Origin: Chitinophagaceae bacterium
GTDB taxonomy: Bacteria; Bacteroidota; Bacteroidia; Chitinophagales; Chitinophagaceae
Assembly (NCBI GenBank): GCA_947454235.1
Contig: CANGIY010000004.1
Coordinates: 1 to 64,000 of the forward strand
Reading direction: 5' to 3'
DNA: 64,000 nucleotides
Positions within the stretch are counted from its first letter, which is position 1, and each line of letters starts with the position of its first letter. A model generated the notes under the pieces. That model was given only the letters and a program-made list of their open reading frames with translations. It ran no database searches and had not been told where the DNA came from. This document shows, one piece after another, positions 1 through 64,000 of the stretch. The position numbers were made by a program, and so were the translations under genes.

Positions 1-180
1 AAAAAATCCTTAACTACTTCGACAATAAAAATACGAATGCCTCCGCTGAAGCCTTCAATGCCAAAATAAAATACTTCAGAACTCAATACAGAGGAGTCAC
101 AAACGTCAACTTCTTTTTGTTTAGGCTAGCTAATCTTTATGCCTAATTTGTTCTTTCCCCACAACTTTTGAGCATGATCC
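1..180 (+). mobile_element. 3' end of an ISL3-type insertion sequence (cut by window edge)
   Basis: The window opens inside a transposase gene whose stop codon is at 144-146. About 30 bp further on the sequence ends in CCCCACAACTTTTGAGCATG then ATCC (157-180), which I read as the right terminal inverted repeat because ISL3 elements begin with GG and hence end with CC. The 8 bp after it (181-188) would be the target duplication. The left end is outside the window, so the boundary is inferred. Confidence 0.6.
3..146 (+). CDS. ISL3-family transposase, C-terminal fragment
   Basis: Reading frame 3 gives 47 residues ending in a TAA stop. The segment contains NYFDNKNTNASAEAFNAKIK and then FRTQYRGV and FFLFRLANLYA. 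This is the conserved C-terminus of DDE_Tnp_ISL3 transposases, carrying the last catalytic glutamate in the NASAE motif. The gene is truncated only by the window start; nothing shows it is broken. It would catalyse cut-and-paste or replicative transposition of its own element. It sits directly upstream of, and convergent with, the tRNA-Glu gene. Confidence 0.8.
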   Translation, partial: KILNYFDNKNTNASAEAFNAKIKYFRTQYRGVTNVNFFLFRLANLYA

Positions 181-247
181 AAACAAAGTTACAAAATTCA
201 AGAAATAATATCCCCACCCACGCCGCCCGCTCATTTTCACCCAAATA

Positions 248-282
248 AAAAAGCGCAGATTTTTGAAAAACCTGCGCTTTTT
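248..282. terminator. Bidirectional hairpin terminator downstream of tRNA-Glu
   Basis: AAAAAGCGCAG (248-258) pairs perfectly with CTGCGCTTTTT (272-282) around a 13-nt loop. A- and T-runs on the two sides let it act for the minus-strand tRNA and also for plus-strand transcription leaving the IS. Confidence 0.8.
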
Positions 283-284
283 AG

Positions 285-356
285 TAGCACGTACGGGAGT
301 CGAACCCGTCATTCCTCCGTGAAAGGGAGGCGTCTTAGCCGATTGACCAACGCGCC
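285..356 (-). tRNA. tRNA-Glu (anticodon TTC)
   Basis: Read on the minus strand, the 72-nt cloverleaf has acceptor GGCGCGT paired with ACGTGCT (two G-U wobbles) and discriminator A. The anticodon stem CCTCC/GGAGG encloses loop CTTTCAC, and the T-arm is GACGGGTTCGACTCCCGT. The anticodon TTC reads GAA/GAG. CCA is not encoded. Confidence 0.93.
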
Positions 357-373
357 ATTCCGTTTTGGGAGTG

Positions 374-404
374 CAAAGATACGTAACGTTTTGTAACTAA
401 CAAA
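374..404 (-). promoter_or_regulatory. Promoter of tRNA-Glu (Bacteroidetes -33/-7)
   Basis: On the minus strand TTTG (401-404) is followed after 19 nt (382-400) by TATCTTTG (374-381), matching the Bacteroidetes primary-sigma consensus TTTG-N19-TAnnTTTG. Transcription would begin about 10 nt before the tRNA 5' end. Confidence 0.8.
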
Positions 405-437
405 TTTTTTCTCCCAAAACTTGAATATTTTTTTGGC

Positions 438-1205
438 TTATGCCTCTGACATTGCTTTGATGATACCTAAAAACTCGGTTGATTTCAATGCTGCGCCACC
501 AATCAAACCACCATCAACATCTTTGCAAGCAAATAGTTCAGCAGCATTTGAAGGCTTACAGCTACCACCGTAAAGGATAGAAACGTTATCAGCAACAGCA
601 GCACCAAATTTACCCGCCAATACCGACCTGATGTGTGCGTGCATATCTTGTGCTTCTTCTGAAGTAGCAGTGAGGCCCGTGCCTATCGCCCAAATTGGCT
701 CATAAGCTACTGTGATATCAGCCATTTGTTCAGCAGTGTAACCAAACAATGCTTCTTCAATTTGTGTTTGAACGTAAGCGTTTTGAGTTCCTGCTTTTCT
801 GATTTCCAAAGGCTCGCCACAGCAGAAAATAACTTTCATACCATTTGCCATTACCTGGTTCATTTTCTTCACCAGCAAGGCACTGTTTTCACCAAAGTAC
901 TCCCTTCTTTCAGAGTGACCGAGAATAACATAGTTAACACCCGCGCTGTTCAACATGCTTGCTGAAACCTCGCCTGTGTAAGCACCCGATGCTTCCTGAT
1001 GGCAGTTTTGAGCACCTGTGTACACATGTGCTACGCCATTAAGTTGAGCCGCAGTTTGAGTAATGTGGACGAACGGAGATGAGATTACCACCAATTTATT
1101 TTCGTTCAAAGCGGGTAATTGCGCTTTGATTTCTTCCACCAATGTTTTTCCTTCTGCCAATGAAAGGTTCATTTTCCAGTTAGCAGCAACAATTTTTTTA
1201 CGCAT
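438..1205 (-). CDS. tpiA: Triose-phosphate isomerase
   Basis: A 255-residue cytoplasmic TIM-barrel enzyme that interconverts dihydroxyacetone phosphate and glyceraldehyde 3-phosphate in glycolysis and gluconeogenesis. The N-terminus AANWKMN carries the substrate-binding lysine. ILGHSERREYFGE contains the catalytic histidine, and AYEPIWAIGTG contains the catalytic glutamate and loop 6. LYGGSCKPSN and GGLIGGAALK form the phosphate-binding end. Length is normal for the family. It starts 25 nt after the glmM stop on the same strand, so the two probably form an operon. No promoter of its own was seen. Confidence 0.97.
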   Translation of the reverse strand: MRKKIVAANWKMNLSLAEGKTLVEEIKAQLPALNENKLVVISSPFVHITQTAAQLNGVAHVYTGAQNCHQEASGAYTGEVSASMLNSAGVNYVILGHSERREYFGENSALLVKKMNQVMANGMKVIFCCGEPLEIRKAGTQNAYVQTQIEEALFGYTAEQMADITVAYEPIWAIGTGLTATSEEAQDMHAHIRSVLAGKFGAAVADNVSILYGGSCKPSNAAELFACKDVDGGLIGGAALKSTEFLGIIKAMSEA

Positions 1206-1230
1206 TTATTTAAGTGTTTTACTGTGTTAA

Positions 1231-2619
1231 TTAAGCGTTTTTCATCATTTCAGCGATATCTGCCATTATACGTTTTGCTACGTTATTAGCAGTCGTTTCG
1301 TTGGCACTTTCAGCATAAATCCTGATGATTGGTTCAGTGTTTGAAGTACGTAGGTGCACCCAGTCGTTTTCAAAATCAATCCTCAAACCGTCTTCGTTGT
1401 TGATAGGGTACTTTTTATATTTGTCGCGAATCTCTTCGAATATCTTAGAGACATTTACGTCTTCAGAAAGCTCAATTTTATTTTTAGAGATGAAGTAGCT
1501 AGGGTAGCCGCTCCTGAGTCCTTTAACTGTTTTGCCCGATTTTGCAAGGTGTGTCAGGAACAATGCGATACCAATCAAAGCATCACGACCATAATGCAGT
1601 TCCGGTACGATGACACCGCCATTACCTTCACCACCAATTACGGCTTCTACTTCCTTCATTTTCTTCACCACATTCACTTCACCCACCGCACTCGGGAAAT
1701 ACTTTCCACCGTGTTTTTCAGTCACGTCTTTCAACGCTCTTGTGCTTGAAAGGTTAGATACTGTGTTGCCTTTTTTCTTGCTCAGAATATAATCAGCGAT
1801 TGCCACCAATGTATATTCTTCACCAAACAGGCTGCCATCTTCGCACACAAAGCAAAGGCGGTCAACATCCGGGTCTACAGCTATACCCAAAGTTGCATTT
1901 TTCTTTGCAACAGTAGCGCAAAGTTCAGCAAGATTTTCAGGTAGTGGTTCAGGGTTGTGTGCAAAATGACCAGTTACTTCTTCATTCATCACGGTGATGT
2001 TGTTTACACCGAGTGCCTTTAAAAGTGGTGGAACAGATAGTGCACCTGTTGAATTTACTGCATCAACAATCACCGAATAGTTCATTTTCTTAATGGCAGC
2101 AACATCAACAAGTGGGTGCTTCAATATCACCTCAATATGTTTATCAATGTAGGTATCATTATCGGTTGCCGAGCCAAGTTTGGTTACTTCAGCGTAAACA
2201 GGTTCATTTTTTTCAGCATGGTCAAGAATCCACTGACCTTCGGCAGCATTCAAAAACTCTCCGTCGTTGTTCAGCAGTTTTAAGGCATTCCATTCTTTGG
2301 GGTTGTGGCTGGCAGTGATAATAATACCACCAGAAGCATTCTCCATTTTAACAGCCATCTCAACTGTTGGGGTAGTGCTCAATCCCAGATCAACAACATC
2401 AAATCCCATACCTATCAAGGTAGAAACAACCAAATCTCGCACCATTGGTCCGGAAATACGACCATCACGACCCACTATAATTTTTTTGCCCAGCTCTTTA
2501 TTTAAAATCCATGCGCCATACGAGGTAGTGAATTTAACTACATCGATGGGTGTAAGACTTTTGCCCGGCTTTCCGCCAATTGTTCCCCTGATTCCGGAAA
2601 TTGATTTGATTAATGCCAT
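1231..2619 (-). CDS. glmM: Phosphoglucosamine mutase / phosphohexomutase
   Basis: A 462-residue alpha-D-phosphohexomutase. SISGIRGTIGG at the N-terminus, the phosphoserine loop TASHNP (Ser104), the metal-binding DPDVDRL and the C-terminal phosphate-binding RTSNTEPIIRIY are all present. GlmM converts glucosamine 6-phosphate to glucosamine 1-phosphate for UDP-GlcNAc, peptidoglycan and LPS synthesis. In Bacteroidota, proteins of this type are annotated both as GlmM and as phosphomannomutase, so the exact sugar is inferred from family resemblance. It is the first gene of a likely glmM-tpiA operon with a -7 box about 40 nt upstream. Confidence 0.88.
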   Translation of the reverse strand: MALIKSISGIRGTIGGKPGKSLTPIDVVKFTTSYGAWILNKELGKKIIVGRDGRISGPMVRDLVVSTLIGMGFDVVDLGLSTTPTVEMAVKMENASGGIIITASHNPKEWNALKLLNNDGEFLNAAEGQWILDHAEKNEPVYAEVTKLGSATDNDTYIDKHIEVILKHPLVDVAAIKKMNYSVIVDAVNSTGALSVPPLLKALGVNNITVMNEEVTGHFAHNPEPLPENLAELCATVAKKNATLGIAVDPDVDRLCFVCEDGSLFGEEYTLVAIADYILSKKKGNTVSNLSSTRALKDVTEKHGGKYFPSAVGEVNVVKKMKEVEAVIGGEGNGGVIVPELHYGRDALIGIALFLTHLAKSGKTVKGLRSGYPSYFISKNKIELSEDVNVSKIFEEIRDKYKKYPINNEDGLRIDFENDWVHLRTSNTEPIIRIYAESANETTANNVAKRIMADIAEMMKNA

Positions 2620-2662
2620 AGTTTTTTTATTTCGGGTATTTTGTCGTAATAGTGTCAGGTTG

Positions 2663-2670
2663 CAAAAATA
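2663..2670 (-). promoter_or_regulatory. -7 box upstream of glmM
   Basis: TATTTTTG on the minus strand matches TAnnTTTG and lies about 43 nt before the glmM start. A convincing -33 TTG at normal spacing is not visible. Confidence 0.5.
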
Positions 2671-2682
2671 GGTATTTCGTAC

Positions 2683-2709
2683 GCAAAAAAAACCCGCTAT
2701 TTGCGGGTT
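2683..2709 (-). terminator. Terminator after the TPR gene
   Basis: AACCCGC (2691-2697) and GCGGGTT (2703-2709) form a perfect 7-bp stem with a 5-nt loop. On the minus strand this is followed by eight T residues. It separates the TPR gene from glmM. Confidence 0.85.
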
Positions 2710-2781
2710 GTGAAATGTGTGGGTAATGCAGCAATTTTATTTCAATAAATTGTTGCAAAATCCAATCAGTGACTTTGTAAG

Positions 2782-3834
2782 CTATTTCTTGTTTTGTTTG
2801 TCTTCAGCTACAAGTTTAACTGCAAGGTCTCTATATTCTTTATGCGGAACATATCCGTTGCCGCCAATCTTTTTCGCCATATCATAATTTTCAATGGCTT
2901 TTTTACCATTGTTTAATTTCAGGTAGGCAAATCCGGCATTGTTATAAGGAATAGGATTGTCTTTATCTAAAGAAATAGATTTAAGAAAGTCGGCAAGTGC
3001 ATCTTTATATTTTTTCAATTCCAGCTTTGAAATGCCCCTGTTGTTGTATGCTTTTGAATTATTAGGGTCTAATTTTAAAGCTGTATTATAATCGGCTATT
3101 GCTTCATTAAATTTTTTAAGATCGTCTTTGGCTCGACCGCGATTATTGAATGCTTTTGCACTTTGCGGATTGATTGAAATAGCTATATCGTAATCTTTGA
3201 TTGCCTCTTCGTGGTGCTTTTGTTCATTTTTTAGTGCGCCGCGGTTATTATAGGCCGATGCGTTTTTAGGGTTCAGTTTAATAGCCATGTCAAAGTCTGC
3301 CATTGCCCCTTCAAACTGCTTGAGGTTCATTTTAGTAGTGCCGCGATTATCGTAAAACATGCTGTTTTTTGGCTCAAGTTTAAGAGCCATATTGTAGTCA
3401 TTCAGCGCTTCTGTAAACCTGTTGATGTAGTCGTATGCACTGCCTCTGAAATGGTATGCTTCTGCTGATTTCGGATTTATTTCCAGTGCCTTAGAGTAAT
3501 CAACGAGTGCTTCAGCATACTTTTTCAGTTCTACTTTCAGGTTACCTCGGTTAATAAGAATAAGTTCATTTTTAGGGTCATACTTATAGGCCAACGCATA
3601 GTCTTCCAAAGCTTCATCATATTTTTTTAACTGGTTTTCAGCGTTCGCTCTGTAGAAATATAGATTAGCATCATAGGCGTTTATTTTAAGACCCTGCGAC
3701 AAAACTACAATGGCTGAATCGTATTTACCTTTGTTATAGAGTGCTTTTCCTAATTCACCCATTTTGTTGACTTGCGCAAATGCTGTAGTTGTTGACAAAA
3801 CAGCCAACCCTAACAAAAATTTGTTGAACCTCAT
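2782..3834 (-). CDS. Secreted/periplasmic TPR-repeat protein
   Basis: About 350 residues: a signal peptide (MRFNKFLLGLAVLSTTTAFA, cut before QVNK) followed by roughly nine consecutive tetratricopeptide repeats. Each repeat has the pattern AYNNRGxxKxxLKKYxEAxxDYxxALKLDPKN, so the mature protein is almost entirely an alpha-solenoid for protein-protein contacts. No enzymatic domain is attached. The frame is open further upstream to a TTG at 3859-3861, and another ATG lies at 3838-3840. I chose the ATG at 3832-3834 because it gives a standard signal peptide. The gene stands alone, with terminators on both sides. Its partner is unknown. Confidence 0.85.
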   Translation of the reverse strand: MRFNKFLLGLAVLSTTTAFAQVNKMGELGKALYNKGKYDSAIVVLSQGLKINAYDANLYFYRANAENQLKKYDEALEDYALAYKYDPKNELILINRGNLKVELKKYAEALVDYSKALEINPKSAEAYHFRGSAYDYINRFTEALNDYNMALKLEPKNSMFYDNRGTTKMNLKQFEGAMADFDMAIKLNPKNASAYNNRGALKNEQKHHEEAIKDYDIAISINPQSAKAFNNRGRAKDDLKKFNEAIADYNTALKLDPNNSKAYNNRGISKLELKKYKDALADFLKSISLDKDNPIPYNNAGFAYLKLNNGKKAIENYDMAKKIGGNGYVPHKEYRDLAVKLVAEDKQNKK

Positions 3835-3935
3835 ATCCATACAATTTCTCTTTACTTCCAATTAATTAAGTGCCTTTTTTAAGGGACCTGAAAATAGGGG
3901 CAAAATCACTGCCAAGTTAGGTAATATTTCTGAAT

Positions 3936-3967
3936 AAAAAAGAATAAGCCACCCGAAGGTGGCTTAT
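3936..3967 (-). terminator. Terminator after the beta-propeller lipoprotein
   Basis: ATAAGCCACC (3944-3953), a CGAA tetraloop and GGTGGCTTAT (3958-3967) make a perfect 10-bp hairpin. On the minus strand a T-rich tract follows. Confidence 0.9.
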
Positions 3968-3997
3968 ATATTTTATAAAATCGTTAAATCTAATCTC

Positions 3998-5200
3998 TTA
4001 GAAATGTATCGTGCCGCTAATTTGTGAATTATGCTGCGTTTTTGAATAATCTTCAATTGAAGGTGAGCATTGAGCTTGACCGCTGATGTTCGAGTGCCAG
4101 TTCATTGTGCCTGAAGAAGCATTGAATGAATAAATGTAGTTATCGAAACTAGCGATATAAACATTGCCATTGTAAACCAACGGGCTAGATTTTACCATTC
4201 CGTTTGTAGGTTGTTTCCAAACCAATGAACCATTCAGGATGTTAAGCGCATATAAGTTGTAATCGGTACTACCTATATACACTCTTGAATTGTACACTGT
4301 AGGCGAACTGAAAATTGCAGCATTTGTTTCGAAAGACCATTCTTTAAGACCAGATACGATATCAAGGCAATAAACGTTATTGTCAGTACTACCTACAATA
4401 ACTTTACCATTACCTGCTGCAGGCGATGAGAAAATGTTTCCTTTTGTTTTGTAAGACCATTTTATTGCATCGGTAGCTGTTGGTGTACCGCTGTAAGGAA
4501 TTGGCGACGTTCTGATGCAATAAACGCTACTATCGCTATAGCTACCAATATAAATGTACGAATCGCAAAGTGCAGGAGACGAATTAAAAACAACCGGTGA
4601 GCCTGAAGCAGAAACAACAGTGTGACTCCAGTTTAAAGTGCCATTCCTTTTATTGATAGAATAGATAGTGCCATTTGTGCTGGCGATAATCAATGTGTCT
4701 TTGTAAATAAGCGGAGAGCTCACAAAAGGAGCATCACCTACAAAAGACCAGTTAGCAGCACCGGTACCTGTATCCAAAGAATAAAGGTTATTATTCATTG
4801 TAGCTACATATAAACTTGCACTATCTGCAATCGGAGTTGCTTTGAAACTACATGGTGCAGTTAATACAAACGATTTTACCAATTTGCCGGTTGCCGAATT
4901 GATTTTGAAAATAGTGTCGCATGTACCTAACGGTGCCAGGTAATTTATTGTTCCTACATAAACACAACCACCATAAACGTACGGAGATGCAAATATTGCA
5001 TTCGAAAATGTATATGACCAGTTTTGTTTACCTGTGGTATAATCTAGCGCGCTCAAAACGCCATTATCATTACCTATGAATACTGAAGGAGGATAAACAG
5101 GCTCTAAAGGGTTATCGTTACTGAACTTTTTGTTGCACGACGATTGAAACATAGCCAATGCGCAAATTCCCAATAACATTAGATTTCTAAAACGGAACAT
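3998..5200 (-). CDS. PQQ-like beta-propeller repeat lipoprotein
   Basis: A 400-residue protein starting with a lipoprotein signal (MFRFRNLMLLGICALAMFQSSC; lipid-attachment Cys in QSSC, a permissive Bacteroidota lipobox). The rest is made of about eight beta-propeller blades of the PQQ-like (BamB/YncE-type) pattern. They repeat the theme SPxVYNxxVYIGSxDxxxYALxxxxGxxxW. Such proteins are usually envelope scaffolds or assembly factors. No quinone-dehydrogenase catalytic motif is seen, so an enzyme role is unlikely. An upstream TTG would extend the frame by 15 residues, but that would bury the signal peptide. Confidence 0.8.
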   Translation of the reverse strand: MFRFRNLMLLGICALAMFQSSCNKKFSNDNPLEPVYPPSVFIGNDNGVLSALDYTTGKQNWSYTFSNAIFASPYVYGGCVYVGTINYLAPLGTCDTIFKINSATGKLVKSFVLTAPCSFKATPIADSASLYVATMNNNLYSLDTGTGAANWSFVGDAPFVSSPLIYKDTLIIASTNGTIYSINKRNGTLNWSHTVVSASGSPVVFNSSPALCDSYIYIGSYSDSSVYCIRTSPIPYSGTPTATDAIKWSYKTKGNIFSSPAAGNGKVIVGSTDNNVYCLDIVSGLKEWSFETNAAIFSSPTVYNSRVYIGSTDYNLYALNILNGSLVWKQPTNGMVKSSPLVYNGNVYIASFDNYIYSFNASSGTMNWHSNISGQAQCSPSIEDYSKTQHNSQISGTIHF

Positions 5201-5299
5201 AAGTGGTTTTAAAATTTTAGATTGCAAGGTAAAACTTTTTCTCAAATTTATAAGAGTAGAAGCCTGATAGTTTATTAAGGTAAAGTGCTAATGGAAAAC

Positions 5300-5965
5300 T
5301 TAATTGTAATCTAAAGCTAATTTTTGCTTTTTAGTTAATGCGAACCGGTAGCCAATGTATAATTGGGTATTCACAAATCTCCAAGGAGCACCCCCATGAA
5401 CATTCTCTTGTGTGATTTCTGTTATTCCAACTAACTCCCTTCCTCCTATGGTGAAATTCCTGTTTCTTGTTTCAAGTCCCAGCAAAGCGAAAAGATTATT
5501 CGTAGACAAAATATTCTCGAGCCAACTTAAGTAATAATATGTTTTTTTTTCTGTAAGCAAACAGCTATATTGCGCACCTGCCATAATCCAAAATTTTGGC
5601 TGGAATTTTCTTGAATAGAAGTTGTACTGAAGCATTAATGGCACATCCAAGTACACCATTTTGAGTTTTATATCTGAAAGGCTTATCACACCCTGATTGA
5701 AGAGCAAAGTTGCTGTCCTGGCCAAAAGTTCTGCCTGAATTCCAAATTTGTTTTTATTGAAACCGAATGTTCCTCCTAATAATGCGTTAGGAAAGTAATT
5801 CGATGGCCAGTATCGACTTGTGACATTTACAAAATTCGCACCAAATTTGGTTCCAACTTCGATTTGAACGTTGGTACGTTTTGCTTTAGTTGAATCTGTC
5901 AGCGCTTAGGTGCAAAGTGAATTCAATACTAGTAAAAGTAAGGTAATAGTTAATGTTCTTTTCAT
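5300..5965 (-). pseudogene. Outer-membrane beta-barrel (PorT-like) gene broken by one in-frame TAA
   Basis: The reading frame begins with a normal signal peptide (MKRTLTITLLLLVLNSLCT) and meets a TAA at codon 20 (5906-5908). It then continues in the same frame, without another stop, through 201 codons of a PorT-family barrel. After the stop come ALTDSTKAKRTNVQIEVGTK, then KFGANFVNV and GGTFGFNKNKFGIQAELLAR. The neighbouring paralogue at 6106-6729 has AQSVP at the equivalent place, so the stop probably arose by CAA to TAA (Gln to stop). No frameshift is needed. A restart within the barrel would lose export. Alternatives are a sequencing error or rare readthrough. Confidence 0.75.
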
Positions 5966-6053
5966 GGGTACAATGTTGGATAAAGGTAATTTTATTTCCT
6001 TTTTGTAATAGTAGCTTTTGCCTTTCGGAATCAGAAGAACGCAAAATGCCATA

Positions 6054-6081
6054 AAAAAAAGCCGCACGAAGTGCAGCTTTT
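6054..6081 (-). terminator. Terminator between the two PorT-like genes
   Basis: AAAAGC-C-GCAC (6057-6066), loop GAA, GTGC-A-GCTTTT (6071-6081) with one internal mismatch. A run of seven T follows on the minus strand. Confidence 0.7.
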
Positions 6082-6105
6082 CAGTATTCTTAAAGTTCTT
6101 TTCAG

Positions 6106-6729
6106 TTAAAGAAATCTGTAACCCAAGTACACCTGTGAATAAGTCGATTTCCAAGCTTCGCTTGCAGCTTGTGCATTCATTTCTGAAATACCGGCAATAT
6201 ACCTACCCCCAAGTGTGAATTTCAAATATCTCATTTCAAGCCCCAATACGGCAAGCATGTTGCTGGATGTGAAAGTGCTTTTTACATCACCTGCAAATTC
6301 GTTGGTCGATTTGATAGAAAGTAAATTGCTAAATTGTACTCCGCCCATCAACCAGAACTTCGGAAGCATTTTACCGCCTAGTACTCGATATTCCAGCATT
6401 ACCGGGATATCGAAATAAGTAGAACGAAACTCGCCTTTGTGTATTGAATCCATCAAGCTAGCTGTCGAATAGTGAGCTGTACTCAAAAGAAATTCAACTT
6501 GAAGTCCCACCTTGTGTTTTCTAAGCCCAATTGTTGCACCACCAACTACACCGGGTTGATATCCTTGTTCCCAACCTGTTCCGGTGATTTTAGCGAAGTT
6601 AGCTCCAAGCTTAATGCCTAAATCAACATGTGGAAGTTTATTGGCAACCGGAACTGATTGTGCATGACCTGTGTTACTAGTCGAAAACAACAAGGCAAAC
6701 AGAGCAATTATAAGTGACGTTTTTTTCAT
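6106..6729 (-). CDS. PorT-family outer-membrane beta-barrel protein
   Basis: 207 residues with a signal peptide (MKKTSLIIALFALLFSTSNTGHA, cut before QSVP), followed by an eight-stranded-barrel pattern of the PorT/OMP_b-brl_2 type. The pattern includes DLGIKLGANFAKI, VGLQVEFLLS, YFDIPVMLEY, FWLMGGVQFS and LGLEMRYLKFTLGGRY, ending in YSQVYLGYRFL with the usual terminal aromatic/aliphatic residue. It is clearly paralogous to the broken gene downstream. A -7 box lies close to its start. Substrate or function is unknown. Confidence 0.85.
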   Translation of the reverse strand: MKKTSLIIALFALLFSTSNTGHAQSVPVANKLPHVDLGIKLGANFAKITGTGWEQGYQPGVVGGATIGLRKHKVGLQVEFLLSTAHYSTASLMDSIHKGEFRSTYFDIPVMLEYRVLGGKMLPKFWLMGGVQFSNLLSIKSTNEFAGDVKSTFTSSNMLAVLGLEMRYLKFTLGGRYIAGISEMNAQAASEAWKSTYSQVYLGYRFL

Positions 6730-6745
6730 TGAGTTTTTATTTCAA

Positions 6746-6753
6746 CAAAGATA
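6746..6753 (-). promoter_or_regulatory. -7 box of the PorT-like gene
   Basis: TATCTTTG on the minus strand lies 16 nt upstream of the ATG at 6729. No clear -33 element is seen. Confidence 0.6.
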
Positions 6754-6768
6754 CTTGACCCTACTTGG

Positions 6769-7458
6769 TTAGAAATGTTTTGGATAGATTTTTTTCAAAC
6801 GAACGATTAAACTCAAGTTGCCGTTTGTCATTAACCATTTGTCTTTAAACTGAACAAATTTATTGTTGTTCACATCTAAAAGCCCCATACCCATATTGCC
6901 TGCAAGCCTTACACCTTGAAGGATATCAAACTCAAAACCAACAACCCCAAAAACATTCAATGGTTTGATAACATTCGCATCACCATAGTATTTTGTCAAT
7001 GCGCCATTGTTATCATCAGCCATCAGGTTGTAATTAGCAGAGATACCAAATTGAAAACCGAAGTGTTTTTGCGGCCTGAGCTCAAACAAAATAGGCACAG
7101 AAACTGTTGTTATTTTAAAGTCACCTTTTTTTGCGGTATCTCTAGTGTCGGCTGTACCAAATTGGTGAGAAGCACTGTATTCAGTTGTGTAGTTTGCCTG
7201 ATAAGCATTTAAGCCAATAATCCATGCCTTAGAGTCTTTTCTTCTTTTATAGTAGATCCCCGCTGATGGCGACATCGAATAATCAGAAACAATGGGGTAT
7301 GAGTTCAATTGTTCCCAATGTCCACCTATTGTAAATCCTACTTCGTTCCATGTGTTACATGAGTTGAAAAGAGCCTTGTTGTGAATTTTGCTTGCTTCAG
7401 ATGTTGTAAAAGAAAGAGATGCAATACAGGCTAGTGCAGTTTTAAAAAATCTGTTCAT
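6769..7458 (-). CDS. Outer-membrane beta-barrel protein
   Basis: 229 residues with an N-terminal export signal (MNRFFKTALACIASLSFTTSEA) and alternating hydrophobic strands typical of small OmpW/PorT-like barrels. Examples are AGIYYKRRKDSKAWIIGLNA, VPILFELRPQKHFGFQFGIS, NVFGVVGFEFDIL and VRLAGNMGMGLLDV. It is more distant from the two neighbouring barrels than they are from each other, but the shared strand and size make a common origin plausible. A variant -7 (TACCTTTA, 7526-7533) lies upstream. Function unknown. Confidence 0.75.
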   Translation of the reverse strand: MNRFFKTALACIASLSFTTSEASKIHNKALFNSCNTWNEVGFTIGGHWEQLNSYPIVSDYSMSPSAGIYYKRRKDSKAWIIGLNAYQANYTTEYSASHQFGTADTRDTAKKGDFKITTVSVPILFELRPQKHFGFQFGISANYNLMADDNNGALTKYYGDANVIKPLNVFGVVGFEFDILQGVRLAGNMGMGLLDVNNNKFVQFKDKWLMTNGNLSLIVRLKKIYPKHF

Positions 7459-7560
7459 TTTATTGCGTTCGGATTGTTTTTATTACGGTAATTAATAATG
7501 TATTTTGTTGTATGTGTGAATGGTGTAAAGGTAAATAAGTTTGTTTGAAATTAAAACAAA

Positions 7561-9165
7561 CTATTTGCAGGTTATTAACAAAAATGTGTTATTAAACGGT
7601 AAAATACCCCTCGCGATACCATCAATAAACGTATTTCCGAATTCGCTGTAATACTCAGTAAAGTTTTCGTAACGTTCTTGTAGCGAACCTTTTGGGAAAA
7701 TATGGCTTTGAACCGTTGTAACAGCCTCTAGTCTATCAGCATGTTTTTTCTTTTCGTGGCGGGTAATTTTCTTTTCCATGTTGGCAATCAGGTGCTTCAT
7801 TTTTTGCTCCATTACGTTAGTAGAAATCTCTAACTGTGGATTGATTTTCCCTATTTTCTGTTTCAACATGTCCACTGCATCACGCAAAGCGTTCATTTCG
7901 GGGGTGGTATCTGCGTTTTCTTCTTTTATTGCATTCACTATCTTGGTTTCCAGCGTGTGTTTCGATAAAAACAAATCTTCAAAATCAACTTCGATTTTTG
8001 CGAGTTGTGAGGAAGTTTTTGGTGTACAAAAAGTCACTGATTGCCTAAGGAAAATAACCGGATAAAATGTTTTATGATGCTCAAATAGGGTTTTCAGTTC
8101 AAGCCAGTATGCCACTTCGGCACCGCCACCAATGAAAACAATATTTGGTAGCACAGTTTCTTGAAACACCCCTCTTAGTATCACATTAGGGCTGAAACGT
8201 TCTGGGTGTTGTTCCACGAGCTGCATCAGTGTTGTCTTGTCCCAAAAAAGGTTGGTGTTAACTACCTGCCATTCATCGTTGCCCAAATATTCAATTCTGT
8301 CTCTGCGGTCTTCAAATAGGTAAAATAAATTAAGGGGGCGGGGTGGGGCCTGTATGTGGTACACTTTTTCTAACTCTGCTGCGTGTTTACTCACAATATC
8401 AAAAGAACTTCTGTTCAGCAATTCATCTTTGATAGCCGGAATAAATTGTCTTTTCAACGCTGCGTGGTCGGGGTCTACAATCACCAGTCCATACTTTCCA
8501 AATAATTCATTCACCAGTTGGATGGTCGCTCTGCCTATGGTTTTTTGTTTTTGGTAGGCGTTCACCAGCATTTCTATTAATTCATCGCATTGTTTGCCGG
8601 GAGGACCCATTATTTTGAACAGTTTACTAAGCAGTTTCTCAATGCCTTGAGTACTCATTCTGCCTACTGCACCTGTTTGCCCTGCACCATCCCAGGTAAA
8701 TGTTTCTCCCCTGAAATTGAATGTTCCAAGTTCATCCAGGTCGGCATCTTCACTCCCCATATAATAGATAGGGACAAAATTGAGGGTGGTGTGTATTTTC
8801 TTCAATTCTTCCGCCATCCTTATTGCGTGTAGAATTTTGTAAATAAAATACAAGTATCCTGTTGCAAGGTTGGGTTGGTGTGCCGTACAAATTGAAAAAG
8901 TATTTTCTGATTTGAGTAGCTCAATGTTTGTCTTTACTTCAGTTTCAAGTGCAATGCCTGAATACTGTTGATGGAGCACCTCAACGAGGGTAACCCTATC
9001 AACCGGGTATTTTTTGCGGGCTTCAATCGCCTTCGCAATTCCTTCCTTGTTTGCACTAAAACTGATGAATGGGTTTAATGCCGCTACTTCGTTAACGTAA
9101 TCTGTTGCCAGACGGGAGAATTTCCCGGTCTTTTCGTAAGGGATATACCTGTACTCGAATTGCAC
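7561..9165 (-). CDS. bshC: Putative cysteine ligase BshC (bacillithiol biosynthesis)
   Basis: 534 residues, the usual BshC length. It contains the family signatures TAHQPNLATGYLYFIYKILH (residues ~93-112), FVPIYYMGSEDADLDEL, the Rossmann-like core with VFIGGGAEVAYWLELK, and a long C-terminal coiled coil (about 390-480) that mediates dimerisation. BshC is assigned to the final step of bacillithiol synthesis, adding cysteine to glucosamine-malate. Bacteroidota make bacillithiol or methylated derivatives. bshA and bshB are not in this window. The gene is divergent from the CBS-type enzyme that supplies cysteine/cystathionine, a suggestive thiol-metabolism pairing. Confidence 0.92.
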   Translation of the reverse strand: MQFEYRYIPYEKTGKFSRLATDYVNEVAALNPFISFSANKEGIAKAIEARKKYPVDRVTLVEVLHQQYSGIALETEVKTNIELLKSENTFSICTAHQPNLATGYLYFIYKILHAIRMAEELKKIHTTLNFVPIYYMGSEDADLDELGTFNFRGETFTWDGAGQTGAVGRMSTQGIEKLLSKLFKIMGPPGKQCDELIEMLVNAYQKQKTIGRATIQLVNELFGKYGLVIVDPDHAALKRQFIPAIKDELLNRSSFDIVSKHAAELEKVYHIQAPPRPLNLFYLFEDRRDRIEYLGNDEWQVVNTNLFWDKTTLMQLVEQHPERFSPNVILRGVFQETVLPNIVFIGGGAEVAYWLELKTLFEHHKTFYPVIFLRQSVTFCTPKTSSQLAKIEVDFEDLFLSKHTLETKIVNAIKEENADTTPEMNALRDAVDMLKQKIGKINPQLEISTNVMEQKMKHLIANMEKKITRHEKKKHADRLEAVTTVQSHIFPKGSLQERYENFTEYYSEFGNTFIDGIARGILPFNNTFLLITCK

Positions 9166-9297
9166 GTTTCAATTTTTTGCGAAAATAACCCCAATACAAT
9201 TAATGTCCGCACTTTAGCTATAGCATCAAACAATACTTTAACCTCTACATAGGTGATTAACCCCAATGCCAATTTCGCCTTAGCCCGAATAATTGAC

Positions 9298-9305
9298 TAC
9301 TTTTG
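9298..9305 (+). promoter_or_regulatory. -7 box of the CBS-type gene
   Basis: TACTTTTG matches the consensus and ends 17 nt before the ATG at 9323. It supports the choice of this ATG over the upstream in-frame TTG (9293), which would lie outside the transcript. Confidence 0.65.
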
Positions 9306-9322
9306 CGCAAAATTTAAATTCA

Positions 9323-10693
9323 ATGCCTAATCGCGTTTACGACAACATACTTCAAACTATAGGAAATACTCCGCTTGTACGCCTTAATAGGGTAGTATCT
9401 GACTTACCCTGCAAGGTGTATGCAAAAGTTGAATCATTCAATCCGGGTAATAGCATTAAAGACCGTATGGCACTGAAGATGCTTGAAGTAGCAGAAAGAG
9501 AGGGTAAGATAAAACCGGGTGGTACTATAATAGAAGGTACGAGTGGTAACACCGGTATGGGTTTGGCTTTGGCGGCTATTATCAAAGGATATAAATGCAT
9601 TTTCGCAACCACTGATAAACAAAGTAAAGAAAAAGCGGACATCCTTAAAGCCCACGGTGCCGAAGTGATTGTTTGTCCTACCGATGTTGATCCTGAAGAC
9701 CCGAGAAGTTATTATCAGGTTGCAAGAAGGCTGCAAACTGAAATTCCAAATTCGTGGTATGTAAACCAATACGATAATCTGGCCAACCGTTTGGCGCATT
9801 ATGAGCAAACCGGTCCTGAAATTTGGGACCAAACAGAAGGTAAAGTAACGCACCTTGTTGTAGCATCGGGTACTGGTGGCACCATAGTAGGCACAGGTAG
9901 ATTTTTGAAAGAAAAGAACCCTAATATAAAAGTTTGGGCTATTGATAGCTACGGAAGCTTATTGAAAAAGTGGCACGAGACCGGCGAACTTGACATGAAC
10001 GAAGTACATCCTTACATTTCTGAAGGATTCGGTGAAGACTTTTTGCCTGAAAACTACGATCGTGCAGCCATCGACCATTTTGAAAAAGTAACTGATAGAG
10101 ATGGGGCTGTTATGGCACGTAGAATTACGAAAGAGGAAGGTATATTCGTTGGTTATTCTGCGGGTTCGGTAATAGCAGGCCTAAGGCAATTGAAAGATCA
10201 ACTGAAGCCTGATGATTTGGTGGTTGTAATATTCCACGACCATGGTAGCCGTTATGTAGGTAAGGTGTACAACGACGAGTGGATGTTGGACAGGGGATTT
10301 CTGGAAGTGAAAACAGTGGGTGATTTGCAAAGTGGTCTAGGTCGTCGCAGATTGGTTACTATTGATATGAACAGCAAGGTAACTGACGCAATGAACCTGA
10401 TGAAGAAATATGACATTGAGCAGGTGCCCGTGATGTTAAATAACGACATTGTTGGTACAGTTACACAAGCAGGGTTGTTCAAGAAACTTATTGAAGTACC
10501 TGAGGTGAAAGATGAGCTTGTTGGTGATATAATGGAAAAATCGCTGCCATTGGTTGATCGATCAATGCCAATTGATAGACTGACTCATTTCATTAACAAA
10601 GAAAACGGTGCTGTGTTGACTCGCGACGACAGCGGACAATACTATATACTCACCAAGTACGATATATTGAACGCTTTTTCAAAGGGTGTTTAG
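9323..10693 (+). CDS. Cystathionine beta-synthase / cysteine synthase with C-terminal CBS pair
   Basis: 456 residues. The N-terminal two-thirds is a fold-type II PLP enzyme: IGNTPLVRLN, NSIKDR with PLP lysine Lys46, the substrate loop EGTSGNTGMG (from residue 71) and GTGGTIVGTGR for the PLP phosphate. The last ~120 residues form two CBS motifs, which in this family bind adenosyl ligands and regulate activity. It condenses serine (or O-acetylserine) with homocysteine or sulfide; sequence alone does not settle which. The upstream in-frame TTG at 9293 was rejected because of the promoter position. Confidence 0.88.
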   Translation: MPNRVYDNILQTIGNTPLVRLNRVVSDLPCKVYAKVESFNPGNSIKDRMALKMLEVAEREGKIKPGGTIIEGTSGNTGMGLALAAIIKGYKCIFATTDKQSKEKADILKAHGAEVIVCPTDVDPEDPRSYYQVARRLQTEIPNSWYVNQYDNLANRLAHYEQTGPEIWDQTEGKVTHLVVASGTGGTIVGTGRFLKEKNPNIKVWAIDSYGSLLKKWHETGELDMNEVHPYISEGFGEDFLPENYDRAAIDHFEKVTDRDGAVMARRITKEEGIFVGYSAGSVIAGLRQLKDQLKPDDLVVVIFHDHGSRYVGKVYNDEWMLDRGFLEVKTVGDLQSGLGRRRLVTIDMNSKVTDAMNLMKKYDIEQVPVMLNNDIVGTVTQAGLFKKLIEVPEVKDELVGDIMEKSLPLVDRSMPIDRLTHFINKENGAVLTRDDSGQYYILTKYDILNAFSKGV

Positions 10694-10746
10694 TGCCGGA
10701 ACGGTTTTTGATGTACAATAGCCAGAGACAACCAAACAATTGAACT

Positions 10747-11226
10747 ATGAAAACGATCATGCTTGCAGCACTTATGTTGTTCGGGTTTGCAAATGCAAAT
10801 GCCCAGAAAATGAAGGCTGTTGATATTGATTATGTATTGGCTTACCCCCATAGTGAAGATACCGTTTATTTGGTGAATTACTGGGCTACGTTTTGTGCAC
10901 CATGTATGGGTGAGATTTCAGAGTTGAATGCACTGGTTGAACGCTATGCAAATAAGCCGTTTAAGTTATTGATGGTTTGCCTGGACCCGGTAGAAAACTA
11001 CCCGATGAAGCTTGACTATTTTCTGGAAAGAAAAAAAGTGAGTGGTGAACTTGTTTGGTTGAAAGAACAGAACGCCAAACTATTTGTTCCGAAAGTAGAT
11101 GAGAACTGGGAAGGTTCAATTCCCGCTTGCTTTTTAACGCGCCCCGGGAGGTATTCTAAGTTCATTGAAGGCGTTATTTCAGCAGGCAAGGTGGCTAAAG
11201 TAGTCGACGAGCTTTTCGCGGACTAG
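10747..11226 (+). CDS. TlpA-like thioredoxin-fold protein, exported
   Basis: 159 residues. A signal peptide (MKTIMLAALMLFGFANANA, cut before QKMK) is followed by a thioredoxin fold with YWATFCAPCMGEISEL. The CAPC redox motif lies about 50 residues in, consistent with a periplasmic TlpA/ResA-type disulfide reductase. The cis-proline region is SIPACFL. Family members reduce disulfides for cytochrome maturation or oxidative-stress repair. It lies 53 nt after the CBS-type gene and probably shares its transcript. The hairpin at 11290 ends the unit. Confidence 0.85.
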   Translation: MKTIMLAALMLFGFANANAQKMKAVDIDYVLAYPHSEDTVYLVNYWATFCAPCMGEISELNALVERYANKPFKLLMVCLDPVENYPMKLDYFLERKKVSGELVWLKEQNAKLFVPKVDENWEGSIPACFLTRPGRYSKFIEGVISAGKVAKVVDELFAD

Positions 11227-11289
11227 TACCAATTTGTTGAACTTTTTCTAGGGAGCTAGTTTATAATTGTGAATATTTTAACAATATTT

Positions 11290-11316
11290 AACAGACCGAA
11301 CGGTCTGTTTTTTATT
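11290..11316 (+). terminator. Terminator after the thioredoxin-like gene
   Basis: ACAGACCG (11291-11298) and CGGTCTGT (11301-11308) form a perfect palindrome followed directly by TTTTTTATTTT. The T-run favours a terminator over a repressor operator. Confidence 0.75.
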
Positions 11317-11562
11317 TTATATGCTGAATATTTCTTGATTGTATTGGGTGTTTTCTTAATTGATATTTTAATAAAACTTCAAGTGTATGTTATTGACAGA
11401 TAATTTGTTGTTTTTTCAAGTAGTTTTAGACTTTCATGGTCAGGGAATATTTTATAAACACATTAAATATTCTATGTTATTTTAATAATTGATTGAGTGT
11501 GTAGCTTGCATGACATCATTTTTTATGGTGATTTTTGTCAGCCTATCTTTTTAAGAGGATGT
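11317..11562. other. AT-rich intergenic region without a recognisable gene
   Basis: About 250 nt of strongly AT-rich DNA between the terminator and the promoter of the PAS protein. I see no open frame of interest, no RNA gene and no repeat shared with the rest of the window. It may hold regulatory sequence for the PAS gene. Confidence 0.5.
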
Positions 11563-11570
11563 TACGTTTG
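11563..11570 (+). promoter_or_regulatory. -7 box of the multi-PAS gene
   Basis: TACGTTTG, with a TTTG 25 nt upstream (11534-11537), somewhat long spacing. The gene starts at 11599. Confidence 0.5.
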
Positions 11571-11598
11571 TGTAGAATTTGCACAATAAAATGTTTCA

Positions 11599-14500
11599 AT
11601 GATTACAAACGAAGGAATAAGGCTGTTAGTAGATGGCATACCGATACCTAGTATTGTTGTTTACGAAGAAGGGGGGAGGTATCTGATTGCGGGCTTTAAT
11701 TCTTATATGAATGAATTGTTGAATGTGCCTGTCGCTGAACTAGATGGTGTTGATGTTTTTTCGGTGTTAAATGCAACTACAAATCCCTCTGAGCGAATAG
11801 AAATACAAAACCGAATTTTAAGTGCTTTTCATGACTGTACATCAACCGGGAAAACCACTATTTTAAGCTGTGTACCAGTAGCTTTTGGCCTGACCTTCGA
11901 ATTGTTTGATTTATTCGAGGTCCACCATACGCTCGTTAAGGGCGACCGTAACTATATTTTACAGTGCTTCAAAAAACTTGAGGTCGATAAATACCCCGAA
12001 CAATACCATTCATTACTTGGCGATAATATTAGGTTCAGACTAGAGCTTGAAGATTATAAACGCGCTCTGGATTCTTCGGCAATAGTTGTTTTTACAAACA
12101 ATGAAGGGCAAATAACCTATGCCAATGATTTGTTCTACGAGACTTCGGGTTATGAGCCGGCAGAAGTGCTTGGGCAAACACACAAAATTGTCAATTCCGG
12201 CTACCATTCAGCCGATTTTTTCGCCGCCATGTGGGAAACAATCACAGCGGGAAAAGTGTGGCATGGCGAGGTGAAAAATAGATCAAAAAAAGGCACTCAT
12301 TCATGGATGGAAACTGTAATTGTTCCATTCAACGATCAGCATGGAAAGCCGATTAAATACCTTTGTATCAGACGCGATATCACCCGTAGGAAGGCAATGG
12401 AAGATTTGTTGAAAGAATCGGGAGAAAAGTATAAGATTTTGTTTGAGTACAGTCCGGTCCCTATGTGGATCCTGGACATTGAAGCCCACCAGTTCCTCGA
12501 CGTAAACTTGTCGGCACTTAAATTATATGGGTATACAAGAGAAGAATTTGTTGAACTGATACCCGATTCTTTATTTTCAAATGATGATGACGAAAGGAGA
12601 AAAGCCCTGTTTGCAAGCTTTAAGTTTTTAGAAGGTCATTCTTCCTCTGATGAGTTAAAACATGTGACGAAACAAGGTAATCGCATTAAAGTGAGAATTG
12701 AAAGGTCGGTAATCTATTTGAAAGGTCGGAAGTGCCTTATATCTCACGCAATTGATATTACCCAAAACCTAGAAAAGCAAAAGGAATTAGAACAAGCATA
12801 CCAGCGCCTTGCAACGGCGCAAAATATCGCCAATCTTGGTTTTTGGAGCAGGGATATTGCTACAGGTATTTCAAAATGGACGGATGAAACGTATAATATT
12901 TACGAATTGGATACGTCTGTTATTCCTGATATGGAATTGGTAACTTCATTGTTTCACCCGGATGATCGGTACTTACTGGAAGGAGATGTTGCTAAGGACT
13001 TTGAAGCCAACAAAACTTACGAGGTTGAACATCGAATAATAACCGCGAAAGGGAATATCAAATGGGTGACACAGAAGTTGCGCATTGAGAATGACGAGTT
13101 TGGAGCACCTTCAGTTATGGAAGGGGTTATATTAGACATTACTGCCCGAAAAGAAATTGAACTAGCCGACAAACGGAAATCGATTTACCTCAGCATTTTG
13201 AATGGGTTCACAACTCGTTTGCTTTTTAATGGCGATTGGAAGTGCGCGCTATCAGGTGTTCTAACCGACATTGGTGCATCAATGCCTATTGACAGGGTGT
13301 TTTATTTTGAAATACTAGGCGAAGAAAAAGACAAGTATGCATCGTTAAAACTTGTTTGGTCGAAAAATGACAGTTGCCCTCCATTGGAAGGCACTGAGCT
13401 CGAACACATCAGATGGAGCTCAATGGCAACTATTTTAGATCCGTTGAACAAGGGTAGGGTGCTTGAATCACGTACATCGGAGGTGCATGATTTGCAGTTC
13501 AGGGAGAGGTTGGAACGTCAGGGTATTAAGTCATTGCTTATAGCTCCGGTAATTGTCAACAAATCACTCTACGGCTTCCTCGGATTTCAGGACTGTAAGT
13601 TTGAGCGTCATTGGAATAATGATGAGAAATCGTTTGTGAAATCACTGACTTCAAATGTTTCATCATATATAGAGAAAACGCACAGCGAAATCGAAGTAAA
13701 AATTAATAAAGAGAAGTTCAACAATGTAATTAATAATTTACCGGGTCTAGCGTTCAGATTACTTCCGAATGAAAACTTTGCTACCGACTTTATTAACGAT
13801 GAAGTAGTTAGGGTTACTGGCTATACGCTTGATAATTTTATTGGCACTCAGGCATTCAGTATCCTAAAATTGATACACCCCGATGATTTAGATGTTACTT
13901 TAGATATATTCCGTAAGCTAATTGATAACCAAGTAAATTTAATTGAATTCAGGATTGTTTGTAAAGACGATACTGAAGTTTGGTTGCGGGGCAAATGCAG
14001 GGCAATTTTCAATGAAATAAATGAATTTGTGGCTATTGATGCCGTAATGATTGACATAACTGAGGCCCGTAAAACAGAGCAATTGCTCGTAGAAAGCAAC
14101 GAACGTTTCAAGCTCGTTACACAAGCAACGCTGGAGGCAATATTTGATCTGGATTGTACAAATGGTAAAACAATGTGGGGCGATGGATTTCATGATTTGT
14201 TTGGTTACAGTACATCAGACTCAGAAAATTCGTTGTGGATTCCTAAAATTCACCCCGATGACAAGGAGCGAGTGCTGAATGAGATTTACAATGCGCGGCA
14301 CTTTTCAAGTAAAAACCAACATTATTCTGAATATCGCTTTCTGACGGCAGACAAAAAGGTACGGTACGTACAACATAAAAGCATATTTATTCGTGATAAG
14401 AGAGGTGTGACGCAACGCATAATTGGTGCCATAATAGATGTAACTGAATCGCTGGAGCGCACACGGAAAATTGCTGAACAAAACGAGACTTTGCGCGAGA

Positions 14501-14706
14501 TAGCATGGACTCAATCGCATGTAGTTCGTTCGCCATTAAGCAACCTCATGGGGCTGATAGGGCTATTGAAAGAACGAGATTCGATGGAATTGGATTTGGA
14601 TGATATGCTCGATAAGCTCTCTTATGAAGCCAATAGGCTCGATTCCATCATTCAGCAAATTATTAGAAAGACGAATAATATCGAGTTGAGTAAGGCTTTT
14701 TTGTAG
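11599..14706 (+). CDS. Multi-PAS/GAF sensor protein with DHp-like C-terminus but no ATPase domain
   Basis: 1035 residues, apparently cytoplasmic (no TM segments or signal peptide). Order: an N-terminal PAS-like region (1-135), PAS domains at about 151-265, 275-390 and 400-520, a GAF domain at about 528-695, and PAS domains at about 705-825 and 832-950. A two-helix segment follows whose first helix carries QSHVVRSPLSNLMGLIGLL, an H-box (His974) as in HisKA. The protein ends 61 residues after this histidine. No HATPase_c N, G1 or G2 box follows, and the 124 nt before the convergent purB cannot encode one. It could dimerise with or be phosphorylated by another kinase. Family relatives in Bacteroidota end in the same way. 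Confidence 0.85.
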   Translation: MITNEGIRLLVDGIPIPSIVVYEEGGRYLIAGFNSYMNELLNVPVAELDGVDVFSVLNATTNPSERIEIQNRILSAFHDCTSTGKTTILSCVPVAFGLTFELFDLFEVHHTLVKGDRNYILQCFKKLEVDKYPEQYHSLLGDNIRFRLELEDYKRALDSSAIVVFTNNEGQITYANDLFYETSGYEPAEVLGQTHKIVNSGYHSADFFAAMWETITAGKVWHGEVKNRSKKGTHSWMETVIVPFNDQHGKPIKYLCIRRDITRRKAMEDLLKESGEKYKILFEYSPVPMWILDIEAHQFLDVNLSALKLYGYTREEFVELIPDSLFSNDDDERRKALFASFKFLEGHSSSDELKHVTKQGNRIKVRIERSVIYLKGRKCLISHAIDITQNLEKQKELEQAYQRLATAQNIANLGFWSRDIATGISKWTDETYNIYELDTSVIPDMELVTSLFHPDDRYLLEGDVAKDFEANKTYEVEHRIITAKGNIKWVTQKLRIENDEFGAPSVMEGVILDITARKEIELADKRKSIYLSILNGFTTRLLFNGDWKCALSGVLTDIGASMPIDRVFYFEILGEEKDKYASLKLVWSKNDSCPPLEGTELEHIRWSSMATILDPLNKGRVLESRTSEVHDLQFRERLERQGIKSLLIAPVIVNKSLYGFLGFQDCKFERHWNNDEKSFVKSLTSNVSSYIEKTHSEIEVKINKEKFNNVINNLPGLAFRLLPNENFATDFINDEVVRVTGYTLDNFIGTQAFSILKLIHPDDLDVTLDIFRKLIDNQVNLIEFRIVCKDDTEVWLRGKCRAIFNEINEFVAIDAVMIDITEARKTEQLLVESNERFKLVTQATLEAIFDLDCTNGKTMWGDGFHDLFGYSTSDSENSLWIPKIHPDDKERVLNEIYNARHFSSKNQHYSEYRFLTADKKVRYVQHKSIFIRDKRGVTQRIIGAIIDVTESLERTRKIAEQNETLREIAWTQSHVVRSPLSNLMGLIGLLKERDSMELDLDDMLDKLSYEANRLDSIIQQIIRKTNNIELSKAFL

Positions 14707-14760
14707 TGCCCTTTTAGCTTTTTACTTTTCTAAGAAACTAAAATAGTCAGCTCAAAAAAG

Positions 14761-14789
14761 AAGCGCATTTTTCGATGAAAAATGCGCTT
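14761..14789. terminator. Bidirectional terminator between the PAS gene and purB
   Basis: AAGCGCATTTTTC (14761-14773) and GAAAAATGCGCTT (14777-14789) form a perfect 13-bp stem with a 3-nt loop. The better T-run is on the minus strand, serving purB. Confidence 0.88.
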
Positions 14790-14830
14790 TAAAATATTGG
14801 TTGTAAATTGTTTGAATAATGTATATTCAA

Positions 14831-16177
14831 CTAGTATTTGAAGTTAATTCCTGTATAGTTTTGAGGGGTTATTCCTAAAAGCTCGTTTTTTACAGCATCC
14901 GTAACATTTAGGGTTTTGATAAACTCTTGTATGTCATTTTTGCCAATGTGGTTTTTACCCCTGGTCAATTCTTTGAGTGCCTCATATGGTTGAGGGTATT
15001 TTTCGCGCCTTAAAACCGTTTGGATAGCTTCAGCGACAACTGCCCAATTGTTTTCCAGGTCTTCGTTCAGCTTAGGTGCATTGAGCAATAGTTTCCCAAG
15101 ACCTTTATCTAAAGACTTTAATGCCAGTAATGCATGTGCCAATGGTACACCTATGTTGCGCAAAACTGTACTATCGGTAAGGTCGCGCTGTAACCTGCTG
15201 ATAGGTAGCTTCGCTGAAAGATGCTCGTATAAAGCATTTGCAATACCCAGGTTGCCTTCAGCGTTTTCGAAATCAATAGGGTTTACTTTATGCGGCATAG
15301 CACTACTGCCTACCTCACCTTGTTTTACTTTTTGCTTGAAATATTCCATTGAGATGTATTGCCACACGTCGCGGGCGAAGTCAATCAAAATGGTATTGAT
15401 TCTTTTCAACGTATCGAATTGAGCGCCTATGTTATCGTAGTGTTCAATTTGGGTTGTGAATGTTCTTCTGTCGAGTTGCAGGACTTTCAGGAAGTCGTTG
15501 CCAAACTGTTCCCAGTCGGTGTGTGGGAAAGCCACGTGGTGCGCATTAAAATTGCCGGTTGCTCCGCCAAACTTGCCTGAGTATGGAATTTGATCAAAAA
15601 GCCTGATTTGCCCCTCCAGGCGCTCAACAAACACCATCCATTCTTTACCCAGTTGGGTAGGGGATGCCGGTTGCCCGTGGGTTTTTGCCAGCATTGGTAT
15701 GCCTGAAAAGTCTTTGGCCATGGCTTTTAATTTCTCTACAACAGAATGCAGGTATGGCATGTATACTTCTTCAAGTGCATCTTTCCACGAAAGCGGCACG
15801 GCTGTGTTGTTGATATCCTGAGACGTGAGACCGAAATGAATCCATTCAACAATTGAAGCACCTCCCATCACTGAGATTTTGTCTTTCAAAAAGTACTCAA
15901 CAGCCTTAACGTCGTGGTTCGTTGTTTTTTCGATTGTTTTTATTTGCAGCGCGTCAGCTTCTGTGAAATGGATATAAATATCCCTCAATATTTGTTCGTT
16001 GATGGTTTCAGGGAGCATGATTACCTCTCTTTTAGCCAGAAATATCAGGTATTCGACCTCAACTTTTACCCGGTACTTTATAAGTCCAAATTCTGAAAAG
16101 TATGAAGCCAATGCTGAAAGTTGACCCCTGTAACGTCCATCAATGGGACTAATCGCGGTGAGTGAATTCAATTCCAT
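14831..16177 (-). CDS. purB: Adenylosuccinate lyase
   Basis: 448 residues of the fumarase/aspartase superfamily, closest to the long E. coli-type PurB. Motifs are SPIDGRYRGQ at the N-terminus, TTNHDVKAVEYFL, HFGLTSQDINNTA with a catalytic histidine region, and the signature GSSAMPHKVNPIDFENAEGN. It catalyses two beta-eliminations in purine synthesis (SAICAR to AICAR, adenylosuccinate to AMP). The frame is open to an ATG 13 codons upstream, but the -7 box lies just upstream of 16177, so transcription starts there and the shorter start is right. Confidence 0.95.
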   Translation of the reverse strand: MELNSLTAISPIDGRYRGQLSALASYFSEFGLIKYRVKVEVEYLIFLAKREVIMLPETINEQILRDIYIHFTEADALQIKTIEKTTNHDVKAVEYFLKDKISVMGGASIVEWIHFGLTSQDINNTAVPLSWKDALEEVYMPYLHSVVEKLKAMAKDFSGIPMLAKTHGQPASPTQLGKEWMVFVERLEGQIRLFDQIPYSGKFGGATGNFNAHHVAFPHTDWEQFGNDFLKVLQLDRRTFTTQIEHYDNIGAQFDTLKRINTILIDFARDVWQYISMEYFKQKVKQGEVGSSAMPHKVNPIDFENAEGNLGIANALYEHLSAKLPISRLQRDLTDSTVLRNIGVPLAHALLALKSLDKGLGKLLLNAPKLNEDLENNWAVVAEAIQTVLRREKYPQPYEALKELTRGKNHIGKNDIQEFIKTLNVTDAVKNELLGITPQNYTGINFKY

Positions 16178-16181
16178 GGCG

Positions 16182-16189
16182 CAAAGATA
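16182..16189 (-). promoter_or_regulatory. -7 box of purB, giving a leaderless or nearly leaderless mRNA
   Basis: TATCTTTG on the minus strand ends only 4 nt before the purB ATG. With the usual 4-7 nt from the -7 box to +1, the mRNA would begin at or next to the start codon. Confidence 0.65.
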
Positions 16190-16257
16190 TATCCAAATTA
16201 TGAAGCAGACTGTCAAACGTCAGTAGTTGTGAATTCTTGTTTTCGTTAATTTGTGGT

Positions 16258-17313
16258 GTGGAAACTGAATATCTGATTATCGGGCAGGGGCTATGCGGTA
16301 CCTTGATGAGTTGGGAGCTGACGAAGCTCAATAGGGAGCATATTGTCATAGATTCAGGCTTGTCAATTACTTCAAGTAAAATAGCAAGTGGATTGATTAA
16401 TCCTATTACTGGTCAACGTTTTGCAAAATCATGGATGTATGAAGATTTGGTGCCTGTGGCTATTGAAACTTACCGGGAATTAGAGCTGGCTCTTAAGAAG
16501 AAGTTCTTTTCAGAGATTGTATTTTACGACATGTTTCCGGATGCCGGCAATGCGAGTGCATTTCAGAAGAAGCAATCACAATACCCTGATTTACTTTCAT
16601 TTGCAAAAGAAGATGAAGCACTTGATAGGTATTTTAACTTTGAATTGGGGATAGGGAAGATAGCACCTTGCTACCTCGTCGATTTACCAAAGCTTTTGAG
16701 TGGTTACGCAACAAAGCTGAAAACTGACAACAAGTTGGTCACATCTGCAATCGACACTACGCAGTTGAAGTTTGCATCGGGGAAATGGCATTTGGGTGAA
16801 ATAAGTGCTGACCGGGTAATTTTTTGTGATGGTGCAGCGGCGGTTGATAGTCCTTTTTTCAAGGTATTGCCTTTCAATCTCAACAAGGGTGAGGTTGTGT
16901 TTGTTGAACTGGAAGCACCAATGCCGGGTGGCATTTTTAAAAACACCCTCAAACTTGCGCCATGGCACGGTTTGACGTACTGGGTTGGAACTAATTTTTT
17001 GTGGAAGTTTGATGACATCGAACCGTCTGAACAATTCAGGTGCCATGTAGAGGTGGAGCTGCAAAAGTGGCTGAAAGTGCCGTTTCATATTCGTGATCAT
17101 GTAGCAGCAATAAGACCGGCAACCATCAACAGGTATCCATTTGTTGGGGAACACCCGCAGCATAAAGGTCTTTTTATACTCAATGGCATGGGGGCGAAAG
17201 CATGTTCTCAAGCTCCTTATTTCTCAAAGCAATTGGTTAATTTCATCGAAAATAGTTCAACAATTACTAGAGAAGTTGATGTGCAACTATCTAAAAATCT
17301 GCTTGTTAATTAA
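16258..17313 (+). CDS. FAD-dependent oxidoreductase (DAO fold)
   Basis: About 351 residues. The N-terminal Rossmann motif EYLIIGQGLCGTLMSWEL binds the FAD ADP moiety; KIASGLINPITGQR, then VDLPKLL, and the C-terminal RPATINRYPFVGEHP and FILNGMGAKACSQAPYF are typical of glycine-oxidase/D-amino-acid-oxidase-like proteins. It probably oxidises an amine or deaminates an amino acid; the substrate is unknown. No ATG is available at the N-terminus. GTG at 16258 places the beta-strand at the right distance, and a TTG at 16237 is the alternative. It is divergent from purB. Confidence 0.78.
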   Translation: METEYLIIGQGLCGTLMSWELTKLNREHIVIDSGLSITSSKIASGLINPITGQRFAKSWMYEDLVPVAIETYRELELALKKKFFSEIVFYDMFPDAGNASAFQKKQSQYPDLLSFAKEDEALDRYFNFELGIGKIAPCYLVDLPKLLSGYATKLKTDNKLVTSAIDTTQLKFASGKWHLGEISADRVIFCDGAAAVDSPFFKVLPFNLNKGEVVFVELEAPMPGGIFKNTLKLAPWHGLTYWVGTNFLWKFDDIEPSEQFRCHVEVELQKWLKVPFHIRDHVAAIRPATINRYPFVGEHPQHKGLFILNGMGAKACSQAPYFSKQLVNFIENSSTITREVDVQLSKNLLVN

Positions 17314-17373
17314 AAAAGTCATATTTTAAAATAAGCTTAACATTCAAGGTGCATCTCGTTCCAATTATATCTG

Positions 17374-17381
17374 TACCTTTG
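17374..17381 (+). promoter_or_regulatory. -7 box of the glucosaminidase gene
   Basis: TACCTTTG 22 nt upstream of the ATG at 17404. A -33 element is not clear. Confidence 0.6.
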
Positions 17382-17403
17382 CACTCGCTATACTTAACTA
17401 ACT

Positions 17404-17877
17404 ATGCAATTATTAAAAAGGGTTTTAAGGTTTAAATCGGTACTGCTGGTGTTGCTGGCGGTAATGATTACCGCGAATGCCCAAAACGCAAAGTATGTTG
17501 ACAAGCACAAGGAGCTGGTTAGCAACCTTTCTCAGAAATACGGCATTCCGGAAAAAGTAATTATGGCTGTTGCAATCGTAGAGTCTTCATCGGGGCTCGG
17601 GCAGGCAGCAAAACTTTTCAACAACCATTTCGGTATGATGGGGGCTAAGAAAACTGTGGTTAAAGGTCACAAATCAAGCCTCAAGAAATACGACAATGAC
17701 GAAGCTTCTTTCGTTGATTTCTGTTTGTACGTTACTCGTAGAAAATTCTATGGCGACCTGAAAGACACACAAGATCCTGAGGCATGGGTTAAAGAACTTT
17801 CTAAAGCTGGTTATTCTTCAAAACCACAGGTTTGGCAAAAAAGAATTTTGACTACCATTAATCAAAGTAAGCTCTAA
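17404..17877 (+). CDS. Exported glucosaminidase-domain peptidoglycan hydrolase
   Basis: 157 residues. The N-terminus has a hydrophobic signal (RFKSVLLVLLAVMITANA, cut before QNAK). The remainder is a single glucosaminidase/FlgJ-like lysozyme domain with SQKYGIPEKVIMAVAIVESS, where the glutamate of VESS is the expected catalytic acid, then LFNNHFGMMG and AWVKELSKAGYSS. It should cleave glycan strands of peptidoglycan in the periplasm. No LysM or SPOR anchor is present. It precedes the polysaccharide-acetylation pair by 35 nt, but that pair has its own -7 box. Confidence 0.87.
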   Translation: MQLLKRVLRFKSVLLVLLAVMITANAQNAKYVDKHKELVSNLSQKYGIPEKVIMAVAIVESSSGLGQAAKLFNNHFGMMGAKKTVVKGHKSSLKKYDNDEASFVDFCLYVTRRKFYGDLKDTQDPEAWVKELSKAGYSSKPQVWQKRILTTINQSKL

Positions 17878-17882
17878 CCGCT

Positions 17883-17890
17883 TATTTTTG
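17883..17890 (+). promoter_or_regulatory. -7 box of the SGNH/MBOAT operon
   Basis: TATTTTTG 22 nt before the ATG at 17913. Confidence 0.5.
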
Positions 17891-17912
17891 CCGGAAATTT
17901 TCCTACTGATTT

Positions 17913-19724
17913 ATGAATGAAAACAAAAAGGTGCTCGTATTCACTACGGTGTTTACAGTGATTCTTTTTGTCTATTCGATGCTTGATGCAATGTTCCCAT
18001 CGTTGCCTGAGCAGTTGAAAAACATCAGTATCATATCTGATGTTGTTACAAAAAAGGCAGTTGATTCAAGTGCCTTAGTTACCAGCCAAATAGTTGAATT
18101 AAAACCTCCGGTAGCAGCCGATACTGGTCTCAATACCAGTTCATTAGTATATGAGAGGTCGTTTGGATTAGACCCTGCCAGAAGGTCTATTACTGATTTT
18201 TCGAATGATACATCTCATTCAGCCTTACCGCGGTTTGCGAAAAAGGTGCACCAATTCAAAAAGACGAAGAAAGGTAAGGTGCGTATTGCCTGGCTGGGTG
18301 ATAGTATGATTGAGGGTGACCTACTGACTCAAACAGTGCGTAAGAAATTGCAGCAATGGTTGGGTTGTACTGGAGGGGTAGGTTTTGTGCCTGCCACATC
18401 TGTAAGTGCACCATTCAGGGCAACAGTCAACCATACATGGACAGGCACCTGGACTGATGAGAATTTTAAAACGCCTGCGCTCGCACACGCTATTTTTCTT
18501 TCAGGTCATGCGTTTACAAGCACCGATGGCGTTATCAAACTGAAAGACCAGACAACAAAGGATTCGTCATACATACTGGAAAAGAGTTTGTTGTGTGGTC
18601 CAACAGCGCAACCGATTAGTATTACAGTAAACGGCGTTGCGCGTACCATTGCACCCAAAAAGTTATTCAACAGAATAGTACTGGAAACATCTCCATCTCA
18701 TTCCGTTAATGTTGGTATAAACAATGCCGCTTTACCTGTGTATGGCGTGTCAATTGAAGAGGAAAATGGCGTGTCAATTGATAATTTTTCGTTTCGCGGC
18801 ATAACAGGCATTGAGCTACAAAAACTTGATACGCAGTTTCTAAAAAACATTGAGCAGGAAGCTCCTTACGATTTGGTGGTGTTGGAATATGGCACTAACC
18901 TGTTATTTCGCCCAGAGGACACCGACTATAGCTGGTTTCAAAAGCACATTTTACCAGTATTCAAACGTCTGCGTGAGTCAATGCCGAATACGGATTTCCT
19001 GTTAATCAGTACATCTGACAGGGGCTTTAAGTATGGCGAAACATGGCAAACTGCAAAAGGATTACCGAATTTGTTGAAGTCGCAGGCGTATGTTGCGTTT
19101 ACTGATAACATGGCGTTTTATGATTTGTTTCATGCAATGGGCGGTAATGGCACCATTGTAAAATGGGCTGAAACCATGAATCCGCCACTGGCAAATAAAG
19201 ACTACATACACCCTAACCATAAAGGTGCTGAAATACTGGGCAGTATTGTATTTGATGCGTTGGTAGCTGATGTAAACAAAAACGAAGCCTACGATCAGGA
19301 GCGCGAGAACTACAACATTACCGCAACCAACACCATTGTAGATATCAAAAACAACCTTGAGTGGGTTATTGGCGACGATAAAACCTACAATTGGGGCGAT
19401 GCTACCAACTGGTTAAAGTCGTTGGGCGAAAAGTCGGGATGGGCATTACCTACAACTGAACAATTGCTTACGCTATTTAATAACAAGCTGGAAGCAGGAC
19501 AGGGTTACGATTCTTCGGGGCAGCGCAGGAAGGCAAGAATGAACAGTGTGTTCAATAAAATTGGTCATTCTGCATTCGTTTGGTCGGCGAAAGAGATAGG
19601 CTCATTGAAGTCTACGGCAGTCAATTTTGCCTTCGGGTCAACGGAAGTACTTTCAAAAGAAACGCCAATAGTGCCTGTGCGCGTAATGGCAGTAAGGAAA
19701 ATTAATTCATCACAACAACCTTAG
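17913..19724 (+). CDS. Membrane-anchored SGNH hydrolase fused to a DUF1566/Lcl-type domain
   Basis: 603 residues. One N-terminal TM helix (VLVFTTVFTVILFVYSML) anchors a periplasmic region. The SGNH/GDSL domain runs from about 120 to 440: block I is AWLGDSMIEGD (Ser131), VLEYGTNL is the block III region, and KDYIHPNHKGAEI supplies the catalytic Asp and His. The last ~140 residues (NLEWVIGDDKTYNWGDATNW, GWALPTTEQLLTLF, AFVWSAKE) resemble the Lcl C-terminal/DUF1566 domain. With the MBOAT gene 9 nt downstream, it matches AlgJ/PatB-like partners that pass acetyl groups to a cell-surface polymer. The target glycan is unknown. The C-terminal fusion is unusual. Confidence 0.8.
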   Translation: MNENKKVLVFTTVFTVILFVYSMLDAMFPSLPEQLKNISIISDVVTKKAVDSSALVTSQIVELKPPVAADTGLNTSSLVYERSFGLDPARRSITDFSNDTSHSALPRFAKKVHQFKKTKKGKVRIAWLGDSMIEGDLLTQTVRKKLQQWLGCTGGVGFVPATSVSAPFRATVNHTWTGTWTDENFKTPALAHAIFLSGHAFTSTDGVIKLKDQTTKDSSYILEKSLLCGPTAQPISITVNGVARTIAPKKLFNRIVLETSPSHSVNVGINNAALPVYGVSIEEENGVSIDNFSFRGITGIELQKLDTQFLKNIEQEAPYDLVVLEYGTNLLFRPEDTDYSWFQKHILPVFKRLRESMPNTDFLLISTSDRGFKYGETWQTAKGLPNLLKSQAYVAFTDNMAFYDLFHAMGGNGTIVKWAETMNPPLANKDYIHPNHKGAEILGSIVFDALVADVNKNEAYDQERENYNITATNTIVDIKNNLEWVIGDDKTYNWGDATNWLKSLGEKSGWALPTTEQLLTLFNNKLEAGQGYDSSGQRRKARMNSVFNKIGHSAFVWSAKEIGSLKSTAVNFAFGSTEVLSKETPIVPVRVMAVRKINSSQQP

Positions 19725-19733
19725 AACGTTCAA

Positions 19734-21242
19734 TTGGATTCAATTTTAAAACTTTTGCCCGGGTTCAATTTGAATGCATTTTTGCAACAGTTCTTGTATG
19801 ACCCTAAAAATCCGTTGTTATTCAACAATGGCTTCTTCGTTTATTTTTTCTTTTTCTTCATAGTTCTCTATTACATTTTCAGGAACAATGGCATTGCCCG
19901 CAGCCTGATTGTAAGCGTGTTTTCGTTGTACTTCTTTTACAAGGCTAGTGGCTTATTCGTGGGTTTGGTGCTTGTATCGGCAGTGGTCGATTATGTGCTG
20001 TCGAACCTTATTTATAGGCAAAAGTCGGTAGGGGGGAAGAAGGCATTGCTGGCGCTGAGTGTGGTGGCGAACCTGGGTATGCTGTTTTATTTCAAGTACA
20101 CCAATTTCTTCATTGACTTATGCAATCAGTTTTGGGATGCGAAAATAAACCCGCTCAACATCATGCTGCCGGTGGGTATTTCGTTTTATACGTTCGAAAA
20201 CCTGAGTTATACCATTGATGTGTACAAAGGCGAGTTTGAGCCCGAGAAAAAGTTCATTCACTACCTCCTGTTCCTGTCGTTTTTCCCTAAACTGATGATG
20301 GGACCTATTGTACGTGCCAAGGACTTTATACCACAGTTGCACAAACCCTACGTAGTTACCGATGACGATTTTGCGAAAGGATTTTACCTCATTGTTTCAG
20401 GGTTGTTTAAAAAGTTGGTGATATCCGATTACCTCACACTCAACCTGGTGAACTACGTTTTTGATAATCCGGGTTTGCACACGGGTTTAGAATGCCTTGT
20501 TGCATTGCTGGCATATAGTGTTGTAATCTACTGTGATTTCAGTGGGTACAGCGATGTAGCTATAGGTGTTGCGCGTTGGTTGGGCATCAGGATACCTGCC
20601 AATTTCATGTCGCCATACCAAAGTAAGTCTATCACAGAGTTTTGGCGCAGGTGGCATATTTCGCTTTCCAGTTGGTTGAAAGACTACCTTTATATCTTTT
20701 GGCTGGGAGGTAACAGAAAGGGTAAAGTAAGGACCTATATCAACCTGAGTATCACAATGTTACTTGGTGGTTTCTGGCATGGTGCCAACTGGACTTTTAT
20801 TGTATGGGGGGGTATGCACGGTGGCGCACTGGCTTTACATAAAATGTGGATGGAGCTCACCGGAAAAGCATTTTCAAAGTTCAATAACTCCATTGTTTAC
20901 AACCTTATTTCGGGAGTGTTTACTTATGCCTTCGTTATCTTCTGCTGGATATTCTTCAAAGCCACCAATTTTAAAATAGCTACCGATTTCATTCACCAGA
21001 TTGCCTACAATTTCTCGTTCAGTGTATGGCCTGAGTTTTTCGGGAATTACAAAAACGTAATTTACCTCATGCTGCTCGGATTTGTAATGCACTTCATGCC
21101 CGATAGCTGGGCCGACAAAATGGTGCCGAGGTTCAAGCGAGTACCGCTATTGGGGTACATAGTAGTGTTCATGGGTTTTATTGCGGTGTATTCGTTCTTT
21201 AAATCGAGCACACCTGTTATGCCAATCTACCTGCAGTTTTAG
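19734..21242 (+). CDS. MBOAT-family O-acyltransferase (AlgI/PatA-like)
   Basis: 502 residues with about ten TM segments. The family signatures are NIMLPVGISFYTFENLSY, SFFPKLMMGPIVRA, FWRRWHISLSSWLKDYLYI and LLGGFWHGANWTFIVWGGMH; the HGANW histidine is the presumed active site. It would move acetyl groups across the inner membrane for O-acetylation of an exported polysaccharide, together with the SGNH protein encoded just upstream. The only start codon between the upstream stop and the first conserved residues is TTG at 19734, so a TTG start is likely. Its stop overlaps that of the convergent tfoX-like gene. Confidence 0.9.
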   Translation: MDSILKLLPGFNLNAFLQQFLYDPKNPLLFNNGFFVYFFFFFIVLYYIFRNNGIARSLIVSVFSLYFFYKASGLFVGLVLVSAVVDYVLSNLIYRQKSVGGKKALLALSVVANLGMLFYFKYTNFFIDLCNQFWDAKINPLNIMLPVGISFYTFENLSYTIDVYKGEFEPEKKFIHYLLFLSFFPKLMMGPIVRAKDFIPQLHKPYVVTDDDFAKGFYLIVSGLFKKLVISDYLTLNLVNYVFDNPGLHTGLECLVALLAYSVVIYCDFSGYSDVAIGVARWLGIRIPANFMSPYQSKSITEFWRRWHISLSSWLKDYLYIFWLGGNRKGKVRTYINLSITMLLGGFWHGANWTFIVWGGMHGGALALHKMWMELTGKAFSKFNNSIVYNLISGVFTYAFVIFCWIFFKATNFKIATDFIHQIAYNFSFSVWPEFFGNYKNVIYLMLLGFVMHFMPDSWADKMVPRFKRVPLLGYIVVFMGFIAVYSFFKSSTPVMPIYLQF

Positions 21243-21574
21243 GCTTTCTTCTTGGGTTTCACCTCAATCTTACGTGCGTTTTCATGCCCAATTGCAGCGA
21301 ACTTTTTCCAGTGTTCAGCGTGGGTGTAGGGGATTTCAATCCAACCCTTCATTTCCCTGTTATCAGCAGGGGTAAATGTTCTGGTGCCAGAAAGTTTTAG
21401 AGCTTCCTGTTCATCAGCTCCATTCAGTTTACACACCAGCAAGCCTGTCTTCGAATACATCACTCCGGCTTTCCCATTGGGTGCTTTAATGCACAATGCC
21501 CCAAACATTTTCCCCTCGGTAGCTTCTTCCAGCACACCCGCAATTTCATGATACAAAGCTTCTGATGGTTCCAT
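21239..21574 (-). CDS. TfoX/Sxy N-terminal-domain protein
   Basis: 111 residues with the TfoX_N pattern VLEEATEGKMFGALCIKAPN, VMYSKTGLLVCKL and REMKGWIEIPYTHAEHW. A basic Lys-rich tail follows (KIEVKPKKKA). Full TfoX/Sxy controls competence in gamma-proteobacteria. Single-domain proteins like this one are widespread in Bacteroidota with no known role. The ORF stays open upstream for 49 codons, but that part has no family match and the ATG at 21572-21574 fits the domain start. It is convergent with the MBOAT gene, and the two stop codons overlap. Confidence 0.82.
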   Translation of the reverse strand: MEPSEALYHEIAGVLEEATEGKMFGALCIKAPNGKAGVMYSKTGLLVCKLNGADEQEALKLSGTRTFTPADNREMKGWIEIPYTHAEHWKKFAAIGHENARKIEVKPKKKA

Positions 21575-21767
21575 ACTTGATGTTTTTTGTAAAAGTAGGG
21601 GATTGGGGTGGTAAATTTCCACGTTGAGGGTCGAATCATTTATGCACTGGCGCGGGGAGTTAGCGTGGCGCTCCAAAATGAATCGTTTTCCGTTGAATCT
21701 TCTACGGAAGGGTGGCGACATGACTCTGTCATGTGTTTTTTATATTAGTAGGAAAGAAACCGGGTTC

Positions 21768-21811
21768 AATTAGAGCGAGAGCGTAGAAGATTCTACGCTC
21801 TCGCTCTAATT
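21768..21811. repeat. Perfect 21-bp inverted repeat
   Basis: Arm 21768-21788 is the exact reverse complement of 21791-21811, with a 2-nt centre. It lies 15 nt beyond the stop of the ATPase-methyltransferase gene. No T-run follows on either strand, so a rho-independent terminator is only one possibility. Confidence 0.85.
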
Positions 21812-21825
21812 AAGAGATTAAATGT

Positions 21826-23862
21826 TTAATCATTTTGGACGTTAGTTTTTAGCCTAAGCAGTTCTTTATTTAATATTTGGCTAAAATCTAATGAGAAGCC
21901 TTTTAATTTTTTATCATCAAAGTACTTTAATACTCTTGTAGCGTTTACAAAAAGTTGACATAAGTTTGCATAATTTCTGCCTGACGCAACATCATTTTTC
22001 GATTTAATTTCTGAAAGTTCTGAAAAGGAGTTTTCGCATAACATTTTAATTGATTCTATTACCGTTTTCTCTGTCACCGAAATATCTTCTTTAGTTACCG
22101 CACAAAATGTAAACCGACCGTTGAATTGGGTGTTTTCTGATTCAAGCTCTACTGCTTTATTTGTGTTTAGCAAGCATTTTAATTGTCTGTTATTTAAAAT
22201 TAAATAACCAAATTCATGCGCTTTTTCACCTTTGGGTAATTGTTTGTCTTCAATTACCAGTAAGTACCCGTTCGGTTTTAGCAGTCTTTTAATTTCCATC
22301 ATTACAACTTCCCATTGATCGGGATGGATTTCATGAAGGACATTACACAGTAATATAATATCAAATGCATCATTTCCAAATTCTGTAGACGAATTAACTA
22401 CTTTTCTCACGCCATCTATATTACTTAGAATTTTATTAAAATCTTTGTTCGGTTCGAATGCAAAATATGATATTTTGTTTTTTGTTAACTTGTCTTCATT
22501 AATAGTTTTCCCTACTCGCCCTCTGCCAGCTCCAAAATCTAATAATTTTATATTTTTTGTATCACTCAAAAACTTTTTAAATAATTGATATTGTGGGTCT
22601 TTTGTATCTGCATTTGCAATAACGTCCGGTTCCTTGAAGCATTGAATGATGAAATTAGCATAAGCCCATTCGGAAACAGAAGTAATAAATGCTTGAAGTT
22701 GTTCAATATTTTCGCGAATTCCCATCAATTCAACTAGAGAATCTCCTGGAGTAGTTCTACTGGGTGGAGTTATTTTGCCATTCTGAACAAGGAAAATCTC
22801 ATCATAATTTAGCTGAGACAAAATAGTAACTGAATGTGTCGCAATGAAAAGTTGTCCTTTTTTTGAAACTAAATTTCTTAGAGCATTAATTAATTGAATT
22901 TGTGCAGTAGGGTGTAAATGTAACTCAGGTTCGTCTATAAGAATTATGCAATCTTCTATATTTTTTTGGTGTTCAATTTCAATAGATGAGAATAGAAGGG
23001 CATATGATAATAGTGTTTTTTGACCCGGTGATAAATCCTTAATATTCAATCTTGTTTCACCCAACAAAAGAAAACAATCTAGCTCATCAGATTGATCATA
23101 TTCAATTTCTGCATTGAGGAATATTTTGACGTATTTTTTTAATGAAATAAATCTTCGGTAGGCAGTTAGTCTTAGCATTCGATCTTCTATTTTTTCTACC
23201 TCCTTTCTATGCATTCTATAGCTTCTAGATTCTTCGTTTATAATTTTTTTTATTTCTAAGTTTGTTACATTTAAATTATCCAATGATAAAATATCGTATA
23301 TATTATCGGTGTAGTTTGGGGTTTTGGAGACAGAATCTTTTGGTAGAATCTGCGATTTATTTTGAATGCCATTGATTTTTGCACCATCGACAAATTTTAT
23401 ATACTTTTTTAGATTATCTGAAAAAGTATCAAACGAAGCTAGATATTGTCTAAAAGCATATCTACCTTGCTCCGAGAGTTCTTCTTCAATTTTTTTGTTC
23501 AGTCTAATTGATTCGTCCGATATTCGCTGTAAGTGTGTTTTGGGGCTATACTTCGAGGGAGGATTTTTCGTTGTTTCGTGATCGAACAAAAAATCTAACA
23601 TTAACTCAAACATTCCCATTTTCAATTGTGTAGTAGTTTCTAAATTATTTTTTAGTTCCTCGGGGAGAAATGAAAAGTAATAAAATAGTGATTCAGGATT
23701 AATTTTGAAATTATTCAATAAGTCTAAAATCCTAGTTTTTCCTGCTCCATTCTGTCCTACGAATGCAACCACTGCACCGAACGGTTTTGAGGATGGTTCA
23801 AATTGTTTTAGTCCTTTTGATTGAGTTTTACCTTCGTTAATTTGTAAATAGTTAATTCTCAT
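21826..23862 (-). CDS. AAA_21/ABC-type ATPase fused to a class I SAM methyltransferase
   Basis: 678 residues, cytoplasmic, on AT-rich DNA. Residues 1-370 are an SMC/OLD-like ATPase: Walker A GQNGAGKT (36-43), a helical insertion (about 60-250), ABC signature LSPGQK (277-282), Walker B IILIDEPELHLHP (305-317) and switch histidine His343 in IATHS. Residues about 430-600 are a Rossmann methyltransferase: motif I DFGAGRGRVG (442-451), FEPN at the end of strand 2 (Glu470), then DAFDIILLCNVLHEIHP (497-514) and LKPNGYLLVIED. There is no TOPRIM or nuclease domain, unlike OLD and GajA. The C-terminal ~80 residues are helical. It stands alone between structured non-coding regions. A role in anti-phage defence or RNA/DNA/protein methylation is inference only. 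Confidence 0.85.
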   Translation of the reverse strand: MRINYLQINEGKTQSKGLKQFEPSSKPFGAVVAFVGQNGAGKTRILDLLNNFKINPESLFYYFSFLPEELKNNLETTTQLKMGMFELMLDFLFDHETTKNPPSKYSPKTHLQRISDESIRLNKKIEEELSEQGRYAFRQYLASFDTFSDNLKKYIKFVDGAKINGIQNKSQILPKDSVSKTPNYTDNIYDILSLDNLNVTNLEIKKIINEESRSYRMHRKEVEKIEDRMLRLTAYRRFISLKKYVKIFLNAEIEYDQSDELDCFLLLGETRLNIKDLSPGQKTLLSYALLFSSIEIEHQKNIEDCIILIDEPELHLHPTAQIQLINALRNLVSKKGQLFIATHSVTILSQLNYDEIFLVQNGKITPPSRTTPGDSLVELMGIRENIEQLQAFITSVSEWAYANFIIQCFKEPDVIANADTKDPQYQLFKKFLSDTKNIKLLDFGAGRGRVGKTINEDKLTKNKISYFAFEPNKDFNKILSNIDGVRKVVNSSTEFGNDAFDIILLCNVLHEIHPDQWEVVMMEIKRLLKPNGYLLVIEDKQLPKGEKAHEFGYLILNNRQLKCLLNTNKAVELESENTQFNGRFTFCAVTKEDISVTEKTVIESIKMLCENSFSELSEIKSKNDVASGRNYANLCQLFVNATRVLKYFDDKKLKGFSLDFSQILNKELLRLKTNVQND

Positions 23863-23893
23863 ATTTAAAGTCTAATTTAGATTAGTCGTTTTA

Positions 23894-23901
23894 CAAAATT
23901 A
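23894..23901 (-). promoter_or_regulatory. -7 box of the ATPase-methyltransferase gene
   Basis: TAATTTTG on the minus strand, 31 nt before the ATG at 23862. No good -33 is seen. Confidence 0.5.
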
Positions 23902-23984
23902 CACAGTTTATTTGCTTCACTGATAAACTAAAATATTTGACTGTAGCCAAATTGTGTTAAAAGCTAATACGGGAATTGAGAATT

Positions 23985-24119
23985 CGCCCCAAACGCAGTT
24001 GGGGCGAAGGAAGTGTGGGCTGCAACTGCGTTGGAAAGTTTCATTGGTTTGCAACCGATTCTTCCCACCAACAACATAGATGCCACCTGCATCTATGCTC
24101 CCATCTCCGCTGGCGGAGA
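23985..24119. repeat. Multi-hairpin intergenic element
   Basis: Four inverted repeats in 135 nt: CGCCCCAA (23985-23992) with TTGGGGCG (23999-24006); AACGCAGTTG (23992-24001) with CAACTGCGTT (24023-24032), mutually exclusive with the first; CATAGATGC (24075-24083) with GCATCTATG (24089-24097); and TCTCCGC (24104-24110) with GCGGAGA (24113-24119). It is much richer in G+C than the gene beside it. The tail GGGTTGGGGTTGAGG resembles dispersed intergenic repeats of many bacterial genomes. No protein frame looks real. This fills the 384-nt gap between the ATPase gene and the acyltransferase. Confidence 0.7.
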
Positions 24120-24216
24120 AGGGTTGGGGTTGAGGTGGTCTTGTTCAAGAAATCTTAAAACTTTTGATAATACCCTTGCTCATTTATGAATCTATGATTC
24201 AATGGTGGCTAATCAT

Positions 24217-24224
24217 TAATTTTG
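24217..24224 (+). promoter_or_regulatory. -7 box of the LpxL-like acyltransferase
   Basis: TAATTTTG, 22 nt before the ATG at 24247. Confidence 0.55.
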
Positions 24225-24246
24225 CCGTCGTTTTTAAAACCACAGC

Positions 24247-25134
24247 ATGGGCATACTATTGACTCCGTTGGTCTACCTTCTTTCGATACTTCCGTTTTGG
24301 ATGCTGTATGGTTTTTCCAATTTCGTGTGTTTCCTCATGTACAGGGTATTTGGCTACAGGAAAGAAATTGTGCTCACCAACTTGCGCAATTCATTCCCTG
24401 AAAAGTCGGAGGCAGAGATACAGAAAATATGCAAAGGCTATTTTCAGTTCATGTGCGACCTTTTCCTGGAGAGTTTTAAAACGCTCACCATATCGGTGGA
24501 GACTATGCAAAAGAGAATGGTGCTTTCGCCGCAGGCAAAGGAAATATTCGACCATTACAATGATAAGGGTGAAAGCGTGATGATGGTGCTGGGGCATTAT
24601 GGAAACTGGGAATGGGGCGGCAATTGCTTTTCGCTCAACTGCAAGCAACAATTGTATGTTATCTATCACCCATTGGGCAACCAGTTTTTCGACGACCTTA
24701 TGTTCAAGATGCGTTCCCGTTTTGGTACGAAGCTCATTACCATGAAAAATACATTTAAGGAAATGTTAGGTGGAGAAATGGGTTTGAATGTGGCAGCCTT
24801 TATTGCTGACCAAACACCTAGCAACGACAATGCCTACTGGACTACGTTCTTGAATCAGGAAACACCCATCTTCTGGGGCACTGAAATTCTTTCAAGAAAA
24901 TTGAAACGCCCTATTGTGTTTGTAAACATTGACAGGATTAAACGAGGCTATTATCAAATAAACGCTGAGGTGCTGGTTGCCAACCCGGGCGAGACAAAAG
25001 AGGGCGAGATTTCAGAACTGCACACTCGCAGGCTTGAGCAAGATATCATCAGGAAACCCGAGCTTTGGTTATGGTCGCACAGACGCTGGAAACGCAAACG
25101 TCCGGCGCCAACACCCGAGGAGGTGACCGCATAA
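24247..25134 (+). CDS. LpxL/HtrB-type lipid A acyltransferase
   Basis: 295 residues. One N-terminal hydrophobic segment (LLTPLVYLLSILPFWMLYGF) anchors it to the inner-membrane face. The acyltransferase HX4E motif is HYGNWE (His117, Glu122). LYVIYHPLGNQFFDDLMFKM and then ADQTPSNDNAYWTTF are the usual LpxL/HtrB blocks, and the basic tail WLWSHRRWKRKRP also fits. It adds a secondary acyl chain to lipid A. It lies 121 nt before gmhA, in a small LPS-related neighbourhood, but each has its own -7 box. Confidence 0.9.
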   Translation: MGILLTPLVYLLSILPFWMLYGFSNFVCFLMYRVFGYRKEIVLTNLRNSFPEKSEAEIQKICKGYFQFMCDLFLESFKTLTISVETMQKRMVLSPQAKEIFDHYNDKGESVMMVLGHYGNWEWGGNCFSLNCKQQLYVIYHPLGNQFFDDLMFKMRSRFGTKLITMKNTFKEMLGGEMGLNVAAFIADQTPSNDNAYWTTFLNQETPIFWGTEILSRKLKRPIVFVNIDRIKRGYYQINAEVLVANPGETKEGEISELHTRRLEQDIIRKPELWLWSHRRWKRKRPAPTPEEVTA

Positions 25135-25203
25135 CTGAGGTGTATTAGAAATTTTAAACCTCAGATTGACAGAAATTTGTGTTAAATAAGCACTATTCAG
25201 AAA

Positions 25204-25211
25204 TAACTTTG
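25204..25211 (+). promoter_or_regulatory. -7 box of gmhA
   Basis: TAACTTTG with TTTG 24 nt upstream (25176-25179); the ATG of gmhA is at 25256. Confidence 0.5.
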
Positions 25212-25255
25212 CAATATTTGTGGAGCAATACACGTTGCCAAAATAATAGAATACT

Positions 25256-25834
25256 ATGCAGGAAAAAATAAGGAGCATCATTCAGGAGTCCATCAATGTC
25301 AAAATTCATATCCTCAACAACAACGACTTGTTAGATAGAGTTGAGAAAGTGACTGAGGTAATTGTATCGGCGTTTCAGGCGGGCAATAAAGTGTTGTTTT
25401 GCGGTAATGGAGGAAGTGCGGCTGATGCCCAACATTTAGCGGCTGAGTTCAGTGGTCGTTTCTATACCGATCGTGACCCGTTGCCTTCTGAGGCTCTGCA
25501 TTGCAATTCGTCTTATATGACTGCCGTTGCTAACGATTACAGCTACGATGTTGTTTATAGCAGAATCATTAAAGGCATGGGCAAGCCCGGCGATGTGATA
25601 GTTGGTTTGAGCACATCAGGCAACTCTAAAAACATTATCAAAGCTTTTGAACAAGCGAAACAGCTTGGCATGATTTGTGTGGGATTTACAGGAGAGACCG
25701 GTGGATTGATGAAAGACCACAGCGATTACCTGATCAATGTGCCTAGCACTGATACTCCGAGAATTCAAGAATCTCACATTATGGTCGGACACATTGTGTG
25801 CGAACTGGTAGAAAAGAAATTGTTTGGAGCATAA
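25256..25834 (+). CDS. gmhA: Sedoheptulose 7-phosphate isomerase, SIS domain
   Basis: 192 residues, the normal GmhA length. The SIS fold is seen in LFCGNGGSAADAQHLAAEFS (phosphate loop and metal/catalytic region), VGLSTSGNSKNIIKAFEQAK, and TDTPRIQESHIMVGHIVCE with the catalytic histidine. It converts D-sedoheptulose 7-phosphate into D-glycero-D-manno-heptose 7-phosphate, the first step to the LPS-core or glycan heptose donor. The HAD phosphatase starts 11 nt after its stop, so they form an operon. The heptokinase/adenylyltransferase is not in this window. Confidence 0.93.
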   Translation: MQEKIRSIIQESINVKIHILNNNDLLDRVEKVTEVIVSAFQAGNKVLFCGNGGSAADAQHLAAEFSGRFYTDRDPLPSEALHCNSSYMTAVANDYSYDVVYSRIIKGMGKPGDVIVGLSTSGNSKNIIKAFEQAKQLGMICVGFTGETGGLMKDHSDYLINVPSTDTPRIQESHIMVGHIVCELVEKKLFGA

Positions 25835-25845
25835 AAGATTATTTT

Positions 25846-26418
25846 ATGGAAGCATTCACTCATAAACCCGAAATTGACAATAGCTGGACTCTTTTCTTAG
25901 ACAGAGACGGCGTTATAAACGTAGAGTCGGTAGGCTCGTACGTCACCAACTGGGATGAATTCGAATTTTTGGAAGGCGCCCAGGAAGCATTGAGCAATTT
26001 AAACCACATGTTTGGTAACATTGTTGTAGTAACCAATCAGCGTGGGGTAGGCAAGGGCATCATGACAAAAGAAACACTCAAGTCTATTCATAGAAACATG
26101 ATGGATTCGGTACAGGAGCAAGGTGGCCGCATTGATAAAGTTTATTCTTGCACAGCACTTAGCGACGAAGACCATAACCGAAAGCCCAACGTAGGCATGG
26201 GCTATCAGGCTAAAGAAGATTTTCCTGAAATAGACTTTAAGAAAAGCATTATGATTGGTAACAGTATGAGCGACATGGAGTTTGGTAAACGCCTTTCTAT
26301 GCATACCGTATTTATTACCACCAAGCACGAGTTTGAATTACCGCACGATATGATCGATGAACAATATCAATCGCTTTTGTCGTGGTCAAAGACATTGGCT
26401 TCAGCAGTAATTCTATAA
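25846..26418 (+). CDS. HAD-IIIA phosphatase, likely heptose bisphosphatase (GmhB-like)
   Basis: 190 residues. HAD motif I is FLDRDGVIN (nucleophile Asp19, acid Asp21), motif II is VVTNQRGVG, the lysine motif is NRKPNVGM, and motif III is MIGNSMSDMEFG. The operon position after gmhA argues for dephosphorylation of heptose 1,7-bisphosphate. However, the Cys/His zinc loop that classical GmhB has before CRKPxPGM is missing: only SCTALSDEDHNRKP is present. Specificity is therefore inferred from context. The longer frame from 25798 overlaps gmhA and was rejected in favour of the ATG at 25846. Confidence 0.75.
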   Translation: MEAFTHKPEIDNSWTLFLDRDGVINVESVGSYVTNWDEFEFLEGAQEALSNLNHMFGNIVVVTNQRGVGKGIMTKETLKSIHRNMMDSVQEQGGRIDKVYSCTALSDEDHNRKPNVGMGYQAKEDFPEIDFKKSIMIGNSMSDMEFGKRLSMHTVFITTKHEFELPHDMIDEQYQSLLSWSKTLASAVIL

Positions 26419-26566
26419 TAAATCATTCTAAGCGTATGGTTTGGGTATTTCCGGAAAGGGCGATATTCAAACCATATTTTTTTTGCAGTATATTTGACAC
26501 GCAAAAAACACCCACCTTCGTTTGGGTTTAAAAACCTTAGCCGAAGGGTAAATTTTGGATCGTAAA

Positions 26567-27847
26567 ATGGCAATGAAAAATTTAATTTCAGGAAGTTTGG
26601 TACTCGCCGCGCTCATTTCGGCTTCGCAATCACAAGCGCAGAATCAAAGTGCGAATTCGAACAATATTGTGTACACCCAACAATACAAAGAAGGTATGTA
26701 CACAAGTGCGAGTTATGACAATCAGGAATTTACCTTAAACGACTTCTACGAAAACCTTGCACCCTACGGTCAATGGTTGTTTGATGTAAAGTACGGTTAT
26801 GTGTGGAGTCCGAATGTCGATGAAAACTTTAAGCCATATTACACCAACGGTAATTGGGCATTGACCGATTACGGCAATGTTTGGGTATCGAATTACCAAT
26901 GGGGCTGGGCTTGTTTCCATTATGGTCGTTGGAAATTTGACAGCTACTACGGCTGGTTATGGTTTCCGGGTTCCAACTGGGGGCCGGCATGGGTGGCATG
27001 GAAAGAAAGTCTTGGTCACATAGGCTGGGCACCGTTATCTCCCGATTACGAATACAATCCAAAAAATATTGCGGGTTACACTTGCCCTAAAGACTGGTGG
27101 ATATTCATTGATGCAAAATACCTGTATAGCGATAATTATTTCAGGTATTACACGGGGCCATTCGGTAACAGTAAGTTCCTAAAGTCAGCCGAGTCGGTAA
27201 GCAATGAAAGTACATCAGAAGGTATCACGACATTTTCAGGACCTACCCAAATGCAAATGGCTAAGTATGTGGGCAAATCGGTTAGAAAACTCAAATTGCT
27301 GAATTCTGCTTCGCCGCACGCATCGTTCCAGCACAACGATCTGGTGAAAATGTTCAAGCCAATGTACATTAAGCCTACCTATGAGAATGGTGATAAAATT
27401 GTACCGCCTGATTATGTAACACTCACTAAGCCTATTAAAACTGTTGATGATGAAGTGAACGCAAATTCAGGAACGCCTCCGGGTTTCAGGAACGATTTGC
27501 CATCATTGGTGCATACTACTGTTCACCCAACAGAATTGGTGAATAAGCAGGAAGTGAAAAACGAATGGTACGACCAACACCGTGCCGATAAAGCAGAATA
27601 TAAGACAGTCATTAAAACGAATAACCCTGACAAAAAAGGGAGCTACCAATGGAGAAGGAAAACCCTTGCTACATTACCAACGCAAGGCAACCAAATTCCT
27701 GAACCGGTTCCGGTATCAAAGCGCAAGGTTGATGAACCAATTAAAAAGGAACAACATGCCGACCCTGTGCCTGATATCCCAACACCAAATGCAACTGAGC
27801 GTCCGCAGCCTAAACAGAAGCCCGAGCCTTTGCCTGCCGGTCGTTAG
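26567..27847 (+). CDS. Exported tryptophan-rich DUF6600-type protein
   Basis: 426 residues with a signal peptide (MKNLISGSLVLAALISASQSQA, cut before QNQS). Residues about 55-180 carry the aromatic repeat APYGQWLFDVKYGYVWSPNV, NWALTDYGNVWVSNYQWGWA, HYGRWKFD, GWLWFPGSNWGPAWVAWKE and IGWAPLSP, as in DUF6600 proteins. The C-terminal third is Pro/Lys/Glu-rich and probably disordered. Its function is not known; an envelope location is expected. ATGs at 26567 and 26573 are both possible, and the TTG at 26555 is less likely. Confidence 0.75.
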   Translation: MAMKNLISGSLVLAALISASQSQAQNQSANSNNIVYTQQYKEGMYTSASYDNQEFTLNDFYENLAPYGQWLFDVKYGYVWSPNVDENFKPYYTNGNWALTDYGNVWVSNYQWGWACFHYGRWKFDSYYGWLWFPGSNWGPAWVAWKESLGHIGWAPLSPDYEYNPKNIAGYTCPKDWWIFIDAKYLYSDNYFRYYTGPFGNSKFLKSAESVSNESTSEGITTFSGPTQMQMAKYVGKSVRKLKLLNSASPHASFQHNDLVKMFKPMYIKPTYENGDKIVPPDYVTLTKPIKTVDDEVNANSGTPPGFRNDLPSLVHTTVHPTELVNKQEVKNEWYDQHRADKAEYKTVIKTNNPDKKGSYQWRRKTLATLPTQGNQIPEPVPVSKRKVDEPIKKEQHADPVPDIPTPNATERPQPKQKPEPLPAGR

Positions 27848-27978
27848 TTTTTAGCGTGAACATTTCACCATTTCTTGCGTTTTCACAAATCTCGTTTTGT
27901 GGGTTAAAAAGGTATGTTCTGTAACGATTTAGGTGTATTTATTAACACTTTTTATCAACCTTTTTAAGTTGCTTGAGT

Positions 27979-27986
27979 TATCTTTG
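27979..27986 (+). promoter_or_regulatory. -7 box of the tamB-like gene
   Basis: TATCTTTG, 20 nt before the TTG start at 28007. Confidence 0.6.
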
Positions 27987-28006
27987 TCAGGAACTAGGGA
28001 AAGGAT

Positions 28007-31000
28007 TTGCTGAAACGTGTCCAGAAAATTTTTGTTCGAACAGTACTTACCATTGTAGGGCTGTTACTCTTAACGTTGGTATTGCTCAATACACCACCGG
28101 TACAGCATTTTTTGGCTCAGAAAGTCGTACAAACACTTTCGAAAAAGTTGAAAACTGAAGTTGCCCTTAAAACCGTTCATGTAGATTTACTTTATCGGCT
28201 TAAGTTGGAAGGACTTCTGATTAAAGACCTGCAAAAAGATACTCTATTGTACGCAGGGGAAGCTGGTGTCCGCCTCACCGATTGGTTCTTTTTTCATGAC
28301 AAACCGGTTATCAAGTATCTGGGGCTGGAAAAAACGCGTATCAATTTACATTGTCTTGGTAAAACCAGCGAATGGAACTACGACTTCATCAGTCGCGCAT
28401 TTGCAAGTTCCGACACTTCTACGAAAAGCTCAGGAGGCATGGAGTTTGACTTGCAGAAAGTGGTACTGGATGATGTAGGGTTCTTTTATGGCGATTCGTG
28501 GTACGGAATGAACTTTGATGTCAAAGTAGGGCACTTTGTACTCGATGCTAAAGGAATTGATTACAAGCGAAAAATAATCAATATGGACGACGTTGATGGG
28601 AAGAATACCCTTATCTCGTTGTTGATGTATGAACAGAACAAACCCAAAAGAGATCCAAATCTGCCTGTTGAAATAGATACTACTCCGTTTAACTCAACGG
28701 GGTGGCAGGTTAAGGTCAGCAGTCTGAAACTAGATAATTGTGGCTTCAACCTTACTATGAATGATAAGGTGCCCATTCCTGATTTGTTCGATGAAAATCA
28801 CCTGATTATTTCGAAAATAAAAACACAGATTAAGGATATCTCAGTTGTTGGTGATACCATTACCGGCGATGCGCTTTCGTTGTATGCGCATGAGCGTTGC
28901 GGTATTACTATAAAGCAAATGAAGGCACATGTCACGGTATCGCCTGTTGCAAGTGTCTGTTCTAACCTTTACTTAGAGTTGAACCACAGCAAAATTGGCA
29001 ATTACTACGCCATGCATTATAAAAGGTTCCCGAACTTTCTGGAGTACATGGATAGCGTTGTGATGGTAGGCAGGCTTGACAATGCCTATATTGACACCCG
29101 CGATATTGCTTTTTTTGCACCTGAGATGAAGTCTATTCCGGGAGCAGTGCATATTACTGGTCATGGCAAGGGCACAGTCGCCAATCTTGAGGGGCATGTG
29201 TCGCATTGTACCGACGGCTTTTCTACCGTTAAAGGCGATATGACCATGAAGGGTTTGCCAGATGTTTACAAGACTTATACCGTATTTAAAAACATTGACC
29301 TTGTTACCAACGGAAATGGTATTTATGAACAGTTTCCTTCTTTAAGAGGAAACAAGGATGTAACCTTTGAAAAGTTGACAAATGCACATTTTCAGGGAAG
29401 TTATGAAGGGCATTTTGATTCGTTTCATGTAGCGGGTTATTTGCAAAGTAATCTTGGTAATGTAAAGCCGGACGTCACAATGTGGATACCACATTTCAGT
29501 ACCGATAAGTCGCGCTACTCAGGAAAAATAGTGACAGAAAAGGCAGACATCTCGGCGATATTGCCTGGCACGCCGCTGAAAAATCTGACACTCGATGAGC
29601 AATTTACAGGATCGTCTTTTAATGCTGATAGTGCCAGTGTAACCATTAACGGTGCTGTAGCAGAGCTTGAGGTAAACGGGTATAACTATAGAAATATCAG
29701 TACTGATGGAAAGTTAAGTAAGAAGCAGTTTTTGGGAAAGGTATTGGTAGATGACCCGAATCTGGCGTTGGAGTTTGACGGGCGTATAGATTTCAATAAC
29801 CCCAAAGAAGTGGTGTTGAACAGCAATGCCCACCTTTTGTATGCCGACTTGAAAGCACTGAAGCTTACCAATGATTCTATGACTACTTCTGCCGACTTTG
29901 ACCTGAACTTCAGAGGGGGCAATGTAGATAATTTCCTGGGGTATGCGAGGTTATACAATATAGACCTGAAGCGTAAGGGGCATAGACTGAATGTTGATTC
30001 GGTGAACTTTAATGTTGGGTTTGGCACCAATGGAACGAAGAAAATGACTGTTGAAAGCAATGACATTATTGCCTACATCAATGGTAATTATGCTATAACG
30101 TCTTTGCCGGCAACGTTCCAGTATTACTTGCACAATTACATTCCAAACTACATCAATTTACCTTTACACAAACCGGAAAATCAGGATATTGATTTTACAG
30201 TCAGAACAAGAAATATTGATAGTTTACTGGCCGTTGTTTGGGATGGTATAAGTGGTTTTGATAATTCAGTTATTAAGGGTTCGTTGAATACCGACAATCA
30301 AAAACTAGTTTTTGATTTGAAGGTGCCGCAGGGTAGTGTAGGTGTTTTCAACATGGAAGATATCTCCATGACTGCGTTGGGAAATTCGGATGCCATTGCT
30401 TTATCAACCAATATTGAACATTTTAAAATTGGAGATGGGCTTGTGAATAGTTCGTTGAGTCTAACAACTACCGTTGCAAACGATTCACTCAATTTTACTC
30501 TAGGCACTGTTTCCCCAGACACAACGAATACACTTGTATTAAAAGGGTATGTGGTGGCTCATGCTGATTCGCTATTTCTGTCTGTACTTCCTTCTGATTT
30601 TTATATGAACAAAGTTCATTGGGATATTGGTGGAGGTAGCAAAGTAACGTATTCAAAGGACTACTTGTTTTTTGAAAAAATCAATCTTTCATCAGGGCTT
30701 CAAAAGATTTCGGCCGGGTCAACAATGGTGTCAAACGATGCAGTGTTGAAGGTGTTTACCGAAAACCTTGATTTGTCACAAATTGGGGCTTTAGCAGGTT
30801 TCAGAGACTATCAACCCGATGGTAGAATCAATGGCACTGTGCAAATGGAGCAGTTTTTCCATAACTTTAAGACAACGGTAAATTTAAGGGCATCTCATGT
30901 CACTTTAGGAACTGATACTGTTGGAGATATTAAAGCCATTGGTAGTTATACTTCAGGAGGAAAATTACTGTCGTTTGACCCTGAAACTGGTGTATACCGC

Positions 31001-32785
31001 GACAATTCTTCTATCAATTTTGCAGGTTTAATGTCATTCGATCAGGCAACAAATCAGAAAATGGATGGTTTGGTGAGCTTTAAAAATACACCTGTTTCGT
31101 GGGCTGATCCATTTCTTACAGGCATATTGAGCAAACTTCAAGGTACTGTCAATGGTCAGGTGGCCTTCAGGGGAACTTCCAATCATCCCGACATAACCGG
31201 TCTACTGGCACTCAATAAAGGTGGCTGCAAGCTCGATTACATGGGTACAACTTATACCGTGCCCTTTGCATCAATTGGTTTGAATAATTCGAAGATATAC
31301 TGGAAAGACGTGCAGGTTTACGATGTGTTCAATAATAGGGGTACTATCAATGGCTATTTTTCTCATGAGAATTTCAGGAACTGGCAAATGTACATTAGCG
31401 CGCGCTCTGAAAAGATTGAAGCGATGCGCCTTACCCCGGCTGAGAATAGCATCGTATATGGAAATGTGATTGCATCAATGGATTCGTTTACTGTGACCGG
31501 TCCGTTGAACTTCATACATCTTCATGCATACAATGTTGCTCCGGCTGCTAAGTCACACATCTATATGCCTGTGCTTACTGGTGGAGATGTAAATACCTAC
31601 AGCTATGTTTCTTTCAAAAACTACGGTCGCCCTCAGGATAAGCCAAAGCATATTTCTCCGTTTAAACTTGACCTGAACATTGACGCAAATTTGAACAATT
31701 TGGCGCAGATGACCATAGTGTTAGACCCGCTTTCAGGAGATGCAATCACTGCACGCGGAGATGGCAACATTCAACTTTCGGTACCGGCAAATAATGATGT
31801 GCGCATTAATGGGATTTACACCATCAACGATGGTAACTACACTTTCTCATTCAAGAACCTCATTTACAGGGAATTTGCATTGAACCAAGGTAGTATTATC
31901 AATTTCGTGGGGTCGTTCTATCAAACCGTGCTGGATGTAAATGCAAGTTATGTGAAAAAAATAAGGCTGAATGAGCTGCTGAATGCCGATGAATTACGTT
32001 CGCTTGACCCTACCGAGGTTGCAGATGCAAAAACCCAGCAGCCTGTAAATGTACTGATGCACATGAAGGGTACACTCAGCAACCCAATATTGTCATTCAA
32101 TATGGAACTGCCTGAAAAACACTCGGTGGGTACATATGCATATAACAAACTGATGCGCATTGATGGCGATGAACAGAGAAAGCTGGAGCAGGTAGGATCA
32201 CTGTTATTAATTGGTACTTTAATTCCCTCTGACGGTTTAGGCGGTAACTCGGCTCTTTCAGGTACAATTAATAATGCGAGTCAGGTGATTTCAAATCTTT
32301 CTTCGGTAGGCTTGACAAGCCTTGCAACTAAACTTACAGGCGACGATAAGTTGAATGTGGACGTTAAGTACAATAACTACAACTACAGCGATCTTTCGTT
32401 GGGAACTGGTGGTGCAATCAATCGTAATTTGGTGAAAGTTGGGGTGAGTCATCCGTTTTTGAACGATAAACTCACTGTGGAGTTAGGTAGCTCGTCAGAT
32501 TGGGGGCGTTCTTCATCGAGCACCAACAATACATTTAATATCACAGGCGACTTTAAAATACAATATGCGCTTACCGACGTAGGTAATTTGCGTCTGAATG
32601 CATTCAGAACAAGTGACTATGATGTTACGCTTGATAAAGACATCACTCGTGGAGGTGTGGGCATAAGCTGGCGCAAAGCATTTGATAATTTCGACGAACT
32701 GATGCGCAGCAAGCGTTATGCCTTAAAACAAAAAGAGCAATTCCTGCACAGAAACACTACATCTGATACTGGTAAAGGGCACTAA
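28007..32785 (+). CDS. tamB: TamB-like translocation/assembly module protein (DUF490)
   Basis: 1592 residues. A single N-terminal TM helix (TVLTIVGLLLLTLVLLN) is followed by a very long beta-rich periplasmic rod of AsmA/TamB repeats. The C-terminal DUF490/TamB domain (about 1250-1560) has ITARGDGNIQLSVPANNDVR, then GIYTINDGNYTFSF, LNQGSIINFVG and VGVSHPFLNDKLTVELGSS. Such proteins bridge the inner and outer membranes and are implicated in lipid transport and barrel assembly; a TamA partner is not in this window. No ATG lies near the helix. The TTG at 28007 is placed 20 nt after a good -7 box and gives MLKRVQKIFVRT. Confidence 0.9.
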   Translation: MLKRVQKIFVRTVLTIVGLLLLTLVLLNTPPVQHFLAQKVVQTLSKKLKTEVALKTVHVDLLYRLKLEGLLIKDLQKDTLLYAGEAGVRLTDWFFFHDKPVIKYLGLEKTRINLHCLGKTSEWNYDFISRAFASSDTSTKSSGGMEFDLQKVVLDDVGFFYGDSWYGMNFDVKVGHFVLDAKGIDYKRKIINMDDVDGKNTLISLLMYEQNKPKRDPNLPVEIDTTPFNSTGWQVKVSSLKLDNCGFNLTMNDKVPIPDLFDENHLIISKIKTQIKDISVVGDTITGDALSLYAHERCGITIKQMKAHVTVSPVASVCSNLYLELNHSKIGNYYAMHYKRFPNFLEYMDSVVMVGRLDNAYIDTRDIAFFAPEMKSIPGAVHITGHGKGTVANLEGHVSHCTDGFSTVKGDMTMKGLPDVYKTYTVFKNIDLVTNGNGIYEQFPSLRGNKDVTFEKLTNAHFQGSYEGHFDSFHVAGYLQSNLGNVKPDVTMWIPHFSTDKSRYSGKIVTEKADISAILPGTPLKNLTLDEQFTGSSFNADSASVTINGAVAELEVNGYNYRNISTDGKLSKKQFLGKVLVDDPNLALEFDGRIDFNNPKEVVLNSNAHLLYADLKALKLTNDSMTTSADFDLNFRGGNVDNFLGYARLYNIDLKRKGHRLNVDSVNFNVGFGTNGTKKMTVESNDIIAYINGNYAITSLPATFQYYLHNYIPNYINLPLHKPENQDIDFTVRTRNIDSLLAVVWDGISGFDNSVIKGSLNTDNQKLVFDLKVPQGSVGVFNMEDISMTALGNSDAIALSTNIEHFKIGDGLVNSSLSLTTTVANDSLNFTLGTVSPDTTNTLVLKGYVVAHADSLFLSVLPSDFYMNKVHWDIGGGSKVTYSKDYLFFEKINLSSGLQKISAGSTMVSNDAVLKVFTENLDLSQIGALAGFRDYQPDGRINGTVQMEQFFHNFKTTVNLRASHVTLGTDTVGDIKAIGSYTSGGKLLSFDPETGVYRDNSSINFAGLMSFDQATNQKMDGLVSFKNTPVSWADPFLTGILSKLQGTVNGQVAFRGTSNHPDITGLLALNKGGCKLDYMGTTYTVPFASIGLNNSKIYWKDVQVYDVFNNRGTINGYFSHENFRNWQMYISARSEKIEAMRLTPAENSIVYGNVIASMDSFTVTGPLNFIHLHAYNVAPAAKSHIYMPVLTGGDVNTYSYVSFKNYGRPQDKPKHISPFKLDLNIDANLNNLAQMTIVLDPLSGDAITARGDGNIQLSVPANNDVRINGIYTINDGNYTFSFKNLIYREFALNQGSIINFVGSFYQTVLDVNASYVKKIRLNELLNADELRSLDPTEVADAKTQQPVNVLMHMKGTLSNPILSFNMELPEKHSVGTYAYNKLMRIDGDEQRKLEQVGSLLLIGTLIPSDGLGGNSALSGTINNASQVISNLSSVGLTSLATKLTGDDKLNVDVKYNNYNYSDLSLGTGGAINRNLVKVGVSHPFLNDKLTVELGSSSDWGRSSSSTNNTFNITGDFKIQYALTDVGNLRLNAFRTSDYDVTLDKDITRGGVGISWRKAFDNFDELMRSKRYALKQKEQFLHRNTTSDTGKGH

Positions 32786-32857
32786 GGAACGATGAATAAA
32801 TAAAGTATACCATCTTACTTGTGCTTTCCCATTTTTGCTTTGTTGAAAAAGTCTTTA

Positions 32858-32875
32858 TTCCGAATACTTTCGGAA
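32858..32875. terminator. Weak hairpin after tamB
   Basis: TTCCGAA (32858-32864) pairs with TTCGGAA (32869-32875). No T-run follows directly, so terminator function is uncertain. Confidence 0.35.
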
Positions 32876-32976
32876 GGCAGATTTTTCGCCTTGCAAAAAA
32901 GAAAAATAACTGCGCAATTTGATACACTTTATTGATTCAACGTTTCTAAATCATTTTCTCACTATTTTTAATCAAT

Positions 32977-32984
32977 TACCTTTG
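32977..32984 (+). promoter_or_regulatory. -7 box of ccmB, leaderless start
   Basis: TACCTTTG ends 5 nt before the ATG at 32990, so the transcript should begin at or next to the start codon. Confidence 0.65.
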
Positions 32985-32989
32985 CGCCC

Positions 32990-33643
32990 ATGGCATCACC
33001 CTTTCTAACGCTGGTTAAAAAAGATGTGTTGATTGAATGGCGGCAAAAGCACACGCTTTTTGGTGTATTGTTGTATGTGGGTGGAACAGTGTTCGTTGTG
33101 TACATGATGAACGGGCAGCCCGAAGCAAAGATTTGGAATGCCTTATTTTGGCTCACTCAGTTGTTTGTTGCGGTTAACTCTGTTGCTAAGTCATTTCTTC
33201 AGGAGCCGCCCCACCGATTCCGATATTACTATTCCATTGTTGGTCCGGTACATTTCATGCTGGCGAAAATGGTGTATTCTATCATATTGATGTTGGTAAT
33301 GAATCTGGTGTCATTGCTTCTGTTTTCAATATTGCTGGGTTGGCCACTCACCAATGGCTTGTTGTTCATTCTTATATCATCGGTAGGTAGTTTAAGCCTG
33401 AGTGCGGTTTATACTTTCCTTTCTGCAATTGCAGCACGTGCCCAACAAAACTCGGCTTTAATGGCGATTCTTGGATTCCCACTGGTAACACCTTTATTGC
33501 TAATTTTGAGTAAGTTGGCGGTGGTTGCTTTAAGCCCGGTTTATACAACAGGCTGGGGGAGTCTGGCAATGGTGTTGGTTGGGCTTGATGTGCTGATTAT
33601 TGCACTTGGGGTTATTTTGTTTCCTTTCCTGTGGCAGGAATAA
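32990..33643 (+). CDS. ccmB: Haem exporter permease CcmB
   Basis: 217 residues with six predicted TM helices and the CcmB features: LVKKDVLIEWRQKHTLFGVLL at the N-terminus, FWLTQLFVAVNSVAKSFLQE in the second helix region, and SALMAILGFPLVTPLLLILS. It is the membrane subunit of the CcmABCD ABC system for c-type cytochrome maturation. Neither ccmA nor ccmC/ccsA is adjacent: tamB is upstream and an opposite-strand gene follows 1 nt after the stop. The other subunits must be elsewhere. Confidence 0.88.
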   Translation: MASPFLTLVKKDVLIEWRQKHTLFGVLLYVGGTVFVVYMMNGQPEAKIWNALFWLTQLFVAVNSVAKSFLQEPPHRFRYYYSIVGPVHFMLAKMVYSIILMLVMNLVSLLLFSILLGWPLTNGLLFILISSVGSLSLSAVYTFLSAIAARAQQNSALMAILGFPLVTPLLLILSKLAVVALSPVYTTGWGSLAMVLVGLDVLIIALGVILFPFLWQE

Positions 33644-33644
33644 A

Positions 33645-34127
33645 TCAGGGGTAGTTTACCTGATCGAAAGTATGAGTCACTTTAGGTATCACTAATTCAT
33701 TCTTCTTATTCCCTTCGTGGTATTGTAAAAGCGCGACGCCTTTGTAGTTTTTTATAGGGGCCTTGCTTGCGCTTTCGTTGCCTACATTTGGGTATTGTAC
33801 TTCGTCATAAGATACCTGCAGGCGCATAGCCGCCATAGTGAGTTTTCCCTTTTTAGTAACCACAACGTTTGATGATGGCGACTGCGGCATAAAAATCTGA
33901 AACTTCCTTTGTCCTACCCAAATGGTATCGAGTATAATATCTTTCTTTTTTGTGGGATAGCTGAACGTGATATTATAATGCGTGCCTCGTTTTCCTGCAA
34001 CGCCACCAGCCCAATCTTGTTTTGTACACTCCACCACTTTTACCGATTGGGCAAAAAGATGAATACCCGGAAGCAGGAGCATTCCGGGTATTATAAATAG
34101 CTTTATGGCAGAGGCTAATTGTTTCAT
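33645..34127 (-). CDS. Exported hypothetical protein
   Basis: 160 residues. An N-terminal signal peptide (KLFIIPGMLLLPGIHLFA, cut before QSVKV) precedes a beta-rich domain with one cysteine (VVECTKQDW). I recognise no family. Segments such as HYNITFSYPTKKKDIILDTI and LTMAAMRLQVSYDEVQYPN suggest an immunoglobulin-like or small beta-sandwich protein. It ends 1 nt from the convergent ccmB and starts 22 nt before the ychF stop on the same strand. It may therefore follow ychF in one transcript. Confidence 0.6.
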   Translation of the reverse strand: MKQLASAIKLFIIPGMLLLPGIHLFAQSVKVVECTKQDWAGGVAGKRGTHYNITFSYPTKKKDIILDTIWVGQRKFQIFMPQSPSSNVVVTKKGKLTMAAMRLQVSYDEVQYPNVGNESASKAPIKNYKGVALLQYHEGNKKNELVIPKVTHTFDQVNYP

Positions 34128-34149
34128 TTTGCCCTCTAAGTATATTTAA

Positions 34150-35250
34150 TTAAACGTTGAAACGGAAGTGCATTACATCGCCATCTTGTACAATGTACTC
34201 TTTTCCTTCAATGCGCAACTTACCATTTTCGCGGCATGCTGCTTCGTTTTTGTAATGAATAAAGTCGTTGTAAGCAATAACTTCGGCTTTGATGAAACCC
34301 TTTTCAAAATCGGTGTGAATTACACTAGCCGCTTGTGGTGCTTTCCAGTTACGCTGAATAGTCCATGCTCTTACTTCCTGTACACCTGCGGTGAAGTAAG
34401 TAATCAGGTTCAACAATTTGTAAGCAGAACGAATCAAGCGATTCAAGCCCGGTTCAGTCAAACCATATTCTGAAAGGAACATGAGTTTATCCTCGTCAGT
34501 CTCCATTTCTGAAATTTGGGCTTCAATAGAGTTGTTCATCACAATCACTTCAGCACCTTCTTCATGCGCTACTTTCTTAAGTGCTTCTGAATATTTATTA
34601 CCGGTAAGCAATGCAGCTTCATCAACGTTAGCTACATAAAGCACAGGTTTTTCTGTCAATAAAAACAGGTCAGCAATCGCTTCTCTGTCTTCGCCTTCGA
34701 GTTGTAACGAACGAATATTTTTGCCTTCACCAAGTGTATTTTTGCAGTCCACAAGCACATCAAGTGCACGTTTAGCTTTCGCATCACCCGATTTAGCTTG
34801 TTTTTCTATGCGGCCAATTTTCCTTTCTACACTGTCGAGGTCTTTCAACTGAAGCTCAGTGTCAATGATTTCTTTATCACTTACCGGGTTGATTTCGCCC
34901 TCTTCGCGCAAGATGTTTTCATCTTCAAAACACCTGATAACGTGTACAATTGCATCAACTTCCCTGATATTGGCAAGGAATTTATTGCCAAGTCCTTCGC
35001 CCTTGCTCGCACCTTTCACGAGGCCGGCAATGTCCACAAATTCTATTGTTGTTGGTACAGTGCGTTGAGGTTGAACGAGTTCAGCCAATTTCGCCATACG
35101 CTCATCCGGAACGTCTACTTGTCCTACATTGGGTTCAATTGTGCAAAATCTGTAATTGGAAGCCTGAGCTTTAGCGCTGTTACTAACAGCATTAAAAAGC
35201 GTTGATTTTCCTACGTTGGGCAATCCTACGATGCCTACCTGTAAAGCCAT
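34150..35250 (-). CDS. ychF: YchF/Ola1-family redox-regulated ATPase
   Basis: 366 residues, the usual length. G1 is GLPNVGKST near the N-terminus, G3 is DIAGLVKGASKGEGLG, and the NxxE variant of G4, NVDE, marks ATP rather than GTP preference. The TGS domain lies at the C-terminus (VIHTDFEKGFIKAEVIAYND). YchF binds ribosomes and takes part in stress responses. The open frame extends 94 codons upstream but that part overlaps the promoter and has no homology; the ATG at 35248-35250 (MALQVGIVGLPN) is correct. Confidence 0.95.
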   Translation of the reverse strand: MALQVGIVGLPNVGKSTLFNAVSNSAKAQASNYRFCTIEPNVGQVDVPDERMAKLAELVQPQRTVPTTIEFVDIAGLVKGASKGEGLGNKFLANIREVDAIVHVIRCFEDENILREEGEINPVSDKEIIDTELQLKDLDSVERKIGRIEKQAKSGDAKAKRALDVLVDCKNTLGEGKNIRSLQLEGEDREAIADLFLLTEKPVLYVANVDEAALLTGNKYSEALKKVAHEEGAEVIVMNNSIEAQISEMETDEDKLMFLSEYGLTEPGLNRLIRSAYKLLNLITYFTAGVQEVRAWTIQRNWKAPQAASVIHTDFEKGFIKAEVIAYNDFIHYKNEAACRENGKLRIEGKEYIVQDGDVMHFRFNV

Positions 35251-35272
35251 GTTAGAGTTGAAAAATTTTTCG

Positions 35273-35280
35273 CAAAGGTA
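35273..35280 (-). promoter_or_regulatory. -7 box of ychF
   Basis: TACCTTTG on the minus strand, 22 nt before the ATG. Confidence 0.6.
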
Positions 35281-35384
35281 ATCATATCCCTTTGTATTTG
35301 AGTGCTTGAAAAATACTCGTGGCTCATGTTGTTGAAACTGCATCAATATCAATGACTCAGCATCGTTTTCAACACGCCGAAAAC

Positions 35385-36770
35385 CTAAATTTCCAGGTGC
35401 CCGCGCAAGGCAAAGACATGCACTAGTGGACCTCTGTCCTGATTGTAGCCAGGATTGAGTACAGCCTGATAATCGCCTGAAATCCAGAAACCTGCACGGA
35501 ATAAGTAATTGACGTAAAGCTCTCCTATGCATTCGTAGCCATAATTGAGTTTGCCATCGCCCAACATAAACCCATAGCCGCCTGACTGTAGGTATTTTTT
35601 GTGGTCGTCAGAAAGTCCGTTTACCACGACAGCGACTCCTGCACTTGATTGTTTCAATTTTAGTATTGCGCCATCAACGTGTAGACCAGTGTGAAAAGAT
35701 TGGTCGATTTCGGTGAAAGCCCAGGTTTCATTCTTACCATCGTTCCAACTCAGTCGCCCGAACCAACCAACATATTTACCAAGTTCTTGTTCTGCATTTA
35801 CTACAAAACCGCCCTTGCTGTGTGCATACGATCGTGTGCTTACAATATCAAATGAGTAAATTCGGTTTTTTATGGCATCGGCATAATTGCCCATATTGCC
35901 TTGTGTGTAAAACCCGATTAGCCTTACTACACCTTTCTTGTTGTTGATATTTACGTTTTTATCGAACTCAAGAGTTTCAGAATGTGCATTGCCAATGTTC
36001 ATATCCATGTAAGGGCCATTAGCGGTTTCAGGTGTCATTGTTACTGCGCCTTTGATGCTCCAGTTTTTCTTAATCAATTCGGCCGTCAATCCATAGGTAT
36101 AGCCGCGCGTGTTGGCAGGGTAGTCCCAGGCGCCACCGCTCATCAACGACCAGTTCATGAATTGTGTTCGAGGGTCGTGGCTGTAACTGTTAATGTCGAA
36201 AATATCGGTGACAGAGTATTTACCGAAAGTAATTGTTACTCGCTCAGTAGGTAGTTTGCCCGCCAGTTGGTTTTGTCCGTCTTCTACTACGTCGGTGCTG
36301 GCACCAATCGGTATGTGTTGTCTGATGAATATTCTTGAAAGGCTAACGACAGGTTGTGCTTCTCCGATCCTGAATGTCTCTCCATTGGTAAACCCGGCTA
36401 TGCCGCGTGTCTGGCTAAGTCCCTGACCGCCACTCAGTTCTGGGTTAAAATAAATTTCAGCATTCTTCCACAGTCTGCAACCCATGTACAATGTACTGGT
36501 TACCGACAGCCTTTGTTTTTCAGAAGTTTGCAGACTATTGGTGCTGCTGTAAGGTGCGCTAAAATCGAGGTGCCGTTGACTGATTACGGTTGTCTGAAAG
36601 TGATACCCTAGTTTTTCAACTTTACATATTGGTTTGGCAGTTGTATCTGTATCTGCAGATTCACCCGCACTAAGACTCGTATTATTTTGACCAAAACCGG
36701 AAATTGACAGGGTTAGAGATGCACCAAGGATTATTAACTTCCTGGTAGAGAAGTAATTATTGAACAGCAT
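35385..36770 (-). CDS. Carbohydrate-selective porin (OprB-like)
   Basis: 461 residues with a signal peptide (about 1-27, ending SISGFG before QNNT) and an outer-membrane beta-barrel. Features of the OprB/carbohydrate porin family are the N-terminal KLGYHFQTTVISQRHLDFSA, NAEIYFNPELSGGQGLSQT, VTITFGKYSVTDIFDINSYS and the C-terminal ECIGELYVNYLFRAGFWISG with YNQDRGPLVHVFALRGHLEI. It probably admits sugars or other small polar solutes. No sugar-catabolic genes are next to it. Confidence 0.82.
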   Translation of the reverse strand: MLFNNYFSTRKLIILGASLTLSISGFGQNNTSLSAGESADTDTTAKPICKVEKLGYHFQTTVISQRHLDFSAPYSSTNSLQTSEKQRLSVTSTLYMGCRLWKNAEIYFNPELSGGQGLSQTRGIAGFTNGETFRIGEAQPVVSLSRIFIRQHIPIGASTDVVEDGQNQLAGKLPTERVTITFGKYSVTDIFDINSYSHDPRTQFMNWSLMSGGAWDYPANTRGYTYGLTAELIKKNWSIKGAVTMTPETANGPYMDMNIGNAHSETLEFDKNVNINNKKGVVRLIGFYTQGNMGNYADAIKNRIYSFDIVSTRSYAHSKGGFVVNAEQELGKYVGWFGRLSWNDGKNETWAFTEIDQSFHTGLHVDGAILKLKQSSAGVAVVVNGLSDDHKKYLQSGGYGFMLGDGKLNYGYECIGELYVNYLFRAGFWISGDYQAVLNPGYNQDRGPLVHVFALRGHLEI

Positions 36771-36847
36771 TAAAATTAATTATGCTGCAAAATAACCACT
36801 TTTTTAGATGGTTGCCAGTCAAGTTTTTGTTACAAATCCGAATCAGT

Positions 36848-38833
36848 CTAATTTGTAGCGTTCTCAATCCAAACACCGTTTTCTTTCAGCAGGTCAATGA
36901 GTTCATCGACAGCACCTTCAGCTGGGATGTTTTTACGTACTACTTCCTTGCTTTTATAAAGTGTGATTTTACCCGGTCCGCTGCCTACATAGCCAAAATC
37001 GGCATCCGCCATTTCGCCCGGTCCATTCACTATGCAGCCCATAATGGCAATTTTTACACCTTTGAGGTGGTGGGTTGCTTTTCTGATTTTTGCCGTAGTT
37101 TCCTGTAGTTCAAACAATGTTCTGCCGCAACTTGGGCAAGAGATATATTCTGTTTTACTTATGCGCGTTCTGGTGGCTTGCAGAATCGAAAAGCAAGTAT
37201 TGTTCAGGAATTGTTCGTTGTTGTGTACTTCGAGGTAAGTACGTCCATTCATCTTGTGGTTGTCTATTTTGGCATGGCAGTTATTGAGCCAGATTCCATC
37301 TCCAATACCATCGAGGAACAAACCACCGGTTGTGGTTGCAAACTGAATGAGCTCTTCATCAATTGAGGGCTTCGCACTTTCAGAATAGAGCACCAATGGG
37401 TTTTTGATACCTGCTTCAATCAAAGAATGAATGAACAAGCGTGTGCTATTCAGGTCGCTATCAGATGCAGGCTTAATTACAGCCACACAACCCGAGTTTT
37501 GCTTCAGGTAAGCAATGGTTTCACCTTTGATATCGTCAGTAGTAATTTCTACAAAAGCGACTACCTTTTCACTCAATCTGTTTGGGGCGAGGTCGTTATG
37601 TTTTAAATAAGGCACAAGTTGCGAATTGTTTGCTGTAGCATTGAACACATCGGCATCAACAATGTTTTGTAACGTGCCCGGCAGTCCAAAATCAATTATT
37701 TTACCGCCTGTATAAACAAAATCAGCGGCTCCATCTGCAATAGCATATTTGTCGGCAACTGCATCGTATTTATAGCCAATTGCAGTGAGGTCAGAAGGAG
37801 TAATATTTTCGTATTTCGACAAGTCGGCCACTACAACCGGCACATTGCCAGTACCTATATTACTTGCCGGCACCGATTCGCGCCTTTTGTGCTCAAAACG
37901 CGAATAAGGGTATTTATGATTGAACAGTTCTTTGGCAGGAAGGTACAATGCTGAACCCCGGTTAGTAAATCGTTGAACAATGTCTTTACACACCGGTATT
38001 TCAAACTCAGGGTCTTCTGTTAGTGAAACCCTGATGGTATCGCCAATGCCTTCTTCCAGCAATGTGCCAATACCTATTGCGCTTTTAATTCTGCCGTCTT
38101 CGCCATCTCCCGCTTCGGTTACCCCGAGGTGCAGCGGATAGCACATACCAAACTCATGCTCCATTTGTTCTACCAGCAACCTGTAGGCTTGCACCATTAC
38201 TTGTGGGTTACTGCTCTTCATGCTCAGGATGATTTGATTATACGCCTCATCTCGGGCAATGCGCAAAAACTCCATCGCACTTTCAACCATACCCATCGGT
38301 GTATCACCGTAACGGCTCATGATTCGGTCAGAAAGACTGCCGTGGTTGGTGCCAATGCGCATAGCTGTACCATGTTCCTTACAAATTTTCACAAGTGGCA
38401 GGAAGCGTTCGCGGATATTGTCAATTTCCTCAGCGTATTCCGCATCGGTGTATTCTATAAAATTGAATTTCTTTTTATCGATGTAGTTACCGGGATTAAT
38501 GCGCACTTTTTCAATAATACGGGCAGCAATCTCAGCAGCATTGGGGGTGTAGTGAATATCGGCAATGATTGGTGTATTGAAGCCCGCAGCCCTAATTTCT
38601 TTTTTAATGGCAGCAAGGTTTTCGGCTTCCTTTTTACTGGGTGCAGTAATACGAATCAATTCAGCACCTGCTTCTATACACCTGATACTTTGGGCAACAG
38701 TTGCCTTGGTATCGAGGGTATCGGTGGTGGTCATGGTCTGGATTCTGATGGGGTTATTGGCACCAATAGTAATTCCGCCCACCTGAACGGGAATAGTGAT
38801 AAGACGCTTATAATGAGCCGATGTAAGTTGCAT
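36848..38833 (-). CDS. ispG: 4-hydroxy-3-methylbut-2-en-1-yl diphosphate synthase, long form
   Basis: 661 residues, as in Bacteroidota, Chlamydia and plants, where an extra domain (about 290-540) separates the TIM barrel from the iron-sulfur domain. N-terminal barrel: VQVGGITIGANNPIRIQTMT, VRINPGNY, RIGTNHGSL, LHLGVTEAGDGEDGRIKSAI. C-terminal 4Fe-4S domain: SCPSCGRTLFELQE and IAIMGCIVNGPGE provide the cluster cysteines. It makes HMBPP in the MEP isoprenoid pathway. The start at 38833 fits a -7 box just upstream; the frame's upstream extension was rejected. Confidence 0.96.
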   Translation of the reverse strand: MQLTSAHYKRLITIPVQVGGITIGANNPIRIQTMTTTDTLDTKATVAQSIRCIEAGAELIRITAPSKKEAENLAAIKKEIRAAGFNTPIIADIHYTPNAAEIAARIIEKVRINPGNYIDKKKFNFIEYTDAEYAEEIDNIRERFLPLVKICKEHGTAMRIGTNHGSLSDRIMSRYGDTPMGMVESAMEFLRIARDEAYNQIILSMKSSNPQVMVQAYRLLVEQMEHEFGMCYPLHLGVTEAGDGEDGRIKSAIGIGTLLEEGIGDTIRVSLTEDPEFEIPVCKDIVQRFTNRGSALYLPAKELFNHKYPYSRFEHKRRESVPASNIGTGNVPVVVADLSKYENITPSDLTAIGYKYDAVADKYAIADGAADFVYTGGKIIDFGLPGTLQNIVDADVFNATANNSQLVPYLKHNDLAPNRLSEKVVAFVEITTDDIKGETIAYLKQNSGCVAVIKPASDSDLNSTRLFIHSLIEAGIKNPLVLYSESAKPSIDEELIQFATTTGGLFLDGIGDGIWLNNCHAKIDNHKMNGRTYLEVHNNEQFLNNTCFSILQATRTRISKTEYISCPSCGRTLFELQETTAKIRKATHHLKGVKIAIMGCIVNGPGEMADADFGYVGSGPGKITLYKSKEVVRKNIPAEGAVDELIDLLKENGVWIENATN

Positions 38834-38837
38834 AATA

Positions 38838-38869
38838 CAAAGGTAAAATAAAGCACCCCGTTCGTTCAA
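38838..38869 (-). promoter_or_regulatory. Promoter of ispG, leaderless start
   Basis: On the minus strand TTG (38867-38869) is followed after 21 nt by TACCTTTG (38838-38845). The box ends 4 nt from the ATG. Confidence 0.7.
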
Positions 38870-39011
38870 TTTTCTGAATTGGTTTAACCAATTTTAATAT
38901 TTACGTCTACTGTATCGTGGTTGTTTTTTCGTTTACCGACAGAAATTGGGTGTTTACCGACACTCATTGTCGTGTCGCCTAATATGAATTCCCTTAGGGA
39001 TGCATGTGAAG

Positions 39012-39019
39012 TACTTTTG
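39012..39019 (+). promoter_or_regulatory. -7 box of the LiaF-like gene
   Basis: TACTTTTG, 26 nt before the ATG at 39046. Confidence 0.6.
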
Positions 39020-39045
39020 TATCAGAACTTCTAAAACAAACTACT

Positions 39046-39810
39046 ATGGGCTGGAGAGAATTCAAAAACATGGACATGAATAACCCTGAGATGGTGGAGA
39101 AAGTGAATGCATGGGAACAGGAACGCCAAAAAAACAGAAGGTTGTTTGGTATAGGTATCGCCTTATTGGGTATTGGATGGATTGTGTGTACTATTCTTAA
39201 TATAACGATTGACTGGTCGACACAATGGCCGTTGATACTTATTATTATTGGTATGCTGAATGGTATGAGGCACGGTTTTAAAAACAATGCGTGGTGGATA
39301 TTGATTCTCATTGGTTCGGTGTCATTCCTTGATAATTATACCGCTATTTCACGCAACTACCTATGGGGTGCAGGCCTTGTGATTGTAGGCGTGATGATGG
39401 CCATTAAGCCGCGTCGCCGCAGTAATATGTTCAAACCGAAAATTAACTTTGATAACCATGTATCAACTGATGCAGACCTGAATATTGAAGTAGTATTTGG
39501 GGCGCGTAAAGAACTGGTGACTTCAAAAGAATTCAAAAAAGGCAATGTGTCTGTGACCTTTGGTGGCTGCGAGCTGAATATGATGCAGGCTGATTTCGCT
39601 GATACTGCGATTTTAAATGTCGAAGTGTCTTTTAGCGGTCTTGAATTAATTGTTCCTTCAAACTGGACGATTAAGAACGAAGTAAATCCTACCTTCGGTA
39701 ACGTAGAAGACGAACGCCACATTATGCCACTTAGTAATGGTGAAATCAGGAAAATGCTGATTATTCGCGGTACATGTGCCTTCGGAAATATTGAGATTAA
39801 ATCTTACTAG
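39046..39810 (+). CDS. LiaF-like membrane protein
   Basis: 254 residues. A cytoplasmic N-terminus is followed by about four TM helices (LFGIGIALLGIGWIVCTIL, WPLILIIIGMLNGM, WWILILIGSVSF, YLWGAGLVIVGVMMAI; DUF5668/LiaI-LiaF TM region). The soluble beta-helix-like C-terminal domain is typical of LiaF (ADLNIEVVFGARKELVTSKE, VSVTFGGCELNMMQADFAD, VEVSFSGLELIVPSNW). LiaF restrains a cell-envelope-stress sensor kinase in Firmicutes. Here the LytS-type kinase and LytTR regulator lie two genes downstream on the same strand, which fits an envelope-sensing unit but is inference. Confidence 0.82.
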   Translation: MGWREFKNMDMNNPEMVEKVNAWEQERQKNRRLFGIGIALLGIGWIVCTILNITIDWSTQWPLILIIIGMLNGMRHGFKNNAWWILILIGSVSFLDNYTAISRNYLWGAGLVIVGVMMAIKPRRRSNMFKPKINFDNHVSTDADLNIEVVFGARKELVTSKEFKKGNVSVTFGGCELNMMQADFADTAILNVEVSFSGLELIVPSNWTIKNEVNPTFGNVEDERHIMPLSNGEIRKMLIIRGTCAFGNIEIKSY

Positions 39811-39837
39811 AATGCTTGTTTTCCCCCTCTAGAAACA

Positions 39838-40134
39838 ATGAACACATTCACAGCAAATATCATTTACAGAATAGAACTAGAAGGCCAGTCCACCGACCAG
39901 TATGAGGAACAGGTGCGACTGGTTTTTGCAGATACCATTGAAAATGCGCTTGCAGAAGCTCGCTCGATAGGGCAAGTCGAAGAGGCAATATTTGTAGACA
40001 GGCATGGGCGTTCGGTGTGTTGGCGGATGCTGGCAGTCAAAGATATTCAGCCGGTAGAACTCAAAAATGGCGGACTTCTTTTTTCAAAAGTACATGAACC
40101 CGAAATAGTGGCAGCCCCTGTTTGGGTGGCGTAG
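39838..40134 (+). CDS. DUF4288-type small protein
   Basis: 98 residues, no signal or TM segment. It resembles DUF4288: TANIIYRIELEGQSTDQYEE, VRLVFADTIENALAEARSIG and IQPVELKNGGLLFSKVHEPE are the pattern of this small beta-alpha-beta family of unknown function. It lies 27 nt after the LiaF-like gene and 21 nt before the kinase gene, so the four genes from 39046 to 41917 are probably co-transcribed. Confidence 0.7.
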   Translation: MNTFTANIIYRIELEGQSTDQYEEQVRLVFADTIENALAEARSIGQVEEAIFVDRHGRSVCWRMLAVKDIQPVELKNGGLLFSKVHEPEIVAAPVWVA

Positions 40135-40155
40135 TCAAACGTATTAAAGCTAATC

Positions 40156-41190
40156 GTGCTCAATTTCAACAAACATATACACTGGATTTTTGTTCTGCTG
40201 ATTCCGGCGGGGGCAATCAAGTATGCCTTCCTGCTGAATGGCGTGCAGGGCTTTAGTTGGGATTTATGCGTTGTTGATACATTGGCTAATCTGGCATTGG
40301 CTGCGCTTTCTATTTGGGTGATTATTATTTTAATCAAGGCATACCCTACTAAGGTAACGGCATACACCTATAGTGTAATGCTCTCCATTGGTATGGCGGC
40401 GGTGACGGTGATTTTGCTGAAACTGGGTTTGAAGTTGTACTACAACCAGCCGTTTTACGAAGAGTACCACCGATGGTTTACAGGTAGCTTGTTTGTGCGG
40501 GTTATATTTTATTGCCTGCTCTATAGTTGGATAGCCACCAATACAGCCCTTCGAAAAACCATCGCGGCACTTGATAGCCGTTTCCAACAACAAACAGATA
40601 CCCAAAATCTGTTGCGCGAGGCTGAGTTATTCAAGCTCAGACAGCAATTACAACCACACTTTTTGTACAACAGCCTGAACTCGATAAGTGCCTTAATACT
40701 CACTGAGCCCGATAAAGCACAGGAGATGATAGGGAAGCTTTCAGACTTCTTGCGTGGCTCTGTGAAGCGTGATGCCGAAGATCACATTTCGCTCAAAGAA
40801 GAGATGAACTACCTGGAGTCGTATCTGGCAATTGAGTCGGTGCGGTTTGGTGACAGGCTAAAGGTAGAGTATGAATTACACGTCGGTAAGGAAAAAACGG
40901 TTCCGCCGTTTTTGTTGCAGCCATTACTTGAAAATGCAATTAAGTTTGGGTTGTACGGACAAACGGGACAGGTGCTTATAACCTTTAATATTCACGAGCA
41001 GGATGGTATGGTATTTATCACTATCACCAACCCATTCGATGCTACATCAACTCCGCCTAAGGGAACAGGGTTCGGGCTGGAAGGAGTAGCGCGCAGGTTA
41101 TTCCTGATGTACGCCCGTACCGATTTGCTGGAGACGCACAAACAAGACAATATTTTTACGACAATACTTAAAATTCCACAGCATGTATAA
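40156..41190 (+). CDS. LytS/YehU-family sensor histidine kinase
   Basis: 344 residues. Four TM helices occupy about 10-135 (IFVLLIPAGAIKYAFLL, ALSIWVIIILIKAY, SIGMAAVTVILLKLGL, VIFYCLLYSWIA). The His_kinase domain follows with LRQQLQPHFLYNSLNSISAL (phospho-accepting His in QPHFLYN). HATPase_c comes next with PPFLLQPLLENAIKFGL (N box) and GTGFGLEGVARRL (G box). It starts with GTG at 40156. Its 3' end overlaps the regulator by 8 nt. The extracellular loops are short, so it probably senses a membrane or envelope signal. Confidence 0.92.
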   Translation: MLNFNKHIHWIFVLLIPAGAIKYAFLLNGVQGFSWDLCVVDTLANLALAALSIWVIIILIKAYPTKVTAYTYSVMLSIGMAAVTVILLKLGLKLYYNQPFYEEYHRWFTGSLFVRVIFYCLLYSWIATNTALRKTIAALDSRFQQQTDTQNLLREAELFKLRQQLQPHFLYNSLNSISALILTEPDKAQEMIGKLSDFLRGSVKRDAEDHISLKEEMNYLESYLAIESVRFGDRLKVEYELHVGKEKTVPPFLLQPLLENAIKFGLYGQTGQVLITFNIHEQDGMVFITITNPFDATSTPPKGTGFGLEGVARRLFLMYARTDLLETHKQDNIFTTILKIPQHV

Positions 41191-41917
41191 GGCTTTGATT
41201 ATTGACGATGAACCGCTGGCACGCGAACTCATAAAAACATTATTGAAACCTCATACTCAAATTCAGGTGGCTGGCGAATGTGCCGATGGATTTGAGGGCT
41301 TCAAAACAATTCAGGAACAGAAGCCTGATCTAATATTTCTGGACATACAAATGCCCAAGGTAACAGGTTTTGAAATGCTGGAGCTGTTAGATACTCCACC
41401 TGCAGTCATCTTTACTACTGCTTTCGATGAGTATGCCATAAAGGCGTTTGAGACTCAGGCTATTGACTACATATTAAAACCCATCACCCGCGAACGTTTT
41501 GATAAAGCAGTAAATAAGTGGTTGGCTAAAGCGGCCAGCGACCAAAAGGCAGCTATTACTATGCCCGAACATTCACCCATCGAAGGCTATCAACACCGGA
41601 TTGTGGTTAAAGATAATTCTACGATTAAAATAGTACCTGCCGGCGATATACATTATATCGAGGCAAACGACGACTACGTGAAAATCTTTACTAAAGACGG
41701 TTGGTTCTTGAAAAAAAGCACGTTGACACACATTGAAGCCACGCTTGACCCTAAACAGTTTGTTAGAGTTCACCGTTCTTACCTTGTGCCGGTTTCGCAG
41801 CTTTCAAAGATAGAGCCGTACGAAAAAGAAAGCCACATCGCATTGCTGCATTGTGGCTCTAAAGTATTGGTGAGTAAAAGCGGTTTAGCTAAGCTCAAGA
41901 CCCTGTTGGGCTGGTAA
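41183..41917 (+). CDS. LytTR-family response regulator
   Basis: 244 residues. The receiver domain is complete: IIDDEP acidic pair, phospho-acceptor Asp in LIFLDIQMP, FTTAF threonine and the DYILKP lysine. The C-terminal LytTR DNA-binding domain (about 145-243) has IHYIEANDDYVKIFTKDG and FVRVHRSYLVPVSQLSKIEP. It is translationally coupled to the kinase upstream by an 8-nt overlap. The regulon is unknown; LytTR proteins bind paired repeats near target promoters. Confidence 0.94.
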   Translation: MYKALIIDDEPLARELIKTLLKPHTQIQVAGECADGFEGFKTIQEQKPDLIFLDIQMPKVTGFEMLELLDTPPAVIFTTAFDEYAIKAFETQAIDYILKPITRERFDKAVNKWLAKAASDQKAAITMPEHSPIEGYQHRIVVKDNSTIKIVPAGDIHYIEANDDYVKIFTKDGWFLKKSTLTHIEATLDPKQFVRVHRSYLVPVSQLSKIEPYEKESHIALLHCGSKVLVSKSGLAKLKTLLGW

Positions 41918-43258
41918 CTATTTAGTTACTTTTACGGCTGTTTTCAAATTTCCTGATTCGTCAAGTACCCTTACGATATACAAACCTGCTGTGAGATTTT
42001 CGGTCGAGATGCTTGTAGTACCTGCAACAGCAATTGTAGTTGTTGATACAATACTGCCCGACATCGCAATGATTTCAACTTTATCATTAGCGGCAACGCC
42101 GTTTAAGAACAATTCGTTTTTAACTGGGTTAGGGAAAATTTCGATACCCGATTTGCTTGCAGAGATTACTGAAGCAGGGTAGCCCCAGTAGATTTTCCTC
42201 ACGCGTTGGTTGTTGGCATCAGCAACAAAAACGTTACCGTTTTTGTCAGCAGCAACACCGTAAGGGTGGAACAGGTTAGCACCGATAGCAGGACCAAGGT
42301 CGCCACCATAGCCAGCCCAACCGTTACCGCCAACCGTTGTGATTTTACCGCTCACATCAACCATTCTAATTACGTTGTTATACGCATCAGCGATGAAGAT
42401 ATTTAAGTCGGTGTCAACAGCCACTGAAGTAGGGTAGAATAAGGTAGCAGATATAGCTTGAGTGCTATCGCCGGAATAACCGTGTGTGTTAGGTGTACCT
42501 GCGATAGTATAAATAGTATGAGTATTGTCTACAAAGCGAATGATGTGGTTATTGCGATCGGCAATGTAAATATTATTAAGGCGGTCAACAGCAACACCAT
42601 AAGGTGAGTCGAGTTTAGCAGCCAATGCAGAACCAAGGTCGCCTCCATAACCGGCTACGCCGCTACCTGCAACGGTAGAGATAGTACCGAAAGTATCTAC
42701 TTTTCTAATGCAATGAGCTCCCGCGTCTGCAATAAATACGTTGCTTTTCTCGTCGACAGCGAGACCCATTGGGTGCGATAGTTTAGCGTTAACTGCTGCA
42801 CGACCGTCACCATCGTTACCGTAAGTGCCTGTACCTGCAAAAGCAGAGATAATACCTAAAGTATTTACCTTTCTTACTACCGAATTGTTAGCCTCAGAGA
42901 TGTACACGTTGCCACGTGCGTCAACAGCTACACCCCAAGGCTCCATATTAGCACTGGCAGCATAACTGCCATTGCCTGAAAAACCTGTGCTACCTGTACC
43001 TGCCAAAGTAGCGATAGTGCCATCAGTTTTTACTTTACGAACCCTATTATTATAGTAGTCAACAACATAAACGTTTCCTGTTTTGTCGAATGCTACGTTG
43101 AAAGGACCTTTCAAATCGGCAGCAACGGCCGAGTGACCATCACCGCTATAACCTGAAGTGCCGCTACCGGCAATCGTATTGATGTTCCTGATCTGAGCTT
43201 CAGACTGGAATGCAAAACAAGAAAGGGTTGTTAGTATAACGGGTAGAATACGCCTCAT
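41918..43258 (-). CDS. NHL-repeat beta-propeller protein with T9SS type A sorting domain
   Basis: 446 residues. Signal peptide: MRRILPVILTTLSCFAFQSEA. Residues about 22-350 contain six NHL blades with the repeated pattern PxGVAVDxxGNVYIADxxNNxVRKVD and IAGxGxxGYxGDGxxA. The last ~80 residues form a Por-secretion C-terminal domain (IEIFPNPVKNELFLNG, GLYIVRVLDESGNLKTAVKV), so the type IX secretion system exports it to the cell surface or medium. Its function is unknown. A textbook promoter precedes it. The frame opens 15 codons earlier, outside the transcript. Its stop abuts the LytTR gene (convergent, no gap). Confidence 0.9.
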   Translation of the reverse strand: MRRILPVILTTLSCFAFQSEAQIRNINTIAGSGTSGYSGDGHSAVAADLKGPFNVAFDKTGNVYVVDYYNNRVRKVKTDGTIATLAGTGSTGFSGNGSYAASANMEPWGVAVDARGNVYISEANNSVVRKVNTLGIISAFAGTGTYGNDGDGRAAVNAKLSHPMGLAVDEKSNVFIADAGAHCIRKVDTFGTISTVAGSGVAGYGGDLGSALAAKLDSPYGVAVDRLNNIYIADRNNHIIRFVDNTHTIYTIAGTPNTHGYSGDSTQAISATLFYPTSVAVDTDLNIFIADAYNNVIRMVDVSGKITTVGGNGWAGYGGDLGPAIGANLFHPYGVAADKNGNVFVADANNQRVRKIYWGYPASVISASKSGIEIFPNPVKNELFLNGVAANDKVEIIAMSGSIVSTTTIAVAGTTSISTENLTAGLYIVRVLDESGNLKTAVKVTK

Positions 43259-43273
43259 AATAAAACTTTGGTC

Positions 43274-43304
43274 CAAATATAAGGCAGTAAGGGTATATTT
43301 CAAA
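43274..43304 (-). promoter_or_regulatory. Promoter of the NHL/T9SS gene
   Basis: TTTG (43301-43304), 19 nt, TATATTTG (43274-43281) on the minus strand: a full match to the Bacteroidetes consensus. The ATG is 15 nt downstream. Confidence 0.8.
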
Positions 43305-43460
43305 AAAACGATGCCCCAAAACTTACTCGCATTTGTTTATAACCCTATGGCATGCCTTAAAATACTCCCACACCCTATGAAATACTTATTGGAGGGGTGT
43401 TATAGATACGTTAATGTGAAAGGCTATTTTGAAAGAAAAGTGCGTTTGAGCAAAAATAGT

Positions 43461-43492
43461 TTTGGTGGGTAACTTTATACCCCTTACTTTTG
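43461..43492 (+). promoter_or_regulatory. Promoter of initiator tRNA
   Basis: TTTG (43461-43464), 20 nt, TACTTTTG (43485-43492); the tRNA begins at 43502. Confidence 0.8.
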
Positions 43493-43501
43493 CACCCACA
43501 T

Positions 43502-43573
<72 letters not shown>

Positions 43574-43574
43574 C

Positions 43575-43601
43575 AAAAAGCACCAGAAATGGTGCTTTTT
43601 T
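43575..43601 (+). terminator. Terminator of initiator tRNA
   Basis: AAAAAGCACC (43575-43584), a 6-nt loop and GGTGCTTTTTT (43591-43601). Confidence 0.9.
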
Positions 43602-43630
43602 CGTTCTTTTGTGTTTTACAAAGGTGGGTG

Positions 43631-43680
43631 CGTGGTGGTGCGTTGGGTTCGGAACGCAATGTCTCCCGAAAGCATTCGAG
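43631..43680 (+). repeat. Possible degraded tRNA-like copy A
   Basis: CGTTGGGTTCGGAAC then GTCTCCCGAAAG loosely follows the anticodon-arm layout of the initiator tRNA, and shares the exact 12-mer GTCTCCCGAAAG with copy C at 51572. It is the weakest of the three copies. Confidence 0.35.
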
Positions 43681-43710
43681 TGATTTTATTTTAAAAGAGG
43701 AATATAAAAA

Positions 43711-44154
43711 ATGAAAAAGATCATCGGGTACAGAAAACTGTTGGGTGTGAATGAACAGACAGGATTGCAAGAGCTGAAAACAACTTACAGGAACCTGATG
43801 AAGGAATGGCATCCTGATAAGTTTCCGGATAACCCGGAACTGGCGGAAGCCAAAAGCCGCCACATCATAGAGGCGTACCACTTCCTGGTGAGCATAGCCC
43901 CGGAAACGAAGGCGGCAACATTAGCTGCGTTCACAGCAACCACGACAACAGCAGGTATAACTGATTTTGAATACAAGAACGAAACTTTGCAGATGAACTT
44001 TGCAGATGGCAACAACTACGAGTGGTTTGGCGTGCCCAAAGCCCTGTATATAAAAATGGTGAATGCCCCTGCCATTGGCAGATTTGCCCGCAGGCACATT
44101 TATAGCTCCTTTCCCTACAGAAGTTTTAGTAAAGCCGAAGCGACGGCAAATTAA
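43711..44154 (+). CDS. J-domain protein with C-terminal KTSC domain
   Basis: 147 residues. Residues about 5-62 are a DnaJ N-terminal J-domain: GYRKLLGVNEQTGLQELKTT, then YRNLMKEWHPDKFPDNPEL with the HPD motif that stimulates DnaK, and IIEAYHFL. Residues about 88-140 resemble the KTSC domain (YEWFGVPKALYIKMVNAPAI, HIYSSFPYRS). A Thr/Ala-rich linker joins them. It should recruit Hsp70 to a partner recognised by the KTSC part; the target is unknown. It lies alone between the tRNA (and copy A) and tRNA copy B, with its own terminator. Confidence 0.82.
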   Translation: MKKIIGYRKLLGVNEQTGLQELKTTYRNLMKEWHPDKFPDNPELAEAKSRHIIEAYHFLVSIAPETKAATLAAFTATTTTAGITDFEYKNETLQMNFADGNNYEWFGVPKALYIKMVNAPAIGRFARRHIYSSFPYRSFSKAEATAN

Positions 44155-44175
44155 TCTTTACTGCTCCAGATACTA

Positions 44176-44207
44176 AAAAAGGCAATCGTGAAAATGGTTG
44201 CCTTTTT
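44176..44207 (+). terminator. Terminator after the J-domain gene
   Basis: AAAAAGGCAA (44176-44185) with TTGCCTTTTT (44198-44207), a 12-nt loop and a T-run. Confidence 0.85.
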
Positions 44208-44211
44208 GCTT

Positions 44212-44288
44212 TGTGTGGTAGCGGTGGCACTGGGCTCATAAGCCGAGGGTCTGCTGAATGTTTTCGGGTTCGATACCTGTTCTCACTA
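44212..44288 (+). pseudogene. Degraded initiator-tRNA copy B
   Basis: AGCGGTGGC-ACTGGGCTCATAA then GCCGAGGGTC follows the D- and anticodon arms of the tRNA at 43502. An insertion of about 10 nt in the variable region follows. Then GGTTCGATACCTGTTCTCACTAC matches the T-arm and 3' acceptor at 21 of 23 positions. The anticodon stem no longer pairs and the acceptor stem is broken, so it cannot be a working tRNA. Confidence 0.7.
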
Positions 44289-44297
44289 CCAGACATT

Positions 44298-44323
44298 AAA
44301 GGAACCCATGGGTTCCTTTTTTT
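44298..44323 (+). terminator. Terminator after tRNA copy B
   Basis: AAAGGAACCC (44298-44307) with GGGTTCCTTT (44310-44319), then TTTT. It keeps the tRNA-then-terminator layout of the intact gene. The 317-nt gap between the J-domain gene and the araC-type gene is filled by the previous terminator, copy B, this terminator and about 145 nt without visible features. Confidence 0.85.
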
Positions 44324-44471
44324 GTGCACGAAAATAACTCGTACTAGGTCGGGCGCATAACACTAAAGTTTACCGAAAACCTTTGGGATCAAGCTGAATT
44401 TTTTAGAGATAGTTTATAGGCGGCAATAGGCTATTCTTACATTTCTGCTCAAATCATTCTGAAAGAATTGA

Positions 44472-45368
44472 TCAATTTAAGTTACGGTATGCATTAGGTG
44501 ATACCCCAACTTTTTGTTTGAACAAGCGTGTAAAGTGCTGCGGATACTTAAATCCCAGCTCATAAGCTATTTCACTTATTGCCTTACTGGTATCAAAAAC
44601 GCGCTCTTTTGCCAGATCTATAATGGAGGTCTGGATATACTCCTGTGCCGATTTACCCGTTTCTTTTTTAATGAGATCGCCGAAGTAATTGGTAGATAGA
44701 TGTAACTCCCGGGCACACCAGGAAACCGAAGGCAACCCATCGGTTTGTGGCTTGTCTGACGCAAAATATTGAATAAGCAAGGATTCAAAACGTTCCAGTA
44801 CTCCTTTGTGTGTATTATCCCGTGTGATAAACTGCCGATCATAAAAGCGCAAGCAGTAGTTGAGGAACAGCTCGATATTAGAAGCAATAAGCGTTTTGCT
44901 ATGCTTATCGATAGATTGCTGCAATTCATACTCAATTTTAGCAAAGCAGTCGAGCACGATTTTACGTTCACGCTCTGATATATGTAACGCCTCATTGGAT
45001 TGGTAGCCAAAGAATGTGTAGTCCTGTATATGGCGTCCGAGTGGTGTATTATGTATCAGGTCGGGATGAAAAATGAGCGCATATCCTTTCGGCTGATAGA
45101 CTTCTGTAATATTCTCTACCATCACTACTTGCCCCGGCGCCATAAATACAAGCGTACCTTCCTGATAATCATAAGTATGCTTTCCGTAGCGCAGATCGCC
45201 ACATTTCACCTCTTTGAGAAAGATCGTATAGAATCCAAAATACATGCCCGCTACACTCCTCGGCGCGGCTTTTGATAAATCTACCACACTTACAAGAGGA
45301 TGCAACGTTTCGTTGTTATTGAAGCTATTGTATTGGCTAATCGTCTCAAACCTCTGTATCTCTGCCAT
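44472..45368 (-). CDS. AraC-family transcriptional regulator
   Basis: 298 residues. An N-terminal cupin-like sensing domain (GTLVFMAPGQVVMVE and YALIFHPDLI) is followed by a C-terminal pair of helix-turn-helix motifs (about 195-298): CARELHLSTNYFGDLIKKET, AQEYIQTSIIDLAKERVFD, and ISEIAYELGFKYPQHFTRLF with FKQKVGVSPNAYRN. It is divergent from the aldo/keto reductase operon over a 150-bp gap and most likely controls it. A GTG six codons upstream is the alternative start; the ATG at 45366-45368 was preferred. Confidence 0.9.
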   Translation of the reverse strand: MAEIQRFETISQYNSFNNNETLHPLVSVVDLSKAAPRSVAGMYFGFYTIFLKEVKCGDLRYGKHTYDYQEGTLVFMAPGQVVMVENITEVYQPKGYALIFHPDLIHNTPLGRHIQDYTFFGYQSNEALHISERERKIVLDCFAKIEYELQQSIDKHSKTLIASNIELFLNYCLRFYDRQFITRDNTHKGVLERFESLLIQYFASDKPQTDGLPSVSWCARELHLSTNYFGDLIKKETGKSAQEYIQTSIIDLAKERVFDTSKAISEIAYELGFKYPQHFTRLFKQKVGVSPNAYRNLN

Positions 45369-45387
45369 GGCTATGTTTTTGTGCACT

Positions 45388-45395
45388 CAAAATTA
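45388..45395 (-). promoter_or_regulatory. -7 box of the AraC-type regulator gene
   Basis: TAATTTTG on the minus strand, 19 nt before the ATG. On the plus strand of the same gap, GACCTTTG (45493-45500) is a one-mismatch -7 candidate for the reductase operon. Confidence 0.5.
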
Positions 45396-45476
45396 CGCAT
45401 TCCTGAAAGGCTGTTGCGCCCGTTGGGTCAGAATCAGTAATAATGGTAGGTAAATCAGTGATCGGTATAACAATAA

Positions 45477-46379
<903 letters not shown>

Positions 46380-46415
46380 TTCATACAAAAAACAATGACA
46401 TTATAAAATATATAC

Positions 46416-47261
46416 ATGAAAGCAAAAAATGAAGTTATCGTATTAACAGGAGCTGGTCAAATCGGAATGGCTATCGTTAGACGTATGGCCTACGGCAGCA
46501 AAATTTTCGTCTCTGATTGGAAAATGGAAAACGCACAAGCAATTACCAAAACTCTTGTTGAGGTAGGGTTTGATGCTACTCCTCTCAAAGCTGACATTTC
46601 TTCAAGACAATCCATATTAGAACTAATTAAAGCAGCTAAAAGTGAAGGTGATATCTCCATGTTAATAAACGCGGCAGGGGTTTCTCCAAGTCAATCGACT
46701 AAAGAACATATTTTGGCCGTTGACCTTTATGGAACAGCGATATTGTTGGAGGAATTTGGGAAAGTGATCAAGCAGGGCGGAGCCGCTGTTACTATTTCAA
46801 GCCAGTCGGGTCACAGAATGCCTGCATTATCTGCCGATGAGGATAGGCTTCTGGCAATGACACCAACCGAGGAACTATTGAGCCTCGACATTTTGAAGCC
46901 AGAGCTTATCAAAGATACACTCCACGCATACCAAATGGCCAAGCGCTGCAATGTGAAACGAGTAATGGCTGAGGCAGTAAAGTGGGGCGAAAGAGGTGCG
47001 AGGATCAATTCTATTTCGCCAGGGATCATTATTACCCCATTGGCGCTTGACGAAATAAATGGAATACGCGGCGACTTTTATAAAAACATGTTCGCTAAAT
47101 CTCCGGCAGGTCGTCCAGGCATGGCCGATGAAGTAGCAAATGTTGCAGAATTACTCCTCTCTGATAGAGGCTCGTTTATTACAGGAAGCGACTTCCTCAT
47201 AGATGGTGGCGCCACCGCCTCATACTTTTATGGCCCTCTCCAACCTGGGGGAAACAATTAA
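46416..47261 (+). CDS. SDR-family oxidoreductase
   Basis: 281 residues, Rossmann fold. The coenzyme loop is LTGAGQIGMAIVRR (a TGxxxIG variant), followed by INAAGVSPS and the catalytic ISSQSGH serine. The YxxxK motif is YQMAK. The C-terminus SPGIIITPLALDEINGIRG and LLLSDRGSFITGSDFLIDGG is typical of classical SDRs. It lies 36 nt after the aldo/keto reductase. The substrate is unknown; the operon suggests carbonyl or alcohol compounds. Confidence 0.88.
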   Translation: MKAKNEVIVLTGAGQIGMAIVRRMAYGSKIFVSDWKMENAQAITKTLVEVGFDATPLKADISSRQSILELIKAAKSEGDISMLINAAGVSPSQSTKEHILAVDLYGTAILLEEFGKVIKQGGAAVTISSQSGHRMPALSADEDRLLAMTPTEELLSLDILKPELIKDTLHAYQMAKRCNVKRVMAEAVKWGERGARINSISPGIIITPLALDEINGIRGDFYKNMFAKSPAGRPGMADEVANVAELLLSDRGSFITGSDFLIDGGATASYFYGPLQPGGNN

Positions 47262-47272
47262 AAAATTAAAGA

Positions 47273-47848
47273 ATGAGAAACGTACTTATTATTGGTGCTA
47301 CAGGAAGTCTTGCAACTGTGGTCATTGACCAGCTCGAAAAGCAAGACGATGTTCGGCTTACGCTGTTTGCCAGAAACAAACAGAAATTGACCAACAGAGG
47401 AAAGTGTAATGTCATTCAGGGCGATGCAATGAATTACGACGATGTCAAAAATGCTGTTAAAGGACAGGGTATAGTTTACGTAAACCTTGCTGGTAATCTG
47501 GAAGCAATGACGAAAAATGTCGTTCGGGCTATGCAAGATTTGGGGGTGAAAAGAATAATTGCCATCAGTTCGATTGGGATATACAATGTACCACTGAAGC
47601 CGGTGCTAATTCCTTACAGAAAGTTGGCAGACATTATCGAGGCATCTGGTTTAGATTATACCATACTTAGGCCCGACTGGTTTACTAATGATGATGAAAT
47701 AAATTATGTACTGACTCACAAAGGTGAACCAGAAACAGGAACAGCCATTTCCCGTAGAAGTATAGCTGCATTTGTCACCTCGCTGATTGAACAATCAGAA
47801 TTGCATTTACAGGAGAATCTGGGGATCAGCAAGCCTATAACTAAATAA
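47273..47848 (+). CDS. NAD(P)H-binding NmrA/atypical SDR protein
   Basis: 191 residues with the N-terminal dinucleotide motif VLIIGATGSLATVVIDQL, LFARNKQKL, VIQGDAMNYDDVKNAV and IIAISSIGIYN, ending in YTILRPDWFTN. This is the NAD(P)H-binding PF13460 pattern of atypical SDRs, which may be enzymes or redox sensors. It lies 11 nt after the SDR gene in the same operon. Confidence 0.85.
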   Translation: MRNVLIIGATGSLATVVIDQLEKQDDVRLTLFARNKQKLTNRGKCNVIQGDAMNYDDVKNAVKGQGIVYVNLAGNLEAMTKNVVRAMQDLGVKRIIAISSIGIYNVPLKPVLIPYRKLADIIEASGLDYTILRPDWFTNDDEINYVLTHKGEPETGTAISRRSIAAFVTSLIEQSELHLQENLGISKPITK

Positions 47849-47861
47849 ACAAATTCAAGAA

Positions 47862-48257
47862 ATGGAAGCAGAAGAATTGAAACAGAAGGGATTTAATCCG
47901 GCGCCAACTGGTTACTTCAGTGGTGAGGCATTTGTAAAACAATTGGTTCTAACCGATGAAATTACCAACTGCAATGTAAGTGATGTATATTTTGAAGCAG
48001 TGTGCCGCAACAATTGGCATACCCACCCTTCTAATCAGATACTCATTGTGAAGGAAGGAACATGCTGGTACCAGGAGGAAGGAAAGCCGGTGCAGAAGGT
48101 CTCCTCTGGCGGCGTAATCAATGTACTGCCGGGCATAAAACATTGGCACGGAGCATCGCCTGAAAGTGCGATGGTGCACATCGCCATCAATATCAATACT
48201 GATAAAGGGGTAGTGAACTGGTTAGAGCCTGTTACTGATACACAGTACTATCTCTGA
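47862..48257 (+). CDS. Cupin-domain protein
   Basis: 131 residues. It is a single cupin barrel: motif 1 is NNWHTHPSNQILIVKEGTCW and motif 2 is GGVINVLPGIKHWHGASPES, with His residues placed to bind a metal. It is similar to the small cupins often found with carboxymuconolactone-decarboxylase-like proteins and oxidoreductases. It is 13 nt downstream of the NmrA-like gene. Its reaction is unknown. Confidence 0.85.
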   Translation: MEAEELKQKGFNPAPTGYFSGEAFVKQLVLTDEITNCNVSDVYFEAVCRNNWHTHPSNQILIVKEGTCWYQEEGKPVQKVSSGGVINVLPGIKHWHGASPESAMVHIAININTDKGVVNWLEPVTDTQYYL

Positions 48258-48309
48258 TATGCTTATTAAACAATTTCGAAACAATTTTATCAATACCAAG
48301 TTAACTTAT

Positions 48310-49365
48310 ATGCAAACAAAAGAAGTAAAAGCATACGGAGCCACTGAAGTGGACATGCCGTTAAAAGAAATGACTATTAGCCGCAGAACTATTCAGTCGC
48401 ATGATGTTGAAATGGAGATACTGTTTTGCGGTATCTGCCACTCGGACCTGCATCAGGTGAAAGGGGATTTTGGCGGCTTTCCATCTCCTATAGTTCCGGG
48501 ACATGAAATCATAGGAAGGATTACAGCGGTAGGTACTCATGTAAAAAATTACAAACCGGGTGATCTCGCAGGTATCGGTTGTATTGTCGATAGCTGCGAC
48601 CGATGTGAGTATTGCAAAGAAGGCATAGAGCAATTCTGCGATGAAGGGACGACTTATTCCTTTAATAGCCCTGACAAAATATCTGGGGGACATACTTTCG
48701 GCGGCTTCTCTAAATCTTACGTGTGTAATGAGCGCTACGTACTAAAGGTGCCTTCATTTGATAATCTTGCAGCAGCAGCGCCGCTGCTATGTGCCGGCAT
48801 TACTGTTTATTCACCATTGAAACACTGGGGTGCAGGCCCTGGCAAAAAAGTAGGCATATTGGGTATTGGTGGATTGGGACATATGGCTATTAAAATTGCT
48901 AAGGCAATGGGTGCGGAAGTAATTGTGTTCACAACTTCACCTGAGAAAGTAGCCGATGCAAAAAGACTCGGAGCTGATGAAGCAGCGCTATCTACTAATT
49001 TGGAGGAGATGGCTAAATATAATCGCAAGCTGCATTTTATCATAGATACAGTATCGGCAAAACATGATGTTAATACATACCTGAATTTATTACGCCATGA
49101 CGGATCGGTTGTTTTGGTGGGTTTGCCACCGGAACCACTAGAAATTGGAGCGTTCAACGTAGTAATGGGAAGGAGAAGTTTTGCGGGTTCTAACATAGGT
49201 GGAATTGCAGAAACACAGGAAATGCTTGACTTCTGCTTTAAGCACAATATCACCGCGGATAGCGAAATCATCGCTATTCAGGATATAAACACCGCCTTTG
49301 AGCGATTGGAGAAAGGTGATGTAAAATATCGCTTCGTGATTGATATGAATTCTTTGAAAAGTTAG
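48310..49365 (+). CDS. Zinc-dependent NAD(P) alcohol dehydrogenase (YahK/CAD type)
   Basis: 351 residues of the MDR superfamily. The catalytic zinc ligands lie in CGICHSDLHQVKGDFGG and GHEIIGRITAVG. The structural zinc has four Cys in CDRCEYCKEGIEQFC. The Rossmann motif is VGILGIGGLGHMAIKIAKAM. It resembles YahK/cinnamyl-alcohol-type dehydrogenases, which reduce a wide range of aldehydes. The frame also has an ATG at 48259, 2 nt after the cupin stop. I prefer 48310 (MQTKEVKAYGATE) because it matches the family N-terminus. Confidence 0.88.
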   Translation: MQTKEVKAYGATEVDMPLKEMTISRRTIQSHDVEMEILFCGICHSDLHQVKGDFGGFPSPIVPGHEIIGRITAVGTHVKNYKPGDLAGIGCIVDSCDRCEYCKEGIEQFCDEGTTYSFNSPDKISGGHTFGGFSKSYVCNERYVLKVPSFDNLAAAAPLLCAGITVYSPLKHWGAGPGKKVGILGIGGLGHMAIKIAKAMGAEVIVFTTSPEKVADAKRLGADEAALSTNLEEMAKYNRKLHFIIDTVSAKHDVNTYLNLLRHDGSVVLVGLPPEPLEIGAFNVVMGRRSFAGSNIGGIAETQEMLDFCFKHNITADSEIIAIQDINTAFERLEKGDVKYRFVIDMNSLKS

Positions 49366-49553
49366 GATCGGTTTTAAATTCACCTATTGGCATTTACAAA
49401 CTTCGGCGCTGCTCTACCCAATAGAGACAGCAGCCTAACTGCGATGTGTTACGTTTGACGCAGCTTTATGCACCATTATTTCCTATTGCAAAATTCTCAT
49501 ACATCAGTTTGATTTTTTGTTTCAAAAGGTTCGATAAAAGTTCCGATTTCTGT

Positions 49554-49597
49554 AAAAAAACAAATAGCCAATCAAATAAATGCTTGGCTATTTGTTT
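49554..49597 (-). terminator. Terminator after the old-yellow-enzyme operon
   Basis: AAACAAATAGCCA (49558-49570) pairs perfectly with TGGCTATTTGTTT (49585-49597). Seven T follow on the minus strand. Confidence 0.88.
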
Positions 49598-49649
49598 CGG
49601 TTAAGTACCAATGTAATACTTTAATACTCGGTTGTTTCCTGTATTTTAA

Positions 49650-49922
49650 TTAAAACTCTACGTCCTTGATTAAGGGGAAGATTTCTATCGATTTTTTTAA
49701 TTGATACAGCGGTAAAGTGGTCATCAATTGTTCAACCTTATCAGTGTCTATATCTTTAAAAATCAGGACAGCGCCATTTTTAGTTTGCCTTAAAAATAAC
49801 TGATCTAAGAATCCCGCCGCCTTCCATTCACCTACAACTTTGCGTTCCTGTTGTATAATCTCTTGAAAATTTTGAGGCAGGTTTTCTGTATCAATGGTCA
49901 AGATTACCAGTACTCTGTTCAT
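49650..49922 (-). CDS. YciI/muconolactone-isomerase-like small protein
   Basis: 90 residues with the dimeric alpha-beta-barrel pattern VLVILTIDTENLPQNFQEII, VGEWKAAGFLDQLFLRQTK and AVLIFKDIDTDKVEQLMTTL. It is near YciI and muconolactone delta-isomerase families. It begins 13 nt after the alkene-reductase stop, forming a two-gene operon. Function is not established; such proteins often accompany oxidoreductases acting on aromatic or enone compounds. Confidence 0.7.
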   Translation of the reverse strand: MNRVLVILTIDTENLPQNFQEIIQQERKVVGEWKAAGFLDQLFLRQTKNGAVLIFKDIDTDKVEQLMTTLPLYQLKKSIEIFPLIKDVEF

Positions 49923-49935
49923 TGTGTCAATGATT

Positions 49936-51015
49936 TTATTGGTTTAAGAACGGATAATCAATATATCCTTTATCATTTCCGCCATACATGGTGGCTCTGT
50001 CGGGTTCACTTAGTCCAGCATTTAATTCAAACCTTTTTGGCAAATCAGGATTAGATAAAAATAAAGTACCGTACGAAATAAGTTTAGCCGGACCATTTTC
50101 TAATGCTGCTTCACCTGTTTCTCTGTTGTATCCGCAATTCGCTATTACAGCATGTTGCGACATAGCTCCGAAAGTCTCGACAGGGTTTAATGGATATTGT
50201 GGGAACCTATCGGCAGGGAAAGGAATTTTCATTATATGGATATATGCCAACGGCAATTTGTTGAGTTGCTCAATGAGTAAAGTGAATTGCTCAACCGGGT
50301 GTTGATGCTCAATATTATTGTATGTGCTCGTAGGCGATAATCTGATAGCCGCGCGGTTTGGACCTACAGCTTTTACAATGGCCTGCATCACTTCCAGCAC
50401 AAAACGATTGCGGTTTTCATGGCTTCCTCCGTACTGGTCGGTTCGTTGATTTGCGCTTTCCGCCAGAAACTGGTTGGGCAAATATCCAAATGCTGAATGT
50501 AATTCAATACCGTCAAAACCCGCTTCAATAGCGTTAGCAGCAGCCTTTTGGTAATCCATGATAATTTCAGAAATTTCATCGGTGGTTAAGGCGACTGGAG
50601 TTTCATAATCTTTCATTCCCTCCATGGTGAAATGTTGTTGGCCTTTAATAGCTATTGCTGAAGGGGCAACCGGGATAACTCCATTTTTTACCAACGAGTG
50701 ACCAACCCTGCCGGTATGCCAAAGCTGCGCGAAAATAACTCCACCTTTTTCATGAACGGCGTCAGTTACTTTTTTCCATGCATTTATTTGATCTTGATTA
50801 TAGATGCCCGGTGTTAATGGGCTTCCGATTGCTTGATTTGATATATTAATTGCCTCGGTAATGATAAGCCCTGCACTTGCCCGCTGTGTATAATAAAGCA
50901 CAGTTGACTCGCCTACAATGCCCTCTAAATTTGCGCGGCTTCTGGTCATGGGAGCCATAGCCATACTATTTTTTAGCAGCTTTCCTCCAATTTCTACTGG
51001 TTGTAACAGTTTCAT
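49936..51015 (-). CDS. Old yellow enzyme-type alkene reductase (NemA-like)
   Basis: 359 residues, FMN-binding (beta/alpha)8 barrel: NSMAMAPMTRSRAN, AQLWHTGRVGHS, the active-site segment and then NQRTDQYGGSHENRNRF. It reduces activated C=C bonds of enones and quinones, or nitro groups, with NADPH. The substrate-binding pair, His-x-x-Asn/His in OYE1 and NemA (HxANGYL), reads HSAFGYLPNQFL here. The second residue is Phe, so substrate polarisation may differ. It is divergent from an HxlR regulator, the arrangement known for electrophile-inducible OYE genes. Confidence 0.88.
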   Translation of the reverse strand: MKLLQPVEIGGKLLKNSMAMAPMTRSRANLEGIVGESTVLYYTQRASAGLIITEAINISNQAIGSPLTPGIYNQDQINAWKKVTDAVHEKGGVIFAQLWHTGRVGHSLVKNGVIPVAPSAIAIKGQQHFTMEGMKDYETPVALTTDEISEIIMDYQKAAANAIEAGFDGIELHSAFGYLPNQFLAESANQRTDQYGGSHENRNRFVLEVMQAIVKAVGPNRAAIRLSPTSTYNNIEHQHPVEQFTLLIEQLNKLPLAYIHIMKIPFPADRFPQYPLNPVETFGAMSQHAVIANCGYNRETGEAALENGPAKLISYGTLFLSNPDLPKRFELNAGLSEPDRATMYGGNDKGYIDYPFLNQ

Positions 51016-51049
51016 ATTTTTGTGTCAGATTAATTTTTAGCGAAATTAT

Positions 51050-51057
51050 TACCTTTG
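51050..51057 (+). promoter_or_regulatory. -7 box of the hxlR-type gene
   Basis: TACCTTTG. Transcription would start near 51062-51064, directly in front of the palindrome at 51071. Confidence 0.6.
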
Positions 51058-51070
51058 CCTACTCAAAGCA

Positions 51071-51095
51071 CCTATACACTAAATATGTGTATAGG
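51071..51095. promoter_or_regulatory. Likely HxlR operator
   Basis: CCTATACAC (51071-51079) and GTGTATAGG (51087-51095) form a perfect 9-bp inverted repeat with a 7-nt AT spacer, in the divergent region between the alkene reductase and the regulator. Dimeric winged-helix HxlR proteins bind such sites. Confidence 0.7.
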
Positions 51096-51111
51096 CTAAA
51101 ATTTTAGACTA

Positions 51112-51510
51112 ATGGACACTAAGGTTGTCAGAAAAAACAAAAACTTTGTGCCTGGTAACTGTCCGGTGGGATTTACTATGAATATTATTGGTGGCAAGTG
51201 GAAACCCAGTATTATTCATATGATTAGGACAGGAAGAAACAGATACAGCCTGCTTTTGAAAAATATTCCTGAAATAAGTAAGCAAACACTTACCAACCAG
51301 CTACGGGAATTAGAAACTGATGGAATACTGGAACGCATCATTTATCCGGAAATACCACCAAGGGTTGAATATAAGATAACGCCCTACGGTAGTGGCTTGT
51401 TACCAATAATAGATAGCATGTACGAATGGGCTAAAGTAAATATGCCCAATTTATCTGTCGGAAACGATGAATATTGTAATCCAGACAAAAAGACGGCAGA
51501 GGCTGAGTGA
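51112..51510 (+). CDS. HxlR-family winged-helix regulator
   Basis: 132 residues. CPVGFTMNIIGGKWKPSIIH carries the N-terminal conserved Cys (Cys17), which in relatives such as YodB and HypR senses quinones, aldehydes or hypochlorite. The wing and recognition helix are seen in ISKQTLTNQLRELETDGILE and RIIYPEIPPRVEYKITPYG. It very likely represses the divergent alkene-reductase operon and itself through the palindrome between them. The electrophile signal is inferred from the family. Confidence 0.9.
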   Translation: MDTKVVRKNKNFVPGNCPVGFTMNIIGGKWKPSIIHMIRTGRNRYSLLLKNIPEISKQTLTNQLRELETDGILERIIYPEIPPRVEYKITPYGSGLLPIIDSMYEWAKVNMPNLSVGNDEYCNPDKKTAEAE

Positions 51511-51530
51511 GACTAAATTAGTTGGTTATT

Positions 51531-51590
51531 TTGAGATATTGGAGCGGTGGCGTCGGGCTCATAATCCAAAGGTCTCCCGAAAGATTGTTT
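51531..51590 (+). pseudogene. Degraded initiator-tRNA copy C
   Basis: GAGATA...GAGCGGTGGC then GTCGGGCTCATAATCCAAAG and GTC follows the acceptor 5' side, D-arm and anticodon arm of the tRNA at 43502, including GTCGGGCTCATAA exactly. The T-arm is replaced by TCCCGAAAGATTG, a sequence also in copy A. The copy marks the far end of the redox island. Confidence 0.6.
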
Positions 51591-51839
51591 TACAGCGGTT
51601 TAATGGATGAATTTGATGATGCAAAAAGTAAAAACGATATTTTTAAAGGTAGACAAATTTATATGCGTTAAAATTTGACGAACAGTCGATTGAGCTAATT
51701 ATTGCCAGCGAATTTAAGGATTGATTGCATTTAATTATTTTTAGGAAAAAATTCAAACGCCCTCTCAAGCGAAGCGCTGCTCTGATTTTCCCAAATACTC
51801 CAATAAAACATCCAAATAATAGTTTTTTGAAGGGCATTT
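51591..51839. other. Intergenic remainder with no recognisable gene
   Basis: About 250 nt between tRNA copy C and the DUF3050 promoter. An open frame on the minus strand here has no family features and is probably chance. No RNA or repeat was recognised. Confidence 0.5.
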
Positions 51840-51847
51840 TACTTTTG
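51840..51847 (+). promoter_or_regulatory. -7 box of the DUF3050 gene, leaderless start
   Basis: TACTTTTG ends 4 nt before the ATG at 51852. Confidence 0.65.
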
Positions 51848-51851
51848 CGCC

Positions 51852-52628
51852 ATGAATGCGCAATTAGAACGTTTGAAGATGGAAATAGCCCCATTGAGGG
51901 AACAACTGATTCATCACACACTGTATGCAAATATTAACTCCATAAAGCGACTACAGGTGTTTATGGAAAACCATGTGTTTGCGGTGTGGGATTTTATGTC
52001 GTTGCTAAAAACGCTTCAAGTCAACCTTACGTGTACCGATATTCCCTGGGTGCCGGTGGGCAGCGCATCAACCCGTTACCTCATCAATGAAATTGTTACC
52101 GGAGAAGAATCGGATGTAGACGAAAATGGTGTTCGAGCAAGCCATTTTGAAATGTACCTCGCTGCCATGTGTCAGGCCGAGGCATCGACAAAATGTATTG
52201 AAGATTTTGTTACCCGTATTAAGCGTGGCGCGCCAGTTAGCCAAGCCCTCACTGTCACCCAACTTAATAGCGGTGTAGTTGAATTCGTTACCAATACGTT
52301 TAATACTATCAATTGCGGCAAGGTGCATGTGCAGGCAGCGGTATTCACATTTGGTAGGGAAGATTTGATACCGGGCATGTTCCTGACCTTTGTAAACAGC
52401 CTCAAAAACAGTACGGGTACTTCGTTGAGCAAGTTCAAATACTACCTCGAGCGACACATAGAAGTTGATGGCGACCACCATTCGCACCTTGGTTTTGAAA
52501 TGACAAGCGAACTGTGCGGCTCCGACCCTGAAAAATGGAATGAAGCTACACTAGCTGTCAAAGATGCCCTCCAGTCGCGGCTACAATTGTGGGATTCTAT
52601 CAACACCCTTATTGCCGGGGTAGATTAA
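51852..52628 (+). CDS. DUF3050 protein (haem-oxygenase-like fold)
   Basis: 258 residues, all-helical. It has the family hallmarks LIHHTLYANINSIKRLQVFM, ENHVFAVWDFMSLLKTLQ, the middle IVTGEESDVDENGVRASHFE and the C-terminal HIEVDGDHHSHLGFEM. The His and Glu residues in these motifs are consistent with a haem-oxygenase-like di-metal oxygenase or oxidase, a superfamily link known for DUF3050. The substrate is unknown. It is a single-gene transcript. Confidence 0.85.
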   Translation: MNAQLERLKMEIAPLREQLIHHTLYANINSIKRLQVFMENHVFAVWDFMSLLKTLQVNLTCTDIPWVPVGSASTRYLINEIVTGEESDVDENGVRASHFEMYLAAMCQAEASTKCIEDFVTRIKRGAPVSQALTVTQLNSGVVEFVTNTFNTINCGKVHVQAAVFTFGREDLIPGMFLTFVNSLKNSTGTSLSKFKYYLERHIEVDGDHHSHLGFEMTSELCGSDPEKWNEATLAVKDALQSRLQLWDSINTLIAGVD

Positions 52629-52730
52629 TGCCTTACGAAATTTGTGGCTCACCGATTCTTCATTTATGGCTCATTTTTTGGTTGTTTTGAGCTGTATCGA
52701 AGTATTATCTGAGCTTGAAAATCCCATAAA

Positions 52731-52788
52731 TCATTCACAGGCATTAAAAACGCCTAACTGTAACATCCTCAAAGCATTCAAGGATGAG
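52731..52788. repeat. 58-bp intergenic repeat, copy A
   Basis: Starts TCATTCACAGGCATTAAAAA and ends AAGGATGAG. It matches copy C at 53921 at about 50 of 58 positions with one 1-nt gap. It contains the imperfect palindrome AGGC(A/G)TTAAAAACGCCT. Confidence 0.85.
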
Positions 52789-52797
52789 GGGAGGCAA

Positions 52798-53208
52798 CTA
52801 TTTTGAATAAAAGAATGGACTTACGAATTGCATGAAATATGTAAAAGCAAGCACCAGTGTGGCAATTAACAAAAACAGACGGGTTTTACGAGTTTTTAGA
52901 TGGTAGATTGCAAAAAACAAGACAACAATTTCGGCAACAACCAAGGCGCTTGAAAAAAGGGATACAAATATTTGGAAAAATCGTTCATTAGCGTCGGTTG
53001 GGTTTTCTCTGCCTTCGTTCGCTAAATATCGAAAATAAAAATAAGTTGTAGTTCTGAGCACATGGAGTCCAACAAACGTCACTAATAGTTTGGTTTCCTT
53101 TGCAATTGTGTCTTTGATTCTCGTTGGAATCAACTTTAAATCTTCCCCGCAATTTTGACAAAAGTTAGCGGTTTCCGCATTGGTTGTATTACATTTTGGG
53201 CAGTTCAT
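52798..53208 (-). CDS. Zinc-ribbon membrane protein
   Basis: 136 residues. It starts MNCPKCNTTNAETANFCQNC, a four-cysteine zinc ribbon. Three predicted TM helices follow (TKLLVTFVGLHVLRTT, FVSLFSSALVVAEIVVLFFA, LFLLIATLVLAFTYFMQF). Proteins of this plan are common and functionally uncharacterised. The frame extends upstream 25 codons, but the -7 box and repeat copy B fall there, so the ATG at 53206-53208 is the start. It lies between repeat copies A and B. Confidence 0.72.
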   Translation of the reverse strand: MNCPKCNTTNAETANFCQNCGEDLKLIPTRIKDTIAKETKLLVTFVGLHVLRTTTYFYFRYLANEGRENPTDANERFFQIFVSLFSSALVVAEIVVLFFAIYHLKTRKTRLFLLIATLVLAFTYFMQFVSPFFYSK

Positions 53209-53211
53209 TGT

Positions 53212-53219
53212 CAAATTTA
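53212..53219 (-). promoter_or_regulatory. -7 box of the zinc-ribbon gene, leaderless start
   Basis: TAAATTTG on the minus strand, ending 3 nt before the ATG. Confidence 0.5.
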
Positions 53220-53263
53220 ATGAAAATGTGCAAATTTTGAAGGAAGATAGTGAACCATTAGAA

Positions 53264-53289
53264 TACACCCTCGAAGCATTCAAGGACGA
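53264..53289. repeat. 58-bp intergenic repeat, partial copy B
   Basis: ACACCCTCGAAGCATTCAAG then GACGAG equals the last 26 nt of copies A and C with few changes. In this copy CCCTCG and CGAGGG can form a hairpin. Confidence 0.65.
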
Positions 53290-53299
53290 GGGCTCAATT

Positions 53300-53335
53300 A
53301 GACTTTTGCGCTATTTAGTTACCAATTTTTGGTAA
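53300..53335 (+). promoter_or_regulatory. Promoter and operator of the toxin-antitoxin operon
   Basis: GACTTTTG (53300-53307) is a one-mismatch -7 box. Directly downstream GTTACCAA (53317-53324) and TTGGTAAC (53328-53335) form a perfect 8-bp inverted repeat with a TTT centre, a likely ParD autorepression site. Confidence 0.65.
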
Positions 53336-53357
53336 CTTCGGGTTGTAATTTCAAATT

Positions 53358-53600
53358 ATGGGTAAGAACACATCTGTTTCTTTGGGCACTCATTTTGAAC
53401 ATTTTGTTGAAGAGAGTGTTACAAATGGTAGGTATCAAAATGCGAGTGAGGTAATAAGGGCTGGGTTAAGGCTTCTTGAAGACCAGGAAAATCGAAATAA
53501 GTTGCTGAAAAGCGCAATAAAAGATGGTATAGAAAGTGGTATTGCCGTCGATTTTGACCCGGAAGTTCATTTGAGGTCTCTGAAGAATAAAAGGAGTTAA
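53358..53600 (+). CDS. parD: ParD-family antitoxin
   Basis: 80 residues, ribbon-helix-helix type: NTSVSLGTHFEHFVEESVTN, then GRYQNASEVIRAGLRLLEDQ is the ParD/CC2985 signature. The C-terminal half (KSAIKDGIESGIAVDFDPEV) is the toxin-binding tail. It would neutralise ParE and repress the operon through the palindrome upstream. The stop codon TAA overlaps the toxin ATG by one base, so the two are translationally coupled. Confidence 0.92.
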   Translation: MGKNTSVSLGTHFEHFVEESVTNGRYQNASEVIRAGLRLLEDQENRNKLLKSAIKDGIESGIAVDFDPEVHLRSLKNKRS

Positions 53601-53899
53601 TGGCGTTGTATCGGTTGACAAATAAAGCCGTAAATGATTTGTCAGATATATGGACTTATACTTGCGAAACCTGGTCGGAGCAACAAGCGGACAAATATTA
53701 TCGGGCACTGATTGAGCAAATTGAAAAGTTGGCTAAAAACCCACAAATTGGAAAGTGGTACCATGAAATATTTCCGGAATTGATAGGATATCGAATCAAT
53801 CACCACATTATTTTCTACAAAACAGTCAGTTCCAAAGAAATTGAAGTCATTAGAATACTTCACAAGAAAATGGATTACAAGCATCGAATGCTTGATTAA
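53600..53899 (+). CDS. parE: ParE/RelE-superfamily toxin
   Basis: 99 residues: YRLTNKAVNDLSDIWTYTCE, WSEQQADKYYRALIEQIEKL, then NPQIGKWYHEIFPELIGYRI and HHIIFYKTVSSKEIEVIRIL. This is the ParE fold; the C-terminal IRILHKKMDYKHRM matches the conserved basic end. ParE toxins usually poison DNA gyrase. The pair lies between repeat copies B and C, suggesting it came in as a unit. Confidence 0.92.
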   Translation: MALYRLTNKAVNDLSDIWTYTCETWSEQQADKYYRALIEQIEKLAKNPQIGKWYHEIFPELIGYRINHHIIFYKTVSSKEIEVIRILHKKMDYKHRMLD

Positions 53900-53920
53900 A
53901 AGGTGGCTTTTTGTTTTCAT

Positions 53921-53979
53921 TCATTCACAGGCGTTAAAAACGCCTAACCGTAACACCCTCGAAACCATTCATGGATGAG
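53921..53979. repeat. 58-bp intergenic repeat, copy C
   Basis: Starts TCATTCACAGGCGTTAAAAA and ends ATGGATGAG. AGGCGTT and AACGCCT form a perfect hairpin stem. It is placed 21 nt after the ParE stop. Confidence 0.85.
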
Positions 53980-53992
53980 ATAAGTATCCCAC

Positions 53993-54021
53993 AAAAAAAA
54001 TCTCCCGCCAGTAGCGGGAGA
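53993..54021 (-). terminator. Terminator of scoAB
   Basis: TCTCCCGC (54001-54008), loop CAGTA, GCGGGAGA (54014-54021). Eight T follow on the minus strand. Confidence 0.92.
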
Positions 54022-54045
54022 CAATTCAATATCGTTTCTAAAATT

Positions 54046-54702
54046 TTAGAAAGTCATTTCTTTGACGTCGTCGGCGATTGTGAGGCGACCGGCAGTTTTG
54101 GCTTTAATTTCTTCAACTGTAACACCTGGTGCCAGTTCTAAACACCTGAAGCCATCAGGGGTAATATCAAAAACACCAAGATCGCTTACTACTTTTTTCA
54201 CACAGCCTACGCCTGTTAGTGGCAGAGAGCATTTAGGTAGTAGCTTGCTTTCACCTTTCGGGTTGGTGTGCTGCATAGCAACAATAATGTTTTTCGCTGC
54301 CGCAACAAGATCCATTGCGCCACCCATGCCTTTCACCATTTTACCCGGTATTTTCCAGTTGGCTATGTCGCCATTGTCAGAAACTTCCATAGCACCTAGT
54401 ACTGTAAGGTCTACCTTACCGGCGCGAATCATACCAAAGCTCATAGCGCTATCGAAAAATGCAGAGCCGGGCAGGGTAGTGATGGTTTGTTTGCCGGCAT
54501 TAATCAAATCAGGGTCTTCGTCGCCTTCAAAAGGGAACGGTCCCATACCCAACAATCCGTTTTCGCTTTGCAGCACTACGTTCACACCTTGGGGAATATA
54601 GTTAGCAACCAGCGTTGGTATCCCAATACCGAGGTTCACATAGTAACCGTTTTTTAGTTCGCGGGCTATACGTGCCGCTATTTGTTCTTTGGTCAGTGCC
54701 AT
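54046..54702 (-). CDS. scoB: 3-oxoacid CoA-transferase, subunit B
   Basis: 218 residues. NLGIGIPTLVANYI and the active-site glutamate motif LQSENGLLGMGPFP identify the B subunit of the SCOT/AtoDA family. Other conserved parts are KVDLTVLGAMEVSDNGDIAN and GMGGAMDLVAAAKNIIVAMQ. With subunit A it moves CoA between succinyl-CoA (or acetyl-CoA) and acetoacetate, for ketone-body or short-acid use. It follows scoA by 34 nt in one operon. Confidence 0.94.
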   Translation of the reverse strand: MALTKEQIAARIARELKNGYYVNLGIGIPTLVANYIPQGVNVVLQSENGLLGMGPFPFEGDEDPDLINAGKQTITTLPGSAFFDSAMSFGMIRAGKVDLTVLGAMEVSDNGDIANWKIPGKMVKGMGGAMDLVAAAKNIIVAMQHTNPKGESKLLPKCSLPLTGVGCVKKVVSDLGVFDITPDGFRCLELAPGVTVEEIKAKTAGRLTIADDVKEMTF

Positions 54703-54736
54703 TGTTAGTTTTTTTTCAGGTTAACGATCAGTGGTA

Positions 54737-55435
54737 TTAGTTGGTTTTACGCACTGTTCTTTGCTCAATCCTTTTTTCGTAGTTCGTACCCTGGAAGATA
54801 CGGTGTACATATATACCTGGCACGTGAATGTGGTTAGGGTCGAGCGTACCCGGCTCTACCAGTTCTTCTACTTCGGCAATGGTAATTTTACCCGCCATTG
54901 CCATCATTGGGTTGAAGTTACGTGCAGTGTCTTTGAACACGAGGTTGCCCATTGTATCTCCCTTCCAGGCTTTCACAATAGCATAGTCTGAATCGAAAGC
55001 GTATTCAAGCAAGTAGTTTTTACCGTTGAAGTTCCTTACTTCCTTGCCTTCTCCCACCTCGGTGCCATAACCAGCAAGCAGGTACACAGCAGGCATTCCA
55101 TAGCCGGCAGCCATACAGCGTGTAGCAAGCGTGCCTTGCGGAATCAGTTCAACTTCGAGTTCTCCACTCAGCAACTGGCGTTCAAATTCGGCATTTTCGC
55201 CTACGTAAGAAGAAATCATCTTCTTCACTTGCTTTTGTTGCAGCATCAGCCCAATTCCGAAATCATCAACCCCGGCATTGTTAGAAATGCAGGTGAGGTT
55301 TTTGATTCCTTTTTTTACAATGGCTGAAATGCAGTTTTCAGGAATGCCGCAAAGGCCAAAGCCCCCAAGCATCAGCGTCATGCCCGATTCTATATCTTTG
55401 ATTGCCTCATCGGCATTGGCAACAACTTTATTCAT
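54737..55435 (-). CDS. scoA: 3-oxoacid CoA-transferase, subunit A
   Basis: 232 residues. [20 protein letters not shown] carries the CoA-transferase GGFGLCG loop; [30 protein letters not shown] and [19 protein letters not shown] are typical of subunit A. It acts as a heteromer with ScoB. It is the first gene of the minus-strand operon and is divergent from the rhomboid pair. Confidence 0.95.
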
Positions 55436-55553
55436 CGTCGTTTATTTTGTGGCTAAATTAATGGAAACCCCTGAATTAGGAAGTGTCGGTTGTCATTAAA
55501 ATTTCCCTAACCTGCGATAATCATTTTTAAGAATTTGTGTTGCACCAATATCT

Positions 55554-55561
55554 TACTTTTG
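55554..55561 (+). promoter_or_regulatory. -7 box of the rhomboid operon, leaderless start
   Basis: TACTTTTG ends 4 nt before the ATG at 55566; TTTG at 55534-55537 is a possible -33 (16-nt spacing, short). Confidence 0.6.
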
Positions 55562-55565
55562 TTCT

Positions 55566-56249
55566 ATGAGGAACAATGGTTTTGGCTCCATGCCTTCTGC
55601 AAGTTATGTAGTGAAAAACATAATAGGCGTTTGTGTGATTATGGTGGCAGCCCAACAGATTTTATTTCTATCAGGGGTCAACATACAAAAATACCTGGCA
55701 CTGCATTTTATCACATCTCCCGATTTTAAGTGGTGGCAGTTTCTTACTTATATGTTCATGCACGGTGCACCCGGCGATATGCGGCTTACTATTTCGCACA
55801 TATTCTTCAATATGTTCGGGTTGTACATGTTTGGGTCGATACTCGAAAACGCATGGGGTTACAAACGGTTTCTGATTTTTTTCCTGATATGTGGTTTTGG
55901 TGCGGCTTTGTGCCAGATGGGGGTTGTGTTGTGGGAGTTCTCACATTCTCCCGGTGAAATTGGGGCGATGATTTCGCAATACTGGGCGTGTGTTGGTGCC
56001 AGCGGTGCGGTGATGGGCATATTGTTCGCATTTGCTTATTTGTACCCCAATACAGAGTTGTACCTTATGTTTATACCCGTACCTGTGAAAGCCAAGTGGG
56101 CAGTAACTGGATATGTGGTTTTAGAATTGGTTTCGGGTATCGGTAATTTTTCGGGCGATAATGTTGCGCACTTTGCGCATTTGGGTGGCATGTTGTTTGC
56201 TTTTATTATACTTCAGGTCTGGAAAAGAGACAGAAAGAATTTTTATTAA
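55566..56249 (+). CDS. Rhomboid intramembrane serine protease
   Basis: 227 residues with six TM helices. The catalytic dyad is intact: GASG with Ser146 in helix 4 and His205 in AHLGG of helix 6. The helix-2 motif HIFFNMFGLYMFGSILE has the His/Asn oxyanion residues, and WWQFLTYMFMHG is the conserved L1 segment. It cleaves TM segments of client proteins in the inner membrane. It is 20 nt upstream of a second rhomboid-fold gene. Confidence 0.93.
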   Translation: MRNNGFGSMPSASYVVKNIIGVCVIMVAAQQILFLSGVNIQKYLALHFITSPDFKWWQFLTYMFMHGAPGDMRLTISHIFFNMFGLYMFGSILENAWGYKRFLIFFLICGFGAALCQMGVVLWEFSHSPGEIGAMISQYWACVGASGAVMGILFAFAYLYPNTELYLMFIPVPVKAKWAVTGYVVLELVSGIGNFSGDNVAHFAHLGGMLFAFIILQVWKRDRKNFY

Positions 56250-56269
56250 TCAGTATCTAAGTTGACGAA

Positions 56270-57169
56270 ATGAACAACAGGAAGTCTTTATATATTCCGG
56301 GGCTGAAAGGCAATACCGTATTACAACTCATCTTTTTTGTGACTGTGATGTACCTCATGCTGGCTGTGTCATGGGCTATTATAAAGCTCGTGTACATTGG
56401 CGATGAGTCCACGTTTTTTGACTATTTCATGCCCGCTATTTCATTGGGTAATTTGCAGACTATCAAGGGTCATTGGTGGACATTGATTACTTATTTCTGG
56501 TTCCAGTCGCCACAAACGTTTATGTTGCTCATTTCTAACATGATGTGGTTTTACGTGTTTGGTTCGGTGGTGCAGGAATTGATTGGTCCCCGCAATATAT
56601 TTCCATTGTTTATTTATGGCGGTGTTTTTGGAGCTTTGGCATATATTGTTGTCTTAATGATGCCACAGTACGCCAATATTGGTAATGTACAGTTGCTGGG
56701 TTCAATGGGTAGCGTGGCGGCTTTTGCAACTGCAGCTATAACTTTAAGTCCATACTACAGATATTTTATTGGTGAAAGCTTTTCAGTGCCTATGCTATTG
56801 GTAGCGGGCATCTATTTGGTATTGGCGGTACTGTTCAGCAATTTCTCGTTGTTATTTGTATCGTTTTATGCAGGTGGTGCAGTAGCAGGTTTCGCATATG
56901 CTAAACTGATGGTTTCAGGCTATCGCCCCGGTGCCTGGATGTATGCTATTGTTGATGGATTGGAGAATTCAGTGACACCAAAGGCGGAGCAAAGGGCAAG
57001 GCAAATACCTTTAAAACCTTCAAAAGCCAAGCCAGTGCAACATTTTCCGGGTTCGGGAGTTGATAAACAAAAGGAGATTGACCGTGTTTTAGATAAAATA
57101 AATTCAACGGGATACGAGTCGCTTACCTCGGGCGAAAAAAAGATACTGGAAGATATGAGTAAGGGCTAG
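56270..57169 (+). CDS. Catalytically dead rhomboid-like protein (pseudoprotease)
   Basis: 299 residues. The six-TM rhomboid fold is recognisable: HWWTLITYFWFQ, LISNMMWFYVFGSVVQELIG, YGGVFGALAYIVV. The catalytic GxSG has become GSMG (Met146), and the helix-6 His of HxGG is Tyr (FYAGG, Tyr200). The oxyanion His in helix 2 is Ser/Asn (ISNMMW). A soluble C-terminal tail (about 225-299) ends with KEIDRVLDKINSTGYESLTS and GEKKILEDMSK, a short helical module seen on Bacteroidota rhomboids. It cannot be a serine protease; binding or chaperoning of membrane clients, perhaps for the active protease next door, is inference. Confidence 0.85.
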   Translation: MNNRKSLYIPGLKGNTVLQLIFFVTVMYLMLAVSWAIIKLVYIGDESTFFDYFMPAISLGNLQTIKGHWWTLITYFWFQSPQTFMLLISNMMWFYVFGSVVQELIGPRNIFPLFIYGGVFGALAYIVVLMMPQYANIGNVQLLGSMGSVAAFATAAITLSPYYRYFIGESFSVPMLLVAGIYLVLAVLFSNFSLLFVSFYAGGAVAGFAYAKLMVSGYRPGAWMYAIVDGLENSVTPKAEQRARQIPLKPSKAKPVQHFPGSGVDKQKEIDRVLDKINSTGYESLTSGEKKILEDMSKG

Positions 57170-57186
57170 TTTTCGCTAGCCCTTAC
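57159..57186 (+). terminator. Hairpin over the stop codon of the second rhomboid
   Basis: GTAAGGGCTAG (57159-57169) and CTAGCCCTTAC (57176-57186) form a perfect 11-bp stem that includes the TAG stop. No T-run follows, so it may stabilise the mRNA 3' end or terminate weakly. Confidence 0.5.
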
Positions 57187-57220
57187 AGTACTAAATGTCA
57201 TTTTGTGCAGTTAGTTTGTG

Positions 57221-57829
57221 TTAGTGAACTAAATTATAGCGCAAGATTTCCCACACATGGTTGCCTGTAGAATCGGCATCGCGAATACTAAATTTAAGCA
57301 CTCCGTAGTAAGCTTGATAGAATGCCAATTGTCCGTCAGTTGGTCTAATGGTCAGGGCGTTGCTAGCTCCTCTAAAAATTGGTGTTTTACTCGTAATGCC
57401 ATAAATCTGGTGGTTTATGGTGTCTCCCATAACTATATCGGTGTAGCCGTAGTTGATGAGCGTGTAGTAGTTTACGGTATCAGAATTGTAGCTGTTGAAT
57501 GAAAACAAATTGCTGACGCCCGCTGTAATTTGGTACATACCGAACACTTTTTCACCGTTGTAATTGTGTTTCAGGCTAACCGTCATTCTTTCTGTTTCTC
57601 CTGTTTCAGGTATTGTAACTACATCAGTATTAATCGATGTAACCCAAACGCTGTCAGTCGCGCCAGTTGCAGAATCAACATACACCCAATAAGTGCCTTC
57701 TCTAAATCCGAAATCAGCTTTAATGTCACCACCGAGGTAGGTGTGTTTTTTTACAGGGTTGCATGACGCGAACAGTATTCCTGCCGTAGCAAACGCAAAG
57801 AGTGTTTTCATTTTGAAAAGGCGATTCAT
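57221..57829 (-). CDS. Lipoprotein of unknown function
   Basis: 202 residues. The N-terminus has a lipoprotein signal with lipobox FASC (FAFATAGILFASCNPVKK). The mature part is beta-rich (GGDIKADFGFREGTYWVYVD, VTIPETGETERMTVSLKHNY, VLKFSIRDADSTGNHVWEIL). I recognise no family. The opening YWVYVDSATGATDSVWV pattern is common in Bacteroidota lipoproteins, usually annotated hypothetical. It is convergent with the rhomboid operon. An ATG six codons in (57811) is an alternative start. Confidence 0.7.
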   Translation of the reverse strand: MNRLFKMKTLFAFATAGILFASCNPVKKHTYLGGDIKADFGFREGTYWVYVDSATGATDSVWVTSINTDVVTIPETGETERMTVSLKHNYNGEKVFGMYQITAGVSNLFSFNSYNSDTVNYYTLINYGYTDIVMGDTINHQIYGITSKTPIFRGASNALTIRPTDGQLAFYQAYYGVLKFSIRDADSTGNHVWEILRYNLVH

Positions 57830-57994
57830 AAAAGTTTGTTTTTTTATTTGTAAAACGGTTGTCAGGAGTTAAAGTTACGCGACAAATGCTAAAATATTCC
57901 TAATCTGCCTCTTTGTATTTCATTTTCAGGCTAAATAACTTGTGTTATCGGTTTTTATTATAGGTGAGTCCAATATCAACCCGTCATTATTTCC

Positions 57995-58002
57995 TACTTT
58001 TG
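57995..58002 (+). promoter_or_regulatory. -7 box of the EVE-domain gene
   Basis: TACTTTTG, 20 nt before the ATG at 58023. Confidence 0.6.
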
Positions 58003-58022
58003 GCGCACTAATTTTAAAAGCA

Positions 58023-58433
58023 ATGAATTACTGGCTGGTAAAATCAGAACCATTTAAATACAGTTGGGATCAGTTCGTGAATGATGGGCAAACTTTTTGG
58101 GACGGCGTGCGTAATTACGCCGCCAGGAATAACCTGCGCGACATGAAAAAAGGCGATCAGGTTCTCTATTATCATTCTAATGAAGGGCTGGCAATCGTAG
58201 GTATAGCAGAGGTGGTAACTGAAGCTTACCAAGACCCTACAACCGATGATACAAACTGGGTGGTTGTAGATTTGAAGCCGGTAAAAGCAGTGCCGAACCC
58301 GGTTACACTGGCACAAATCAAAGCCGACCCGGCATTTGCCACTATGGATTTAATAAGATTAGGACGTCTTTCGGTTGGCAGAGTGACACCGGAAGAATGG
58401 AAAAAAATCATGCAACTAGGCGGCGTTAAATAG
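58023..58433 (+). CDS. EVE-domain protein
   Basis: 136 residues comprising one EVE (PUA/YTH-like) domain: MNYWLVKSEPFKYSWDQFVN, then WDGVRNYAARNNLRDMKKGD, VLYYHSNEGLAIVGIAEVV and the C-terminal LIRLGRLSVGRVTPEEWKKI. EVE domains bind modified bases in DNA or RNA. Free-standing ones like this are conserved housekeeping-type genes. The frame is open to 57942, but the promoter position fixes the ATG at 58023. It lies 24 nt before rimO and may share its transcript. Confidence 0.9.
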   Translation: MNYWLVKSEPFKYSWDQFVNDGQTFWDGVRNYAARNNLRDMKKGDQVLYYHSNEGLAIVGIAEVVTEAYQDPTTDDTNWVVVDLKPVKAVPNPVTLAQIKADPAFATMDLIRLGRLSVGRVTPEEWKKIMQLGGVK

Positions 58434-58457
58434 TTAGAAATACAACAATAAGGCATT

Positions 58458-59768
58458 TTGAAAAGCGGAAAACTGAAAAAAGACAAGGTGAACATCATCA
58501 CCCTCGGCTGTTCGAAAAATATGGTGGACAGCGAAGTGTTCAGTGGTCAGTTGAAGGCCAACGGCATTGATGTGATTCATGAAAATGGCAAACTCGACCA
58601 CAACATTGTGGTGGTAAATACCTGTGGTTTTATCGATAAAGCGAAGGAGGAGAGTGTAAACACCATTCTCGAGCAAATTGAATTGAAACGTTCGGGGAAG
58701 TTAGATAAGGTATATGTTACAGGTTGCCTGAGTGAGCGTTACCGCCAAGATCTTTCCAAAGAAATTCCGGAAGTTGACGACTGGTTTGGTACGCTTGAAC
58801 TGCCGTTGATGTTGCAACGATTCAATGCCGACTATAAATCAGAATTAGTAGGGGAGCGCCTATTGAGCACACCTGAGCACTATGCTTACCTGAAAATTTC
58901 GGAAGGGTGTAACAGAACCTGTTCGTTTTGTGCCATCCCGTTAATGCGTGGACAGCATGTTTCAAAGCCCATTGAAGAATTGGTGGCGGAAGCTGAAAAG
59001 TTGGTTTCTCGTGGCGTGAAGGAGGTGATGCTCATTGCACAAGAGCTTACTTATTACGGTCTTGACTTGTACAAAAAGCGTTCTTTGGCCGATTTGTTGC
59101 GCAAGTTGAGCGACGTAAAAGGTTTGGAGTGGATCAGGTTGCACTATGCTTATCCGCATAAGTTCCCGATGGATGTGCTGGACGTAATGGCTGAACGTGA
59201 TAATATTTGTAAGTACATTGATATGCCGCTGCAGCACATCTCTGATAAGATGCTGACTGCCATGAAACGCCAGATTACCCGTGCTGAAATTGTACAATTG
59301 ATTGCCGATATCAGGGCGAAAGTGCCGGGTATTTGTATTCGTACCACCCTTATTGCTGGTTTCCCCGGTGAGACGAAAAAGGACGTAGAAGATTTGAAAC
59401 AATTCCTGGAAGAGGTGAGGTTAGATAGGGTAGGTATTTTTACTTATTCGCACGAAGAAAACACCAGTGCCTACGAACTGAAAGACAATGTTTCGGCGAA
59501 GGTGAAAGAAGAGCGTGCGAGAGAGATTATGGAAGTGCAGCAAGAAATCTCCCTGGAGAAAAACATGGAGAAAGTAGGCAAAGTGTTCAAAGTAATCGTT
59601 GATAAAAAAGAAGCAGGTCGTTATTTGGGAAGAACTGAGTTTGATAGTGTTGAGGTAGATAATGAAGTAATCATACATTCTAAGAAAGCACTTAAGCCCG
59701 GTACATTCGTAAATGTGCGGATCACCAAGGCTTATGATTTTGATTTGGAAGGTGAAATTGTAGATTAA
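58458..59768 (+). CDS. rimO: Ribosomal protein S12 methylthiotransferase
   Basis: 436 residues. The N-terminal UPF0004 domain (VNIITLGCSKNMVDSEVFSG, VVNTCGFIDKAKEES, VTGCLSERY) holds three cysteines for one cluster. The radical-SAM core has CNRTCSFC, and the C-terminal TRAM domain ends FVNVRITKAYDFDLEGEIV. GCSKNMVDSE is the RimO rather than MiaB signature. It methylthiolates the conserved aspartate of ribosomal protein S12. The start is TTG at 58458; no ATG precedes the conserved strand. Confidence 0.94.
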   Translation: MKSGKLKKDKVNIITLGCSKNMVDSEVFSGQLKANGIDVIHENGKLDHNIVVVNTCGFIDKAKEESVNTILEQIELKRSGKLDKVYVTGCLSERYRQDLSKEIPEVDDWFGTLELPLMLQRFNADYKSELVGERLLSTPEHYAYLKISEGCNRTCSFCAIPLMRGQHVSKPIEELVAEAEKLVSRGVKEVMLIAQELTYYGLDLYKKRSLADLLRKLSDVKGLEWIRLHYAYPHKFPMDVLDVMAERDNICKYIDMPLQHISDKMLTAMKRQITRAEIVQLIADIRAKVPGICIRTTLIAGFPGETKKDVEDLKQFLEEVRLDRVGIFTYSHEENTSAYELKDNVSAKVKEERAREIMEVQQEISLEKNMEKVGKVFKVIVDKKEAGRYLGRTEFDSVEVDNEVIIHSKKALKPGTFVNVRITKAYDFDLEGEIVD

Positions 59769-59839
59769 TTCGGCTGTTAAGGATAGTAACCTTTGAGAGA
59801 AAGCATTATTTTCGCACTTGCAAAAAACGCAAAAAAACA

Positions 59840-60082
59840 ATGGATGCAAATCAGATTTTAAATGAGTTCAATGTGATTTTCAGGGATGTGCTTGATAATG
59901 ACGATATCACATTAACACGCGATACAGTGGCAAAAGACGTTGAGGAATGGGATTCGCTGAGTCACGTTCAATTGGTTGTAGCCATCGAAAAGAAATTCAA
60001 AATTCGCTTTACCAGTGCCGAAATCACAAGCTGGAAAAATGTGGGTGAAGTGGTTGACGCAGTAGCGAAGAAACTAAACTAG
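59840..60082 (+). CDS. Acyl carrier protein
   Basis: 80 residues. EEWDSLSHVQLVVAIEKKFK carries the phosphopantetheine serine in WDSLSH, with helix II FKIRFTSAEITSWKNVGEVV. The WDSLSHVQL variant is that of dedicated carrier proteins outside the main fatty-acid cluster (fatty-acid AcpP has DSLDTVEL), so it may serve a specialised acylation pathway. No ketosynthase or ligase is adjacent. A variant -7 (TATTTTCG, 59807-59814) lies upstream. Confidence 0.88.
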   Translation: MDANQILNEFNVIFRDVLDNDDITLTRDTVAKDVEEWDSLSHVQLVVAIEKKFKIRFTSAEITSWKNVGEVVDAVAKKLN

Positions 60083-60112
60083 TCAAATTCCATACAGATA
60101 TTTAAATTATTG

Positions 60113-60142
60113 GGGCTGCCTTTATGAAAGGGTAGCCCTATT
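60113..60142 (+). terminator. Terminator after the acyl carrier gene
   Basis: GGGCTGCCTTT (60113-60123), loop ATGA, AAGGGTAGCCC (60128-60138) with two G-U wobbles, then TATTTGTTT. Confidence 0.75.
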
Positions 60143-60393
60143 TGTTTAAATCCCAAGGTAGCCAATTTTTAGTGACCTTGGGTGGTTTTTGTGGGGGGTG
60201 GGTGGAAAAAGTATAATGATAAAGCAAATAATTGATTCAAAATTTATTTTGTGTTAATTTTAATTTAGAGTTAAATGTCATAAAAATTTTAACCGATTAT
60301 GCGTAAAATTTTATTTTAAATAATACTTTAAATAATGTGAATCAGGGTATTGAGTTAGAATTACTTTGCGAGTGTGATCCCATTTGTTGCTAA
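60143..60393. other. AT-rich intergenic stretch at the edge of the restriction operon
   Basis: About 250 nt, very AT-rich after 60220, with no gene, tRNA or repeat that I recognise. It lies between the core gene terminator and the mcrC stop and looks like the boundary of the acquired restriction segment. Confidence 0.5.
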
Positions 60394-61695
60394 CTATGCA
60401 TTAATCTCAGGTAAAGCAACACCAATTCTAAAAAATCCAACATATTCGGCTAAAGCATCTTCTTTTAAGCTATTGAGAACGCTTAAATCTTTATGCCCGT
60501 TTAACTGTTTAGAGTAAATGATTAAGCAATCAGGCACCTCCTTGCCTCGGTTCTCCTGTTCTATCCCAAGTTTATCGGTAATTTTAGTGTCTCTAGCGTA
60601 GCCGCTAACCTGCCTGATATCCTCAACAATATTTCTTTTTTCCCACCTCGGTTTATATTTTGCGTCAACTACCATTTTTTCGCCTTTCTTCAGAATTAAA
60701 TAGTCAAGAACACCAGAAGGGACTGTAACCTGGAACTCAACTTCGTTTTTGTATCGCTTCTTTAATTGAGCTAGCACAAATAATTCAAATAGCTTTGTCA
60801 TGTCAATCCAGAAGGGTGGGACTTTAACCTCTTCTTCCTTTTTTACATTGTTGATGTTATAGCCGTATCGTTTTAGAATGAGGCGAGCTAATTCTAGTCC
60901 ATCTTTGTATTCCTTAAAGAACGGGTTAAACTTACAATGCTTCACCTCGTCAAGTTCAACTTCTGGCGAAACAGCCTGAAAAGCAGGGGTAATGTAATTG
61001 AAGGTATTGGAAAGAAATACTTGAAATGAGTTGTCTTTTTTCTCTTTCCCAATCAATGTATCAAGGTAACGCTGTGTGAATATCAATGCCTTTTTTAGCA
61101 GCCTGTTCTCAACCCCATTTATTCCAAATTCACTATAGTGACATTGTGTATGGAGTTGCTTATTTTTAACCAGATTGTGTTTAATTGTTTGCGCAACTAA
61201 CACCTTGCCTTTTACTTTGCAGTGTAGGTTTTCGTTTACTGAATAATAACTTTTTTTGAGACCTTTCCTCACTATTGTTTTAACAACATTCAGGAAGTGA
61301 AGCATCAATAATGGTGTGATGAAATCCTGATTATGCGGCAGTGTGATAAATGGCTTATCAGGTTTTACTTCAAACATATCATGTAAATACATCGAAGTAT
61401 CTGGGTTAGACATGCTTTCAACAAGCATTTGCAGAATGTCGACCTGAGAGTCTTCAACATTGAGCTTCGGTTCTACATAAACTGCCACCTCATTTTCTTT
61501 TAGCCAATCTGTGCCTACATAATACTCCGATGACAATTTCCTCTCGGTATCTTCAGAGCCGGTGCATACAATACAAAACGGGGGTTCCGTGTTTGTTTTG
61601 AAATGGATTCTCGGGCACACTTTTCCTAAGTATGCACTTACGTCTTGCTCCCTGTAGTGCTCGGAAAGACGTATTAATTTGTGAGTGTTAGACAC
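60394..61695 (-). CDS. mcrC: McrC-like subunit of a McrBC restriction system
   Basis: 433 residues. The N-terminal half matches the 5-methylcytosine restriction McrC family (LSEHYREQDVSAYLGKV; VAVYVEPKLN; the central HYSEFGINGVENRLLKKALI; FNPFFKEYKDGLELARLIL). The C-terminal PD-(D/E)XK nuclease has Glu314 (KLFELFV), Asp331 (VLDYLIL), Asp344 and Lys346 (VVDAKYK). McrC cleaves DNA translocated by McrB at modified sites. Its start overlaps the mcrB stop by 8 nt, so the two are translationally coupled. Confidence 0.9.
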   Translation of the reverse strand: MSNTHKLIRLSEHYREQDVSAYLGKVCPRIHFKTNTEPPFCIVCTGSEDTERKLSSEYYVGTDWLKENEVAVYVEPKLNVEDSQVDILQMLVESMSNPDTSMYLHDMFEVKPDKPFITLPHNQDFITPLLMLHFLNVVKTIVRKGLKKSYYSVNENLHCKVKGKVLVAQTIKHNLVKNKQLHTQCHYSEFGINGVENRLLKKALIFTQRYLDTLIGKEKKDNSFQVFLSNTFNYITPAFQAVSPEVELDEVKHCKFNPFFKEYKDGLELARLILKRYGYNINNVKKEEEVKVPPFWIDMTKLFELFVLAQLKKRYKNEVEFQVTVPSGVLDYLILKKGEKMVVDAKYKPRWEKRNIVEDIRQVSGYARDTKITDKLGIEQENRGKEVPDCLIIYSKQLNGHKDLSVLNSLKEDALAEYVGFFRIGVALPEINA

Positions 61696-63469
61696 CTAGT
61701 TTTTCGATTAAAGGTTCCGCATCAGTAGTCAATATTCCGTCTTTTAAATACTCCTTAAGAATAGGCTGGATTTCATATTTTAGCTTTTGCTTCATTCCTG
61801 CTTCATTTTTTGCTAAAAAATAACTGTGCCCTATCATAACGTCTTCGGGCTTGAAATCTGACGCAAGAAAATTGCTACGCTCCATTTTGGCACCGGGTGT
61901 TTCAATAAATTCCTTCCAAAATAATTTAGCTACATCTTTAAATAAGTTCATAATTTTCGCATCCCCAATTTTTTGAATGGGCGCAAAATCTACGCCAATA
62001 TCAACAAAAGCAAATCTCCTGCGTATCGCGTAGTCAATATGCCCTACACTACGATCAGCAGTATTCATAGTCCCAATGATATACAAATTTGGAGGCATTA
62101 TGAGATCATTAGTACCTCCATCAAGTGTGTACAGTGATTTCACTTTTTCTCCTCGATATTCCAGAGCATATATTAATTCACCGAGAACTGAGGGCAGATT
62201 GGCGCGGTTGATTTCGTCAATGATTAATACGTAATTATATTTTATTGCGCCCGATTCGTAATTTCGCCAAGCAACGTCAGCTAGGTCACCAAGCAGCCTA
62301 TTCACTGTCGAATAAGTAACATCCCCATCATTACTTTTAGCACTTATGCCCCTTACGAAATCCTCATAACCGTAAGATGGATGGAACTGAACCAGTTTAA
62401 TATACGGCTCAGAAACCTTTTCGAGAAGGTACTTTGTGATTCCTACCACGTAGCTTCCCTGACCACCTTCAGTAAACTCAGACACTAGTCGATCGTCATT
62501 CCAATTTAAACAACAGTTTTTAATGTGTGTGTAGTTTACTGTTCGTTCACTTTCGGCTCCTTTTGGAAGTATTCGAATAGCTGGATTGATATTAGAGATG
62601 ATGGCAAAAGTGTTTGAGTTTTCCGGAGAGTTAATAGTGAGGCCTTTAACAATATGTGAGGCGATAAACTGATCATCTACCAGAGCCCTTACCTCCTTTG
62701 ATAAAATATCCTTTGCGAGTATTTTTGCAAACCTTGTTTTTCCTGTTCCTGGAGGACCCTGAAGGACTATTTGTTTTTTTTGAAGCAGTAAATCAACGAT
62801 TTCCTTTTTCATAATTTCTGGTTGAATATTTTTAATATTTTCTTCTAATTTGGTTACTAACGACCTGCTGCACCAATAAACTTTATTCGAAAGGGTCGAC
62901 CGTTCTCTTTTTGTATTTTTATTGCCATCCCATTTAAATACAAGCCTTGAAAAATATCGCTTGTCTATCTCCGCTCCATTTGAATTTATGTAAGCTTTTA
63001 TAAGATTGACTAGATCATGCCAATGATTGTTATTTTCTAAATTGTGGTAATACTGTGCTGATCTTCCCTCAGCGGTAATTTGTTGAATTTTACCTTTTTG
63101 ATGATTGTTTGCCAATGTTAGTAGAAATTCCCTGAATTTGTTATCGCCATTAACAATTATTTCCGGGATTACAATTGATTCAAGATTGCTATCTCCACTA
63201 CCTTGCGGCCAGTCATGTACTTCATTGTCCAACCAAAAAACTGGGGCGTCAAAGTATTTGATTATTTCTCGCTTTCTTTTTACATTACTTAAATTTGAAA
63301 TATCTTTGTAATATAACTTGTCGGTGGTGAATGATTGTCCGTTATAGTTGTATGTCACTACCAGGACCAATTGACCATTTACGCGTTCTTCGTTGGTAGT
63401 TACATCATTTTCTTCAATGCTAAGAGCATTGAAGAAATCAATAAATTCTATCAGTGTCGCATTTTCCAT
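61688..63469 (-). CDS. mcrB: McrB-like AAA+ GTPase of a McrBC restriction system
   Basis: 593 residues. The N-terminal ~215 residues lack a recognisable domain and should hold the modified-base reader. The AAA+ motor has Walker A GPPGTGKT (238-245), FHPSYGYEDFVRGI (362-375), Walker B LIIDEINRANLPSVLGEL (415-432), the McrB GTP-specificity motif MNTADRSVGHID (468-479) and arginines in RRRF (483-486). It forms hexamers that drive McrC. The upstream HNH gene is 13 nt away and on the same strand. Confidence 0.92.
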   Translation of the reverse strand: MENATLIEFIDFFNALSIEENDVTTNEERVNGQLVLVVTYNYNGQSFTTDKLYYKDISNLSNVKRKREIIKYFDAPVFWLDNEVHDWPQGSGDSNLESIVIPEIIVNGDNKFREFLLTLANNHQKGKIQQITAEGRSAQYYHNLENNNHWHDLVNLIKAYINSNGAEIDKRYFSRLVFKWDGNKNTKRERSTLSNKVYWCSRSLVTKLEENIKNIQPEIMKKEIVDLLLQKKQIVLQGPPGTGKTRFAKILAKDILSKEVRALVDDQFIASHIVKGLTINSPENSNTFAIISNINPAIRILPKGAESERTVNYTHIKNCCLNWNDDRLVSEFTEGGQGSYVVGITKYLLEKVSEPYIKLVQFHPSYGYEDFVRGISAKSNDGDVTYSTVNRLLGDLADVAWRNYESGAIKYNYVLIIDEINRANLPSVLGELIYALEYRGEKVKSLYTLDGGTNDLIMPPNLYIIGTMNTADRSVGHIDYAIRRRFAFVDIGVDFAPIQKIGDAKIMNLFKDVAKLFWKEFIETPGAKMERSNFLASDFKPEDVMIGHSYFLAKNEAGMKQKLKYEIQPILKEYLKDGILTTDAEPLIEKLGV

Positions 63470-63482
63470 TATTTAAAATTGT

Positions 63483-64000
63483 TCAGCCAGGCAATTTTAT
63501 TCCAAGTTGTGTGCAAATATCTCTTTTCAACTTGCCGATGGCATGATGGTTTATTTCATTTTTATGCATTGGAACATCTTGATTCTCAAGAATATCATCG
63601 ATACTTGTGTCAGGGAGCACAAATATGAATGGGAATTGCCGCTTAACCCCCAATGAATATCTTGGACTGTGGTTGTTTATTTTGTTTACAAGCTTATACA
63701 GTGCCCTTTTGTGTGACTGTTCATAACGCTGTATAATTTCAAAATCTTTTAACGCTTGGTCCGTTGAATTTGAAGCAAATTTTTCTTTGTAGGTGATTTT
63801 AATTTCGCCTAAATTTTTGGGCTTGATATTACTAATTTCAAAATTGTAAAAGTCATCAAATCTTTTGTGAAAAGGATTAAAATGGTGGTCAATATTGAAG
63901 TCTTTTTCTCCTTTTAAATATGCGTTACATGGGGAACAACCTGGTATCAAATTGAAAAAAGATAACCCAAGATAAGGATGCCGACTTCGAGGATAGAAAT
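63483..64000 (-). CDS. HNH-endonuclease-like protein, N-terminus beyond the window
   Basis: The frame runs open to the window edge. In the order of the protein, FYPRSRHPYLGLSFFNLIPG precedes CSPCNAYLKG, then FNIDHHFNPFHKRFDDFYNF. The CxxCN finger with a following N/H-rich helix, and the preceding YP...LSFFNLIP, are typical of small HNH endonucleases such as those paired with ATPases in Septu-like loci. It is the first visible gene of the operon with mcrB and mcrC, 13 nt upstream of mcrB. It may add a second nuclease to the system, or may be an independent module. Confidence 0.7.
   Translation of the reverse strand, partial: FYPRSRHPYLGLSFFNLIPGCSPCNAYLKGEKDFNIDHHFNPFHKRFDDFYNFEISNIKPKNLGEIKITYKEKFASNSTDQALKDFEIIQRYEQSHKRALYKLVNKINNHSPRYSLGVKRQFPFIFVLPDTSIDDILENQDVPMHKNEINHHAIGKLKRDICTQLGIKLPG

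Follow-up and report, generated by a model that had tools for sequence, protein, structure and literature searches.

A single-gene fusion of a PtuA/OLD-type ATPase and a class I methyltransferase as a candidate accessory defence system

ATPases of the PtuA, AriA, and OLD kind drive nucleases in anti-phage systems, and ATPases resembling OLD and PtuA also occur outside defence. PtuA acts with a separate HNH nuclease, PtuB, to which retrons add a reverse transcriptase and a noncoding RNA; OLD and Gabija GajA are single chains in which the ATPase is followed by a C-terminal catalytic domain, a TOPRIM nuclease; and MADS is a multi-gene system. In PARIS, according to one account (PMC12839542), the ATPase AriA, on detecting the phage protein Ocr, activates the effector AriB, a TOPRIM nuclease, which cuts host tRNAs. 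We identified a gene in which an ATPase related to these is joined to a methyltransferase in one chain.

The gene lies in the window, the whole 64,000-nucleotide stretch of Chitinophagaceae DNA analyzed here, at positions 21826 to 23862 of the minus strand and encodes 678 amino acids plus a stop codon. The plus strand carries 71 stops across the same interval. Both halves of the protein exceeded their Pfam cut-offs, and 10 full-length fused homologues were collected (alignment A3), which rules out an assembly artefact or a chance fusion; since the key residues are also invariant in both active sites across these copies, the family is genuine and beyond what chance would give. A sequence-only reading of the locus had proposed this frame with its ATPase motifs and methyltransferase motif I, and every residue number that it quoted was correct; the strand, which it did not give, is the minus strand. 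It had also described the gene as AT-rich, which the composition bears out (31.3% GC vs 40.8% for the 64-kb window), and as a solitary accessory gene combining an ATPase with a methyltransferase; the analyses that follow support this domain architecture as well as the gene's being solitary and accessory. Its author knew of no named system of this kind, and indeed only parts of the protein were matched in Pfam, NCBIfam, and PADLOC 2.0.0, with no name or description of the fused architecture found in these collections or in an open-access library (the 2020 ABC ATPase classification, Krishnan et al., lying outside the scope). Among the best 25 of 79 NCBIfam rows for the window protein, none reached its cut-off. 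The sensor module is already known, and a fused methyltransferase effector is not known to us. On balance, we lean toward a one-gene accessory system, probably directed against phages or mobile elements, in which the OLD/PtuA-type ATPase controls a methyltransferase effector.

The ATPase module spans residues 1 to 386 (22705 to 23862, minus strand, as for all parts of the gene given below) and was recognized by Pfam, by the PtuA model of PADLOC, by profile matches to solved structures, and by fold. In Pfam, the window protein matched AAA_15 at 5.7e-18 (residues 31 to 347) and AAA_21 at 2e-13. The Walker A motif, GQNGAGKT (residues 36 to 43; 23734 to 23757), has G36, N38, G39, G41, and K42 identical in all 11 members of the family, the window copy included. 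The ABC signature, LSPGQK (residues 277 to 282; 23017 to 23034), has S278 and G280 identical in all 11 and K282 in 10, with alanine at this position in the remaining member (L078). Walker B and the D-loop, CIILIDEPELHLHP (residues 305 to 318; 22909 to 22950; residues 305 to 317 read CIILIDEPELHLH), keep D310, E311, P312, E313, H315, H317, and P318 in every copy, as does the H-loop its histidine, H343 (22834 to 22836).

The nearest solved relatives of this half are defence proteins. The ATPase-half profile matched the retron I-A ATPase 9n69 at 2.4e-17, followed by the PtuA proteins of retrons Ec83 and Ec78, Septu PtuA 8ee4 at 5.5e-12, and PARIS AriA at 5.6e-10, with weaker matches to elongation factor 3 (1.7e-8), OLD nuclease 6p74 (1.2e-7), Rad50, and most ABC transporters. 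Residues 1 to 386 of the full-length model aligned with Septu PtuA 8ee4 at a VIA-align Z of 14.5 (rmsd 4.7, 274 aligned) and also matched chains of retron PtuA. In PADLOC, the top matches were PtuA (6e-22) and AriA (3.3e-21), and in the best 25 of 124 rows, the best-matching stretch ended by residue 396, within the ATPase half. The PtuA, AriA, Old, and GajA models of PADLOC matched the ATPase half in all 11 members.

Each of these systems differs from the fusion in what accompanies the ATPase. The ATPase half is like PtuA of Septu and of type I-A retrons (Ec78/Ec83/Eco7) in profile and fold, but the fusion carries a covalently attached methyltransferase instead of a separate PtuB. No HNH or PtuB protein was found among the 3 scanned neighbors in the window or among the scanned neighbors at 9 homologue loci, whereas at 1 of the 11 loci (L062) an HNH protein lies 2.4 kb from the fusion, together with a restriction control protein; reverse transcriptase was absent from the 33 neighbor proteins scanned with Pfam, a subset of the open reading frames present. 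PARIS, including its fused AriAB form, pairs a similar ATPase with the TOPRIM nuclease AriB where the fusion has a SAM methyltransferase, and OLD and GajA, although they are likewise single chains with an ATPase followed by a catalytic domain, end in a TOPRIM nuclease that is replaced here. No TOPRIM domain was matched by Pfam in the window protein or its 10 homologues (E up to 0.001), and the C-terminal half takes a class I methyltransferase fold in the models, in agreement with the earlier proposal that a methyltransferase takes the place of the nuclease. The ATPase half also matched mad3 of MADS in PADLOC (6.2e-19), but the fusion is one gene, and its score against the NCBIfam MAD3 equivalog NF047739 was 32 bits vs a cut-off of 420.

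The methyltransferase module occupies residues 390 to 593 (22084 to 22695) and is followed by a helical tail at residues 594 to 678 (21829 to 22083). The window protein matched Methyltransf_23 at 1.6e-11 (residues 430 to 557), Methyltransf_12 at 9.9e-9, and Methyltransf_11 at 1.1e-7, all above cut-off. The model of residues 400 to 678, built from 11 sequences, was confident (pLDDT 85.2, pTM 0.81) and aligned with MtfA 3g2p at a VIA-align Z of 15.8 (rmsd 3.7, 169 aligned), with CurJ (Z 15.1), METTL6 (14.9), and UbiG (14.2) as other close folds. Residues 390 to 593 of the full-length model gave Z scores of about 15 against class I methyltransferases; that model, built from 6 sequences, was weak as a whole (pLDDT 67.5, pTM 0.44), so we draw no inference on how the two modules are arranged. 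The tail, which is helical in the models and has N640 in 11 of 11 and Q636 in 10 of 11 members, lies beyond the stretches covered by the methyltransferase matches listed in the structure comparisons.

The SAM motif I, LDFGAGRGRVG (residues 441 to 451; 22510 to 22542), which the earlier reading had delimited as DFGAGRGRVG from D442 to G451, has L441, D442, G444, A445, G446, G448, and R449 identical in all members, and residue 470, at the end of strand 2, is glutamate or aspartate in all 11, an acidic position that presumably holds the ribose of SAM. The SAM-binding residues, whose absence had been named as something that would refute the earlier proposal, are thus intact throughout the family on a confidently modeled class I Rossmann fold, and with the motif I glycines and the acidic strand-2 residue in place, this half is predicted to bind SAM. 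Fold, motif I, and the acidic residue are shared with MtfA, CurJ, UbiG, and METTL6; unlike these, the fusion has a CNVLHE...W...E...GE signature, C-terminal helices, and an attached ATPase. The signature consists of the motif IV region, CNVLHE (residues 506 to 511; 22330 to 22347), identical in 11 of 11 members, W517, also invariant, and a second stretch after strand 5 (residues 538 to 552; 22207 to 22251) in which E538, G545, E546, and G552 are identical in all.

DNA-base methylases carry a catalytic (D/N/S)PP(Y/F) or PCQ motif. Neither occurs at the motif IV position, where all 11 members read CNVLHE instead, and we reject a DNA-base methylase identity. The sequence-only reading had suggested an ATPase that senses DNA or a phage product and triggers methylation of nucleic acid or protein; the missing motif makes DNA methylation the less likely part of that hypothesis. 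Profile searches with the methyltransferase half gave generic matches (best E 9.1e-6), and enzymes acting on small molecules, peptides, and tRNA match at close Z, so that neither fold nor profile identifies the substrate and nothing marks this half as a toxic effector. Predicted viral structures returned generic methyltransferases. Of the putative substrates, a small molecule, a peptide, or RNA would agree best with the modeled fold.

Methylation marks self in restriction-modification and MADS-like systems, and the fusion could similarly be a defence gene whose methyltransferase serves as a regulator or self-immunity mark on a host target or on the protein itself, with the ATPase doing the interfering, perhaps via its coiled coil and DNA. 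The defence-type ATPase half fits this arrangement, as does the lack of any match to a nuclease or other effector domain in the protein, but the motif IV region is without DNA-base methylase residues, and no separate effector gene recurs beside the 11 copies, whose neighbors were partly scanned. We regard a self-marking role as unlikely.

The family comprises 11 full-length fused members from 11 genera and 7 taxonomic families, and the 10 other members are 25 to 42% identical to the window protein. AAA_15, AAA_21, Methyltransf_23, and Methyltransf_12 matched every member (E up to 0.001), and D422, P423, and Q424 are further invariant residues. Pairwise identities of the two halves are strongly correlated (Mantel r 0.92, a value reached in none of 9999 permutations); the two have diverged in parallel and seem to have moved as a unit from before the copies split.

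The distribution of the fusion is rare and patchy. Full-length copies were identified in 4 of 294 genomes of the window's own taxonomic family, 6 of 395 in a sample of the class, and 2 of 395 in a sample of the phylum, each including the genome of origin, and in 2 of 296 genomes of the family of another carrier (G383, itself counted); these samples overlap and differ in queries and thresholds, and the counts are not additive frequencies. None was found among 58 other genomes, including 10 of the same genus, 5 of which are 70 to 89% complete, which weakens the absence within the genus. Matches in these 58 genomes covered the ATPase half or a generic methyltransferase half only (best 6.9e-10), and the own genome has 3 weaker ATPase-half matches besides the fusion. 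An origin from a stand-alone methyltransferase of the relatives was rejected, as the 4 methyltransferase-half-only matches are ordinary and lack the CNVLHE signature. One of these 4 is a 1279-aa frame (L097, 56 to 3895) that by eye combines an MMPL-like transporter, an acyltransferase, and a C-terminal methyltransferase.

A first scan of genome contigs gave no match and a second gave at least 4 ATPase-half matches, with no full-length copy among the matches listed; 2 scans of viral contigs gave no match and a third gave at least 3 ATPase-half matches, again with none full length among those listed. Phage and plasmid searches yielded no full-length copy. A Gloeobacter plasmid match whose range extended to residue 469 was rejected: this 544-aa protein matches the family profile in the ATPase part only, and no motif I was seen by eye. 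In another phylum, that of a Granulosicoccus MAG, the fusion was found in 0 of 200 genomes sampled, a count that carries no weight because the sample included no genome known to match.

The gene family moves horizontally. Members from the window's own taxonomic family occupy 3 places in the tree, 2 of them paired with other taxonomic families at starred support, and their placement as one clade was rejected (p-AU 4.9e-8) in an AU test run after the tree had been seen, with the group defined by taxonomic family and not picked from the tree. When only own-family and f23 rows are considered, each falls on one side of a branch; with the other 5 rows counted too, the own family requires 3 changes and forms no clade.

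The copy in genome G669 (locus L061) is a bare single-gene insertion. The flanking gene order is kept among sister species; 7 of 7 fetched sister loci, taken from 18 sister genomes having a flanking gene, lack the fusion. By DNA alignment against L101 and L102, the extra DNA in L061 (about 9600 to 11633, about 2 kb, beside uvrA) is the fusion gene with little else. The gap that separates uvrA from a small conserved gene measures about 250 to 890 bases in 6 of the 7 sisters (L101 to L107), and the seventh lacks the small gene; this variable gap may be a small insertion hotspot. An insertion without a partner, and the fact that Pfam names AAA_21 after a putative AbiEii toxin of type IV toxin-antitoxin systems, would also suit selfish cargo resembling a toxin-antitoxin system, in which a toxic methyltransferase is held by its own ATPase and the gene is kept since its loss harms, with no anti-phage benefit. 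The toxicity of the methyltransferase half is, however, hypothetical, and regulated use would also account for the strong conservation of the two halves; we consider selfish cargo very unlikely.

The window copy appears to lie at a rearranged junction. At 10 lpxL loci of relatives (7 of the same genus, 3 of the same family, some ending at contig ends), lpxL alone was common among 13 window genes tested. At 9 MBOAT loci from the same genus, the MBOAT gene was kept, an SGNH gene was present in 8 and a glucosaminidase gene in 5, and the TfoX-like gene and the fusion were absent from all 9. It is the placement of lpxL and MBOAT, which flank the window copy on its two sides, in different neighborhoods within the genus that points to a junction, and these loci do not support a conserved core locus for the fusion. 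Nor did the homologues examined share one conserved syntenic core position, which had been named as an observation that would refute the earlier proposal.

We scanned 33 neighbor proteins with Pfam, 3 from the window and 30 from 10 homologue loci (1 to 8 each, no locus complete), and 10 proteins with PADLOC, from L074 and L062 only. As a raw count, 4 of the 11 loci have a mobile or defence context, with restriction-modification, toxin-antitoxin-like, integrase, or transposase genes nearby. L074 has type III restriction and modification genes, a PIN protein, a SIR2-like protein, and a NucS-like PDC-S11 protein; L062 has an HNH restriction enzyme, the restriction control protein mentioned above, and a nucleotidyltransferase-HEPN protein; L063 has DUF4062, PIN_12, and an IS1595-type transposase; and L010 has a tyrosine recombinase, an adjoining tRNA-Met, and, by eye, DinB- and DnaE2-like genes. 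For the other 7 copies, including that of the window, the scanned neighbors are mostly ordinary, among them uvrA, an S41 protease, a glutamine amidotransferase, a P-type ATPase, an OstA-like gene, tetR, and a lipid A acyltransferase; the genes closest to the window copy encode TfoX-like, MBOAT, and lipid A acyltransferase proteins. With these 7 copies outside defence islands, the genomic association with defence is moderate. No partner gene common to the 11 loci was seen among the neighbors, which were scanned in part. At L075, a 150-aa gene without a Pfam match (10870 to 11322), nuclease-like by eye, begins 2 nt past the fusion stop on the same strand; it could be cotranscribed with the fusion and was not seen beside other copies.

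Having 7 of 11 copies away from recognized defence genes would suit a function other than defence, that of a horizontally mobile enzyme for stress or for modifying antibiotics or small molecules, with the ATPase half regulating or coupling a metabolic methylation; methyltransferases of antibiotics and metabolites, MtfA and CurJ among them, make up the majority of this half's best matches by fold and profile. The ATPase half is nevertheless closest to PtuA and AriA, 4 copies sit in mobile or defence settings, and no common metabolic neighbor was seen among the 11 loci, so that a metabolic role seems to us quite unlikely. Support for the defence role that we favor is indirect and comes from the kinship of the ATPase to PtuA, AriA, and OLD, the patchy horizontal spread, and the mobile or defence setting of 4 of the 11 loci.

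For the probable defence system, we infer a dimer switch with the methyltransferase as effector. The ATPase would dimerize on ATP and serve as both sensor and switch, responding to an infection signal and turning on the C-terminal methyltransferase, which occupies the place of the nuclease that related anti-phage ATPases carry or recruit. The sensor and switch role follows from the named relatives, PARIS AriA in particular, and methylation as the output from the intact active site in the sequence. The target of the methyltransferase may be RNA, a protein, a peptide, or a small molecule of host or phage origin, as opposed to DNA bases, and its methylation may stop phage growth, perhaps together with the cell. 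We hold more tentatively, as a possibility of somewhat less than even standing, the specific version in which an infection-sensing ATPase unleashes the methyltransferase and immunity comes from methylating an essential non-DNA molecule or from the drain on SAM that this causes. If true, a chemically different output would be added to the PtuA/AriA/OLD sensor module. The fusion is natural, both active sites are kept across 7 taxonomic families, and a single gene is easily cloned and tested; phage protection, if found, would raise the question of which methylated molecule stops the phage.

Elsewhere in the window, a 1035-aa frame at 11599 to 14706 resembles a multi-PAS sensor by eye, with no obvious catalytic end. 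A search of positions 21000 to 24600 against Rfam gave one match, far below the gathering score, and an RNA element at the gene was set aside on that ground. The gene had been described as lying between a perfect palindrome and a multi-hairpin element; the palindrome is real, but the other element proved to be a dispersed repeat that is not specific to the gene. The palindrome is a perfect inverted repeat with 21-nt arms and a 2-nt spacer at 21768 to 21811, 14 nt past the stop codon; its own 2 arms are its only occurrences in the genome (up to 3 mismatches). The terminator scan did not call it, and it has no T-run. Being unique where the other element is dispersed, it may be the gene's own end signal, possibly a transcript-ending hairpin of the fusion gene. 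The dispersed multi-hairpin repeat, at 23992 to 24160 upstream of the gene, is not part of the system. In the own genome, where 40 of 50 candidates were scored, it has at least 29 other partial matches, and its parts, 23992 to 24058 and 24064 to 24160, each recur there, at 4 places near each other on opposite strands, unlike in the window. The element resembles REP/BIME-like or MITE-like intergenic families.
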